47,226 nucleotides of DNA from Terrimicrobiaceae bacterium (lineage in GTDB: Bacteria > Verrucomicrobiota > Verrucomicrobiia > Chthoniobacterales > JAATET01), in the NCBI GenBank assembly GCA_028713285.1, contig JAQTOP010000017.1, positions 1-47,226 of the forward strand, read 5' to 3'. A model generated the notes under the pieces. The model saw only the letters and a list, made by a program, of their open reading frames with translations. It was not told the DNA's origin and did not search any database. Shown piece by piece: positions 1 through 47,226 of this stretch. The translations under genes were made by a program, and so were the position numbers. Position 1 is the first letter of the stretch, and every line of letters begins with the position of its first letter.

Positions 1-64
1 GTTGCTTTCCGCCAAAGACGTAGCACCTCCGGCGACCGGGTCAAGGCGCGAAACGCCGGCCGCG

Positions 65-2602
65 TCACTCGAACCGCACCGCCGCCGCCGGGGGCACGCA
101 CGCTGCGCGCCAGGCGGGCAGGATCGCTGCGACCACGGCGACCGGCACGATCCACAGCGGCGTCGAGAGCAGCACGCCCGCCGGGTAGCTGAGCTGAATC
201 GTCCAGCCGAAAAATGCCTTGTTCACCACCCAGGTGAGCACCATCGCGAGGCAGCAGCCGGAGGCCACGCCGAGCGCGCTCGCGAGGAGGCCAATGAGCC
301 CCGCCTCGCGAAGGAACAGGCCCACCACCTGGCCGCGCGACGCGCCGATCGCCCGCAGCACGCCGATCTCGCGCTCGCGCTCCGCCGCGAGGATGAGCAG
401 CGCCAGCGTGACTCCCGCCGCCGCGACGACGACCGAGATCGCCCGCAGCACAAGCGTGACCGCGAAGGTTTGGTCGAAGATGTCGAAGATGCGATCGCGC
501 AACGCCCGGTTTGAACGGATCGCGTATTGTCCCCCGGCACCGAATCGCGCGCGAAAGGCGTCGCCGATGGCGGCGGGGTCCACCGCCGGGGCGAGAGCCA
601 GCGCGACCGATTGCGCGCCGATCGGCTCCCAATGCCGCTCGTAATCCTCGCGCTTCATCACGATCACCCCGCCGCTGCGCGCGTAATCCTGAAACACGCC
701 CGCCACGCGAAATTCCACCGGCCCGCGCGGCGTGCGCAATGCGATGCGATCCCCGCGCGCGACGCGAAATCGGCTCGCGAAGGGCTCGGATACCCCCACC
801 GTTCCCGCCGCGAGAAAATCGCGGAACTGGCCCTCCGAGCCTCCGCCGAGAAAGCGCATCGTGTTCGTTCGCGCGCCCGTGGCGACGGATAATTCCGCCG
901 GCTCGCCGCGAAAGTCGATCGTCGTCTCCGCCCGCGTCGCCACGTGCTCGACGCCCGGTTGCGCCGCCAGCCAGCGCACCGCTTCCGCCGGCAGAGCGGC
1001 TTGCAGCGGGCCGGATTCGTTCGCAGCGAGTCCGATATACAGATCGTCCACGAGGGTCGCGTCGATCCATTCGTTCACGCTCGCGCGAAACGAGTGGATC
1101 ATCACCGAAACGCTCACGGTCATTGCGATGGCGGCGGCGAGCGCGGCGACGGTGACCGCGCTGCGATGCACGGATCGCGAGAGATTGCGCGCCGCGAGCC
1201 GCAGGTAACGCGGGCTCCGATTCATCGCACGGCAGGCCGTGCGAATGGCCGCCGGCGCAACCAGGGAAAACCCGGCCAGCACACCCAGCGCGCTGGCAAA
1301 GCCCAGCGGCGGCAGGCGAAAACGCAACGTCGCCCAGCCCAGAATCGCCGCCGCAGCGAGCAAGGCAATGCCGGCAAGGAGCCAACGGCGCGGAACGGCG
1401 CCGAACCGTTCGATGGCCGCGCCGGGATGGAGCACTCGCGCAGGCTCAGCCCGCGCCGCTTCGTTCGCGGGCACCCATGCGGCAAGCAGGGCCGCGCCCA
1501 GGCCGATGGCAAGGGCCTCGGCGAATTGCCAGGGCGAGACGACGAGGCGATCAATGCTCGTGAGGATGTAGAGCGTGCGCACCGTCTGTGCGATGGGAGC
1601 GGAGAGCGCGGAGGCCAGCGGCAGCGCCACCGCCGCCCCGAGCGCCGTGCCGATGAGCCCGGAAACCGCGGCCTCGCCGAGGAACAACAGGCGCACCTCG
1701 TGGCGCGTGGCGCCCAATGCGCGGAGGATGCCGATCTCTCGCTGTCTGCGCACGACGGACGCGGAAACCGTGTTGTAGATGAGGAACGCGCCGACCAGCA
1801 CGGAGACGAGGCTGAGCGCGGTGAGGTTGAGTTGAAACGCGCCGAGCATCGCCTCGATCTGGCTGCCGCGCCTCGACGGCGGCGCAACCTCGACATCCGC
1901 CGGCACAAGTTCTCGAATCCTGGCGCGCACCGCGTCGAGCTGACCGGGCGTGACGAGGAGCAGGATTGCGGTGAGGCGTCCGCGCTTTTGCAGCAGCTCC
2001 TGCGCCCAGCCGATATCCATCGCGGCGATGCGCGGATCTCCCGCCGCCGCAATCGCCGGCTCCATCACGAAGCGGGGGTGAAGCGCGTGCGGCCCGCTTG
2101 CGGCGAGCACGCGAATCGGATCACCGAGGGCGGGCAGCACGCGTTCGGAATAGTCGCGCGAGACCGCAATCGCCTCCGGATCGCGCAACCACGTCTCGAG
2201 GTCGAGGCGGGCGCGGTCCGCGCCGAGCAGCTCGAAAGTGCGCAACTCGCCGCCGCTGAAGGGATCGAGTCCCACAATGCGCAGATACTCGCCCGGATGA
2301 TCCGGGATGGTGACCACGCCCTCGACCAGCGGCGTGGCGGAACGCACGCCCTCGATGGCGGCGATGCGCGGGAGGAGGGATTCGTCGAGCACGCCGCGCA
2401 CTTCGAGATTCGCGCGGCCGGCGACGAGGTCGATCCCCGCGCGGAAGCTCTCCGTCGCGCTGCGGTTCGCGATCTGGATCGCCAGAAAGACGGCGATGCC
2501 GAGCCCGATGCTCAGCACATTGAGCGGGAGGAGCAATGGATGCCGCGCAAGCGTGCGCCCGCATTGACGGGCGAACAGCATCGGGAAATGCCGCGGGATC
2601 AC
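65..2602 (-). CDS. FtsX-type ABC transporter permease, two-module (845 aa)
   Basis: Inner-membrane permease of the MacB/FtsX/LolC class, which couples a cytoplasmic ABC ATPase to extraction or export of lipoproteins, lipids or peptides. An N-terminal membrane segment (about residues 25-45) is followed by a periplasmic MacB-PCD-like region, a first FtsX block of three helices (about 255-380, with the typical QREIGILRALGAT loop), a second periplasmic region, and a second FtsX block at the C-terminus (EREREIGVLRAIGAS, about 730-840). That is the normal duplicated architecture of about 800-850 residues. The start is a GTG at 2602, 9 bases after the glnD stop; an ATG at 2581 is the alternative. 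No ABC ATPase gene is visible in the window; it may lie just past the left edge. The substrate cannot be told from sequence. Confidence 0.9.
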   Translation of the reverse strand: MIPRHFPMLFARQCGRTLARHPLLLPLNVLSIGLGIAVFLAIQIANRSATESFRAGIDLVAGRANLEVRGVLDESLLPRIAAIEGVRSATPLVEGVVTIPDHPGEYLRIVGLDPFSGGELRTFELLGADRARLDLETWLRDPEAIAVSRDYSERVLPALGDPIRVLAASGPHALHPRFVMEPAIAAAGDPRIAAMDIGWAQELLQKRGRLTAILLLVTPGQLDAVRARIRELVPADVEVAPPSRRGSQIEAMLGAFQLNLTALSLVSVLVGAFLIYNTVSASVVRRQREIGILRALGATRHEVRLLFLGEAAVSGLIGTALGAAVALPLASALSAPIAQTVRTLYILTSIDRLVVSPWQFAEALAIGLGAALLAAWVPANEAARAEPARVLHPGAAIERFGAVPRRWLLAGIALLAAAAILGWATLRFRLPPLGFASALGVLAGFSLVAPAAIRTACRAMNRSPRYLRLAARNLSRSVHRSAVTVAALAAAIAMTVSVSVMIHSFRASVNEWIDATLVDDLYIGLAANESGPLQAALPAEAVRWLAAQPGVEHVATRAETTIDFRGEPAELSVATGARTNTMRFLGGGSEGQFRDFLAAGTVGVSEPFASRFRVARGDRIALRTPRGPVEFRVAGVFQDYARSGGVIVMKREDYERHWEPIGAQSVALALAPAVDPAAIGDAFRARFGAGGQYAIRSNRALRDRIFDIFDQTFAVTLVLRAISVVVAAAGVTLALLILAAEREREIGVLRAIGASRGQVVGLFLREAGLIGLLASALGVASGCCLAMVLTWVVNKAFFGWTIQLSYPAGVLLSTPLWIVPVAVVAAILPAWRAACVPPAAAVRFE

Positions 2603-2611
2603 GGCGAAGCC

Positions 2612-5383
2612 CTATGCGGGCCGACGCTCGGCGGCCGCGCGTTGCACCATGCGCCGGAGCCGCTCGATGGCGGCTTCGTCGGTGATCTTCCGCTCGTCGC
2701 GGCCCGTTACGTAAAAAGTGTCCAGTGCGACCTCCATCTCGGTGGTGATGCGCGAGGTCTGGATCGCGATCCCCATGCCGCCCAGCGCGCGCAGCAGTCT
2801 GTAGAGCAGGCCGAGGCGGTCGGGCGTCTGAATCTCGAGAATGGTGTAGAATGGGTGGGCGGCATTATCGACGACCACGCGCGACGAGGGCTCCGCCTCC
2901 TGCGACAGGCGGTAGCTGCGCAGGCGGCTCGGCTCGTCGATGAGCGGCATGAAGTCGTATTCCGCCACGCTCAGCGATTCGAGGAGGCGGCTCTCAACGC
3001 GATCCCGATCCCGCGCAGTCGTGACAGGCTGATGCCGCGCATCGCACACGCGGAAGATATCGAGCGCGAGGCTGTCGCCGCGGGTGAAGATGTCCGCGCT
3101 GAGGATGTTGATATTTGCGGAGAGAAACGCGCCGGCGATTCGCTCGAGGAACCGCTCGCGATCCCATCCGCACACCCAGACCTCGGAGTGGCCCATCTCG
3201 GGGCGCTCGATCCATTGGAAGACCGGCGCTAGCGCGAACTCCGGATCGCGCCGCCGCTCGAAGAAGGTCCGAAAGAGCCGCAGGTGGCCGACGATGCTCG
3301 CGGCGTCAAAGGCGTTGAAATACCGCTCCGGCATGAACGCGAAGTGGGCGGCGATTTCCTCGACGAAGTCGCGCGGCAGCAGGCGGCGCACGCTTTCGAG
3401 CAGCGATTCGCGATCCCTGCGCCGCTCCTCGGCCCAGCGCGGACCGGCCTCGAGGTATTCGCTCGTCTTGCGATAGAGCATCCAGACGAGCGACTCCTTC
3501 CAGTCCGACCAATTCTGGTCGCTCGTGCCCATGCCATCGGCCAGCGTGAGCAGCATAAGGGCGTCGAGATACGTCCGGTTTTTCACGATGGCGGCGAATT
3601 CCGCAGTCGTGGCGGGGTCGTCGAGATTGCGCGTCTGCGATGTGTGCGAGAGGGTGTAGTGCGCATCGACGAGGGTGACGAGCATGCGCCGGCGCTCGGG
3701 CGAGAGCTGGAGGCGGCGGGCGACCTTGTGCGCAAGCATGGCGCTCTGCTCCTCGTGATGACGCGTGTTCGACGCCTTGCCCACGTCGTGCAAAAGCACG
3801 GCGAGGTAAAGGATGGCAGGGTCTTCGAGCTTCTGGAACAGCGAACGGTAGCCGCCGAATTTGCGATCCTCGGCCAGCAGGAGTCCGTCGAGTTTTTCGA
3901 TGCAGACGAGCGTGTGCTCATCGGCGGTGTAGCGGTGAAAGAACTCGTGCTGGACGAGGCAGGTGAGCGCTCCGAACTCCGGCAGGTAGCGGCCGAGCAC
4001 GCCGACGCCGTGCATCGCGCGCAGGATGCGCCCGACCTCGCCCTTGTGCGAAAGGATATCGAGGAAGATCTCGCGGCTCACCCGGGCGTATTGGAAGGTG
4101 CGGTCGATGAGCAAGAGCCGGCGGCGGATGAGGTCGCACAGCTCGGTGCTGAGTCCGAGCTGCCGCTGCTGCGCGTGCTGAAAGACGCGGATGAGCCGAA
4201 ACGGATCCTCGTTGAACACGTCGCGCTCGATCGGAAAAATGCGGCCATCGTTAGCCTGAAAGCCGTCAAACTTCACGGGCTTCGCCTTGCGGCCGATGAG
4301 CGAGAGCAGGGCGCTCTTCGCCGAGCCGGCGGCCGGAAGGTCGAGGCGCTCGAGGGCGGATGCCGTGATCTGCGCGAGATCGCGGGAATGGCTGTAGTAG
4401 TCGCGCATGAACGCCTCGCAGCGGCCCAGAATGTGCTTCTGCGGGTAATGGAACGCGGTGGCCACCTTGCCCTGGAGCTGGAGCGTGAGGCTGTCGATCG
4501 GGCGGCCGTTGGCGTAGTGCATCTCGGTGCGCACGCGGAGCAGAAAATCGTAGGCCTTCTCGAGCGCGCGCCGCTCGGATCCGCGCAGGAAGCGGCGCTC
4601 CACGAGCTTCGCCGTGGTGTTGAGCCGGTGCGTGACGAATGCGATCCAGAGCATGTTCTGGTAGTCGCGCAGGCCACCGCAGCCGTTCTTCACGTTCGGC
4701 TCCTGGACGAAGACCGTGCCGCCATATTTTTCGTGGCTCTCCTCCTGGCTGGCGAAGCGCCATTTGACGTAGGCATCCTCCTTCCCGACGATGCAGGAGC
4801 GCTCGAAGCGGGCCTTGAAGCGGGTGAACAGCTCGCGGTCGCCGAGCAGGAAGCGGCACTCGAGCATCGAGGTCTTCGTGACCATGTCGTCGTTCGCCGC
4901 CTTCACGGCCTGTGCGACCGAGCGGGTGGAGTGGCCGACCTTGAAACCCAGATCCCAAAGTCCCGTCAGCGTCTGGCGGATGATGCCTTCGAGCCTCTCA
5001 CCCGGCTTGCCGCGCGCGGTGAGGAACATGACATCCACGTCGCTGAAGGGATTCATCTCGCGCCGGCCGTAGCCGCCGAACGCCGCGACGACGAAACGCT
5101 CGGAGCCGTTTTTTCCGCCCGCCGTGCCGGAGAGGTTCTCGAACAATTCGCGAAAGACGATGTCGATGAGATCGGCGTGCTGGCGGGCGATCTCGCGGCC
5201 GCCGCCGCCGGCGTTGTGCCACATGCGGAGGCGGTGCTCCTCGAGCTTGAGGAAGCGTTTGAAGATGGGGAGCCAGTCGTCGCGGCGCTTGCGGGTGCGC
5301 TCGGAAAGCTCGCGGGCCGCCTCGGCGAGCACGCGTTCCTTGTAGAGGGGGACCATCGACGCGCCCGGCTGGTAAACTCTCAT
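2612..5383 (-). CDS. glnD: Bifunctional [protein-PII] uridylyltransferase/uridylyl-removing enzyme
   Basis: Cytoplasmic nitrogen sensor that uridylylates PII proteins when glutamine is low and removes UMP when it is high. The 923 residues match the family. An N-terminal nucleotidyltransferase domain carries the G-G-Y-G-R-x-E-x-x-P-x-S-D-x-D signature (about residues 95-112). A GlnD linker domain follows, then an HD hydrolase domain with LLHDVGKA. Two C-terminal ACT domains follow (first around WVCGWDRERFLERIAGAF, second starting YTILEIQTPDRLGLLYRLL) that bind glutamine. The ATG at 5383 shares one base with the stop of the upstream OmpA-type gene, so the two are probably co-transcribed and translationally coupled. 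No glnB, glnA or amtB lies nearby. Identification is firm; only the neighbourhood is unusual. Confidence 0.95.
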   Translation of the reverse strand: MRVYQPGASMVPLYKERVLAEAARELSERTRKRRDDWLPIFKRFLKLEEHRLRMWHNAGGGGREIARQHADLIDIVFRELFENLSGTAGGKNGSERFVVAAFGGYGRREMNPFSDVDVMFLTARGKPGERLEGIIRQTLTGLWDLGFKVGHSTRSVAQAVKAANDDMVTKTSMLECRFLLGDRELFTRFKARFERSCIVGKEDAYVKWRFASQEESHEKYGGTVFVQEPNVKNGCGGLRDYQNMLWIAFVTHRLNTTAKLVERRFLRGSERRALEKAYDFLLRVRTEMHYANGRPIDSLTLQLQGKVATAFHYPQKHILGRCEAFMRDYYSHSRDLAQITASALERLDLPAAGSAKSALLSLIGRKAKPVKFDGFQANDGRIFPIERDVFNEDPFRLIRVFQHAQQRQLGLSTELCDLIRRRLLLIDRTFQYARVSREIFLDILSHKGEVGRILRAMHGVGVLGRYLPEFGALTCLVQHEFFHRYTADEHTLVCIEKLDGLLLAEDRKFGGYRSLFQKLEDPAILYLAVLLHDVGKASNTRHHEEQSAMLAHKVARRLQLSPERRRMLVTLVDAHYTLSHTSQTRNLDDPATTAEFAAIVKNRTYLDALMLLTLADGMGTSDQNWSDWKESLVWMLYRKTSEYLEAGPRWAEERRRDRESLLESVRRLLPRDFVEEIAAHFAFMPERYFNAFDAASIVGHLRLFRTFFERRRDPEFALAPVFQWIERPEMGHSEVWVCGWDRERFLERIAGAFLSANINILSADIFTRGDSLALDIFRVCDARHQPVTTARDRDRVESRLLESLSVAEYDFMPLIDEPSRLRSYRLSQEAEPSSRVVVDNAAHPFYTILEIQTPDRLGLLYRLLRALGGMGIAIQTSRITTEMEVALDTFYVTGRDERKITDEAAIERLRRMVQRAAAERRPA

Positions 5384-6387
5384 CAGGGCGTCGCGCTCAG
5401 GTCGTGAAGGACGATCTCGACGCGACGATTGACGCTCTCTTCTTCAATGGTGCCGGGAGGGACGAGGGGGCGGGTTTTGCCGAAGCCCCGGGTGGTGAGA
5501 CGTGCGGGGTCAATGCCCACGTTCTGCACCAGCCAGGCTTTCACGGCCTCGGCACGATACTGGCTGAGCTGGAGATTGTAATCGTCCGGGCCGTGGGAGT
5601 CGCTGTGGCCTTCGATCGCAAAGGCGAGCTGGGGGTTGCGGCGGATGATGGTGCCGAGTTTCTCGAGGCTCGCGACGGCCTGCGGCTGGAGCTGGTAGCT
5701 GTCGTAGTCGTAGAGCACGTCGGCATCCATGCGAATGGGCGCGGTCTCCTTCGTGAGCGGGCCGGTTTGCGCCAGCAAATCGTCGAGGTTGCTGAAGCCA
5801 GGCGTCGCGGCGCCGGCGAGGGCGCCCTGCTTCCCGGGCGAGCCGCCGGTATCGACGTCGGGACGCGCGAGGTCGAGCAGGGGCTTGCCGGAGACCCCGG
5901 GCTTCTCGGCAAGCAAGTCCTCCCGAACCTGGTCGAGCTCCTTCGCAACGCTTTTCACGCCGCCCTTCTCGGCATCCTGCACCGTCCGTTCGTAGCTCGT
6001 GGATTCGATTTTCGGTTTTTCGGCGAGCATGGGGGTGTCGATCTTCGGGGCGGCGGGGGCTCCCCGATTCTCGGCCATCATCGCCGCGAAGGATGGCTTG
6101 TCCTTTGGCAATTGCACGGCCTGCGGCGCGGCGTCGGGCGCGGATTTCTCAGCCATGCGGGGTTCGAGCACCCGCGGATCGAGTTGAATATGATCGAGCT
6201 TGAAAACGTGCGCGGGCGGCGGCGGCTCGGACGGGGCATCGCCGAGCGGGCGAAACGGCACATCCCGGAGCCACAAAAAAAACAGCGTGTGCAGGAGGAC
6301 CGAAATGATCAACGCCGGCCAGACCCACCTCGCAAACCCGGTCGGCTGGTCGTCGAATAGTCCGGTGTCGTCCATGCCGTAGTCCAT
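5383..6387 (-). CDS. TonB-like/OmpA-domain envelope protein (334 aa)
   Basis: A single N-terminal membrane segment (about residues 22-42, WVWPALIISVLLHTLFFLWL) follows a short acidic cytoplasmic tail. Next comes a long proline/alanine/lysine-rich periplasmic stretch and a C-terminal OmpA peptidoglycan-binding domain (about 225-330), with IEGHSDSHG, the QYRAEAVKAWL helix, TTRGFGKTRP and NRRVEI. This is the layout of TonB/Pal-like proteins that bridge inner membrane and cell wall. No TolB, ExbB or ExbD is nearby, so it is not called Pal. It leads a three-gene minus-strand set with glnD and the FtsX permease; only 42 bases separate its start from the next gene on the plus strand, so promoters for both must lie there or inside coding DNA. 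Confidence 0.8.
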   Translation of the reverse strand: MDYGMDDTGLFDDQPTGFARWVWPALIISVLLHTLFFLWLRDVPFRPLGDAPSEPPPPAHVFKLDHIQLDPRVLEPRMAEKSAPDAAPQAVQLPKDKPSFAAMMAENRGAPAAPKIDTPMLAEKPKIESTSYERTVQDAEKGGVKSVAKELDQVREDLLAEKPGVSGKPLLDLARPDVDTGGSPGKQGALAGAATPGFSNLDDLLAQTGPLTKETAPIRMDADVLYDYDSYQLQPQAVASLEKLGTIIRRNPQLAFAIEGHSDSHGPDDYNLQLSQYRAEAVKAWLVQNVGIDPARLTTRGFGKTRPLVPPGTIEEESVNRRVEIVLHDLSATP

Positions 6388-6429
6388 CGCCGCAAAACCG
6401 ACACCGTATCGCCGGGCGCACGAAATTCA

Positions 6430-6954
6430 ATGCTGGAAAACCGCCGGCCCCGCTGCTTGGTTGCTGAGCTCTCCGTGAAGAAGCTGTTCGACCACATCCG
6501 CAATCTTTTTCGCCGCCTGCTCGAACTGCGCGATACGCCGCACGCCATCGCCGGCGGCGTGGCAATCGGCGTCTTTTATGGGTTCACCCCGCTGTTCGGC
6601 GTCAAGACGCTGCTCTCCCTGGTGACGGCGTGGCTCGCTCGTTGCAGCAAGATCGCGGCGGTCATTTCGGTGAGTCTGCACGACGTGGTCACGCCGCTGT
6701 GGCCGTTCCTGCTGCGAATCGAATACGACATCGGATTCTGGATTCTCAGCAACCCGCACCGGCTGCCGCCGAAGATCGTGCTGCACCACACGAAGCTCGC
6801 CGAGATGCTGCAGTGGACGACCTTCCTCAAGGTCGGCCTGCCTCTGCTCATCGGGTCGATCGTGATCTCCGTGCCTGCGGCGATCCTTACCTACACGGTC
6901 GTCTTTCACCTGCTTCGCCGCCGCGAGCTGCGCCGGCTTCCGCCCTCAGCGTGA
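6430..6954 (+). CDS. DUF2062 domain membrane protein
   Basis: Protein of 174 residues (from the ATG at 6430; a GTG at 6475 would give 159 and starts just before the conserved region). The DUF2062 pattern is clear: a basic amphipathic start (KLFDHIRNLFRRLLELRDTPHAIAGGVAIGVFYGF...PLFGVKT, split here for length), then hydrophobic helices about residues 48-65, 75-100 and 135-160. DUF2062 proteins are small inner-membrane proteins of unknown molecular function, sometimes fused to glycosyltransferases. Here it stands alone, head to head with the OmpA-type gene. No function is inferred. Confidence 0.8.
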   Translation: MLENRRPRCLVAELSVKKLFDHIRNLFRRLLELRDTPHAIAGGVAIGVFYGFTPLFGVKTLLSLVTAWLARCSKIAAVISVSLHDVVTPLWPFLLRIEYDIGFWILSNPHRLPPKIVLHHTKLAEMLQWTTFLKVGLPLLIGSIVISVPAAILTYTVVFHLLRRRELRRLPPSA

Positions 6955-7023
6955 GAGCTTTCGACGCTGAATGAAATTTGCATTTGACCCGGGAGGTTGA
7001 CTCAGGTTGAACCGTCCCCGGTG

Positions 7024-8988
7024 ATGCGGATGGGAAAAATTGGCCATTTCATGGTCATGGCGTGCGTGGCGTTTGCCGTCGTCCCATGGGCTGACGCGAC
7101 GAATCTCGTCTTCAAGAACGGCCAGCAAATGCGGGACGTCCGCATCGTCGCGCGCACCGGGCAATTCATCTCGGTGGCGGTTGCCAATGGAATCGTTCGC
7201 TATCCGCTCGGCGCCGTGGCGACCATCGATGGCAAACCGATTGACGAACCCGCTGCGACGGCGGGCCCGGGCTCGCTTGCACCGGCCGGGTTGTCCGCGC
7301 AGGCGCCGGAACAGACCGCCGCGCCGGCAAGCGCCCCGGCGCCGGAGCCCTCCGCCAGCCCAAACGCGGCGCCTCCCGCAGCAAGCGCGGCGCCGCCGCC
7401 GGCTGTTTCGGAGCCGAAGACCGGACCCGATCGCTGGAACTTCGAACTCCTCCTCCTCGCGTTTCTCACCGTGGCCGGCGTTTGGATGCGCAGTCTGCAG
7501 GCCGTGCAGCGCGATCTCTTCGAGCGGCGCGCCGAGCCCCGCCATTGGACGATGGCCGCGCTGCTGCTGCCCGGCGTGGGCGCGGGAGCGTATTTCTTCT
7601 GGCTCCGGGCGCGGCAAAAGCTCTCCGAGATCCAGGCCCGCAAGCTCAAAGCCGCCGCAATCGCCGCAGCCGACACGCCGCCGGCTGATGGCAGCGGAAC
7701 CGGCCAGCCATTCCCCGCGTTCAACCTGTCGAAACGCTTCGATCCTGCCGCGCACCTTGCCGCAAAGGGCAGCACGCGCCAGGGCCTCACCTTTTTGGAC
7801 ACCGACCGCCAGTCCGTCGCAATCAAGGGCGACAGCGAACTCGCCTCCGGCCTCGATAACGCGAACGAGGTGCTCGAGGAGGCGCTGCTCGAAAAGGCGA
7901 GCGACATTCACATCGAGCCCGCAAGCGACAGCTACCGCGTGCGCTTCCGGCTCGATGGCATTTTGCACGAGCGCATGTCCTACGAGCCATCGGACGGCGT
8001 GCGGCTCGTCACCGCCCTCAAGTCGCTCGCCGAGATCGACGTGGCCGAAAAACGCCGCGCGCAGGATGGAAAGTTCCGCGTGCTCGCCGAGGATCGCGAG
8101 ATCGATTTCCGCGTCGCGACAGCGAATTCGATCTACGGCGAAAAGATGGTCATCCGCGTGCTCGACCACCGGGGCGGCATCTTCGACCTCACATCGCTCG
8201 GCATGTCGGAGGAAATGCTGGGCGTGTTCCAGAGCGTCCTTCACTCGAAGAACGGCATGATCCTCGCCACCGGCCCCACCGGCTCGGGAAAAACCTCGAC
8301 GCTCTACGCCGCGCTGCGCCAGCTCGACACCACGAGCCTGAACATCATGACGATCGAGGACCCGGCGGAATACGAGCTGAAGGGCGCCACCCAAATCGCC
8401 GTGAATCCCCGCGCCGGCATCACCTACGAGGCGGGGCTGCGCTCCATCCTGCGGCAGGATCCCGACGTCATCCTCGTGGGAGAAATGCGCGACGCCGAGG
8501 CCTCCGCCGTGGCCCTGCGCGCGGCGCTCACCGGCCACCTGGTGCTGAGCACGCTGCACACGAAGGACGCCATCGGCACGATTTCGCGCCTGCAGGAAAT
8601 GGGCATCGAGCGCTACCAGCTCGCCTCCGCGCTGCTTATGGTCATCGCGCAACGGCTCGTGCGCGTGCTCTGCCCCGAGTGCCGTAGCGAATACCCCGCC
8701 GTCGGGGACGAACTCGAGGATATCGGCTTCAGCTTCGAGCCGGGCCAGCCCCTCTACGCCGCGCGGGGCTGCGACGCGTGCCTCGGCACGGGCTTCCGGG
8801 GGCGCACCGGGCTCTTCGAGTTGCTCGTGCTCGACGACAACTTCCGCCAGACCATCGGCGACGGAGCGGACGAGGCGGCCATCACCGCGCTGGCCGTCGA
8901 TCGCGGATTCAAAAGCTTCCGCTACGACGGCGCGGAAAAAATTCTGCTCGGTGTGACGACCGTCGATGAGGTGCTTCAGGCCTCGTGA
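7024..8988 (+). CDS. GspE/PilB-type secretion ATPase with membrane N-terminal extension (654 aa)
   Basis: The C-terminal 400 residues are a type II secretion/type IV pilus assembly ATPase: an N2-like domain (SDIHIEPASDSYRVRFRLDG), Walker A GPTGSGKT at about 417-424, Asp box, Walker B ILVGEMRD, His box LSTLHTKDA, and a zinc-binding CPEC (550-553)/CDAC (583-586) pair. The N-terminus is atypical. It has a signal-peptide-like segment (1-25, ending ADA), a small beta-rich stretch, an Ala/Pro linker, and two hydrophobic segments at about 138-158 and 174-193. The usual N1E domain is absent. The chosen ATG (7024) begins at the signal-like segment; TTG 6997 and GTG 7021 are alternatives. A CvpA-like gene follows after 13 bases. 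No GspD, F or pilin operon is present here, so the assembly it powers is unknown. Confidence 0.85.
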   Translation: MRMGKIGHFMVMACVAFAVVPWADATNLVFKNGQQMRDVRIVARTGQFISVAVANGIVRYPLGAVATIDGKPIDEPAATAGPGSLAPAGLSAQAPEQTAAPASAPAPEPSASPNAAPPAASAAPPPAVSEPKTGPDRWNFELLLLAFLTVAGVWMRSLQAVQRDLFERRAEPRHWTMAALLLPGVGAGAYFFWLRARQKLSEIQARKLKAAAIAAADTPPADGSGTGQPFPAFNLSKRFDPAAHLAAKGSTRQGLTFLDTDRQSVAIKGDSELASGLDNANEVLEEALLEKASDIHIEPASDSYRVRFRLDGILHERMSYEPSDGVRLVTALKSLAEIDVAEKRRAQDGKFRVLAEDREIDFRVATANSIYGEKMVIRVLDHRGGIFDLTSLGMSEEMLGVFQSVLHSKNGMILATGPTGSGKTSTLYAALRQLDTTSLNIMTIEDPAEYELKGATQIAVNPRAGITYEAGLRSILRQDPDVILVGEMRDAEASAVALRAALTGHLVLSTLHTKDAIGTISRLQEMGIERYQLASALLMVIAQRLVRVLCPECRSEYPAVGDELEDIGFSFEPGQPLYAARGCDACLGTGFRGRTGLFELLVLDDNFRQTIGDGADEAAITALAVDRGFKSFRYDGAEKILLGVTTVDEVLQAS

Positions 8989-9001
8989 ACCCGACCGCCC
9001 C

Positions 9002-9619
9002 ATGAACCCTTCGGAAATCTCCATCCTGCTCATCGCCGTGCTGCCGATCCTTTACCGCGGCTGGAGCGGCTGGCAGCACGGCGCGGCCATCGAGACGCGC
9101 CATCTGCTCGTCAATCTCTTCGCGATCCTCGTCGCCATTCGTTACTGGCAGCCGTGGACGGAGCTGATCTCGCGCGGCCTGACGTTCGACCCGCGCTGGA
9201 TCGCCGCGGGCTCGTTCGTCGCGCTCTATTTCGTCGGCGCGGCGGTCGCCGGGGTGGTCGTGAAAATGAAGGCCCCTGCCTACCAGAGCGTGAAGTCGGA
9301 TTTTCCAAATCATGCGCTCGGCCTCGCGACGGGGGCATTTACCGGCGCGCTGGCCGGCGCCTGCGTGCTGTGGCTCGCGACCGTCGCGATGCCCGGGAAG
9401 TTCGACTCCTTCGCCCCGGCTCAATCGTTCGCCTCCCTGCCTCGCGACGTTTTCCAGGCGCTCGAGACCCGCGTGGCCGGAGTCGAGCCCGGGAGCGCCG
9501 CCCGCACCCGGTATCCGCAGGTCACGATGAAGGAAGCCGTTGTCGATCCGAAGGCCGGGGACGCCACGCCGGATGGCGTGGTCCTCATGCAGATGCGCGG
9601 CCAGGTCACCTGGCAGTAA
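9002..9619 (+). CDS. CvpA-like integral membrane protein (205 aa)
   Basis: A small inner-membrane protein with about four hydrophobic helices (about residues 5-20, 30-48, 62-85 and 100-125) and a hydrophilic C-terminal tail. The first half resembles the CvpA/colicin-V-production fold: a short N-terminal helix, WSGWQHG, and a membrane helix ending before a glycine-rich helix pair. CvpA proteins have no agreed biochemical role. The ATG at 9002 was chosen because it begins the first hydrophobic helix and sits 13 bases past the ATPase gene stop, suggesting one transcript. The assignment rests on topology and a weak pattern match, so it could be an unrelated membrane protein. Confidence 0.6.
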
Positions 9620-9684
9620 CGCATTTCCTCCCACGGCCGGGCTTGCAGTCCCTTCGCCGCCTGCTAATCTCCTCGCCCCTTGTC

Positions 9685-10563
9685 ATGAGGCAGAAAATTC
9701 TCACCGTTGGCCTGCCATCCGGCAGTCTGCTCGACGCCACGCTGGATTTATTCGCGAAGGCGGGGTTCTCCATTTCCGGTTCGAAGCGCTCCTATCGTCC
9801 GGCCGTGGACGATGCGGAACTCGAGGTGCGCCTCCTGCGGGCTCAGGAAATCAGCCGATATGTCGAGCACGGGTTTCTCGATTGCGGAATCACCGGGAAG
9901 GATTGGGTCGCGGAGAACCAGTCGAAGGTCGAGGCGCTGGCCGAGCTGCCGTATAGCAAGGTGAGCGCGCTGCCCACACGCTGGGTGCTCGTCGTGCCGG
10001 AGGATTCATCCATCCGCACGATTGCCGACCTCGCCGGGAAGCGCATCGCCACCGAGGCCGTGGGCCTCACGCGCCGTTTCTTCGAGGCGCGCGGCGTGCC
10101 CGTCGAGATCGAGTTTTCCTGGGGTGCGACCGAGGTGAAAGTGCCCGACCTCGTCGATGCCATCGTCGATATCACGGAGACCGGTTCCTCGCTGCGCGCG
10201 AACAAGCTCCGCATCGTCGAGACGCTCATGGAGTCGTTCCCTGTCTTCATCGCGAACGCCGCCGCCGCCGCCGATGCATGGAAGCGCGGAAAGATGGATA
10301 CGCTCATTTTGCTGCTCAAAGGCGCGCTCGCCGCGCGCGGTCTCGTGGGCCTCAAGATGAACCTCCCGGCCGCGAACCTGAAGAATTTGCTTGAGACGCT
10401 GCCGTCCCTGCGAAATCCTACCGTTTCGCCCCTGGCCCAGGAAACCTGGGTGGCGGTGGAAACTGTGATTGATGAAAAGACCGTCAGGGAGATCATCCCG
10501 AAGCTGAAGTTGCTCGGGGCGGAAGGTATTATCGAATACCCCCTGAACAAAGTTGTTTACTAG
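9685..10563 (+). CDS. hisG: ATP phosphoribosyltransferase, long form
   Basis: Catalyses the first step of histidine synthesis, condensing ATP and PRPP. The 292 residues correspond to the long, hexameric form with its own C-terminal regulatory ACT-like domain (about 215-290), so no HisZ partner is needed. The start [20 protein letters not shown], the segment DCGITGKDW, the PRPP-binding stretch around [21 protein letters not shown] and the C-terminal [20 protein letters not shown] are all typical. The ATG at 9685 gives the expected N-terminus; the frame is open far upstream but that part is shadow sequence. Histidine feedback inhibition is expected from the family. hisC (15840-16964) and hisD (35112-36419) are elsewhere in the window, so the pathway genes are dispersed. 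Confidence 0.95.
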
Positions 10564-10574
10564 AGAAGTATTGC

Positions 10575-10679
10575 ATGGGCTCGATTAAGAAGAAAAGAAA
10601 GGCTAAAATAGCCAAACACAAGCGCCGCAAGCGCATGAAACTCAACCGTCACAAGAAGCGGTTGCGCTACAAGTCGTAG
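10575..10679 (+). CDS. AURKAIP1/COX24-domain small ribosomal protein (34 aa)
   Basis: A very short, extremely basic gene between hisG and the TPR gene. The product starts MGSIKKKRKAKIAKHKRRKR and ends MKLNRHKKRLRYKS; about half the residues are Lys or Arg. The MGS start, the KKxRKxKIxKHKxRKR core and the length match the bacterial AURKAIP1/COX24 domain family, related to mitochondrial mS38 and the actinobacterial small-subunit protein bS22. It probably binds the 30S subunit near the decoding centre; that role is from knowledge of the family. It begins 11 bases after the hisG stop and ends 16 bases before the TPR gene. Its size makes it easy to miss in automated annotation. Confidence 0.85.
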   Translation: MGSIKKKRKAKIAKHKRRKRMKLNRHKKRLRYKS

Positions 10680-10695
10680 CCGCTATGGTGGCCGC

Positions 10696-12432
10696 ATGAA
10701 CCCTGTGGTCCGGTTCCGTGCGGCATCGTCCCTGGTGCGGTTCGCCGTTTGGGTCATCGCACCGGTCGCGGGTCTGCATCTGGCCGTCGCGTCATCGACG
10801 GATTACCTGTTCGATGAGGGCGAACTCGCGCCCACCGAATATCATCTGAGCGCGAAGGCCGAACGCCAGGCCGACGCCATGGCGCATTTCATCACGGGCA
10901 TTTTCGAAGAGGAAAGCGCCGGTCCAGAGAAGGCCCTCAACAGCTATCACCAAGTGCTGGTGATCGACCCCGGCTTCACCAAGCTCGCGATCGAGGTCGC
11001 CTACGACTACCTGCGCCGCGGCGAGGCGACCGACGCCATCGGCGTGCTCAAGGATTGCATCGCGGCCAACCCCGGCGACCCCGAGCCCGCCCTCGCGCTT
11101 TCCTCGATCTACCTGCGCCACCTGCGCAAGCCCGACCTCGCCACGCGCTATGCGGAGTCCGCGTTGAAGGCCGATCCGGGCCGCTTCGCCGCCTACGAGG
11201 CGCTTTGGGAAATCGCCCAGGCGCAGGGCGACGACACCGCCTGCGCGCGCGTGATCACCCGCGCACTGAAGGCGAAATCGACCGACACAAACTACTGGCT
11301 CCAGCTCGCCGATTTCCTCACGAACTCGTCGGAAGGCGAAACCTCGTCCCCGAGCGAAAAAGCCCGCGCCCAGCTCACCACCTGTCTGGAAGGGGCCGCT
11401 GAATCCGCCGGCAACAACGCCGACGCCCTCGCCCGCATCGGGGACTTCTACGTGCTCGGCCTTCAGGTCGATCAAGCCGCGAAGTTCTACCGCATGGCCG
11501 CCGAGCTCAAACCCGCGCTGCCCAATATCAACGAACGCCTTGCCGGTGCGCTCATCGAGCTGGGCCGCAACGACGAAGCGGTCCCCGTGCTGGAAAGGGT
11601 CATTGCCGGCAATCCGCTCGACCTGCAGGCCTACGACCAGCTCTACCGGCTCTACGAGGATCGCGGCGACCACGAAAAGGCGCTTACCGGCGTGGAGCAG
11701 GCCCTCATCATCGACAAGACAAATTTCCTCCGCCAGCGCGACCTGATGGTGCTGCTCCTGCGCACCGGCCGCTTCGATACGGCCATCACGCGCGCCGCCG
11801 ACGCGGAAAAGTTATTTCCGCGGATGCCGTTTTTCACCTACGTCAGGGCCCGGGCGCTGGCGGCCTTGAAACGCAACGACGAGGCGCTGGCTGCGTTTGA
11901 ACGCGCGCTGGTCGAGGCCGCCTCAAATGATCCCAAGCTGCCAAACGGCCCGTTCTATTTCGACTACGCGAGCACGGCGCAACTGGCGGGCCGTTTCGTC
12001 AAGGCCGCAGAGCTGTTCAGGAAATCCATCGAACTCGACCCAAGGAATCCCGAGGCCTACAACGCGCTCGGGTATATGTGGGTGGAGCGGCGCGAGAATC
12101 TCGACGAAGCCGAGCGCCTCATCCGCAAGGCGCTCGCTCTCGACCCGGCCAACGGGGCCTTCCTCGACAGCCTCGGCTGGCTGCACTATCAGCGCGGCGA
12201 TTACACGACGGCCCTCGAGGAACTGCTCAGCGCATCGAAGGCCCTGCCCCAGCCCGACGCCGTGGTCTTCGAGCACATCGGCGACGCTTATCGGGCGCTC
12301 AACCGCACGGCCGAAGCCCTGCTGTATTGGCAGAAATCGGCCGCGCTCGACGCGACGAACAAGCCGCTTCTCGCGAAGATCGACGAAGCCACCGCCAAAG
12401 TGGCCGCGCAAAACACGGCTGAAAAGCGCTGA
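10696..12432 (+). CDS. Exported tetratricopeptide-repeat protein (578 aa)
   Basis: An N-terminal signal peptide (about residues 1-32, hydrophobic VRFAVWVIAPVAGLHLAVAS) precedes an array of TPR units running nearly to the C-terminus. Good examples are around KALNSYHQVLVIDPGFTKLA, AAKFYRMAAELKPALPNINE, DEAVPVLERVIAGNPLDLQA, AAELFRKSIELDPRNPEAYN and DEAERLIRKALALDPANGAF. About ten or more repeats can be counted. Such periplasmic or outer-membrane TPR proteins act as scaffolds for envelope complexes; no enzymatic motif is present. The gene runs toward mqnD with only four bases between the two stop codons. A partner cannot be named. Confidence 0.85.
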   Translation: MNPVVRFRAASSLVRFAVWVIAPVAGLHLAVASSTDYLFDEGELAPTEYHLSAKAERQADAMAHFITGIFEEESAGPEKALNSYHQVLVIDPGFTKLAIEVAYDYLRRGEATDAIGVLKDCIAANPGDPEPALALSSIYLRHLRKPDLATRYAESALKADPGRFAAYEALWEIAQAQGDDTACARVITRALKAKSTDTNYWLQLADFLTNSSEGETSSPSEKARAQLTTCLEGAAESAGNNADALARIGDFYVLGLQVDQAAKFYRMAAELKPALPNINERLAGALIELGRNDEAVPVLERVIAGNPLDLQAYDQLYRLYEDRGDHEKALTGVEQALIIDKTNFLRQRDLMVLLLRTGRFDTAITRAADAEKLFPRMPFFTYVRARALAALKRNDEALAAFERALVEAASNDPKLPNGPFYFDYASTAQLAGRFVKAAELFRKSIELDPRNPEAYNALGYMWVERRENLDEAERLIRKALALDPANGAFLDSLGWLHYQRGDYTTALEELLSASKALPQPDAVVFEHIGDAYRALNRTAEALLYWQKSAALDATNKPLLAKIDEATAKVAAQNTAEKR

Positions 12433-12436
12433 CGCG

Positions 12437-13315
12437 CTATTCCACGAACTCGAGCTCGACCGGCTTGGGAATGAGGCCCGCCCCGTGCGCCTCGGCGAGA
12501 AATCCCCGGATCGCGCGCCGTCCCGCGTCGCCGTAGTCAAGAGTGTAGTCGTTCACATACATGCCGATGAACTCGTCCGCGAGCGGCGCGTCCATTCCCC
12601 GCGCGTGCTTCATGCTGTGCGCCACGGCGGGCGCGCGGTGCGCGAGCCCGTAGGCGATGCTCGCATGGAGCACGTCGGAGAGCTCCTTGCGCACCTCCCG
12701 CGGGATGTCCTTGCGAATCACGTTTCCGCCGAGCGGCAGCGGCAGTCCGGTGCGAGCCTTCCACCAGGCGCCAAGGTCGAGGATCAGGTCAAAGCCGTCG
12801 CGCGCATAGGTGAGCTGCCCCTCGTGGATGATGAGGCCCGCATCCACCGTGCCGGAACGCACCGCGGCGAAGATTTCGTCGAACGGAACGACGACATGCC
12901 CGAAGTCCGCGCCCAGGAAGAGTTGCGCCGCGAGATACGCGCTCGTCATTCGGCCGGGCACCGCGATCCTTTTGCCCAGCAGCCATTCCCGCCGCTCCGC
13001 GTCTGTCGCATCCGCCGGCATTCCGCCGCCCGCATTCACGATGAACACCGGTCCATACCCGTCGCCCATGCTCGCTCCGCTCGGCAGCAGCGCGTATCGG
13101 TCGAGCACGTAGGCGAGCGCGTGGATCGACACGGCGGTGATGTGCAGTTCACCGCGCGTCGCCCGCTCGTTCAACGTCTGGATATCCTGGAGAATGTGCT
13201 GAAACCGATAGCCGCAGAGATCGATCTTCCCCTCCGCCATCGCGTAAAACATGAAGGCGTCGTCTGGATCGGGCGAGTGGCCAAGGGTGAGGGTGTGGGA
13301 TTTCCAATCGATCAT
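12437..13315 (-). CDS. mqnD: 1,4-dihydroxy-6-naphthoate synthase (futalosine pathway)
   Basis: Enzyme of the futalosine route to menaquinone, converting cyclic dehypoxanthine futalosine to 1,4-dihydroxy-6-naphthoate. The 292-residue product has the periplasmic-binding-protein-like fold of MqnA/MqnD proteins. The N-terminal LTLGHSPDPDDAFMFYA is diagnostic for MqnD, as is the central SGASMGDGYGPVFI block; GLIIHEGQLTY follows. The presence of mqnD implies menaquinone is made by the futalosine route rather than MenFDHCEBA. It is the last gene of a minus-strand run (hisC, mnmE, pyrD, mqnD). Both this pathway and PyrD concern quinones, since class 2 PyrD passes electrons to a quinone, but the adjacency may be chance. 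Confidence 0.93.
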   Translation of the reverse strand: MIDWKSHTLTLGHSPDPDDAFMFYAMAEGKIDLCGYRFQHILQDIQTLNERATRGELHITAVSIHALAYVLDRYALLPSGASMGDGYGPVFIVNAGGGMPADATDAERREWLLGKRIAVPGRMTSAYLAAQLFLGADFGHVVVPFDEIFAAVRSGTVDAGLIIHEGQLTYARDGFDLILDLGAWWKARTGLPLPLGGNVIRKDIPREVRKELSDVLHASIAYGLAHRAPAVAHSMKHARGMDAPLADEFIGMYVNDYTLDYGDAGRRAIRGFLAEAHGAGLIPKPVELEFVE

Positions 13316-13384
13316 GGTGCGAGAGGGAGAGGATTCACAGGATTCGCGGGATGGAAAGCATCTTAGTTGCGTCCATCGGGCGGA

Positions 13385-14392
13385 TCAGGCGGATTCCATC
13401 CGCTTCAGCTCCTCCACGATTTCGCGAATGAGCGTCGGGCCGCGATAGACGAAGCCTGTGTAAATCTGCACGAGGTCGGCTCCCGCCTCGATCCGCTCCC
13501 GCGCGGCGGCCGCATCCATGATGCCGCCCGAAGCGATGATCGGAATCCGCGTCCCCGCCCGCAACCGCCGGAGCACGTCCAGCGCCCGCGCGCGCAGCGG
13601 CCCGCCGCTCAAGCCCCCCGCCTCGTCCCGCCCGGCCGGCATCGCCGAATGGTCGAGCGTCGTATTCGTCGCGATCAGTCCCGAGATCGCTTCCTCCACC
13701 GCCAGTTCCAGGATCGCGTCGAGCTGCGGCTCCGTGAGGTCGGGCGCGATCTTGACCAGGATCGGTTTCGCCGCGTCGTGCCCGCGCAAGGCCCGCACGA
13801 TGCCGGCGAGCGCATCCTTCTCCTGCAGCTCGCGGAGGCCGGGGGTGTTTGGCGAACTCACGTTCAGCACAAAATAGTCGCCATACGGCAGCAAGGTGCG
13901 GAAGCTGTGCAGATAATCCGCCGCGGCCTCTTCGAGCGGAGTCGCCTTGGACTTTCCGAGGTTGACGCCGACCGGGATGCCCGGCCAGCGGCCGGAGCCT
14001 TTCAATCGCGCCAACCGCGCCGCCACGGCATCCGCGCCGTCGTTGTTGAAACCCATGCGATTGATGAGCGCGCCGAGCTGCGGGTAGCGGAACAAGCGCG
14101 GCTGCGGGTTTCCCGGCTGCGCCAACGCCGTGATCGTGCCGATCTCGACGAATCCGAAACCCAGCGCCTCCCACGCAGGCAGCGCGACGGCATTCTTGTC
14201 CATCCCCGCCGCGAGACCCACGGGATTTCGAAGCCGAATCCCGCCCACGTCGCGCTCCGCCATGGGCGGGCCGCCAAACACCGCACGCAGACACGTCTCC
14301 GGCGCCAGCTCCAGCCCGCGCAGGGCCAGATGGTGCGCCGTCTCCGCTTCGAGCCGGAACAGCCACGGCTTGAGCATTTCATAGGCGTTCAT
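13385..14392 (-). CDS. pyrD: Dihydroorotate dehydrogenase (quinone), class 2
   Basis: Membrane-associated flavoenzyme of pyrimidine synthesis oxidising dihydroorotate to orotate with quinone as acceptor. The 335 residues start at the ATG at 14392 (MNAYEMLKPWLFRLEAETAH, the amphipathic N-terminal helices that mark class 2). NPVGLAAGMDKN binds FMN, NVSSPNTPGLRELQ carries the class 2 catalytic serine, ATNTTLD and a glycine-rich SGGIMDAAAARERI/GADLVQIYTGF complete the FMN site. A longer open frame upstream overlaps mnmE and is rejected. The stop lies 69 bases from the mqnD start. Length and all key residues fit an active enzyme. Confidence 0.95.
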   Translation of the reverse strand: MNAYEMLKPWLFRLEAETAHHLALRGLELAPETCLRAVFGGPPMAERDVGGIRLRNPVGLAAGMDKNAVALPAWEALGFGFVEIGTITALAQPGNPQPRLFRYPQLGALINRMGFNNDGADAVAARLARLKGSGRWPGIPVGVNLGKSKATPLEEAAADYLHSFRTLLPYGDYFVLNVSSPNTPGLRELQEKDALAGIVRALRGHDAAKPILVKIAPDLTEPQLDAILELAVEEAISGLIATNTTLDHSAMPAGRDEAGGLSGGPLRARALDVLRRLRAGTRIPIIASGGIMDAAAARERIEAGADLVQIYTGFVYRGPTLIREIVEELKRMESA

Positions 14393-14411
14393 GGGAAGCG
14401 ATATTGAGAGC

Positions 14412-15752
14412 TTATTTCCCAATGCAAAACGACCCGAAGATTCGCCCGAGGATATCCTCGGTGTCCACAATGCCGACGACCTCTCCGGCGGCATCCAGCG
14501 CCGCGCGCAGGTCGATCGCCACGAACTCCGGCGGCTCGGCCACGCCGAGCTTCGCGCCGGCGTCGGCCAGCGCCTGATCCGCACGCACGAGGCACGCCTG
14601 GTGCCGCGCATTCACCGCGGCGAGCGAATCGCGCGGGGCGACCGTCCCCGCGCGCACGCGCGCCGAGACCGAGTCCACGAGCGCGTCGATTCCTTCGCCG
14701 GTCGCGCACGAAACGGCGTGTGTGTTTTGATTTGCAAAAATCCGATCCCGGATTCCGTCCGCGAGATCGATCTTGTTCACTACGATGATTTCACCATCTG
14801 CGGCGGAAGGATCGTCCATCGTCTCCGGATCGGTGGCATCGACGACGCGCAGCACCACGTCCGCCTCCGTGACGGCCTCGCGCGCGCGCCGCACACCTTC
14901 GCGCTCGATGGCATCGGGAGTCTCGCGCAGGCCCGCCGTATCGATCACTCGAAATGGAACGCCGCGCAGGCTCAGCGCCTCTTCAATCGTGTCGCGCGTC
15001 GTGCCCGGAATTGGGCTCACGATCGCGCGCTCGAAGCCGGCCAGTCGATTCAACAGGCTGGACTTGCCCGCGTTGGGCCGTCCGCAGATTGCCAGCCGCA
15101 CTCCCTCGCGCAGGATGCGCCCTTCGTTTGCCGTCGCCAGCAGCTTCGCAATCCGGTCGCGCGTCGCCGCAATGCGCCCAAGCAGCGCCGCGCCCGTGTC
15201 GGGATCGATGTCTTCATCGGGAAAATCAATGTGCGCCTCGACATGCGCGACGACGTCGAGAATCGCTTCGCGAATTGCCAGTATCTCCGCGCCGATCCGC
15301 CCGGCGAGCTGCTCCGCCGCAGCCTGCGCCGCGAGGGGCGTGCGGGCGCGAATGAGATCCATCACCGCCTCGGCCTGCGTGAGATCCATCTTCCCGTTGA
15401 GAAAGGCCCGTTGCGTAAACTCGCCCGGCCCCGCCGCCCGCGCCCCGGCCACCAGCACGGTCTGCAGCACGCGCGCCGACACGAGCACCCCGCCGTGACA
15501 GCCGATCTCCACGACATCCTCCCCCGTGTAGCTTACCGGCGCATGAAAGGTCGTCAGCACCGCTTGATCGATGGTTTCGCCGTTGTCCACAATCCGTCCG
15601 AATGTCGCCACGCGGGGTTTCAGCGCCGAATCCGGACCGCGAAAGATCTTCGCCGCGATGGCCAGCGCCTCCGGTCCCGAGACGCGCACCACGGCAATCG
15701 CCCCTTCGCCCGGAGGCGTGGAAAGCGCGGCGATGGTATCGGAGGACAACAC
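14412..15752 (-). CDS. mnmE: tRNA uridine-5-carboxymethylaminomethyl modification GTPase
   Basis: GTPase that, with MnmG, installs the cmnm5 group on wobble uridine 34 of certain tRNAs. The N-terminal folate-binding domain begins LSSDTIAALSTPPGEGAIAV. The embedded G domain has G1 GRPNAGKSS, DTAGLRE and NKIDL. The C-terminus ends FCIGK, the conserved C-(I/L)-G-K motif whose cysteine is needed for modification. A GTG start at 15752 gives 446 residues and the expected N-terminus; an in-frame TTG at 15788 would add 12 atypical residues. mnmG is not in the window. It sits 19 bases upstream of pyrD. Confidence 0.94.
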   Translation of the reverse strand: MLSSDTIAALSTPPGEGAIAVVRVSGPEALAIAAKIFRGPDSALKPRVATFGRIVDNGETIDQAVLTTFHAPVSYTGEDVVEIGCHGGVLVSARVLQTVLVAGARAAGPGEFTQRAFLNGKMDLTQAEAVMDLIRARTPLAAQAAAEQLAGRIGAEILAIREAILDVVAHVEAHIDFPDEDIDPDTGAALLGRIAATRDRIAKLLATANEGRILREGVRLAICGRPNAGKSSLLNRLAGFERAIVSPIPGTTRDTIEEALSLRGVPFRVIDTAGLRETPDAIEREGVRRAREAVTEADVVLRVVDATDPETMDDPSAADGEIIVVNKIDLADGIRDRIFANQNTHAVSCATGEGIDALVDSVSARVRAGTVAPRDSLAAVNARHQACLVRADQALADAGAKLGVAEPPEFVAIDLRAALDAAGEVVGIVDTEDILGRIFGSFCIGK

Positions 15753-15839
15753 CCGGCAAAGGTCTCCCGGAACCTCCCCATCAGGCAAGTCTCTGCGCCG
15801 CGAACCGCACGGATTCCCGCCAGCCAGGTGCCCGCGACT

Positions 15840-16964
15840 CTACGCGACGGTCGCCAGCTCGCCGCGGGACACCGCGCCGGCGGCATCGAGCGCGCGCAGG
15901 GCGGCGATGAAGCGGCGGTTTTGCTCCATCGTGCCGACCGAGACGCGGATCCATTCCGGCATCTTGTAACTGCGCATCGCGCGAACAATGAGCCCCTGTT
16001 TGAGCAACGCATTGAATACCGCGTCGCCGTCGCCCACGCGCACAAGCACGAAATTCGCCGCGCTCGGGACGAACTCGAGCCCCATTTCCGCAAACTCCGC
16101 CTGCAGGTAATTCCGGCCCTCGTGGGTGAGTTCGCGCGTGCGGCGCATGTGCTCCGCGTCGGCGAGGCCGGCGGTGGCGCCCGCCTGCGCGATGGCATTC
16201 GCATTGAACGGCTGGCGCGTCTTTTGCAGCACCCCGGCGAGCTTCGCGGGCGCGAGGCCGTAGCCGATGCGCAGGGCGGCGAGGCCCTGGATCTTCGAGA
16301 AGGTGCGCATGACGACGACATTGCGGCCGTCGCGGACGTATTTCAAAACGTCGGGCGGAGATTCGAGAAACTCGTAATAGGCCTCGTCGAAGACCACAAC
16401 GACATGCTCCGGCACGCGCTCCATGAACGCGTCGATCTCCGCCTGGCCGACGAGCGTGCCGGTCGGGTTGTTTGGATTTGCGATGAAGACCTGGCGCGTG
16501 CGCGGCGTGATCGCCGCGAGCATCGCCGCGAGATCGTGCGCGTAGCCGGGGTCGGGCACTTCGACCGTCTTCGCTCCGAAGAGCTGCGCCATGAGCGTAT
16601 AGACCGCGAAGGCGTGCCGCGCGGTGACGACCTCGTCGCCGGGTTTCAAAAACGCGTGGCCGAGAAACTCGATGATTTCGTTCGAGCCGTTGCCGAGCAC
16701 GACGTTCGCGCGGTCGAGGCCGAGCTTCTCCGCAATCGCTCCGCGCAGCGCCCAGCCGCCGCCGTCGGGATAAAAATGCGCGCGTTCCAGCGCCTCGCGC
16801 ATGGCGGCGAGCGCCTTCGGCGAGGGGCCCAGCGGATTCTCGTTCGATGCGAGCTTGACGATCGCCGAGGGCTCCAGGCCCAGCTCGCGGGCCAGCTCCT
16901 CGGCCGGCTTGCCCGGCTCGTAGGCGATCAAATCAAGGACGTGCTGGTGCGCGGACGGTTGCAT
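15840..16964 (-). CDS. hisC: Histidinol-phosphate aminotransferase
   Basis: PLP-dependent class I/II aminotransferase converting imidazole acetol phosphate to histidinol phosphate with glutamate. The 374-residue product starts at the ATG at 16964 (MQPSAHQHVLDLIAYEPGKP); the much longer open frame upstream is shadow sequence. Recognisable are KLASNENPLGPSP, LGNGSNEII, ANPNNPTGT, VVFDEAYYEF (PLP aspartate and tyrosine) and RTFSKIQGLAALRIGYG, with the Schiff-base lysine in FSK and the following arginine. The other positions of the active site are present. HisC enzymes often also act on aromatic amino acids. It heads the run hisC-mnmE-pyrD-mqnD and is transcribed away from the small phosphodiesterase gene. 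Confidence 0.93.
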   Translation of the reverse strand: MQPSAHQHVLDLIAYEPGKPAEELARELGLEPSAIVKLASNENPLGPSPKALAAMREALERAHFYPDGGGWALRGAIAEKLGLDRANVVLGNGSNEIIEFLGHAFLKPGDEVVTARHAFAVYTLMAQLFGAKTVEVPDPGYAHDLAAMLAAITPRTRQVFIANPNNPTGTLVGQAEIDAFMERVPEHVVVVFDEAYYEFLESPPDVLKYVRDGRNVVVMRTFSKIQGLAALRIGYGLAPAKLAGVLQKTRQPFNANAIAQAGATAGLADAEHMRRTRELTHEGRNYLQAEFAEMGLEFVPSAANFVLVRVGDGDAVFNALLKQGLIVRAMRSYKMPEWIRVSVGTMEQNRRFIAALRALDAAGAVSRGELATVA

Positions 16965-16973
16965 CAAACTATC

Positions 16974-17060
16974 ATCCACAGATTTCGCAGATTTTCGCAG
17001 ATTTTTTTCCGGCCGGGCGAACGGTCGATTCTTCCGCGCAAATCCGCGTAATCTGTGGAC
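16974..17060. repeat. Intergenic inverted repeat of the CCACAGATT...CGCAGATT type
   Basis: The gap between hisC and the divergent phosphodiesterase gene is nearly filled by an imperfect inverted repeat. The left arm (16974-17007) reads ATCCACAGATTTCGCAG and continues with a second CGCAGATTT copy. The right arm (17037-17060) is close to its reverse complement, AAATCCGCGTAATCTGTGGA. Repeats of this type (tandem CGCAGATT units next to CCACAGAT) are scattered between genes in many environmental bacterial genomes; the family name is not certain. It lies where promoters of both genes must be, and the right arm abuts the ATG at 17061. Confidence 0.65.
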
Positions 17061-17504
17061 ATGAAGATCGCCGTCATCGCCGACACGCACGGGAAATTGC
17101 CGCTCCGCGTCGCGGAGGACATCCGGCTCGCCGATGAAATCTGGCATCTCGGCGACTTCTGCGACGCCGCGACCCTGGCCGCCGCGCGGCGCATCGGCCG
17201 GCCATTTTACGCGGTGCTCGGCAACAACGATTTCGATCTCGACCTGCCGAAATCGCTGCGACTCGAACGGGGCGGCAGGACGTTCCATCTCATCCATATT
17301 CCACCGCCGCCGGCCCGCATTGGCGGGGCGGACTTCCTCCTGCACGGCCACACGCACGTCCCCCGCGACGAGCAGATTGGCGCGACGCGCGTCCTGAATC
17401 CCGGCACCATCGGCAAGCCGAACAAAGGCGTGCCGCCCGCCTATGCCTGGCTGGATGTCAATGAATCCACGGGAGCGATTGCCTGGCGCCTCGTGCGCGT
17501 CTGA
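17061..17504 (+). CDS. YfcE/MJ0936-type calcineurin-like phosphodiesterase (147 aa)
   Basis: Small cytoplasmic metallophosphoesterase of the YfcE family. The metal-binding motifs are in order: IADTHG near the N-terminus, WHLGDFCD, GNNDFD, then HGHTHVPRD with the terminal NPGTIGKPN loop. The family hydrolyses phosphodiesters such as bis-pNPP in vitro, with physiological substrates mostly unknown. The ATG at 17061 is preceded directly by the inverted repeat. The length is slightly short (147 against about 160-180) but no motif is missing. It converges on the channel gene with a six-base gap. Confidence 0.88.
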   Translation: MKIAVIADTHGKLPLRVAEDIRLADEIWHLGDFCDAATLAAARRIGRPFYAVLGNNDFDLDLPKSLRLERGGRTFHLIHIPPPPARIGGADFLLHGHTHVPRDEQIGATRVLNPGTIGKPNKGVPPAYAWLDVNESTGAIAWRLVRV

Positions 17505-17510
17505 AGCCGG

Positions 17511-18590
17511 CTACCGCGCGGGCGGGCCGATCCAGCGCTCGACCTGCTGCTCCCAGCCGGGCCGCATCACCTGATCGATCAACGCGATATCGATCGCCCT
17601 CAGCTCCTCCGCCGGAAAGGCCGGCCGCACGGCGAACGCATAGGTGAGATGGGTCGTCGGCAGCGGCTCGACGAGCATCGTGCCGGGATGATCGCGATTC
17701 ACGAGATAGCGCAGACTTGCTTCGTTATCGACGAATGCCGTGATCTGTCCGGCTTCCAGGGCGCGCAATCCCTCCTCGGCGGTCGTGAAGGTCCTCGACG
17801 AGACGCCGGAGTTGCCAAGGATGCGCTGCGCCTGGGAGCCGTCGAGCACGCCCACGCGATACTTTGCGAGATCGCTCGTCCGCGTGATCCTTCCCTCGAG
17901 GCTCGACAGCGCGATGCTGGATGCGATGGCGCCCGTGAATACGCTGATGGACACGACGCCAAAAAACATCCACAGGAATGCCACCGCGCGCCCGGCGGTG
18001 GATTGCGGCGTCTTGTCGCCATATCCGACGGTGGTCATCGTCACCGCCGCGAACCACAACGCCGAACCGAACCCGCGCCACGGGTGGCCGCCGAAATGCG
18101 TATGCTCCACCCGCCGCTCGACGAGCCACAGCAGGACGCTGAACAGCAACAAAGTCAACAGCAGCACGGCCAGGATCGAGCCCACGCCATGGGTCAGCAC
18201 GTCACGCATGAATCCGAGCCAGTGCGGACCCCGGCTGCTCTTGAGCAGCGCCACGGCCGACGGCATGGCAAGATACGGCTGGCTGAAATCCACCAGTCGC
18301 GCGCGATCGGTCGAGACGCCCAGCTCACCCATTGTCAGGTCCAGCCGGCCCGCGACGGTTTCCTCGATCACCCGGTCGAGGGGAGTCTCCACATATTCGT
18401 AGGGCAGGCCGAGTTCGCCGCTCACCCGCTCCCATACATCGACCGCGAGGCCGGTCCACCTGGCATCGGCATCCTTCATCGCAAAGGGCGGCCGGTCGAA
18501 AATGCCGACCCGCAATTTCGCCGGCTGCCCGGCGTGCGAGAGCGGCGCCGCGAGAAGCAGCAGCGCGACGATCCGATAAATCCACGACAT
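17511..18590 (-). CDS. GluR0-like ligand-gated potassium channel
   Basis: A prokaryotic ionotropic-glutamate-receptor-type channel of 359 residues. A signal peptide (1-20, ending SHA) leads into the S1 lobe of a periplasmic amino-acid-binding domain (about 24-115; TDRARLVDFSQPYL provides the carboxylate-binding arginine). TM1 follows (about 136-157), then a pore helix and the selectivity filter TTVGYGD at 186-192, identical to potassium channels, then TM2 (about 200-227), and the S2 lobe (about 240-340, with FVDNEASLRYL giving the amine-binding acidic residue). Synechocystis GluR0 has this order of parts. Ligand identity is not determinable. The ATG at 18590 was chosen because it starts the signal peptide. 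It is divergent from the SNF2 helicase gene with 54 bases between. Confidence 0.9.
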   Translation of the reverse strand: MSWIYRIVALLLLAAPLSHAGQPAKLRVGIFDRPPFAMKDADARWTGLAVDVWERVSGELGLPYEYVETPLDRVIEETVAGRLDLTMGELGVSTDRARLVDFSQPYLAMPSAVALLKSSRGPHWLGFMRDVLTHGVGSILAVLLLTLLLFSVLLWLVERRVEHTHFGGHPWRGFGSALWFAAVTMTTVGYGDKTPQSTAGRAVAFLWMFFGVVSISVFTGAIASSIALSSLEGRITRTSDLAKYRVGVLDGSQAQRILGNSGVSSRTFTTAEEGLRALEAGQITAFVDNEASLRYLVNRDHPGTMLVEPLPTTHLTYAFAVRPAFPAEELRAIDIALIDQVMRPGWEQQVERWIGPPAR

Positions 18591-18644
18591 GGCGACGAGG
18601 GTTTGCACTTTTTGCGTACGCTTGTCACTTCTCACGGCGCGCCC

Positions 18645-20987
18645 GTGGAACTCACCGAAAAACTTCTCATCTCGATGGCCGGCTGGCCGGTCTTCAAGCA
18701 GGCGCAGGCGATCCACGCCGCCGGGCGCGTGATCGAGGCCGGCTACGAGCCGCCGCTGCTCAAGGGCCGGCTCGCCGAGGGAGGCAAACAGTTCCTCTGC
18801 GGGCTGAAGCTGCGCAACTCCATCGACGTGGAAAATCTCTGCCCCTGCGGCGACTCGCGCCTGCGCGGCATCATTTGCGCGCACTCCGTCGCCATCGGCC
18901 TGCAGGTGCTCAAGCCGAATGCCGCACCCAGTGAGCCAACAGCCGCAGCGTCTTCCCGTCCGGCGCCGACGGCAGCCACCGGAGAAATCCCCGTCGTTTC
19001 GATGACCCTCGAAGGCTCCTTGCGCCACGTCGAGGCGGACGTTCGATTTGCCTACGCGAACCCCGGCGCGGCGAATCCCGCCGCCGAGGCCGCCGTCCTC
19101 GCCGAGCTGCTCGAAGCGGGGTTTCGGGATTTCGCGGGCCGGGCCGCGCTACAGGGCGAAGCAGCCGTGTTGCGTTTCTTTGCGACGACCCTGCCTCGAT
19201 GGCGCGCGAAATGGCGCGTCGCCGAGGGCGCACGGTTCGCGCATGTCACGCGCGATTTCGTGCGCATCGAACCGCAGTTCGCGATTCGCGAGACGGACGG
19301 CGGCTGGCTCGACGTGCAGATTCATCACACCGCCGGCACCGACGCACTGCTCACCCATGCCGACCTCGCGCGCCTGCTGCAGAGCGGCCAGCCGCATCTC
19401 AAGCTCAAGAGCGGGAAAATCGCCGTCGCCGATCCCGGGCTCGCCGCCGATCTCGAGGAGGTTCTGCGGGACTGCAATCCCCGCCAGGAAGGAGGCGCCT
19501 ATCGCGTCGCGCCGGAATACCGCGGCTACCTCGAGGCCAGCATCGCGCAATGGAAGGGCGCCGCCGCCGGATCACCCGGGCTCTCGGCGAAGGATCTCGG
19601 CCCTCTCCAGAAAAGGCTTCGTCCGTATCAAGTCGAAGGGGCGGCGTGGCTGCTCGAACGCGCCCGCGCGGGCCTCGGCGGGCTCATCGCCGACGAAATG
19701 GGCCTCGGAAAGACCGTGCAGGCGCTTGCCATGATCGAAGCGCTCGGCGAGGGCGCGGCCCTCGTCGTCTGCCCATCGTCGCTCGTGTGGAACTGGCGGC
19801 GCGAAGCCGAACAATTCCTGCCCGGCCTGCCCGTGCTCACCCTCGACGGCCCCGGCCGCGAGAGCCGCTTCGCCGCCATTCCCGCGCATCGCCTCGTCAT
19901 CACGAGCTACGCGTTGCTGCGCCGCGACATTGACCGCTACCGCGGCATCCGCTTCGCCGCCGTGCTGCTCGACGAGGCGCAGCACATCAAAAACCCCGAC
20001 AGCCAGAATGCGAAGGCCGCCGGCGCGCTCGAGGCGGCCAGCCGGTTCATCCTCACCGGCACGCCGGTCGAGAATTCCGTGCGCGATCTGTGGTCGCTCT
20101 TCGAATTTCTCCTGCCCGGCTACCTTGGCGGCCGCGGCGATTTCCGCGACCGCTACGAGACCCCGCTGCTCAACGGCGCCTGCCGCGAAATCTGGGCGCG
20201 ACTGTCCCGCCGCATCGCCCCGTATCTGCTGCGCCGCCGCAAGCAGGACGTGCTCACCGACCTGCCGGAGAAAATCGAGCAGGTGCTCGAAGTCGAACTC
20301 ACCGACGCGCAGCGGGCGGCCTACTCCAAGCTCCAGGAGGCGGCCCGCTCGCAGATCGATCGACTCCGCGACCAGGGCCGCGCCGGAGCCGCGCGCATGC
20401 GGGTGCTCACCGCGCTGTTGCGACTGCGCCAGGCCTGCTGCGACCTGCGCCTTCTCGGCGCGAGCGGCGAAGACTTGGCCGTCTCCGCGAAGCTCGCGGC
20501 GCTTCGCGAACTGCTCGGCGAGGCCATCGATGGCGGGCATCGCGTGCTCGTTTTCAGCCAGTTCACCTCGATGCTCGACCTTATCGAACGCGCGCTGGAT
20601 GCCGATGGCATCGCCTTCTGCCGGCTCGATGGCTCCACGAAGGATCGCGGCGCGGTGGTCAATCGGTTCCAGACCGACGCGGCGATTCCCGTTTTTCTTA
20701 TCAGCCTCAAGGCCGGAGGCGTCGGCCTCAACCTCACCGCCGCGGACACCGTCATTCATTTCGATCCGTGGTGGAATCCCGCCGTCGAGGCCCAGGCGAC
20801 GGACCGCGCGCACCGCATCGGTCAGAAAAGCGTCGTCACCGCAATCAAGCTCATCGCGCGCGGGACGATCGAGGAGCGTGTGCTCGCCCTCCAGCAGCGC
20901 AAGCGCGAGTGGCTCGCGGGTGCCATGGACGCCGAGACAGCGCTCGCGGGGCTCGACGCGGACGAGCTCGCCGAACTCGTCGGTTGA
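18645..20987 (+). CDS. SWIM-zinc-finger SNF2-family helicase (780 aa)
   Basis: DNA-dependent ATPase of the Swi2/Snf2 family. An N-terminal SWIM zinc finger has CPC at 66-68 and CAH at 78-80. A family-specific linker domain precedes the helicase core. SNF2_N starts around RLRPYQVEGAAWL and carries Walker A ADEMGLGKT (about 348-356), Walker B-like LLDEAQHIKN and the LTGTPVENS motif. Helicase_C has VFSQFTSMLDLI, FLISLKAGGVGLNLTAADTV and QATDRAHRIGQ. Bacterial members resemble RapA-like or Rad54-like remodelers; the biological target is unknown. A GTG at 18645 gives this start; the upstream open frame overlaps the channel gene on the other strand and is not used. It appears intact. Confidence 0.9.
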   Translation: MELTEKLLISMAGWPVFKQAQAIHAAGRVIEAGYEPPLLKGRLAEGGKQFLCGLKLRNSIDVENLCPCGDSRLRGIICAHSVAIGLQVLKPNAAPSEPTAAASSRPAPTAATGEIPVVSMTLEGSLRHVEADVRFAYANPGAANPAAEAAVLAELLEAGFRDFAGRAALQGEAAVLRFFATTLPRWRAKWRVAEGARFAHVTRDFVRIEPQFAIRETDGGWLDVQIHHTAGTDALLTHADLARLLQSGQPHLKLKSGKIAVADPGLAADLEEVLRDCNPRQEGGAYRVAPEYRGYLEASIAQWKGAAAGSPGLSAKDLGPLQKRLRPYQVEGAAWLLERARAGLGGLIADEMGLGKTVQALAMIEALGEGAALVVCPSSLVWNWRREAEQFLPGLPVLTLDGPGRESRFAAIPAHRLVITSYALLRRDIDRYRGIRFAAVLLDEAQHIKNPDSQNAKAAGALEAASRFILTGTPVENSVRDLWSLFEFLLPGYLGGRGDFRDRYETPLLNGACREIWARLSRRIAPYLLRRRKQDVLTDLPEKIEQVLEVELTDAQRAAYSKLQEAARSQIDRLRDQGRAGAARMRVLTALLRLRQACCDLRLLGASGEDLAVSAKLAALRELLGEAIDGGHRVLVFSQFTSMLDLIERALDADGIAFCRLDGSTKDRGAVVNRFQTDAAIPVFLISLKAGGVGLNLTAADTVIHFDPWWNPAVEAQATDRAHRIGQKSVVTAIKLIARGTIEERVLALQQRKREWLAGAMDAETALAGLDADELAELVG

Positions 20988-21068
20988 GCTGCCGGCTTGC
21001 GATTTGCGGGATCGTGCGCGGGCGCATTTTTATTCGCGTTGCGGCTCGAGCGATGCCACATTGCCAGC

Positions 21069-23090
21069 GTGACGAAGCCCGCCGACAGCGTCACCGTCCC
21101 CCCGAAAGTCCAGACGGTTCGACTGCTCCTGATCGAACCCGAAGGCTCCGGCTCAGGATTGCGCGACTTGATCGACAGCCTGGCCGTCCACGGCTTTCGC
21201 ATCGTGCACGAGTTTCCCAGCGTCTCCGCGGCGGCGGCGGCGCTGGATCGCGAAGCCGCCGACCTCGTTCTTGCGGATATCGGCGAAGCGGGCGTGCGCG
21301 AATTGGATCAACTCGCCGCGCAACCCGCGCTGAACAGCTACGTCCCGTTCATCGTGATCGACCACGCGCCGCGCGAGGATATCGCCCGCCGGGCCCTGCA
21401 GGCGGGCGCGCAGGATTATCTCGTCAAGAGCAAGCTGACTCCGCCGCGCATCGAGCGCGCGATGCGATGGTCCCTCGAGCGCGCGCGCATCGAGCGGGAC
21501 TTGAAGCGCGAGAGCGATCTTTTCCACGCCCTGCTCGATTACGTTCCGGACGCGATCTATTTCAAGGACCGCCATGGCCGCTTCCTGCATGCAAGCGCCT
21601 CCGTTGCCAGGCGGCTTCGTGTGGACAGTCCCGCGGACGTCATCGGCAAGACCGACTTCCACTTTTATACGCCCGAGGTTGCCGAAGCGACTTTCGTTGA
21701 CGAACAGCGCGTCATCGAGACGGCCCGGCCTCTTATCGGCAAGATGGAACGGATCGAGATGCCCGACGGCACGTTCAGGTGGAGCAGCACGACGAAGCTC
21801 CCGTTGCGCAACCGCCACGGAAGAATCATCGGAACGTGCGGCATCACCCGCGACGTGACTGACTTGAAGAAACTCGAGGGAGAGTTGGCGGCGGAGCGCA
21901 ACATGCTCCGCGGGTTGATCGACAACCTCCCCGATCCCATTTACGTGAAGGACGTTCACGGTCGATATGTCCTGGACAATGCGGCGCACTCCCGATTCCT
22001 CGGGGTCGAAAACCAAAGCGATGTGATCGGGAAAACCGTGTTCGATTTTTTCGAGCCCGAGTTCGCGGAGCAGGCCAATGCGGTCGATGAGGCGGTGTTG
22101 CGGACGGGCGAGTCGCGGATGAACCAGGAGGAGCAGACCTCGTCCGCCGGGAAACCCACATGGCTGGTGACCTCAAAGGTGCCGCTCCGAAACGAGGCAG
22201 GGGAAATCACCGGACTCGTATGCATCAACCGAAATGTCACGGAGGAGCGGAATGCCAAGAACGCGCTCCTGGCGGCGAACAGCAACCTGACCGCGGCCCT
22301 CGCCGATGTGCAGAGGGCCCATCAGGAATTGGGCGCAGTCCAGTTGCAATTGATCGAGGCCGAGAAATCGAAATCCATCGGCCGTCTTGCCGCCGGCGTG
22401 GCGCACGAGGTCAAAAATCCGCTCGCGATCATCTCGATGGGCGTCGAATTTCTCTCGGGCAAATACGGTTCCGACCCGACGACGGCATCCGTGCTGAAGG
22501 AGCTTTCCGATGCCGTGTCGCGCGCAGACACCGTGATCAAGGGCCTGCTCGACTTTTCGCCTCCGCGCCAGGTCGAACTCCAGCCGCAGGATCTGAATGC
22601 GATCATCCGCTCCGCGCTGGCTCTGGTGCGGGGCGAATTCCGCGGCGATCTGCATCGCGTGGAACTCGACCTTGACGACATTCCGACGGTGCTCGCCGAC
22701 CGTGGCAAGGTCAGCCAGGTCTTCGTGAATCTGTTCACGAACGCCATCCAGGCGATGGACGGCGGCGGGACGATTTCGGTGCGCACCCGCGTCGCGCAAA
22801 TCACCGGCGTCGGCGCCAACGTCGGCGGCGAGCGCAGTGAAGTTTTTCAAGCTGGCGACCGGGTGGTCGTCGTCGAAGTCGCCGATACCGGCCCTGGTAT
22901 TCCACCGGAATTGCTGGCACGCGTCTTCGAACCGTTCTTCACCACGAAGCCCACGGGCAAGGGAACCGGCCTCGGCATGAGCGTGGTCAAATCGATCATG
23001 AACCTGCAGCGCGGAACCGTGCGGATCGCCAACCGCGACGGTGGCGGAGCTGTCGTCACCCTCACCTTCAAAGCCCACGATCCCACATGA
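21069..23090 (+). CDS. PAS-domain sensor histidine kinase with degenerate N-terminal receiver (673 aa)
   Basis: Cytoplasmic hybrid sensor with no membrane segment. The N-terminus (about 17-130) is receiver-like: it has an acceptor-position aspartate (D70 in DLVLADIGE) and the lysine of YLVKSK. The acidic pocket reads IEPEG instead of DD and the usual Thr/Ser is replaced, so phosphorylation is doubtful. Two PAS domains follow (about 150-265 and 275-395; both contain YxKDxHGR). Then come HisKA (H-box GVAHEVKNPLAI, His about 446) and HATPase_c (N-box VFVNLFTNAIQAM, DTGPGIP, FTTKPTGKGTGLGM). The GTG at 21069 is preferred to TTG 20997 because the extra residues look non-coding. Its stop overlaps the following response regulator by four bases (ATGA). 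Confidence 0.9.
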   Translation: MTKPADSVTVPPKVQTVRLLLIEPEGSGSGLRDLIDSLAVHGFRIVHEFPSVSAAAAALDREAADLVLADIGEAGVRELDQLAAQPALNSYVPFIVIDHAPREDIARRALQAGAQDYLVKSKLTPPRIERAMRWSLERARIERDLKRESDLFHALLDYVPDAIYFKDRHGRFLHASASVARRLRVDSPADVIGKTDFHFYTPEVAEATFVDEQRVIETARPLIGKMERIEMPDGTFRWSSTTKLPLRNRHGRIIGTCGITRDVTDLKKLEGELAAERNMLRGLIDNLPDPIYVKDVHGRYVLDNAAHSRFLGVENQSDVIGKTVFDFFEPEFAEQANAVDEAVLRTGESRMNQEEQTSSAGKPTWLVTSKVPLRNEAGEITGLVCINRNVTEERNAKNALLAANSNLTAALADVQRAHQELGAVQLQLIEAEKSKSIGRLAAGVAHEVKNPLAIISMGVEFLSGKYGSDPTTASVLKELSDAVSRADTVIKGLLDFSPPRQVELQPQDLNAIIRSALALVRGEFRGDLHRVELDLDDIPTVLADRGKVSQVFVNLFTNAIQAMDGGGTISVRTRVAQITGVGANVGGERSEVFQAGDRVVVVEVADTGPGIPPELLARVFEPFFTTKPTGKGTGLGMSVVKSIMNLQRGTVRIANRDGGGAVVTLTFKAHDPT

Positions 23091-23461
23091 AACCCAAGCG
23101 CATCCTCATCGTTGACGACGAATCCGCCTTCACCCGCCTGCTTCGACTCACCCTCGAAGGCACCGGTAAATTTCTGGTCGAGGAGGTGAACGATGGGCGG
23201 CGCACGATTGAAGTCGCCCGATATTTCAAGCCGGACATCATCTTCCTCGATGTCGTCATGCCCGAGATCGACGGGGGCGATGTGGCGACGCAGATCAAGG
23301 CCGACCCCGAACTCGCGGCCGTGCCGATTGTCTTTCTCACGGCGATCGTGTCCCCGAAGGAGGCGCGCCACCAGTCCGACATCGGCGGGTTTCCCTTCCT
23401 CGCCAAACCCGTGAGCGTCGAATCGATCGTCCAGACCGTGGCGGCGCACTGCCCGTCGTGA
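23087..23461 (+). CDS. Single-domain CheY-like response regulator (124 aa)
   Basis: Receiver-only protein, the likely target of the kinase encoded upstream, with which it overlaps by four bases. All phosphorylation residues are present: D10 and D11 (LIVDDESAF), phospho-acceptor D55 (IIFLDVVMPEIDGG), T85 (VFLTAIV) and K107 (FLAKPVS). There is no output domain, so it must act through protein binding or as a phosphorelay intermediate. The downstream non-coding stretch has a strong hairpin with a T-run at 23555-23597 that may end this transcript. Confidence 0.92.
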   Translation: MKPKRILIVDDESAFTRLLRLTLEGTGKFLVEEVNDGRRTIEVARYFKPDIIFLDVVMPEIDGGDVATQIKADPELAAVPIVFLTAIVSPKEARHQSDIGGFPFLAKPVSVESIVQTVAAHCPS

Positions 23462-23775
23462 GGGTCCCTTCCCAAAGGTTCACAACTTTTTCAATTTTTT
23501 TTTGTTGCAGTCCGCAATTTCCGTGAGAGACTTCGGCTTGTTCTGGGGGGAACAGCAGGCCGTCGTGGCATTCGTCGCGGCGGCCTGCATTTTTTTTGTG
23601 TGTGAATGCCTGGGATTTTTCCCTCCTGCTCCGCGTCATTGCGCCGTTTTCAGTAAAAATCCGGACGGTCGCTGAGAGGTGACAGGCAGGTTCGTCGCCG
23701 GGTGGGTGACGGGGCTCCCAACCTGTAAAATTTCAACTGCATCCGGTCCCGGCGCCCACAGGGGCGGCGCGGGAT
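23462..23775. other. Non-coding stretch between response regulator and cupin genes
   Basis: No convincing gene. The first part is T-rich (several T runs between 23485 and 23503). Two adjacent hairpins follow: TGTTC/GAACA at 23539-23543 and 23550-23554, and the strong GC stem at 23555-23588 followed by eight T. The rest (23600-23775) has AT-poor unstructured sequence, with GACAGGCAGGTT and AACCTGT as a possible long-range pair. It could be a long 3' untranslated region, a small RNA gene, or both. Confidence 0.5.
23555..23597 (+). terminator. Strong Rho-independent terminator-like hairpin
   Basis: The stem GCAGGCCG (23555-23562) pairs with CGGCCTGC (23581-23588) and continues inward by three more pairs including one G-T. 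The loop is about twelve bases. A run of eight T follows at 23590-23597. It is the clearest plus-strand intrinsic terminator in this part of the window, lying about 95 bases beyond the response regulator stop. It could also end a short independent transcript. Confidence 0.75.
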
Positions 23776-24204
23776 TCAGCCGTTGCGATTTGGCGTGCCG
23801 AGGACGTGCGTCTTCGGTGGGAGCATGACGTTGTCGAACGTTTGCGTGAACATCGCAGCGGCGAAGAATGCGACCGCGCGAAGCGTTTCGGTGCCGACAT
23901 TGACGAGATCGTGGCGCAGCGGAGTCGGGAGCACGAAGACGCTGCCCGGCCCGACGGGATGCTTGCTGCCGTCCTCGAGATGCAACTCACCGGAGCCGGA
24001 GATGATGTATTGCGATTCCTCCGTGGCATCGGTGTGCCAGCCAAGGCGCCCGCCGGGCTCGATTTCGTAAACGATGGTGGACGACTGGGTCGTGCCGTGC
24101 CCGCCATAGAGAACGAAGGCGCCGTTCCATCGCACCGACGGATCGTCCTCTCCGCCAACCGGGATTCTTTCGAGCCTGCCGGAGTCAACGATGAGCGCGT
24201 TCAT
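23776..24204 (-). CDS. Cupin-domain protein (142 aa)
   Basis: Small single-domain cupin. Motif 1 is visible around GGRLGWHTDATEESQYIISGSGEL (split by the family G(X)5HxH(X)3,4E(X)6G pattern; here the second histidine is replaced by a different residue, HTD, with E retained) and motif 2 around VGPGSVFVLPTPLRHDLVNVG. Cupins bind a metal or small ligand; function cannot be inferred. The ATG at 24204 gives a typical start (MNALIVDSGRLERIPVGGED). A longer frame to 24321 would overlap the pseudogene and is less likely. The gene lies immediately downstream of the broken helicase, perhaps belonging to the old chromosome side of the island junction. Confidence 0.75.
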   Translation of the reverse strand: MNALIVDSGRLERIPVGGEDDPSVRWNGAFVLYGGHGTTQSSTIVYEIEPGGRLGWHTDATEESQYIISGSGELHLEDGSKHPVGPGSVFVLPTPLRHDLVNVGTETLRAVAFFAAAMFTQTFDNVMLPPKTHVLGTPNRNG

Positions 24205-24321
24205 GCCACCACCCTGGTCCCATTCGGGGGAGTCAACGGATGTCCGCGTTTGTGGCGGATTGTTTGCGATGCCGAGGATCAGAATGCGTCTCACGAGAGA
24301 ACGCTCACCCTCAAAGACCAT

Positions 24322-24915
24322 TCACCACTCGCGCGAGAGAAGCTCCTTCATGCTCACGCTGTTCAGCACCGAAGCGCACGTCTCCCAGTCGGCGTCTTCC
24401 ACCTTGCTGTATTTCACGTCGAACGGGTTTCTCGTGGCCGTCGTCCGGTCGATGAGCTGTCGGGCGGCTTGCTCGTCGTTGAGTGCGAATTGCACCCACA
24501 CATCTTCAAGCGTGTCGGGGATCTGGCCGAACAGGCCGTGAATCGCTTCGAGACGGTCGGCGAGCACTTGGTGAACGCGATCCTCGACGGAATCGCGGTA
24601 GCGGAGATTGGCGATCCAAATTTCGCTGCGCGCCTGTCCGATACGCTGGATGCGGCCTTTGCGTTGCTCGAGCCGAGTCGGGTTCCAGGGAAGGTCGATA
24701 TTGATGAGCGTGCCGAGGCGCTGGAGGTTGAGACCCTCTGAGGCGGCGTCCGTGCCGAGCAAGAGCTTGAGTTCGCCGCTGCGCACACGTCCCTTGAGGA
24801 TATTCCGGTCGCAACGCTGGAACTTGCCGTCTCGCCAGAAGCCGGAACGGTTGCTGCCGACGTAGAGACCGATGTCCATGTGCGCAAATTCATCGCGCTT
24901 GGCCATCTCATCTCC
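24322..24915 (-). pseudogene. 3' fragment of an SNF2-type (PLD/SNF2-like) helicase gene
   Basis: Only the C-terminal part of a large helicase remains, about 195 residues, read in one frame. It has RSGELKLLLGTDAASEGLNL (motif V region) and PTRLEQRKGRIQRIGQ (motif VI), then a long tail ending in KELLSREW at a natural-looking stop. Motifs I-IV, and so the whole N-terminal several hundred residues, are absent. Upstream of about 24915 the sequence becomes the 5' part of a DUF499 gene in another frame. Intact relatives occur in defence loci together with DUF499 ATPases and DUF1156-type methyltransferases; that association is general knowledge. Confidence 0.75.
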
Positions 24916-25406
24916 AACCCATCGGACGGCGCACTGAGCAGCGGCGAGACATATTTCGCGAACTGATCCGCTTTGCCGAGTTGCTCGGCGATTGCCCCCC
25001 AGATTCCACCAGGCGCATCGGTGCTTCGTCCATTGAAACCAACCACGCGGCACGCGCCAAGCGTCGGAGCGGGGTCTTGGTCGCCGAGCACTTTTTTCCG
25101 CAGCCCTGGATCACGCGCGAGCAACCCGAGCGCGATCATGCTGTGGGTTTTGCCGCCGCCCATTGCCTGCGAGAGCAGGAAGACCGACGAACCCGCGCCC
25201 GAGCCGCCCAAATGCCGGAACGCTCGATCCACCAAGGTGATCATGCCATTGGTAAAATAGTTCTCATCGAAGAACTCGGTGCCGTCGATTTCCCCTTTGA
25301 GGAATGTGTCGAGGCTGAGCACGGTGGCACGGCGGTCAGCGACAAAGACCGATTTGCGCGGAGTGCAGAGTGATTGGAGGTACATAGGTGGTTGCGCCGA
25401 AGTCAT
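24916..25406 (-). pseudogene. 5' fragment of a DUF499 ATPase gene
   Basis: Begins at the ATG at 25406 (MTSAQPPMYLQSLCTPRKSV) with the usual DUF499 N-terminus, including DTFLKGEIDGTEFFDENYFT and a P-loop LSQAMGGGKTHSMIALGLLA. It runs normally to about KADQFAKYVSPLLSAPS, roughly 160 residues. Full proteins of this family are near 1000 residues. The frame then runs out of register into the helicase 3' fragment and meets a stop at 24414. The exact junction is within about 24895-24935. A deletion joining the start of one defence-type gene to the end of another, both on the minus strand, explains this. Confidence 0.75.
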
Positions 25407-25592
25407 TTTTTTCGAGTCCGGCAGATTCCCGATCAAAGGTTGGTGAGTCTGTAACCCTATCTTCCTCTCCCACCCAATGAGAAGCCGGCTGTCTCGGAGT
25501 CACTAAATTTTTCGCACAGGAAAACCCCGCGAAAACCATCTTTCTGTGAGCATCGCTTCACTTTGAACTGACGCGGCTGGGGCCAGATCGTG

Positions 25593-25633
25593 TTCCCACT
25601 CCCGGACACATGCAGACGACAGCGGAGCGGGAA
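25593..25633. repeat. Inverted repeat just beyond the tRNA-Leu 3' end
   Basis: TTCCCACTCC (25593-25602) and GGAGCGGGAA (25624-25633) pair over ten positions with one G-T when read as minus-strand RNA. The right arm ends one base from the tRNA 3' end. No T-run follows, so it is not a typical terminator. It may influence 3' processing or be left over from an integration site. Confidence 0.4.
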
Positions 25634-25634
25634 G

Positions 25635-25715
25635 TGCTCGGGGGGGGACTTGAACCCCCATGCCTTTCGGCATACGCCCCTCAAACGTACGTGTCTGCCA
25701 TTTCACCACCCGAGC
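25635..25715 (-). tRNA. tRNA-Leu (anticodon GAG)
   Basis: Read on the minus strand, acceptor GCTCGGG pairs with CCCGAGC plus discriminator A. The anticodon stem TACGT/GCGTA encloses loop TTGAGGG, so the anticodon is GAG (codon CUC, and CUU by wobble). The long variable arm TGCCGAAAGGCA is typical of tRNA-Leu. The T arm is GGGGG-TTCAAGT-CCCCC. The D region GTGAAATGGCAGAC is the class II leucine type. CCA is not encoded. The 81 bases are slightly short for tRNA-Leu but all arms fold. Confidence 0.95.
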
Positions 25716-25731
25716 TGGAAGTGGGAGGCGC

Positions 25732-25759
25732 AGTGTCTCACGTAACTTTCCGGGCGCAA
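25732..25759 (-). promoter_or_regulatory. Putative sigma-70 promoter of tRNA-Leu
   Basis: On the minus strand, TTGCGC (25754-25759) and GACACT (25732-25737) are separated by 16 bases, placing the start of transcription about ten bases upstream of the tRNA 5' end. The -10 element is a poor match. Supported only by spacing and position. Confidence 0.4.
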
Positions 25760-25826
25760 GCAGGAAATTTCGCTTGAGTCGAGGCGGGATCGCTGCCATT
25801 TTCCCCGGTTCTCACCAAGGCATTTT

Positions 25827-26141
25827 ATGGCATACGCAATTGTTCAGACCGGCGGAAAGCAATACCGCGTCGCGGAAGGCGACTTGATCGACGTGGAAAA
25901 ACTCGATGTCGAAGCCGGCGCCGATACGGCGCTCGACGTGCTCTTCTTCGCGGACGGCGAAAAGGTTCAGCTCGGCTCGCCCCTGCTCGCCGGCGCATCC
26001 GTCACCGCCGAAGTGATCGATCAGCACAAGGGGGAGAAGGTCATCGCGTTCAAATACAAGCGCCGCAAGGGCTACCACCGGACGGTCGGTCATCGCCGCC
26101 AGCTCACCCGGCTCAAAATCAAATCCATTTCCACCAAGTAA
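25827..26141 (+). CDS. rplU: Large ribosomal subunit protein bL21
   Basis: 104-residue ribosomal protein of the 50S subunit. The start [19 protein letters not shown] and the end [23 protein letters not shown] are characteristic of the family. An AAGG sequence 9 bases before the ATG can serve as a ribosome-binding site. rpmA follows after 6 bases, the usual rplU-rpmA pair. It is divergent from tRNA-Leu. Confidence 0.97.
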
Positions 26142-26147
26142 CCCGCC

Positions 26148-26396
26148 ATGGCACATAAAAAGGGACAAGGCAGCGTCAAGAACGGCCGCGACAGCACGAG
26201 CAAGCGCCTCGGCGTGAAGAAATTCGGCGGCCAGGTCGTCATCGCCGGCAACATCATCATTCGCCAGCGCGGAACGAAATTTGTTCCCGGTCGCAATGTC
26301 GGTCTCGGCCGCGACTATACGATTTTCGCCCTCACCGACGGCACGGTGAAGTTCGACCGCGCCGGTCGCCGCGTGAATGTCGATCTCGCTGCGTAG
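26148..26396 (+). CDS. rpmA: Large ribosomal subunit protein bL27
   Basis: 82-residue 50S protein whose N-terminus approaches the peptidyl-transferase centre. [20 protein letters not shown], then [26 protein letters not shown] (split family motif) is typical. The protein begins directly with MAHKKGQGS, so it lacks the cleaved N-terminal extension seen in Firmicutes. Same transcript as rplU. The usual partner obgE is not next; a thymidine phosphorylase gene follows instead, after 64 bases. Confidence 0.97.
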
Positions 26397-26460
26397 GCAG
26401 GGATAGACTTTTCCCAACATCCCGACGCCGGCCGCACGCGTCGCGGATTTGTCATCGCTC

Positions 26461-27693
26461 ATGCACGTGCCGCAATGGATCGAGCGCAAGCGGGATGGCG
26501 GTGAGTTGACGCCGCTGGAGATCACCGCGTTGATCGACCGGTTCACGGCAGGGCATGTGCCCGACTACCAGATGGCCGCGCTCGCGATGGCGATCTATTT
26601 TCGCGGCATGACCCCGGCCGAGACGGCCGCGCTCACCGCGGCGATGCGCGACAGCGGGAGCGTCTTCCGCTGGCCCGCCGGCACACCTCCGAAGGTGGAC
26701 AAACATTCCACCGGCGGCATTGGCGACAAGGTCTCGCTGATCCTCGCGCCTCTGCTCGCGTGCGAGGGGTTTTGGGTGCCGATGGTCTCCGGGCGCGGCC
26801 TCGGCATCACCGGCGGCACGCTGGATAAGTTGGAATCGATCCCCGGCTTCGATGTGAACGTGCCGCAGGCCGCCGGGCTGCGTCAGCTCGAGCGCATTGG
26901 CGTCTTCATGGCCGGGCAGACCGCGGATTTCTGCCCCGCGGATAGAAAGCTCTATGCGCTCCGCGACGTCACGGGCACGGTGCCTTCGCAGGCGCTGATC
27001 ATCGCGAGCATCATGTCCAAGAAGCTCGCCGAATCGCTCGACCGGCTTGTGCTCGATGTGAAATTCGGAACGGGCGCTTTCATGAAAACGCGCGCGGAGG
27101 CGGAGGCGCTCGGAGCCGGACTCGCCGCGGCCGGGAATGGGAACGGCGTGACCACCGCGCTGCGCCTCAGCCCCATGGACGAACCGCTCGGGCGCACGGT
27201 GGGCAACGCGCTCGAAGTCGGCGAGGCGATTGACGCCCTGCAGGGCCGCGGGCCCGCCGATCTCGTGGACCTCACCCTCGACCTATGCGCGACGGTTTCG
27301 GACCGGCCCATCGAGGCTTTTGCCCGTCACCTCGACTCCGGAGCGGCGTGGGCGCGATTCGTCGCCCTTGTCGAAGCCCAGGGCGGCAATGCGACCGCGC
27401 TCGAGCGATGGGACGAAATTCATCGCGTGCCGATTGTCGAAATCGTGCCCGCCTCGCGCGCGGGGCGCCTGGCGCGTATCGATGCCGGCACGATCGGACG
27501 CGCGAGCGTCCGGCTTGGCGCCGGGCGCCGCCTCGCGACGGACGCCGTGGATTTCGCCGTGGGATTCAGCGAGATTTGCAAGGTCGGCGACGCGGTCGAG
27601 CGCGGCGCGCCTTTGCTGAAAATCCACGCTCGCGCGCCGGACGCCCTTGCGGCGGCACTCCCGGCAATCGAAAGCGCCATCGAGATCGAATGA
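26461..27693 (+). CDS. deoA: Thymidine/pyrimidine-nucleoside phosphorylase
   Basis: Cytoplasmic enzyme splitting thymidine (or uridine) with phosphate, giving the base and (deoxy)ribose-1-phosphate. The 410 residues begin with MHVPQWIERKRDGGELTPLE, the helical N-terminal domain. The phosphate- and nucleoside-binding motifs follow: KHSTGGIGDKVSLILAPLLA, VSGRGLGITGGTLDKLESIPG, LYALRDVTGTVPS and SIMSKKLAESLDRLVLDVKFG. The C-terminal alpha/beta domain is complete. An in-frame TTG at 26449 would add four residues. Thymidine and pyrimidine phosphorylases cannot be told apart with certainty; the symbol is the closest match. Its stop overlaps the next start by four bases (ATGA). Confidence 0.92.
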   Translation: MHVPQWIERKRDGGELTPLEITALIDRFTAGHVPDYQMAALAMAIYFRGMTPAETAALTAAMRDSGSVFRWPAGTPPKVDKHSTGGIGDKVSLILAPLLACEGFWVPMVSGRGLGITGGTLDKLESIPGFDVNVPQAAGLRQLERIGVFMAGQTADFCPADRKLYALRDVTGTVPSQALIIASIMSKKLAESLDRLVLDVKFGTGAFMKTRAEAEALGAGLAAAGNGNGVTTALRLSPMDEPLGRTVGNALEVGEAIDALQGRGPADLVDLTLDLCATVSDRPIEAFARHLDSGAAWARFVALVEAQGGNATALERWDEIHRVPIVEIVPASRAGRLARIDAGTIGRASVRLGAGRRLATDAVDFAVGFSEICKVGDAVERGAPLLKIHARAPDALAAALPAIESAIEIE

Positions 27694-28394
27694 AAGTCGC
27701 ACTCCTTGTTGCCGGGGCGTGTCTCTGCGCCCTCAACGCGTGGTCCGCATCGGACAACACGCTCATTCATTCACTGCTGAAAGATCGCGAAGCGCTGCAC
27801 GGCGTTTCCTTTGCCGAGGTTCTGAAAGTGGCGACCGGCCATCGCATTCTGCCGGTGAACCCGCGCGAGCAAGCCGGGCTCCTTTCGCAGCTCGGGAGCG
27901 CGCTCGACGCCGCTTTGGCCGAGTTGAACGATCCCGCACATCCCATTCACGGCGCGGGTCGCGTCAACGAGGCGAGCCGCTTCGTGGAGGACGAAATTCG
28001 CCGGCAGTTGAATGCGCTTCCCGGCTGGAAATGCTCGGTGCCCCTCACCTCCGGAGGCCGCGAGCAACGCTCCGGCTACCCCGATCTGCGCGTGGTGACG
28101 GACCGCGGCGTGATATTCTATCTCGATCCGAAGCTTTACGCCCGCGGGGGTCGCGCCGGCTCATTGCGCACGTTCTACTATGAACCGAAGGCGCTCACGG
28201 GGAAAATTCACGACGACGCGATACATCTGATCGCCGGCATCGAGCACGACGGTGCCGACGCGCGCTCCCTGCGCTTGCGCAGATGGGAATTGATCGATCT
28301 GTCGCGATTGAAGGTGCAGCTCAAGGCCGAGTTTCAAGCGAGCAATCGCGACCTGTATCGCGACGAGACCGTGGTCGCCCGCTCGGCAAAATGA
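27690..28394 (+). CDS. Exported protein with a PD-(D/E)XK-like motif (234 aa)
   Basis: A signal peptide (about 1-20, ALLVAGACLCALNAWSA) and then a compact domain. A helix with VEDEIRRQLNAL (E100-E102) is followed by SGYPDLRV (P131-D132) and a hydrophobic strand ending YLDPKLY (D146-x-K148). The order helix-Glu, PD, DxK is that of the PD-(D/E)XK nuclease fold. Verification of the fold needs a profile or structure search. It is translationally coupled to the thymidine phosphorylase gene, suggesting a link to nucleoside salvage, possibly from exported DNA breakdown; this is inference. Confidence 0.65.
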   Translation: MKVALLVAGACLCALNAWSASDNTLIHSLLKDREALHGVSFAEVLKVATGHRILPVNPREQAGLLSQLGSALDAALAELNDPAHPIHGAGRVNEASRFVEDEIRRQLNALPGWKCSVPLTSGGREQRSGYPDLRVVTDRGVIFYLDPKLYARGGRAGSLRTFYYEPKALTGKIHDDAIHLIAGIEHDGADARSLRLRRWELIDLSRLKVQLKAEFQASNRDLYRDETVVARSAK

Positions 28395-28554
28395 GCCGGG
28401 CGGCTTTCGAGCACGCCGGCGTTCCCGCATTTCGGCGGGCCTGTTCGCTCGCCGACGCCGTTCGCGTCAAGCGAACCATCGAGTCGAATCGCATTCCTCG
28501 CGCTTTGCACGCGGGCAACTCGATGCTACAGGTCGAGCGCGTCCCGCATTCTCC

Positions 28555-29574
28555 ATGATCGTTCGTATAATCCTTGTCCTGTTCGGTTTCGCACTCGCGG
28601 GCGCTCACGCGGCCTCCGCCACCTACCAGCGCAACGAAGACTTCGCCTCCTCTCCGAAGAACTGGCGGCACTTTCATCCGAACCAGTTTTACGGATTCGA
28701 ACTCACGCACAACACCGGCGGCACCGGTGCGGCAGGCGGACTCTTTCAGCCCAAGACCTACTTCAACTATTATGCGGACGCCTTCCTGAATGGCGCCCTG
28801 CGCCGCGACACGCCCATCACCGCGAGCGGGCGTCTGGTGCTGGACCGCCTGAGCGTCCAGCCGCCTTACACGAACTCCACCTACATCTGCCACTTCGCGC
28901 GGGGGACGAATGGATTCATCAATACGCTCGGCATGGCATTGACCGGCTTCAACGGCAGCAACGTCCTTTGCACGGCCATCCTGGAGTTCTCGGACGGCAC
29001 GGCCTTTATCGGCAACTCGATTGGCCTGCCTGTCGCCCCGGGGTCCCGGTATCTCCCGTGGACCTACAGCTGGAATCCGAATGGCGGGACGCAGGGCTTT
29101 GGCCAGCTCATTGTGCAAGTCGGCGGTCCCAGCGGCGGCACGTCCACGATCAATCTCACCAAATCGACCGCCGGGCTCGATTTCTCGCTGGATGCCTTCG
29201 GCCTTTTCCAACCGCCGTTCCCCGCGCCCAATAGCACCACCTTCCTCAAGCTCGACATCGGCCACCTCGCCTATACGGCGCTCACCGGCGCACCGCCGGT
29301 CCTCCACATTCACGCTCCAAAACAGATCACGACCGCCGTTTCGCCGCTTGTCCTCACCGGCACCGCGCATGTTTCCCTGGGCAATCACATCCAGGCCGTG
29401 AGTTTTCGCGTTGTCCATGGCAGCAAGGTCGGTCCCTATCACACCGCGACCGGCGGCGCGAATTGGAGCGCGAGCGTGCGCCTCCCCGGCGGCCCCTCCC
29501 GCATCGACGTCCTCGCCGTGGCAGACAGCGGCCTCACGACGACAGGCCATCGCCGCGTCAATCGCGTTCCGTAG
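28555..29574 (+). CDS. Secreted beta-rich protein of unknown function (339 aa)
   Basis: N-terminal signal peptide (about 1-20, MIVRIILVLFGFALAGAHAA). The mature part is rich in Gly, Thr, Asn and Ser, with many short beta strands typical of a beta-sandwich; a second module around 250-339 (HIHAPKQITTAVSPLVLTGTAHVSLG, split family-like Ig pattern) looks like an Ig-type domain. No sorting tail (PEP-CTERM or LPXTG) is visible. It converges on the pseudopilin-like gene with 21 bases between. Not recognised. Confidence 0.7.
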   Translation: MIVRIILVLFGFALAGAHAASATYQRNEDFASSPKNWRHFHPNQFYGFELTHNTGGTGAAGGLFQPKTYFNYYADAFLNGALRRDTPITASGRLVLDRLSVQPPYTNSTYICHFARGTNGFINTLGMALTGFNGSNVLCTAILEFSDGTAFIGNSIGLPVAPGSRYLPWTYSWNPNGGTQGFGQLIVQVGGPSGGTSTINLTKSTAGLDFSLDAFGLFQPPFPAPNSTTFLKLDIGHLAYTALTGAPPVLHIHAPKQITTAVSPLVLTGTAHVSLGNHIQAVSFRVVHGSKVGPYHTATGGANWSASVRLPGGPSRIDVLAVADSGLTTTGHRRVNRVP

Positions 29575-29579
29575 CGAGC

Positions 29580-29597
29580 GAGGACGCAGTCCTCTTT
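29580..29597 (+). terminator. Short terminator-like hairpin after the secreted-protein gene
   Basis: GAGGAC (29580-29585) and GTCCTC (29589-29594) form a six-pair stem with a GCA loop followed by only three T. Position between convergent genes supports a terminator; the short T-run weakens it. Confidence 0.35.
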
Positions 29598-30192
29598 AAA
29601 GGGGCGGCCCGCCCCTGCTCTCATCGAAGATGTCGTCCCGGGTCCAGAATTTGCGGTCCGGGCCCGCGGAGCGCAGATCAATCAGGTCGTGCGAAAGTTT
29701 GTGGAAGAAATACGGCGTGCCCCAGCGGTCCAGGAGCTCTCCCGACGCGCTCAGATCGCTTTCCTTCGCCCTGAGGAAGATGATTTTTTTGGGATTGTCC
29801 CCCATCAATCCCCGCGTGATTTCCTCGTTGAGCCCGCCCGGCGGAACTTCGCCGAAGACCGTGTGATAATCGGCCAGCACGGTGTGAACGGCCTGCATGT
29901 CTTCACGCGCGGATTGACCGGACTGATTCAGCGTTTGTGAAGCCTCGACCGCGCCGGGCCAGACGACGAAGCCATCGCCCGTGCGCGCCACGGTCGTCGT
30001 GCGGCGGGGATCCGGCGTTGCGAAACCAGCGGACGGAGAAACGGCGGCGGTCGATCCTTTCGAAACCGCATCGATTTCCTGCATCGATGGGATGGAGGGC
30101 GTCCGGCCCGGCGGCGGCCTGCCCATCCAGAAAAGGGCGATGCCCCCGGCCAGCACGATCCCCACGATCCACCACGCCCGCCGATCGCGCAT
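29596..30192 (-). CDS. Membrane-anchored protein with GspG-like C-terminus (198 aa)
   Basis: One N-terminal membrane anchor (about 7-23, WWIVGIVLAGGIALFWMG), a low-complexity linker, and a C-terminal half resembling the pseudopilin GspG tail: LDRWGTPYFFHKLS, then LRSAGPDRKFWTRDDI. In GspG this segment binds calcium. There is no pilin prepilin-peptidase site (no GFTLLE helix), so it is not a classical pseudopilin. It is the last gene of a three-gene minus-strand operon, starting three bases after the DUF1501 stop, so its function likely relates to the DUF1800/DUF1501 pair. Confidence 0.7.
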   Translation of the reverse strand: MRDRRAWWIVGIVLAGGIALFWMGRPPPGRTPSIPSMQEIDAVSKGSTAAVSPSAGFATPDPRRTTTVARTGDGFVVWPGAVEASQTLNQSGQSAREDMQAVHTVLADYHTVFGEVPPGGLNEEITRGLMGDNPKKIIFLRAKESDLSASGELLDRWGTPYFFHKLSHDLIDLRSAGPDRKFWTRDDIFDESRGGPPL

Positions 30193-30195
30193 GGA

Positions 30196-31713
30196 TCAGC
30201 CGGCGTTGACGAAGCCGAGATGGGCCGCAGTCCCGAACGGATCGTCAAACCGGGAGAGATTCGGAAAAATTGTCCCGAGCGATCCGGAATCGACGCCCAG
30301 CCAGCGGGCGGCGGCGGCCGCGTATTGGTCCACGGAGGTCGTCGGGATCCATCGGCCGCGATTGGCATCCACGTCCTGATCCGCGCCAACCTTCAAGCTC
30401 GGAAACGTGCCGTAAATTTTGCCTCCGTTCACCGGGCCGCCCATGACGATGTGGTGCCCGCCCCAGCCGTGGTCCGAGCCGGCGGAGGCGTCCGCTCCAT
30501 TCGGCGTGAAGGTGCGTGTAAAATCGGAGTGCGTGAGCAGCAGCACGTTGTCGTTCTGGTTAAGCGCAATCATCGCTTTCGAAAAGGCGTCGAGCGAATT
30601 TGCGAGTTCCTTCATGAGCGCGTCGTGCGCGGAGAGCTGATCGGCATGCGTGTCGTAGCCGCCGACGCTGCAGAAGAAAATCTGGCGATGATTGCCGATG
30701 GCTTCGCGGCCCGCGATGAGCTTGGCGATCGTTTTGAGCTGGCTGCCGAGCGAAGTGGTCGCGGCGGCGAAAATGGCGTCGAGGTTGATGCCGTTTTGCG
30801 CCGCCGCGGTGAATGCCGTCGAAACCACGGCCTCGCTGGCGCGCGCCCGGCGCACGACATTGGCGTAGCCTTCCTCGAGCAGATTCTCGTGGACGTATTG
30901 GCTGATGTCATCGAACGCTTTCAAGCGGCGTCCGGGATTATTGGTCTTGTAGGTGCCGTCGGCGTTCATCGCGTTGCCATAGGGTACGCTCCCGCTGTTG
31001 AACCCCGCCAATGCGACGGAGCCATTCGGCGACACGGTGTATTGAACGACGTTGTTGCCGACCTGGAAGCTGTTGATCCCGGAGATCGTCACCGACATCG
31101 AAACCTTGTCGCCGGAGTAGCCGCGCGAACGCAGCAGGTCGGCGACGCGTCCGCCCCAGCCCGTCTGGAACGGCTTGTCGGGAACGGAGCTTTGCCACTC
31201 CACCTGCTGGTCGGAATGCGAGAAGAGCTGCGGTGGAATGGCCACCGATTTTGAGAGGTATTGCGCGCGGGTGATCGGAAAGGCGAGCGTTCCCACGTTG
31301 GCGATGAAGGCCAGCTCTCCGCTGTTGTAGAGGGTGGCCAGCGGCCCGAGCGACGGATGCACCGCGTAGTTCCCCTCGCCGCCGAGCGGCACGGATGCAG
31401 GCTGGCCGGCCACGTAGGAGGGATCGGTGTTATCCAGAATGCGAAGCGCTCCGCGATTGTTTTTGTAGTTATCGTAAGCGGGGTGGTCCATGCGGGGCAG
31501 CAACATGTTGTTCGAATCGTTGCCGCCGTAGAGGAACAGCACGACCATCGCCCGGTAGTCCGTGAAGGTGGAAACCTGCGCCAGCGCGGAGCGCGTGAGC
31601 GTGAGCTGGGCCAGTGTGTTGACGAGCCCGGTAACGCCGAGCGTCGCGCAAGCCGATTGGCGGATGAAACTGCGGCGGGAGAGCGCCATCTCGCGGTCGT
31701 TCGATTTTTTCAT
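30196..31713 (-). CDS. DUF1501 family Tat-exported protein (505 aa)
   Basis: Begins with a twin-arginine signal (LSRRSFIRQSA, about residues 11-21) followed by a hydrophobic stretch to ALAQ, so it should be exported folded. The DUF1501 body has the sulfatase/alkaline-phosphatase-like look: MVVLFLYGGNDSNNMLLP near the start, HSDFTRTFTPNG, GSDHGWGGHHIVMGG and ending near GVDSGSLGTIFPNL. Members are usually encoded next to DUF1800 proteins in Planctomycetes, Verrucomicrobia and other groups, with unknown function. It sits 31 bases after the DUF1800 gene, in one operon. Confidence 0.9.
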   Translation of the reverse strand: MKKSNDREMALSRRSFIRQSACATLGVTGLVNTLAQLTLTRSALAQVSTFTDYRAMVVLFLYGGNDSNNMLLPRMDHPAYDNYKNNRGALRILDNTDPSYVAGQPASVPLGGEGNYAVHPSLGPLATLYNSGELAFIANVGTLAFPITRAQYLSKSVAIPPQLFSHSDQQVEWQSSVPDKPFQTGWGGRVADLLRSRGYSGDKVSMSVTISGINSFQVGNNVVQYTVSPNGSVALAGFNSGSVPYGNAMNADGTYKTNNPGRRLKAFDDISQYVHENLLEEGYANVVRRARASEAVVSTAFTAAAQNGINLDAIFAAATTSLGSQLKTIAKLIAGREAIGNHRQIFFCSVGGYDTHADQLSAHDALMKELANSLDAFSKAMIALNQNDNVLLLTHSDFTRTFTPNGADASAGSDHGWGGHHIVMGGPVNGGKIYGTFPSLKVGADQDVDANRGRWIPTTSVDQYAAAAARWLGVDSGSLGTIFPNLSRFDDPFGTAAHLGFVNAG

Positions 31714-31744
31714 GGAGTTTGCGCTGGAGTGGGATTCCCCAGGA

Positions 31745-34700
31745 TCACGGCTGATGGATATAGGTCGGTGAGTTCGAGATGAGATAGGCGATCGCCTTCA
31801 CGCGGTCGTTGCTCGTCGCGCCCTCCGTGGTGGCAACGGCCGTGTCGATGATGATGCTCCGGGGATTCGGCGCGGGCGCGCTCGCATAGCGCTCTTTCAG
31901 CCGTCCGCCCGCGAGGAGAAGATCGAGGTCGTCCACGACCGCCGTGACCGCCTCGGTCACGCTTTTCCCGGCGGCGATGAGACTTTTATATTCGTTCACT
32001 TGCGGGCTGCGGTCGATCTTCACGTCGTCGAGCGTCTGGTTCGTGGCTCCGAAAAGAGCGTTCACTCCCTGCCCCGTGTCGGACTCGGTGAACGCGCGGG
32101 CGTAGTTGATGGATTGGGTCACCTGCGTTTCGGTGGTGAGCTGCATTTCCGGGGCGACCAGACCGGCGGCGGCGATATTGCCCGACGGGCTGTAGTCGGG
32201 CAGGAACCAATTGAAGACGGTCGGCGACGCCTGTGGCGTCTGCGCGAGCTGCGTGTCGGTGCCCGGGTAGCGGTAGCGCGTGGCGCCGGCCGGGAAATTG
32301 TCCAACTGGCTCGCCGGATAGGCATAGGCGGAAAGGTCGGAGAGCGGCAGCGCCGAGGCGCCTCCCAAGGCCCGCAGCAATTGCACATAGCGGAGGATGG
32401 GCTCCTTCTGCTTGCCGTGACTCACCTCCAGCGCCACGGAGGCGCTGCGGGCTTCGTGATCGAGCAGGATCGCCTTCACGACCGCCTTGAGATTCCCGCG
32501 CTGGGCGGCGCCGTCATCCGCGAAGACTTTCGCCACGCGGTAGATGTAACCCGCGCTGGGATTCGAGGTGACGAGGCGCTGGATGAGCCGTCTCGCGATA
32601 AACGACGCCGCATTCGGGTGGTTCGCGAGGATGTCCAGCGCGGCGTCCAGATCCTGATCCCCGGAAAGGCCCGCCGGAATCGTCGTGCCGAGCACGACCT
32701 TCGATCCGGTATCGTGGTAGGCTGCGAAGTTCTTCATCGGGTTCAACCACGCAGCCTGGAAATACAAGGGTCCGTAGCCGGCGTTGAAATTCGTGTTGTC
32801 CTGCACGGGATAGCCGGCGGCTTTCGTGCCGTTCACCTTGCTGAAGCTCCAGCCCGTCAAAACCCGCGCGAGTTCGGTGATGTCGGCGTTCGTGTAAGTC
32901 GGTATCGGCCCGCCCGTGGCGCTGAGTTTGACGCTGCCGTCGGCATTGAGCTGGACCAGCCCGATGGAGAAAAGCTGCATCACCTCGCGGGCGTAATTTT
33001 CATCCGGGCTGACGAGGATTTTTCCGGTGCCCGCCTCCACGATCGCCTTCTGGTTTTTCAGGCTGCTGAGGTATTTTCCCATGATGGGACTGCGGCTGAC
33101 TTCGCCGAGGAGCGCCCGGTAATTCCCATCGGCATAGCGGCCGAGCAGGTCGTAATAATTCGCGGCACCGTAGTGACGATTCTGCACCTCGCTGTCGAAT
33201 TCGGAGACGACGAAAATCTCGCTCAGCGCGAAAGCCACGCGCTGGCGCAAGGCGTCGCTTGCCTTCACAGCCAGCGTCCACCAGCCGCGGCGGCGGTTCG
33301 AGTAGCCCGGCTCGTTGCCGGAGACATAGTTGATCGGGTCGGTCCCTCGCAACGCCCATTCCTGCGCATCGGCCGCCTGCACGTAGTCGAGCAGGCGCGT
33401 CTGCTCGAGGGCAAACTGCTGATCGATCCATGCCGAGTAGCCGGCGATGCGGTCGCCGCCGTGGCTGTCGATGTCCGCCGCGAGGGCGTCGATTTCCGCC
33501 TGCGTCGGGCCGAACGTCGCCTGCATGAGAAACCGGGCGACGTCCCGCCGGAGCGCCTCTCCCGTGAGCGCACCTTCCGCGGGAGGATCGGGCGGAACCG
33601 GCGGATCGGCCGATCCGCTGCTCATCACGTAATTGCCGCGAATTTCACCATCCGGGTAGCCGCCCGTCAGCACGTTCATGGAAATCTGGCCCGAATACAG
33701 CGCGTCAAGAACGGCCTGGTCCGTGGTCAGAAACTGCACCGCGGCAATCGTCCATGGATTGCCTGTCACCTGCCCGCGCGGCAGTCCCTTGATGTCGGGC
33801 CCGGCGCCGCCCGAGGAGGTGGGCGCTCCGATGTGCGCGGCGGATTGCGCGGTCGTCAGGCCGCTGAACGTGAGATCGACCAGGGCGCTGGAATTGTCCC
33901 CGCGCAGATGCACGGTGGAGACTCCGGAGGCGGATGAGGTCACGCCCGCTGCCGGCGCAAGATAAGCGATAAAGATGTTGTCGTTGGCCGGATCCTGCGT
34001 GGCGTCGCAAATGGTCGCGACGGCGCTGCCGGGCGCGTCCACTTGATAGTTCGGGTCGGGCCGCAGCGAAACGGTCAGCGTTTCCGGCACCTCATGCAAA
34101 CCATCGGCGACGGGCACCACCTTCAGGTCGATGGAGGATGTACCGGCAGGCATCACGATCCGGCTGCCAAACGCATTTCCGGCGGAGTCCTGCAGATGGT
34201 AATCCGCCGGGGAAGCCGAGCCTTTTCTGATATCGGAATTGCCGGAGAGCTCGAGAGAAACCGCAAGGTCCCCAAGGCTGCTCGCGCGGGAAAGGCGCAG
34301 GACCGCGGGCGTGCCGTCCTTTTCGCAGGCAATCGGCGCAATCGTCTCGATGCGCACCGCCGTGCCGGCGCCAGTCAGGCGTTGCGCGAGGGCCGCCGCG
34401 TCATTTTCCCAGGACATCCCGACCGACGCGTGGCTCGCGCCGCTTTGCTTTCCGTTCCGCGGGAGGTCGAAGGGTCCGTCTTGCGAGCCGGACCCCGGCG
34501 GCTGTTTCGATTTCAGGTTGTAGGTGAGCCTCTGCGTCCCGCCCTGCGCGTGGAGCGTCTCCTCGACCTGGAGGCCCCGGCTCGTGCGCTTGATCCGGCC
34601 GACGACCACCGTGGGAGAACCCAGGAAATTTGTGGAAATGGAAAACTTGATGACATCCGCACCGATGGAAACAGTGCCGGTGCCAGTGGCTGCGCCGGGC

Positions 34701-34987
34701 CCGGACCCGAGGGAGAGAGAAACCCGGCGCCCGTGAAATCGCAGCGAGCTCGGCAGTGGGATCGCATTCGAGCCGGAGTGGAAGACCGTGTCCGTTTCGA
34801 AGCGGCCCCGCTCGCTGTTTCTTGCCGCGTTGAAACTCGCGGTCGTCGTTCCAGAAAGCGAATCCGGCCCCGCGGACAAAATGGATGCGCCCCGATAGCT
34901 CTCGCGGAATCCGTAGAGATTGGAATCGGCGATGCTCGAAACGGCCGCGCCGAGCGCGAGCGCAGAAGCGAGCAGAACCGTCTTCAT
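31745..34987 (-). CDS. Secreted DUF1800 protein with Calx-beta and CHRD domains (1080 aa)
   Basis: A signal peptide (about 1-20) precedes about 200 residues of Ser/Thr/Gly-rich sequence. A Calx-beta-like module follows (about 225-330, ending VPETLTVSLRPDPNYQVD). Then comes a CHRD domain (about 345-455, ending GGYPDGEIRGNYVMSSG) and a short Pro-rich hinge. The DUF1800 domain fills the rest (about 480-1080), starting RRDVARFLMQATFGPTQAEIDAL, with GWSFSKVNG and FNWFLPDYSP. CHRD and Calx-beta domains are extracellular binding modules. DUF1800 proteins always travel with DUF1501 proteins; their joint role is unknown. It is divergent from hisD with 124 bases between. Confidence 0.9.
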   Translation of the reverse strand: MKTVLLASALALGAAVSSIADSNLYGFRESYRGASILSAGPDSLSGTTTASFNAARNSERGRFETDTVFHSGSNAIPLPSSLRFHGRRVSLSLGSGPGAATGTGTVSIGADVIKFSISTNFLGSPTVVVGRIKRTSRGLQVEETLHAQGGTQRLTYNLKSKQPPGSGSQDGPFDLPRNGKQSGASHASVGMSWENDAAALAQRLTGAGTAVRIETIAPIACEKDGTPAVLRLSRASSLGDLAVSLELSGNSDIRKGSASPADYHLQDSAGNAFGSRIVMPAGTSSIDLKVVPVADGLHEVPETLTVSLRPDPNYQVDAPGSAVATICDATQDPANDNIFIAYLAPAAGVTSSASGVSTVHLRGDNSSALVDLTFSGLTTAQSAAHIGAPTSSGGAGPDIKGLPRGQVTGNPWTIAAVQFLTTDQAVLDALYSGQISMNVLTGGYPDGEIRGNYVMSSGSADPPVPPDPPAEGALTGEALRRDVARFLMQATFGPTQAEIDALAADIDSHGGDRIAGYSAWIDQQFALEQTRLLDYVQAADAQEWALRGTDPINYVSGNEPGYSNRRRGWWTLAVKASDALRQRVAFALSEIFVVSEFDSEVQNRHYGAANYYDLLGRYADGNYRALLGEVSRSPIMGKYLSSLKNQKAIVEAGTGKILVSPDENYAREVMQLFSIGLVQLNADGSVKLSATGGPIPTYTNADITELARVLTGWSFSKVNGTKAAGYPVQDNTNFNAGYGPLYFQAAWLNPMKNFAAYHDTGSKVVLGTTIPAGLSGDQDLDAALDILANHPNAASFIARRLIQRLVTSNPSAGYIYRVAKVFADDGAAQRGNLKAVVKAILLDHEARSASVALEVSHGKQKEPILRYVQLLRALGGASALPLSDLSAYAYPASQLDNFPAGATRYRYPGTDTQLAQTPQASPTVFNWFLPDYSPSGNIAAAGLVAPEMQLTTETQVTQSINYARAFTESDTGQGVNALFGATNQTLDDVKIDRSPQVNEYKSLIAAGKSVTEAVTAVVDDLDLLLAGGRLKERYASAPAPNPRSIIIDTAVATTEGATSNDRVKAIAYLISNSPTYIHQP

Positions 34988-35111
34988 CGAACAAGCCTAG
35001 CACCGATTCCCTCAATTCAATCGGGAATTGCACCCACAGCGCAATCGCGTGCTTGCCCTGAGTGAGTCAAGACTTTGAAGCTCCCGGCTTTTGCGCTTCA
35101 CTGGCCGGACG

Positions 35112-36419
35112 ATGCGCATCGTTCGTTGCACGGAGAAGGGATACCTCGGGAAACTCAAAGCCCTCGACCGCCGTTCCGTCCCGGATCCGGCAGTGCGGGA
35201 AACCGTCGAAGCGATTTTCGCAGCGGTCGCGAAGGACGGCGACCGCGCGGTGCTGCACTTCACCGAGAAATTCGGCGGTCCAAAATTGACGACGACGAAG
35301 CTCCGCGTGGGCGAGCCGGAAATCGGGAACGCCGTGGACGGCCTGCCCGCGAAGGTGCGCAAGGCGATCCTCGCGGCGCGCGCGAATGTGCTGGCCTTCG
35401 CCCGGGCGAGCCTGCGCGAAAGCTGGTTCATGAAGAACAGGCAGGGCGCGATTGTCGGCGAGCGGTTCGATCCGTTTCACCGCGTGGGCATTTATGTGCC
35501 CGGGGGCACGGCGCCGCTCGTCTCCACGGCGATCATGACCTGCACGCTCGCGCAGGCCGCCGGCGTGCCCCAGATCGTCGCGGTCACTCCCTCCGCGAAG
35601 GACGGCGGCGTGGATCCGGCGCTGCTCGCGGCCCTGCGAATCTGCGGCGCGACGGAAATTTATCGCGTGGGCGGCGCGCAAGCCATCGCGGCCCTGGCGC
35701 TCGGCACCAAGGCCATCGCGCCTGTGGCCAAGCTCTTCGGCCCCGGCAACGCCTACGTCGTGGAGGCAAAACGGCAGGCGGTCGGGTTGTGCGCCATCGA
35801 CCTGTTGCCCGGCCCGAGCGAAGTGCTGGTGATCGCCGACGATTCCGCCAATGCCGAGTGGATCGCCGCCGACCTGCTCGCGCAGTCGGAGCACGGGCAC
35901 GGCAGCATCGCGGTGCTGCTCACGCCGTCCGCGGCCCTGCTCGACGCCGTGACGGTCGCCGTGGATCGGCAGACGGCGCAATCCGCCCGCCCCGGCCACC
36001 TCGAGGAAGCGCTGAAAAATGCGCTGCTCGTGCAGGTGCGCGACCTGGATGAAGCCATCGCTCTCGGGAACGCCTTCGCCTCCGAGCATGTCTCCGTGGC
36101 CACGCGCGAGCCGGGCGAGGTCGCGCGCGAGTTGATCACATCGGGCGCGATTTTCCTTGGCGGCATCTCGCCGGTCGTGGGCGGGGATTTCCTCGCCGGG
36201 CCGAGTCATGAACTGCCGACGGGCGGGGCGGGAAAATCCTTCGCCGGGCTCACGGCCGATCAATTTCAGCGCCGCACGAGCATCGTGCGCTTCGACGAGG
36301 AATCCCTGCGCAAATCGCTCCCGTATTTGCAAACCTTCAGCGAGATCGAGGGCCTCGACGCGCACGGGCGCTCGACGGCCATCCGGCTGGCGGGCGCCGG
36401 GAGGAAGCGTCGCAAATAA
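35112..36419 (+). CDS. hisD: Histidinol dehydrogenase
   Basis: Zinc enzyme oxidising histidinol to histidine through histidinal with two NAD. The 435-residue product starts MRIVRCTEKGYLGKLKAL. Family motifs are present: GIYVPGGTAPLVSTAIM, GPGNAYVVEAKRQ, LPGPSEVLVIADDSAN, LAQSEHGHG (zinc ligands Gln and His), ASEHVSV and GPSHELPTGGAGKSFAGL. The ATG at 35112 is chosen over 35091 because the family start lies here. Its stop overlaps the folP start by one base (TAATG). Together with hisG and hisC it shows a complete-looking but scattered pathway. Confidence 0.95.
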   Translation: MRIVRCTEKGYLGKLKALDRRSVPDPAVRETVEAIFAAVAKDGDRAVLHFTEKFGGPKLTTTKLRVGEPEIGNAVDGLPAKVRKAILAARANVLAFARASLRESWFMKNRQGAIVGERFDPFHRVGIYVPGGTAPLVSTAIMTCTLAQAAGVPQIVAVTPSAKDGGVDPALLAALRICGATEIYRVGGAQAIAALALGTKAIAPVAKLFGPGNAYVVEAKRQAVGLCAIDLLPGPSEVLVIADDSANAEWIAADLLAQSEHGHGSIAVLLTPSAALLDAVTVAVDRQTAQSARPGHLEEALKNALLVQVRDLDEAIALGNAFASEHVSVATREPGEVARELITSGAIFLGGISPVVGGDFLAGPSHELPTGGAGKSFAGLTADQFQRRTSIVRFDEESLRKSLPYLQTFSEIEGLDAHGRSTAIRLAGAGRKRRK

Positions 36420-37261
36420 TGCTCGCGTGGCAGACCCGCCGCCGCGCGCTCGATCTTTCATGGCACGGCGCGATCATGGGGATTCTGAACGTGACCCCCG
36501 ACTCGTTCTCGGATGGCGGCTCATTCATTGATCCCGACCGCGCCTGCATGCACGCGCTTGCGATGGCGGACGAGGGCGCCGACATCATCGACGTCGGCGG
36601 CGAGTCCACGCGGCCCGGAGCGGAGCCCGTGCCCGAGGCGTACGAGCTCGCCCGCGTCCTGCCGGTGATCGAGCGGATTCGCGGCGCATCCGACGTGCTG
36701 ATTTCCATCGACACATGCAAGGCGCGCGTGGCCGAAGCGGCGCTGGCGGCCGGCGCGGACATCATCAACGACGTCACCGCGCTCACAGGCGACCCGGCCA
36801 TGCCACGCGTCGCGCGCGACTCGGGCGCCGGCGTCGTCCTCATGCACATGCGCGGCACGCCGCGAACGATGCAAATCGACCCGCGCTATGGCGACGTCGT
36901 CGCCGAGGTTCGCATTTTTCTTAGACAGCAATTCGACGCGGCGGTAGCCTCCGGCATCGACCCCGCACGAATGGCCATGGACCCTGGAATCGGCTTCGGC
37001 AAGATGCCGGAGCACAACCACCTGCTCCTTGGCCACTGCGACGCATTTTCCATCGATGGCCGCCCCGTGCTGATCGGCGCCTCGCGCAAATCCTTTCTCG
37101 CCGGCCCGGCGGGATCCGAGAATCCGGCGGACCGTTTCTGGCCCGGGGTCGCGCTGACCAGTCTCTGCCGCGAGCGCGGGGCGCGCATTTTCCGCGTGCA
37201 TGAGCCGCGTCCCCATCGCGAGGCCCTGCGGATGACGGAGGCGATCCTCTACGGGGTGTGA
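36419..37261 (+). CDS. folP: Dihydropteroate synthase
   Basis: Folate enzyme condensing hydroxymethyl-dihydropterin pyrophosphate with p-aminobenzoate; target of sulfonamides. 280 residues. MGILNVTPDSFSDGGSF (loop 1), GGESTRPGAEPVP (loop 2), DIINDVTALTGD, the pterin-site DPGIGFGKMPEHN and IGASRKSFLAG are all in order. No resistance-type change can be judged by eye. A GGAGGAAG purine stretch 12-19 bases before the ATG, inside hisD, is a good ribosome-binding site. It is followed immediately by cdaA, an arrangement (folP-cdaA-glmM) met in several phyla. Confidence 0.95.
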   Translation: MLAWQTRRRALDLSWHGAIMGILNVTPDSFSDGGSFIDPDRACMHALAMADEGADIIDVGGESTRPGAEPVPEAYELARVLPVIERIRGASDVLISIDTCKARVAEAALAAGADIINDVTALTGDPAMPRVARDSGAGVVLMHMRGTPRTMQIDPRYGDVVAEVRIFLRQQFDAAVASGIDPARMAMDPGIGFGKMPEHNHLLLGHCDAFSIDGRPVLIGASRKSFLAGPAGSENPADRFWPGVALTSLCRERGARIFRVHEPRPHREALRMTEAILYGV

Positions 37262-37263
37262 GC

Positions 37264-38067
37264 ATGGACGAGGGAACCTGGGCATTTGTCCGCGAGAATT
37301 GGACGGCTCCAATCGAGATCGTCATTCTCGCGATCGCGCTGTTTTACATTTACTCCTATCTCGAAGGCACGCGGGGCGCCCGCATCCTTATTGGTCTGGC
37401 CCTGCTCGTCCTGGCGTCCACGCTCATTTCCACGCTCCTGAATCTCGTCGTCATCAGTTGGCTCCTGCGCAGCTTCTCGCTTTTCTTCATCATCGCCCTG
37501 GTCGTCATTTTTCAGCCGGAGCTGCGGCGCGCGCTCACCGAGCTGGGGAGCCACCGTTTTTTCGGATCGGCATTCGAGAATCGGGAGACTATCGAGGAAA
37601 TCACGGATACCGTGTTCGAACTCGCCGGAAAGGGCTTCGGAGCGCTGATCGCCATCGAACGCGAGATCAACCTCCGCGCCGTCGCCGAGACGGGAGTGGG
37701 CGTGGATTGCGATTACTCGAAAGAGCTCGTGCTGACCATCTTTCAGCCGAAGACCGTGCTGCACGACGGCGGGCTGATCGTTTCCAATGACCGCATCGTT
37801 GCCGCCGGCTGCATCTTCCCGCTCACGCAGCGCGAAGATCTCGACCGCAATCTCGGCCTGCGGCACCGCGCCGGCCTGGGCTTGAGCGAGGAGTCCGACG
37901 CGCTCGCCATCGTGGTGAGCGAGGAGACCGGACAGGTATCCATCTGCCACAACGGAATCATCGAGCGTGACCTGAACGTGGAAAAATTTCGCAACCGCCT
38001 CAGCCACCTTTTGCTGTTGGAGAAGTATGAAGATCGCCCAGACACTGACCCATCGCTGGCGGCCTAA
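37264..38067 (+). CDS. cdaA: Diadenylate cyclase, CdaA type
   Basis: Membrane enzyme making c-di-AMP from two ATP. Three N-terminal membrane helices (about 15-32, 38-60 and 66-84) precede the DAC domain. The motifs are LHDGG (166-170; usually LHDGA) and LRHRAGLG with RHR at 200-202, then SDALAIVVSEETG. The 267 residues match CdaA (about 270). The DGG variant replaces the Ala by Gly in the ATP-binding motif. The next two genes are a tiny CdaR-like protein and glmM, the same order as the cdaA-cdaR-glmM operon of Gram-positive bacteria, in which CdaR and GlmM regulate the cyclase. The ATG at 37264 is two bases after the folP stop. Confidence 0.92.
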   Translation: MDEGTWAFVRENWTAPIEIVILAIALFYIYSYLEGTRGARILIGLALLVLASTLISTLLNLVVISWLLRSFSLFFIIALVVIFQPELRRALTELGSHRFFGSAFENRETIEEITDTVFELAGKGFGALIAIEREINLRAVAETGVGVDCDYSKELVLTIFQPKTVLHDGGLIVSNDRIVAAGCIFPLTQREDLDRNLGLRHRAGLGLSEESDALAIVVSEETGQVSICHNGIIERDLNVEKFRNRLSHLLLLEKYEDRPDTDPSLAA

Positions 38068-38185
38068 GCTCGCGTGCCTGCTGCTTGCCGCCGGCCTGTG
38101 GTATGTGATCAAGCAGAACGTCAAGCAGGCTCCCCCCGAAAAGCCGTGGCCCGATCCCGCCGCGGCGACCCAGTCCAGAAAATGA
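38027..38185 (+). CDS. 52-residue membrane protein, CdaR-like N-terminus only
   Basis: Short gene overlapping the end of cdaA by 41 bases and the start of glmM by four (ATGA). The product MKIAQTLTHRWRPKLACLLL is followed by AAGLWYVIKQNVKQ and then a Pro/Ala-rich tail of about 18 residues. The pattern (basic start, short amphipathic N-terminus, W-x-x-K-x-x-x-x-L-L-L-A-x-x-L-W-Y-x-I) matches the membrane anchor at the start of YbbR/CdaR proteins, which normally carry several YbbR domains outside the membrane. Here these are missing. It may be a minimal regulator of CdaA or only a membrane tether. It was identified by eye; a profile comparison would be decisive. Confidence 0.7.
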   Translation: MKIAQTLTHRWRPKLACLLLAAGLWYVIKQNVKQAPPEKPWPDPAAATQSRK

Positions 38186-39567
38186 CCGATTCCCGCAAGC
38201 TTTTCGGCACCGACGGCGTTCGCGGCGTCGCGAATATCGAACCCGTCACCGCCGAGACCGCGCTCAAGCTCGGACGCGCGGCCGCCCATGTCTTCAGCAG
38301 CAACGGCGGTCCCTACGGCCGCCGGGACGGCGTACGTCCAAAAATCGTGCTGGGCAAGGACACGCGCCTGTCGGGCTACATGCTCGAAAATGCGATGGTC
38401 GCCGGTATCACTTCGCTGGGTGTGGATGTCCTGCTCATCGGTCCGCTGCCGACGCCCGGCATCGCCTACATCACCCGCTCACTGCGGGCCGACGCGGGCA
38501 TCGTCCTCAGCGCATCGCACAATCCCTACGAGGACAACGGCATCAAGTTTTTCCGGCACGACGGATACAAGCTCGACGACGCGATTGAGTCCCGCATCGA
38601 GCAATTGGTCTTCAGCGGAGAGATCGAAAGCATCCGGCCGACCGCCGGCAGGATCGGACGCGCGGCGCGCATCGATGACGCGCTTGGCCGCTATGTCGAG
38701 CACGCCAAGCGCAGTTTCCCGCGCGGCATGACGCTCGAGTCGCTGCGCATCGCGGTCGATTGCGCAAATGGCGCGGCTTACAAATCGACCCCGTGCGTCC
38801 TGCGGGAACTCGGCGCCGATCTCGTGATCGCGCATCACGCGCCGAATGGCACGAACATCAACGCGGATTGCGGCAGCACGCACCCGGAGGAGATTCAGCG
38901 GCTCGTGCGCGAGTCCGGCGCGCAGATTGGCATCACCCATGATGGCGACGCCGACCGGGTCTTGCTGTGCGACGAAAATGGGGAGCTCGTCGATGGCGAT
39001 GAAATTCTCGCCATTGCGGCCATCGAAAATCTGAAGCGAGGAAATCTTTCCGGCAACACGCTGGTTGCGACGGTGATGAGCAACTTCGGCCTCGATGAGG
39101 CGCTCGAGGCGCAGGGGGGCAAAGTCATTCGCACCAAAGTCGGCGACCGCCACGTGATCGAGGAGATGCTGCGCGGCGGATATTCCATCGGCGGCGAGCA
39201 AAGCGGGCACATGATCTTCCGCGAGTTTTCGACGACAGGCGACGGCATTGTGAGCGCGTTGCAGATTCTGCAGATACTGGTCGAGACGGGCCGTCCGCTC
39301 AGCGACTTGAAGCGCTGCCTGCGGAAGTATCCCCAGGCGCAACGCAATCTCAAGGTGCGCGAGAAACCACCCATCGAATCGTTGCGCGACGTAGCCGGGT
39401 TGATCGTGGAAACCGAGCAGGCCCTGGCGGGTAAAGGTCGTGTGCTTCTGCGCTACTCCGGCACGGAACCCAAGATCCGGCTGCTCATCGAAGGCCGCGA
39501 CGAGGGCATTATCAACGCCCACGCCGACCGGATCGCGCAATCGCTCACGGTTCAGATCGGAGCGTAA
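38182..39567 (+). CDS. glmM: Phosphoglucosamine mutase
   Basis: Interconverts glucosamine-6-phosphate and glucosamine-1-phosphate on the route to UDP-GlcNAc, peptidoglycan and LPS. 461 residues. Motifs: FGTDGVRGVAN at the start, the phosphoserine loop GIVLSASHNPYEDNGIKFF, metal-binding GDADRVLLCDENGELVDGDE, sugar-binding GEQSGHMIF and phosphate-binding RYSGTEPKIRLLIEG. In Gram-positive bacteria GlmM binds and inhibits CdaA; the conserved neighbourhood suggests the same here. The ATG at 38182 overlaps the preceding small gene. Confidence 0.95.
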   Translation: MTDSRKLFGTDGVRGVANIEPVTAETALKLGRAAAHVFSSNGGPYGRRDGVRPKIVLGKDTRLSGYMLENAMVAGITSLGVDVLLIGPLPTPGIAYITRSLRADAGIVLSASHNPYEDNGIKFFRHDGYKLDDAIESRIEQLVFSGEIESIRPTAGRIGRAARIDDALGRYVEHAKRSFPRGMTLESLRIAVDCANGAAYKSTPCVLRELGADLVIAHHAPNGTNINADCGSTHPEEIQRLVRESGAQIGITHDGDADRVLLCDENGELVDGDEILAIAAIENLKRGNLSGNTLVATVMSNFGLDEALEAQGGKVIRTKVGDRHVIEEMLRGGYSIGGEQSGHMIFREFSTTGDGIVSALQILQILVETGRPLSDLKRCLRKYPQAQRNLKVREKPPIESLRDVAGLIVETEQALAGKGRVLLRYSGTEPKIRLLIEGRDEGIINAHADRIAQSLTVQIGA

Positions 39568-39576
39568 ATCTCCAGC

Positions 39577-40608
39577 CTACGCGGCGGAGACCACCGTGTC
39601 GCGGACGACCGATGCGGCTGCGCGGGCATTCAACCTCCGCACGAGTTCCGATGCCAGCTCGCGGCGCGAGCGGTCGAATTGGAAGGTCTGCTTTTTTCCG
39701 TCAGCCAGCCGGTAAACGACGACGCGGTCGCATACCATCCCGCGCCGGTGCATCGCCTTCCAGCCATCCAACGGGATCGATTGAAGCAGCGGACGGCTTC
39801 CGGCGTTGCGGGCGAAATCCAGCCCGCCTGTCGCCCCACCGGTCAGCAGCAGCCAGCCGAAAATATTTCCGCGCAGGTGTTCGCCGCGACCGCTGACACA
39901 CGGCGCCGCCCATTGCAAAGCGGCATCTTCGCCGCGCGCGCGGTGCAGGGCGATTTCCAGGTCGGGCGGCAACTCCGGCACCGCTGCGGCGTTCGCATCC
40001 CCGGTGGGCAGGCTCACGCGCCGCCAGGCGAACCAAAGCATCGCCCGCGCTGCGCCGAAAATGCGCGGCGCAAGCCAGACGGTCAGGCAGACACCGATCA
40101 CCGCCAGAACGAGCGCGACGATCGGATGCGTGTAAATCAACGCCAGGCCGCCGAGAACGGTCGCATCTTCGGCCAGGCTGAGACCGATGTTCGAGAAGGG
40201 TTCGGGAGAGGCGTTCGCCAGGAGTCGCGTGCCGGCTTTGGCGCCGTGCGCGGCAAGAGCCATTCCGCCCGCGAGAAGCCCAACCACCACGCTATAAACG
40301 GGATGCGAAACGCCAAGGGCGGTGACCGCAAGCATCGCGCCACCCACCGGCCGGATGAAGGTGTGGACGGAATCCCAAAGCGAGTCCACCCATGGCACTT
40401 TGTCCGCAAAGAATTCGATCACGAACAGCGTGCCTGCGACCCCGACGATCACCGGGTCGCCCAACACGGCAAGCTGCTCGTATTGAGGATGCAGCGTGAT
40501 CCAGCCCTGCTGAATGGCTAGTCCGCTGATAAAGACCGTGAGATAGAGATTGATGCCCGCCAGCGTGGCGAGCCCCAGCGCGGCGCCCAGCAACTCCAGA
40601 GTTTCCAT
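39577..40608 (-). CDS. DUF4126 membrane protein with extra C-terminal domain (343 aa)
   Basis: The N-terminal two thirds (about 1-190) are an integral membrane DUF4126 domain, with repeated Gly-rich helices: METLELLGAALGLATLAGIN, VLGDPVIVGVAGTLFVIEFFAD, AMLAVTALGVSHPVYSVVVGLLAGGMAL and VALVLAVIGVCLTVWLA. The soluble C-terminal part (about 205-343) is unrelated to DUF4126; it contains CVSGRGEHLRG, WLLLTGGATGGLDFARN and a basic C-terminus. The function of both parts is unknown. The ATG at 40608 begins the conserved domain. The gene follows, in the same direction, the strong terminator at 40699-40732, so it has its own promoter. Confidence 0.75.
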   Translation of the reverse strand: METLELLGAALGLATLAGINLYLTVFISGLAIQQGWITLHPQYEQLAVLGDPVIVGVAGTLFVIEFFADKVPWVDSLWDSVHTFIRPVGGAMLAVTALGVSHPVYSVVVGLLAGGMALAAHGAKAGTRLLANASPEPFSNIGLSLAEDATVLGGLALIYTHPIVALVLAVIGVCLTVWLAPRIFGAARAMLWFAWRRVSLPTGDANAAAVPELPPDLEIALHRARGEDAALQWAAPCVSGRGEHLRGNIFGWLLLTGGATGGLDFARNAGSRPLLQSIPLDGWKAMHRRGMVCDRVVVYRLADGKKQTFQFDRSRRELASELVRRLNARAAASVVRDTVVSAA

Positions 40609-40698
40609 GAAGTCGAATATCCGCGTCCTTCGTCGCTTGTCACGCCGGAATTCGGCGACCGAACCGGAACCGTAGCGAAGGCAGGAATTGCACAAAAA

Positions 40699-40732
40699 GA
40701 AAGGCCCTCCCGCAATTGCGGGAGGGCCTTTC
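40699..40732 (-). terminator. Rho-independent terminator with perfect 34-base palindrome
   Basis: GAAAGGCCCTCCCGCAA and its exact reverse complement form an uninterrupted palindrome 34 bases long. On the minus strand it is followed by TTTCTTTTTG after the stem top, serving the outer-membrane protein gene. The GC-rich stem is unusually long, consistent with a very active gene upstream. The plus-strand side has no T-run of note. Confidence 0.9.
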
Positions 40733-40753
40733 GAAGGTTCTAAGCTAGTGGGA

Positions 40754-41605
40754 TTAGAACGTGAAGGTCACCGATCCGCCACCCCAGAAGGTGCTCGGAG
40801 TCGTGCCAACGAGGCCATACCACTGATAGCTGTAGGCCACATAAGGGGCCAGCGAGATGTTTTTGGATACTGCGATCGGCAGGGACACACCCGTCTGGAT
40901 GTTGTTCGTGCCCACGAACGGCGACGGCGGATTGTCGTGCGTCGTGAAGTTATAGCGGAAGCTCGTGCCGAACGAAACGTAAGGCGCAAGCGAGATGATG
41001 TCCTTGAAGACGGGCACCGAGCCATCCACGCGGGCTTCAAGATAGCTGGCGCACTGCTCAACATAACCACCGGTGCCGATGTTCGGGCCGACATTGAAGT
41101 AGTAGTTGAGGGCAGGCGTCACCGTGATCGAGCCAAACGCGAACTTGTAAGCCACGCCGGTGTTCACCTCATTCGAGTAGAGACCGGTCTGGTTGGCGTT
41201 GAGCAGCGCGTAGAGCGTGTAACCCAGGTGAACGGACAGGTTGCCGAAGGTGTGGGTGTAGGTCGCGATCGCGTCGAACTCCTTGTACGTGGAGTCGGTG
41301 AGACCGAAGGCCGTCCAGCCTGCGAGCGTGAGGAAGTCGTTATCCGTGAGGTTGAATGTCACACTCAGCTGGGTCCAGTAGAGACTGGAGCCGTAGCCGT
41401 TGTTGGGGTTCGGCAGCGTATTCACGCCGCGGAACATATAGAGGCTGTCCCAACCGGTGCTCAGCGAGGCTGTCCACCATTGTTTGGCCGGTTCGACGAC
41501 TTCTTTGACTTCTTTGAAGGACTTGCCGTCACCAGCGAAGAGAGCGCTGCTGGAGAGCAGAGCCGCCGTGCCGAGGACCGCAGCAAACTTTGTAGCGAGT
41601 TTCAT
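40754..41605 (-). CDS. Outer-membrane beta-barrel protein (283 aa)
   Basis: A signal peptide (about 1-24, MKLATKFAAVLGTAALLSSS and then ALFA) is followed by alternating hydrophobic and polar strands rich in Tyr, Phe, Thr, Gly and Asn. The protein ends in a C-terminal phenylalanine (GGGSVTFTF), the signal used by the BAM complex. About 12 strands can be guessed. The N-terminus of the barrel (SLSTGWDSLYMFRGVNTLPN) resembles the TorF-type putative porins. Codon and base use is smoother and less GC-rich than neighbours, and it has both a clear promoter and a strong terminator, which suggests high expression. Substrate unknown. Confidence 0.85.
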   Translation of the reverse strand: MKLATKFAAVLGTAALLSSSALFAGDGKSFKEVKEVVEPAKQWWTASLSTGWDSLYMFRGVNTLPNPNNGYGSSLYWTQLSVTFNLTDNDFLTLAGWTAFGLTDSTYKEFDAIATYTHTFGNLSVHLGYTLYALLNANQTGLYSNEVNTGVAYKFAFGSITVTPALNYYFNVGPNIGTGGYVEQCASYLEARVDGSVPVFKDIISLAPYVSFGTSFRYNFTTHDNPPSPFVGTNNIQTGVSLPIAVSKNISLAPYVAYSYQWYGLVGTTPSTFWGGGSVTFTF

Positions 41606-41666
41606 AGGGTTGTTTGGTTCTTTGTTTTTGTTGAAAGATCCGTGGGCGGCAGGGCCGTTCGCGAAT

Positions 41667-41688
41667 CAATCATGGTTAGGCATGATTG
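41667..41688 (-). promoter_or_regulatory. Hairpin in the 5' leader of the porin-like gene
   Basis: CAATCATG (41667-41674) and CATGATTG (41681-41688) are exact inverted repeats around the six-base loop GTTAGG. It lies in the leader transcribed from the promoter at 41722-41750, about 60 bases before the start codon. It could stabilise the mRNA or be an operator. Confidence 0.5.
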
Positions 41689-41721
41689 CTCCCTCTCAAC
41701 AAGCACGGAGCATGCCAAGGC

Positions 41722-41750
41722 GTTTAACTGCCTCCCTCCCAGCACGTCAA
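41722..41750 (-). promoter_or_regulatory. Sigma-70-type promoter of the porin-like gene
   Basis: On the minus strand, TTGACG (41745-41750) and TTAAAC (41722-41727) are separated by 17 bases. The -35 element matches the consensus in five of six positions. The -10 element is weaker (three of six). The leader to the ATG at 41605 would be about 110 bases and contains the hairpin at 41667-41688. Confidence 0.55.
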
Positions 41751-41833
41751 CCATTTTTTGCATTTATTTTTGAACGATTTTCGCCACGCGCTGTCCTGTT
41801 TGCGACATTTCTCTGTCTTTCCAGAGAAGGAGG

Positions 41834-42910
41834 CTACGCTGCGATGATGCTGATGTCGGCGGGCTGGATGCGGAAAAAGACCTGCTCGCCTTCGTGGAAG
41901 TCGAATTCGGCCTCTCCGTCGTTGGCCAGGATCGCGCCGAGTTCGAGGCCGCCCGCGCAGGACAGCGTGAGTTCGTCCACCGCCCCTTTGAATATCTCCA
42001 CGGCGATGCGCGCGGGAAAGATGTTCTCTCCAGCGGGCTGCTTGCGGGAGACGCGGATCTTTTCGGGCCGCAGCGAGAGCAGCACCTCGTCGTCGGTGAC
42101 CCGGGGATTCGGGCGCACCCTGACCTGCAGCCCGCCCTCGGTCTCGCAGAGCAGAAATCCTTCGCCGCGCTGAAGCACGCGGGCGCTCACGATATTCGTT
42201 TCGCCGATGAAGCTGGCGACGAAGCGCGTGGCGGGCTCGTAGTAGATGTCGGCGACGGTGCCGATCTGTTCGACGCAGCCGCGGTTCATCACGGCGATGC
42301 GGTCGCTCATCGTGAGCGCCTCCTCCTGGTCGTGGGTAACGAAGACGAACGTGATGCCGAGGCGCTTCTGGAGCTGCTTGAGTTCGAGACGCATCTGCTG
42401 GCGCAGTTTCGCATCGAGCGCGGAGAGCGGTTCGTCCAGCAGCAGCACCTTCGGCTCGCAGACGATGGCGCGGGCGAGCGCCACGCGCTGCCGCTGGCCG
42501 CCGGACATCTGCGCGGGGCGGCGCTGCACGAACTCGCCGAGCGAAGTCATCTCGACCACGTGGTCCACGCGGCGCTTCACCTCGGCGGGCGTCACGCCCT
42601 TCATCCGCAATCCGAAGGCGATGTTTTCGTAAATCGTGAGATGCGGGAACAGCGCGTAGCTTTGGAAAACCTGGTTTACGTCCCGGCGGTAGGGCGGATC
42701 CTGGGTGACATCCTTGCCGCCGATGAAGACCTGTCCGGAGGTCGGCAGATCGAAGCCGCTGATGAGGCGCAGGCACGTCGTCTTGCCGCAGCCCGAGGGG
42801 CCGAGAAACGTCATGAACTCGCCCTCGCGAATCTCGAAATCGACATTGCTCAGTGCGGTGAAGTCGCCGAATCGCTTGTTGATCCGCCGCAGCTCCACCA
42901 TCGCACTCAT
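41834..42910 (-). CDS. PotA/FbpC-type ABC transporter ATP-binding protein (358 aa)
   Basis: Cytoplasmic ATPase of a polyamine/iron/sulfate-class importer. Walker A is LGPSGCGKTT, the signature is MSGGQRQRVALARA, Walker B is VLLLDEPLSALD, and the H-loop is FVTHDQEEALTMSDRI. A TOBE-type C-terminal domain follows (about 245-358, LSLRPEKIRVSRK). Length fits PotA. Starts at 42910 or, three codons later, at 42901 (MVELRRINKRFGDF) are both possible. No permease or binding protein is beside it, so the substrate is not inferred; it may serve partners elsewhere. Confidence 0.9.
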   Translation of the reverse strand: MSAMVELRRINKRFGDFTALSNVDFEIREGEFMTFLGPSGCGKTTCLRLISGFDLPTSGQVFIGGKDVTQDPPYRRDVNQVFQSYALFPHLTIYENIAFGLRMKGVTPAEVKRRVDHVVEMTSLGEFVQRRPAQMSGGQRQRVALARAIVCEPKVLLLDEPLSALDAKLRQQMRLELKQLQKRLGITFVFVTHDQEEALTMSDRIAVMNRGCVEQIGTVADIYYEPATRFVASFIGETNIVSARVLQRGEGFLLCETEGGLQVRVRPNPRVTDDEVLLSLRPEKIRVSRKQPAGENIFPARIAVEIFKGAVDELTLSCAGGLELGAILANDGEAEFDFHEGEQVFFRIQPADISIIAA

Positions 42911-43035
42911 CCGTGCCGCACTGTAGTGGCGTTGCGAAACGCACACCATCTGAAAGTTGCGCTCCGGCCCATTCGCGCAGGCTCGCGGCGAATTCATTAG
43001 ACAAATTGCGCACGCCGTCGCGTCTCTATCTCCCG

Positions 43036-43542
43036 GTGACCTCCCGTCGGCTCGAGTCTCTTTATGACGCGCACGCGCAAAGCGTATTCGCCTTTCTGCT
43101 GCATCTCACGCGTTGCGAGGAGACCACGCGCGACCTGCTCCAGGAGGTCTTTTTGCGGCTCGCCCGGCGGCGCATTCCGCTCATTCGGAAACCCCGGCCT
43201 TATCTTCTCCGCCTCGCGCACAATGCCTGGATCGATCACGTGCGCGCCGCCGCCGCCCGCGCGCGCACCCTCGAGCGAAGCCTGGCCGACTCCGGCTGCT
43301 TCCCGCCGCCATCGCACGACGCGGAGCATGCGGAGCTCTCCGCGCTGTTGATCGCCGGGATGGCGGACCTGCCTGCGGACCAGCGCGCGGTGGTGCATTT
43401 GAAGATCTGGGACAACCTCACGTTCCGCGAAATCAGCAGCGCCCTCGGCATTCCCACCCACACGGCCGCCAGCCGCTACCGCTACGCGTTAGACAAATTG
43501 CGCGCCGCCATGCGTCCTTCCATCGAAAATGAACGCGCCTGA
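43036..43542 (+). CDS. ECF sigma factor (168 aa)
   Basis: RNA polymerase sigma factor of the extracytoplasmic-function group. Region 2 runs from about residue 7 to 75: YDAHAQSVFAFLLHLTR, DLLQEVFLRLARR (the sigma2.2-2.3 core) and YLLRLAHNAWIDHVR. Region 4 spans about 110-165: LPADQRAVVHLKIWDNLTFREIS, ALGIPTHTAASRYRYALDKLRA. The GTG at 43036 gives a normal ECF start; the upstream part of the frame overlaps the ATPase gene region on the other strand and looks non-coding. It overlaps the next gene by 14 bases and leads a four-gene plus-strand operon. Confidence 0.92.
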   Translation: MTSRRLESLYDAHAQSVFAFLLHLTRCEETTRDLLQEVFLRLARRRIPLIRKPRPYLLRLAHNAWIDHVRAAAARARTLERSLADSGCFPPPSHDAEHAELSALLIAGMADLPADQRAVVHLKIWDNLTFREISSALGIPTHTAASRYRYALDKLRAAMRPSIENERA

Positions 43543-43888
43543 GTTGGAAAAATGCCTCGCCGCGCTCACTCCGCGCCGGCTCCCGGGCGCATGGAAAGCC
43601 GGCGTCCTGGAGGGCGTGGCCGCCGCGCGACGGCCGACCGGTTTCCATCGGGCCGAGCGGCTCGCGTGGGGCGCCGTCGCCGCAACCTGGCTCGCGATTT
43701 TTGCGCTGCGCGCGACCACGCCGTTCATCCCGACACCTCCTGGACCGCCTGCAAGCGCGGCGGAGATCGCCGCGCATTGCGATGAGATACGCCGCTACGC
43801 CGCGCTGGAATTCGCGTCGCCCGAGTCCCCGCCGCCGACCCGCATCCGCATCGAAGAGGAGTTCATCCTCGTCCGCCCGCGCTCATGA
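43529..43888 (+). CDS. Probable membrane-anchored anti-sigma partner (119 aa)
   Basis: Short protein translated in overlap with the sigma factor. The N-terminal cytoplasmic part (about 1-43: LEKCLAALTPRRLPGAWKAGVLEGV) has the size and style of small anti-sigma domains seen beside ECF sigma factors in Verrucomicrobia. One membrane segment follows (about 44-63, ERLAWGAVAATWLAIFALRA), then a Pro-rich outside tail ending in EEEFILVRPRS. There is no zinc motif (no HxxxCxxC). Its function is inferred from position and topology only. Confidence 0.65.
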   Translation: MNAPELEKCLAALTPRRLPGAWKAGVLEGVAAARRPTGFHRAERLAWGAVAATWLAIFALRATTPFIPTPPGPPASAAEIAAHCDEIRRYAALEFASPESPPPTRIRIEEEFILVRPRS

Positions 43889-45321
43889 AAAAACACCTTC
43901 TCCGCATCGCCCTTGTCGGCCTTGCCGCCGCCGCCACGCTCCTCGTTCTTTTCTACGCGTGGACGGATTGGGCGGGTGCGCGCCGCTGGAAAGCCGTCGA
44001 AGCCGGGCTGCGCGCCAAGGGCGAACCGCTCACGATTGCCGAGATCGAACCGCAGCCGATTCCCGATGCCATGAATTTCGCCGCCGCGCCGATCTTCGCC
44101 GAAATCGGCCGGATTCACGACCGGAAGCAATGGCGCCTGTCCGCCATCCACGGCTTCACCGGCGCTTCCAGGAATGGCTCTTCGCCGCTTGCGAATGCCG
44201 CCCGCAAGGTCGATCCAGCCTTCGCAGGTTCCGATGCCGATGCCGCGCGGGTCATCCTCGACCAGACGGCAAAATGGAAACCGCTCCTCGACGAAGTGCG
44301 CGAGGCGGCCAGACGCCCCGGCACCGTCTGGCCTTCCGATTACCGCGAGGGTTTCCGAATGAGAGTCGACCACATCCAGCCACTCCTGGCCCTGGGGCAG
44401 GCGCTCTCGGTGGAAGCCCGGGCGCATCTCGAGCTCGGGGATTCATCCGCTGCGGTTGCCGACTTCCAGCTCATCCTGAATCTTGCCAGCCGCTGCGCAG
44501 AACCGCGTGTCGTGATTTCCCACCTCCTCCAACAAGCGCTGGTCCGCCTGGACGTGGAAGTCGTGCGATTCGGCCTGGAGCGCCACGCTTGGACAGCCGC
44601 AGCGCTCGAGACGATCCAGCGAGAGCTGGCCGGCATCCCGCTCGCATCCGGTCTCGCCATGGCCCTCCGAGGCGAGCGGGTGATCTTTACCGAGTGGCTC
44701 CCTCGACTCTCCGCGCAGGGAATCCCCGACGTGCTGAACCTCGGTGAGCCCCGAACCAAGGCAGATGGGAGCCGCCAGTGGGTCGGCATGGCTTGGGCAC
44801 TGTATCCAGCCGGATGGATCAATAAAGACCGCAGCGCCTACGCAGAGTCGCTGCAGCCGGTCATCGAATGGCTTGCCGGGGAGAATTCCAACCGCCCCGA
44901 ATCCATCGTTCACCCCGACGAAACATTTCGGAAAAGGATGGCCGCTCCATTTGCGCCCTTGCCCGAACTCTTTACGTCGATGGCTCTTCCCGCGCTGCTT
45001 ATTTCAGTCCCCAGAGCCATCCATGCCCAGGCCATGATCGACGAAGCCCGCATCGCCTGCGGCATTGAGCGATACCGGCTGGCTCGCGGATCCCTTCCCG
45101 CGACGCTGGAGGCTTTGCATCCGGAATTTCTTTCCGGAATGCCACATGATCCGATCAACGGCGGACCCTTCCACTATCGAGTCACCGGCGCCGATTCCTA
45201 TATCCTTTACAGCGTCGGATGGAATGGCGTCGATGACGGCGGCAGCGACAAGAGGCCCTCGCCGAAGGCTGCCGACAAAGCCGAGGATTGGGTTTGGAAA
45301 ATGGGCGACGCCGCGACGTAG
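43885..45321 (+). CDS. Membrane-anchored paralog 1 (478 aa)
   Basis: An N-terminal membrane segment (about 5-27, LLRIALVGLAAAATLLVLFYAW), then a large helical extracytoplasmic part. Conserved blocks shared with the gene at 45406: GEPLTIAEIEPQPIPDAMNF, AAAPIFAE, RGERVIFTEW, MAWALYPAGWINKDRSAYAE, RIACGIERYRLARGSLPATLE and a C-terminal block DSYILYSVGWNGVDDGGSDK that resembles the calcium-binding tail of GspG-like pseudopilins. It overlaps the anti-sigma-like gene by four bases (ATGA). No enzymatic motif is recognised. Its expression is probably tied to the ECF sigma factor. Confidence 0.75.
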   Translation: MKKHLLRIALVGLAAAATLLVLFYAWTDWAGARRWKAVEAGLRAKGEPLTIAEIEPQPIPDAMNFAAAPIFAEIGRIHDRKQWRLSAIHGFTGASRNGSSPLANAARKVDPAFAGSDADAARVILDQTAKWKPLLDEVREAARRPGTVWPSDYREGFRMRVDHIQPLLALGQALSVEARAHLELGDSSAAVADFQLILNLASRCAEPRVVISHLLQQALVRLDVEVVRFGLERHAWTAAALETIQRELAGIPLASGLAMALRGERVIFTEWLPRLSAQGIPDVLNLGEPRTKADGSRQWVGMAWALYPAGWINKDRSAYAESLQPVIEWLAGENSNRPESIVHPDETFRKRMAAPFAPLPELFTSMALPALLISVPRAIHAQAMIDEARIACGIERYRLARGSLPATLEALHPEFLSGMPHDPINGGPFHYRVTGADSYILYSVGWNGVDDGGSDKRPSPKAADKAEDWVWKMGDAAT

Positions 45322-45362
45322 GACGGATTAGAATTCGACCGGCGGCGGCGGGCGCGCTACCT

Positions 45363-45401
45363 TTCAGCCGGCGCCATCCCGGGCGCCGCAACCGGGCTGA
45401 A
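45363..45401. repeat. Nested inverted repeat before the second paralog
   Basis: TTCAGCC (45363-45369) pairs with GGCTGAA (45395-45401), enclosing GGCGCC (45370-45375)/GGCGCC (45382-45387). The outer arm ends four bases before the ATG at 45406, so in RNA it would cover the ribosome-binding site of the second paralog. No T-run follows. Confidence 0.45.
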
Positions 45402-45405
45402 GAAT

Positions 45406-46848
45406 ATGCGACGCGCTCTGCTCCTCGTTTTGGCCGCGCCCCTGCTGTTGCCCGCGCTCGCCGCGGCCTGGTTTTACGGCTACGAGAATTGGACCGGCGG
45501 CGCGGTCTGGCGGCAGGCCGAGGCGGCCCTGCAGGCGGCGGGCGAACCCCTCACCGTCGATGCCATGCGGCCACAGCCGGTGCCCGATGCGCGAAACATG
45601 GCCGCCGCGCCGATCTTTCGCGAGCTGTTCACGTTCTACAGTCCCCGCCGGGCCAGCGTCTATGAACTCAAGCTGCCGCCGCCGGCGCGCCCGCCGGCCG
45701 ATGCCGACGAATCCGCGCTCGTCGCCCTCGCCCGGCGCTTTGACCCGGAGTTCGACGGCGACGCGCCGGCCGCCGCCCACGTCGTGCTGGAAGGTCTCGC
45801 GCCGATGGAGCCGCTCCTGAACGCGATCCGCCTTGCCGCCGCGCGCCCCGATTCGGTGTGGCCCGAGAAATCCGCCCTCGGCCTCGAGGCGCCGCAGACC
45901 TTCCTCTGGCCGCTCAAGCGCACGTCCGAAGTGCTCGCCGCCCGCGCCACCGCCGCGGTCGCCGGGCGTCAATCCGCAAGCGCGCTGGCGGATTTTGAAC
46001 TCATCGCGCGCCTCGCCGGGCGGTCCAACCAGCCGCCCATGCTGGCGGGCTGCTTCGCCGGCCAGATGATGCTCGGCCATGCGCTCGACATCGCGGGCGA
46101 CGGGCTCGCGCAGCGTGCGTGGTCCGATGCCGACCTCGCCGACATCGAGGCCGCGCTCGGCGGCTTCCATCCGCTAGACGACTTCCGCGAAGGCGTGCGC
46201 GGCGAACGCGCGCTCTTCCTCACGTCGCCCGAGGCGCTGAATGCCCGGGCGGAGGCGCTCTTCACCTTCGTCGATTTTCGCTCGCGGATTTCCGAATGGC
46301 TCACGAGCACGCTGTGCCGCGTCGTCTGGGCCCTGCGCCCATCGGGATGGGTGCAGCGGGATCGGGCGAACTACGCGACACTCACACAGGACTGGCTCGG
46401 CCTCGTCATTCACAACGGCTTCATCCGCCCGTGGGCGCTGGCCGAGTGGAGCGCCCGCATCGGCGCGGTGCGGAACGACCCAATGGAATTTTTCCGCACC
46501 CCGCTCACCGTCCTCGTGCTGCCCACCTTCGCGAACGCCGCCCGCGCAGCCGCCTATACGCAGGCTCGACTCGACTTCGCCCGCATCGCCTGCGCGATCG
46601 AACGGCACCGCCGCGCCACCGGACACGTGCCCGGCGAGCTCGCCGAACTCGCCCCGCGGTGGATCGACCGGATTCCGCGCGACGTGATCGGCGGCGGATC
46701 CTATTTTTACCGCGCCACGGGCCCGGACGACTACACGCTCTACGGCAGGGGCTGGAACGCCCGGGACGACGGCGGCAGCAGCGCGAATACGAGCCCGCTG
46801 CTCGGCCCGGCGACCGCGGACGATTGGGTGTGGACGGCGGCGCGGTAG
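45406..46848 (+). CDS. Membrane-anchored paralog 2 (480 aa)
   Basis: Second copy of the family at 43885-45321: an N-terminal membrane segment (about 4-25, LLLVLAAPLLLPALAAAWFYG), then GEPLTVDAMRPQPVPDARNM, AAAPIFRE, RGERALFLTSP, VVWALRPSGWVQRDRANYAT, RIACAIERHRRATGHVPGEL and the terminal YTLYGRGWNARDDGGSSANT. The copies have diverged widely outside these blocks, so the duplication is old. The start lies four bases past a nested hairpin at 45363-45401, which could regulate its translation. It ends just before the convergent aldehyde dehydrogenase gene. Confidence 0.75.
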   Translation: MRRALLLVLAAPLLLPALAAAWFYGYENWTGGAVWRQAEAALQAAGEPLTVDAMRPQPVPDARNMAAAPIFRELFTFYSPRRASVYELKLPPPARPPADADESALVALARRFDPEFDGDAPAAAHVVLEGLAPMEPLLNAIRLAAARPDSVWPEKSALGLEAPQTFLWPLKRTSEVLAARATAAVAGRQSASALADFELIARLAGRSNQPPMLAGCFAGQMMLGHALDIAGDGLAQRAWSDADLADIEAALGGFHPLDDFREGVRGERALFLTSPEALNARAEALFTFVDFRSRISEWLTSTLCRVVWALRPSGWVQRDRANYATLTQDWLGLVIHNGFIRPWALAEWSARIGAVRNDPMEFFRTPLTVLVLPTFANAARAAAYTQARLDFARIACAIERHRRATGHVPGELAELAPRWIDRIPRDVIGGGSYFYRATGPDDYTLYGRGWNARDDGGSSANTSPLLGPATADDWVWTAAR

Positions 46849-46852
46849 CGGC

Positions 46853-47226
46853 TCAGCCCAGGCCCTTGAACCACCCGAGGGGACCCGGCGCGAGGTGCGC
46901 GGTGATCTGCTTCACCTCGGTGTAGGCGTCGTAGCCATAGGACCCGAGTTCGCGGCCGAAGCCGCTCCGCTTGTAGCCGCCCCAGGGGGCCTCATTGAAG
47001 GTGAAGTGGAAGGTATTAATCCACGTCACGCCGGCGCGCAATCGCCGGATCACGCGCTGGGCGCGCGCGCCATCCTTCGAAAACACCGCGCCCGCGAGGC
47101 CGTAGGGCGTGTCGTTCGCCTTGCGGATCGCCTCCTCCTCGGTGTCGAACGTGTCAACCACGAGCACGGGACCGAAGATTTCCTCCCGCACGATTTTCGC
47201 ATCCGCCGGCGCGTTCACAAAAATCG
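46853..47226 (-). CDS. Aldehyde dehydrogenase, C-terminal part (runs off the window)
   Basis: The C-terminal 120 or so residues of an NAD(P)-dependent aldehyde dehydrogenase. EEIFGPVLVVDTFDTEEEAI (conserved E-x-F-G-P), NDTPYGLAGAVFSKDGARA, AGVTWINTFHF, APWGGYKRSGFGRELG and YTEVKQITAHLAP are typical of the betaine-aldehyde/BetB group. The catalytic cysteine and the general-base glutamate lie beyond the right edge, so activity cannot be judged. It converges with the second paralog with four bases between stops. Confidence 0.9.
   Translation of the reverse strand, partial: IFVNAPADAKIVREEIFGPVLVVDTFDTEEEAIRKANDTPYGLAGAVFSKDGARAQRVIRRLRAGVTWINTFHFTFNEAPWGGYKRSGFGRELGSYGYDAYTEVKQITAHLAPGPLGWFKGLG

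Follow-up and report, generated by a model that had tools for sequence, protein, structure and literature searches.

A putative autoregulated ECF sigma/anti-sigma module of Verrucomicrobiota with a predicted second promoter inside the sigma gene

The window (the whole stretch of 47,226 nucleotides analysed) carries, on its forward strand, a four-gene operon encoding an ECF sigma factor, a small membrane protein (ANT) and two envelope paralogues (PA and PB, together the P family), which we read, at odds of roughly seven in ten, as an autoregulated ECF/anti-sigma envelope-signalling module of Verrucomicrobiota, with P as its main output and a second, dual-coded promoter boosting the anti-sigma factor and P. 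At the level of sequence, this reading starts from the gene order and its conservation, two copies of one DNA element, the dual coding of one of these copies, and the P family with its structural model. The system is larger than the original prediction described, and gives a phylum whose regulatory biology is little studied a defined signalling module, in which sigma factor, probable brake, promoter and output can each be named.

In the circuit we infer, ANT would keep the sigma factor inactive with its pair of short cytosolic helices, as class II factors such as CnrY do, and an envelope signal, probably sensed through the periplasmic portion of ANT, through P or through both, would release it. 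The freed sigma factor would then recognise the element TAGACAAA-N14-GCGTC at two sites, one in front of its own gene and the other within the sigma coding sequence, shortly before ANT. The upstream promoter would amplify the whole operon, the internal promoter would supply further ANT and P but no further sigma, so that feedback is damped and output raised, and P would be the main output and possibly also a sensor.

Operon organisation and the sigma/ANT pair

The sigma gene (43036..43542, forward strand, GTG start, 168 aa) overlaps ANT (43529..43888, forward strand, ATG start, 119 aa) by 14 bases, ANT overlaps PA (43885..45321, forward strand, ATG start, 478 aa) by ATGA, and PB (45406..46848, forward strand, ATG start, 480 aa) follows PA after a gap of 84 bases; the coordinates thus bear out the earlier claim that the four genes are coupled by overlaps or a short gap. 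The sigma factor consists of regions 2 and 4 only, joined by a short linker, and conforms to the ECF definition, with matches to PF04542, PF04545, PF08281 and TIGR02937 above cut-off (for the last, 69.4 bits against a cut-off of 42.9). The proposal that an ECF operon here joins sigma to a probable anti-sigma partner and to an unnamed family of envelope proteins is supported. No published description of the system turned up in our search of the literature on Verrucomicrobia ECF groups, intragenic promoters and the motif; the 2021 NAR reclassification of ECFs lay outside the scope of that search, and the sigma factor may have an existing ECF group number.

Bacterial genomes were scanned with the sigma alignment as the only seed, because P is so diverse that its alignment offered no pattern with the conservation needed for a scan. 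The scan kept 80 loci, labelled Verrucomicrobiota almost throughout, and the order sigma-ANT-P was found in all 75 of the 75 loci with enough downstream DNA.

The AlphaFold2 model of ANT (pLDDT 82) has helices at 3-12, 20-33, 41-63 and 77-96, a predicted layout of two short cytosolic helices, one transmembrane helix and a short periplasmic helix. Class I anti-sigma domains comprise four helices and class II (CnrY-like) factors have a short two-helix N-terminal domain (PMC7406223). The modelled window protein, with two short helices before its membrane helix, has the two-helix N-terminus of class II and differs from the four-helix domains of class I (PMC7406223), although class I factors (RseA, ChrR and others) are likewise encoded beside ECF sigma genes and many are membrane proteins. 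ANT also resembles the short bitopic anti-sigma factor of CnrYXH, with its two cytosolic helices (binding mode in PMC7406223), the helices of ANT being predicted. Neither a sequence nor a fold relationship to CnrY emerged, with no relevant PDB sequence match and no match in the fold search, and the short helices of ANT limit both kinds of test.

The promoter-like element and its dual-coded copy

The element TAGACAAA-N14-GCGTC is present in two copies with identical spacing in the window operon. The upstream copy, predicted autoregulatory ECF promoter 1 (42998..43024, forward strand), places the -35 sequence TAGACAAA at 42998-43005 and the -10 sequence GCGTC at 43020-43024, separated by the 14-base spacer and stopping 11 bases short of the sigma start codon; through it we predict positive autoregulation of the sigma factor, a trait typical of ECF sigma factors though not a requirement. 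Predicted internal promoter 2 (43490..43516, forward strand) has its -35 at 43490-43497 and, after the same 14-base spacer, its -10 at 43512-43516, 12 bases before the ANT start, and is embedded in the 3' end of the sigma coding sequence over the codons for LDKLR...RP. A 15-base stretch, TTAGACAAATTGCGC, recurs exactly at 42997 and 43489 and corresponds to the -35 parts of both elements; the original prediction had missed this repeat.

Both copies are widely conserved. Across 95 nonredundant sigma genes the upstream element precedes 83 (spacer of 14 in 76; shuffles expect 0.05), and an exact internal copy is present in 69, against an expectation of 0.1 when these proteins are recoded synonymously. 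The cultured Brevifollis gellanilyticus and Verrucomicrobium sp. BvORR034/BvORR106 are among the carriers of the predicted upstream promoter. Codon choice at the internal site is skewed: NTA, otherwise very rare, accounts for 61 of the 77 L/I/V codons there vs. 87 of 2959 elsewhere (Fisher p = 7e-71), and the arginine codon at the internal -10 is CGT in 66 of 75. Similarity between the two spacers of a locus (0.37) is on a par with that between loci (0.36), and the two copies are therefore not a recent duplication. A related sigma group, in which ANT is followed by a PDZ protein as third gene, keeps the upstream element and lacks both LDKLR and the internal copy.

Outside these positions the element is nearly absent. 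The 3.53-Mb genome contains only two exact copies, both in this operon, and its five one-mismatch matches, near the control number of 3, revealed no regulon beyond the operon. Among the exact copies in 917 kb of named loci, 64 are internal to sigma genes and 48 upstream of them, and the only two others are one before and one within a frameshifted sigma gene (L134). P itself is preceded by the element in 0 of 118 operon P genes and 1 of 50 other P genes (L073). The earlier idea that the sigma factor controls extracytoplasmic proteins of this kind is accordingly narrowed, the predicted promoter being found essentially only at the operon itself, and any wider regulon may use more degenerate promoters. 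As no other strong promoter copy was found, P is taken as the probable main output.

Two other explanations of the element were weighed against a promoter read by the operon's own sigma factor. The internal copy always lies in one frame, over the conserved LDKLR...RP, and could simply reflect constraint on the protein, or codon bias, where the C-terminus of sigma is encoded; the recoding expectation and the choice of very rare NTA codons speak against this, as do the match of sequence and spacing with the intergenic copy and the absence of these residues in the very group that lacks the internal copy, and we give it hardly any weight. That the element is bound by some other transcription factor, or acts as RNA, is also improbable, if a little less so. 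ECF promoters typically carry AAC at -35 and CGT at -10 (PMC8103513), and the -35 of the element, GACAAA, is atypical in lacking AAC; moreover, start codons follow so closely after GCGTC (median 13 and 19 bases) that a leader has little room. Against these possibilities, the element has two blocks with a fixed 14-base spacer and CGT in its -10, and stands correctly oriented before the ECF sigma genes of two groups. For promoter 2 we incline, by a modest margin over even odds, to a more specific claim: that across much of Verrucomicrobiota the stretch encoding the last part of sigma region 4 reproduces, almost perfectly, the promoter that region 4 recognises; that selection on the DNA has maintained this stretch, which partly dictates LDKLR...RP; and that it raises anti-sigma factor and output over sigma, the only output being P, an envelope family with a new fold.

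By analogy, E. coli rpoE/rseA P3 is a known precedent for the circuit. There too the sigma gene is preceded by a sigma-dependent promoter and has another, transcribing only the negative regulators and downstream genes, within its coding sequence. P3, however, lies >230 bases before rseA and gives a 228-base leader, whereas the window copy sits over the sigma4 codons 12 bases before ANT, and the sequences and third genes are unrelated to those of the Verrucomicrobiota operon. E. coli sigmaE also has a wide regulon, in contrast to the window sigma factor, which seems limited to its operon. A predicted dual-coded promoter in so distant a lineage suggests that driving extra anti-sigma factor from the sigma factor itself is a solution open to autoregulated ECF switches in general. 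The internal element would be a clear example of the same nucleotides being under selection both as regulatory DNA and as protein code, and the consensus of the promoter is well enough defined to be used in reporters.

The P envelope proteins and their role

PA and PB share 33% identity over 459 residues (E = 2e-74), and their alignment contains every common block that had been listed for them. Each search that might have placed the paralogues in a characterised family came back empty: no Pfam or NCBIfam family was found beyond weak GspG matches and noise, PADLOC returned nothing relevant, and Foldseek gave no PDB fold match (best E 0.12, low TM-scores). A DUF3253 hit to PA (E = 0.04) was dropped, as it was not reproduced in relatives. 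The PA model (pLDDT 90.7, pTM 0.90) combines an N-terminal membrane helix, a helical body and a GspG-like C-terminal domain, and P is predicted from it to be a membrane-anchored periplasmic protein with a new fold, an unnamed envelope family whose confident model resembles nothing solved.

The suggested likeness of the C-terminus to GspG, the major type II secretion pseudopilin with its C-terminal beta/calcium domain, holds at the profile level. The sole PDB match of the P family profile is 2kep (GspG; E = 0.004, profile positions 405-475), and TIGR01710 matches 13 of 47 relatives (best 2e-4), the window protein scoring far below cut-off. The likeness covers about 90 C-terminal residues, including the DDGG...DWxW region; in PA the segment lies at 45046..45303 (forward strand, residues about 388-473) and contains D450, D451 and D468, conserved in 99%, 90% and 100% of 81 sequences, and the tail is possibly calcium-binding. 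P differs from GspG in its large helical body and in its length, which is 3-4 times greater, and it carries no prepilin cleavage/methylation signal, the N-termini of PA (MKKHLLRIALVGLAAAATLLVLFYAW) and PB (MRRALLLVLAAPLLLPALAAAWFYGYENW) showing on inspection no leader with a Gly cleavage site and Glu at +5. Because the likeness is confined to this tail and the prepilin signal is missing, a secretion system, one of the options originally raised, is not indicated.

The roles given to ANT and P were each set against an alternative. ANT might be an assembly partner of P, with sigma controlled by its level only, a reading we consider doubtful. It would agree with the sigma-ANT coevolution signal, which was not above permutations, and with the outcome of the homology searches, since neither the PDB sequence search nor NF052375 provided a confident ANT homologue of established function. 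Yet ANT lies directly 3' of sigma in every scored locus, a similar small protein follows sigma where the PDZ protein replaces P, the short cytosolic N-terminus is the best-conserved part of ANT, and NF052375, named 'anti-sigma factor', matches 8 of 55 members weakly (best 5e-6, below cut-off); we keep ANT as a probable anti-sigma factor. A stronger competitor, though still the less likely view, makes P a sensor and not the output, its periplasmic body binding a ligand or metal and controlling ANT as CnrX does in CnrYXH, with the targets elsewhere under weaker promoters. CnrYXH also has a membrane-anchored periplasmic third protein, as predicted for P, and CnrX is a small metal sensor; P, at about 480 aa, has a different fold, the gene order is another and there is no sequence match. 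A sensor is favoured by the fixed sigma-ANT-P order, which holds without exception in the loci found through sigma, by the N-terminal anchor of P and the conserved acidic residues of its C-terminal domain, and by the PDZ-domain protein in the related group, which would also suit periplasmic sensing, but P often occurs without sigma and ANT, no other strong promoter copies are available as the real targets, and tandem duplication, with up to four P copies around one sigma gene (L070), is more output-like. We retain P as the inferred output.

The expectation that P always sits beside an ECF sigma gene stood from the sigma side (75/75 loci) and failed from the P side, where sigma was present at 23 of the 49 P loci fetched from the order and absent at 26, some of them at contig ends; P therefore has functions beyond the module. 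When genome contigs were scanned with PB as a single protein, nothing was found. In two congeneric genomes PB alone is kept at the corresponding locus, from which sigma and ANT are gone.

Gene order and linkage of the module

The four-gene arrangement put forward in the original prediction was borne out in the window: an ECF sigma gene with a GTG start (43036-43542, + strand), confirmed as such by family searches, comes first and overlaps by 14 bases the gene of a small protein (43529-43888, +), which is joined by an ATGA overlap to PA (43885-45321, +), the first of two genes of an unnamed envelope protein family we call P, whilst an 84-base gap separates PA from the second, PB (45406-46848, +). 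PA and PB are paralogues, as had been claimed, sharing 33% identity across 459 residues. One flank of the operon is a divergent ABC-transporter ATPase gene, whose start, judged against relatives, is probably at ~42910 rather than 42997, the other a convergent aldehyde-dehydrogenase-like gene (named by sequence). A conserved, predicted secreted protein of 283 aa (MKLATKFAAVLGTAALLSSSALFAGDGKSFKE..., 40754-41605, - strand) with no match in Pfam is encoded nearby, its gene lying beside the operon in each of the genus's four genomes.

Within the order, 47 of 213 genomes had P-profile matches, as did 155 of 388 sampled from the phylum Verrucomicrobiota, many of the distant matches covering only part of P. 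Whether P always sits beside an ECF sigma gene depends on the side from which it is viewed. In a converse sample seeded with the sigma alone (555 candidates ranked by similarity to the window sigma, 80 loci kept, nearly all labelled Verrucomicrobiota), sigma, small protein and P followed in this order in 75/75 loci with enough downstream DNA, the contigs of the other five stopping too soon to be scored. Of the P loci in the order, 49 were fetched: 23 had an adjoining sigma and small protein in the same order and 26 did not, some of the latter sitting at contig ends. The linkage is therefore one-sided, as the sigmas of our sample are always with P, but P is not always with a sigma. P genes also form tandem arrays of three or four around a single sigma module (L070, G022 contig 62; L061, G085 contig 2). 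Five loci (L111, L134, L138, L156, L171) carry a second, more divergent ECF sigma downstream of the main module, in most cases accompanied by a separate small protein or P, thus the association of P extends beyond a single ECF subgroup.

A promoter-like element before and within the sigma gene

Nearly every sigma gene is preceded by the element TAGACAAA-N14-GCGTC, found with at most one mismatch in 83 of 95 nonredundant loci against 0.05 expected from shuffles, and with a spacer of 14 in 76 loci. GCGTC contains CGT, which is usual for ECF -10 boxes (PMC8103513); the -35 is unusual for ECF promoters. In the window the upstream predicted promoter (42998-43024, +) ends 11 bases before the sigma GTG, and an internal predicted promoter with the same spacer (43490-43516, +) lies within the sigma gene and 12 bases ahead of the small protein gene.

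The internal copy was exact in 69 of the 95 nonredundant sigma genes, with one mismatch in 7 more; the patterns of the sigma-seeded scan excluded this stretch. That it is a by-product of the protein sequence was ruled out by a recoding control and by codon choice: recoding the same proteins with the codon usage of each locus itself gave an expectation of 0.1 exact and 2.3 one-mismatch copies, the L/I/V codon at the internal site was NTA in 61/77 cases vs 87/2959 elsewhere (p=7e-71), and the arginine codon of the internal -10 was CGT in 66/75, CGC being dominant elsewhere. Within a locus, the spacers of the two copies resembled each other no more than spacers from separate loci did; the copies are therefore not a recent duplication. 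The internal copy is absent in part of the Verrucomicrobiaceae and of family f4, as well as in distant classes and a few others. In L255 (G055 contig 31) and L237/L238 the sigma reading frame extends to ~735 codons, seemingly a fusion to a long C-terminal part, and retains the internal TAGACAAA-N14-GCGTC.

Start codons follow GCGTC at a median of 13 bases (sigma) and 19 bases (small protein gene), and a Shine-Dalgarno-like site was seen at the sigma start in only 8/92 (window 43036 and named loci). As starts lie close behind the -10 and such sites are few, these sequences hint that leaders may be very short and the sigma mRNA leaderless or nearly so.

Exact element matches in the 3.53-Mb genome number two, both in this operon, and one-mismatch matches were close in number to the control. 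Across 917 kb of named loci, copies were internal in 64 cases and upstream of the sigma in 48; the remaining two both lie in L134, before and inside a frameshifted sigma. Order-wide, ~120 exact matches were found vs ~14 for the reversed pattern, many in family f11, where the copies checked mostly precede a related ECF sigma (as in L252, G146; L253, G141; L254, G143; L259, G124). In L252 and L253 the gene after this sigma encodes a similar small membrane protein, and the next a PDZ-domain protein replacing P; a protein similar to the latter is also present in L259. The f11-type sigmas have a YALAALKK-like C-terminus in place of YALDKLR, and the internal copy was not found in those examined; the LDKLR residues thus go with the internal promoter, since f11-type sigmas are without both.

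Predicted roles of the small protein and P

The small protein had no family match in Pfam or NCBIfam, and weak matches to NF052375 ('anti-sigma factor') in 8/55 members. Its predicted helices span residues 3-12 and 20-33, ahead of a membrane helix at 41-63 and a further helix at 77-96, with conservation concentrated in the N-terminal 30 residues. Two short helices followed by a membrane helix is also the layout of the class II anti-sigma CnrY, unlike the four helices of class I anti-sigmas (PMC7406223). Judged from sequence and predicted structure, it is a probable anti-sigma factor; in a coevolution test of sigma vs small protein the signal was not above permutations.

PA and PB have no match among the Pfam or NCBIfam families. 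In an AlphaFold2 model built on 81 sequences (window and fetched; pLDDT 90.7, pTM 0.90), P begins with a long helix (2-44) whose first half is hydrophobic; its body is entirely helical, and a small beta domain lies at the C-terminus. A Foldseek search with this model found no similar solved structure (best E 0.12). The suggested GspG likeness of the C-terminus holds at the profile level (2kep, E=0.004; TIGR01710 in 13/47 relatives), and D450 (99%), D451 (90%) and D468 (100%) are conserved in this part; that the tail binds calcium is a guess. P as a pseudopilin was ruled out because it has no prepilin leader.

The simplest account would be an autoregulated ECF/anti-sigma switch driven by two predicted sigma-dependent promoters, the first serving the whole operon and the second, a dual-coded one whose bases also encode the end of sigma region 4, serving the anti-sigma and P only. 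This wiring would be the same as that of E. coli sigmaE, where rpoE P lies upstream and rseA P3 lies within rpoE, serving rseABC (PMC8595263). P is most likely the output of such a switch, as no other strong target was seen. By analogy with CnrX, a sensor acting for CnrY, P might instead be a sensor, or a sensor as well as the output. What is new is the P family, the occurrence of the module across the phylum and the dual-coded promoter, the component parts being of known kinds; a literature search, with the main ECF classification outside its scope, found no description of this system.

Loss and retention among congeneric genomes

PA and PB fall into separate genus-level clades of the P tree, their split is therefore older than the genus. 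In a close comparison of three congeneric genomes (G001, G002 and G003), G001 has all four operon genes at the same place as in the window, whilst G002 and G003 retain PB alone at this position. A second locus lies between genes that by inspection resemble a GldA ABC gene on one side and a 2-oxoglutarate dehydrogenase gene on the other. In G001 and G003 it holds a sigma, a small protein and a pair of P genes, whereas in G002 and in G000 of the same genus the last P is the sole remaining module gene. The patterns at both loci imply joint loss of the sigma, the small protein and the first P, and show that the last P can persist alone. A frameshift or stop lies in the small protein of L024 (G001, ~8673-9039, - strand) and in the sigmas of L059 (~7703-7733) and L134 (~1646-1650); these disruptions are either decaying modules or assembly errors.
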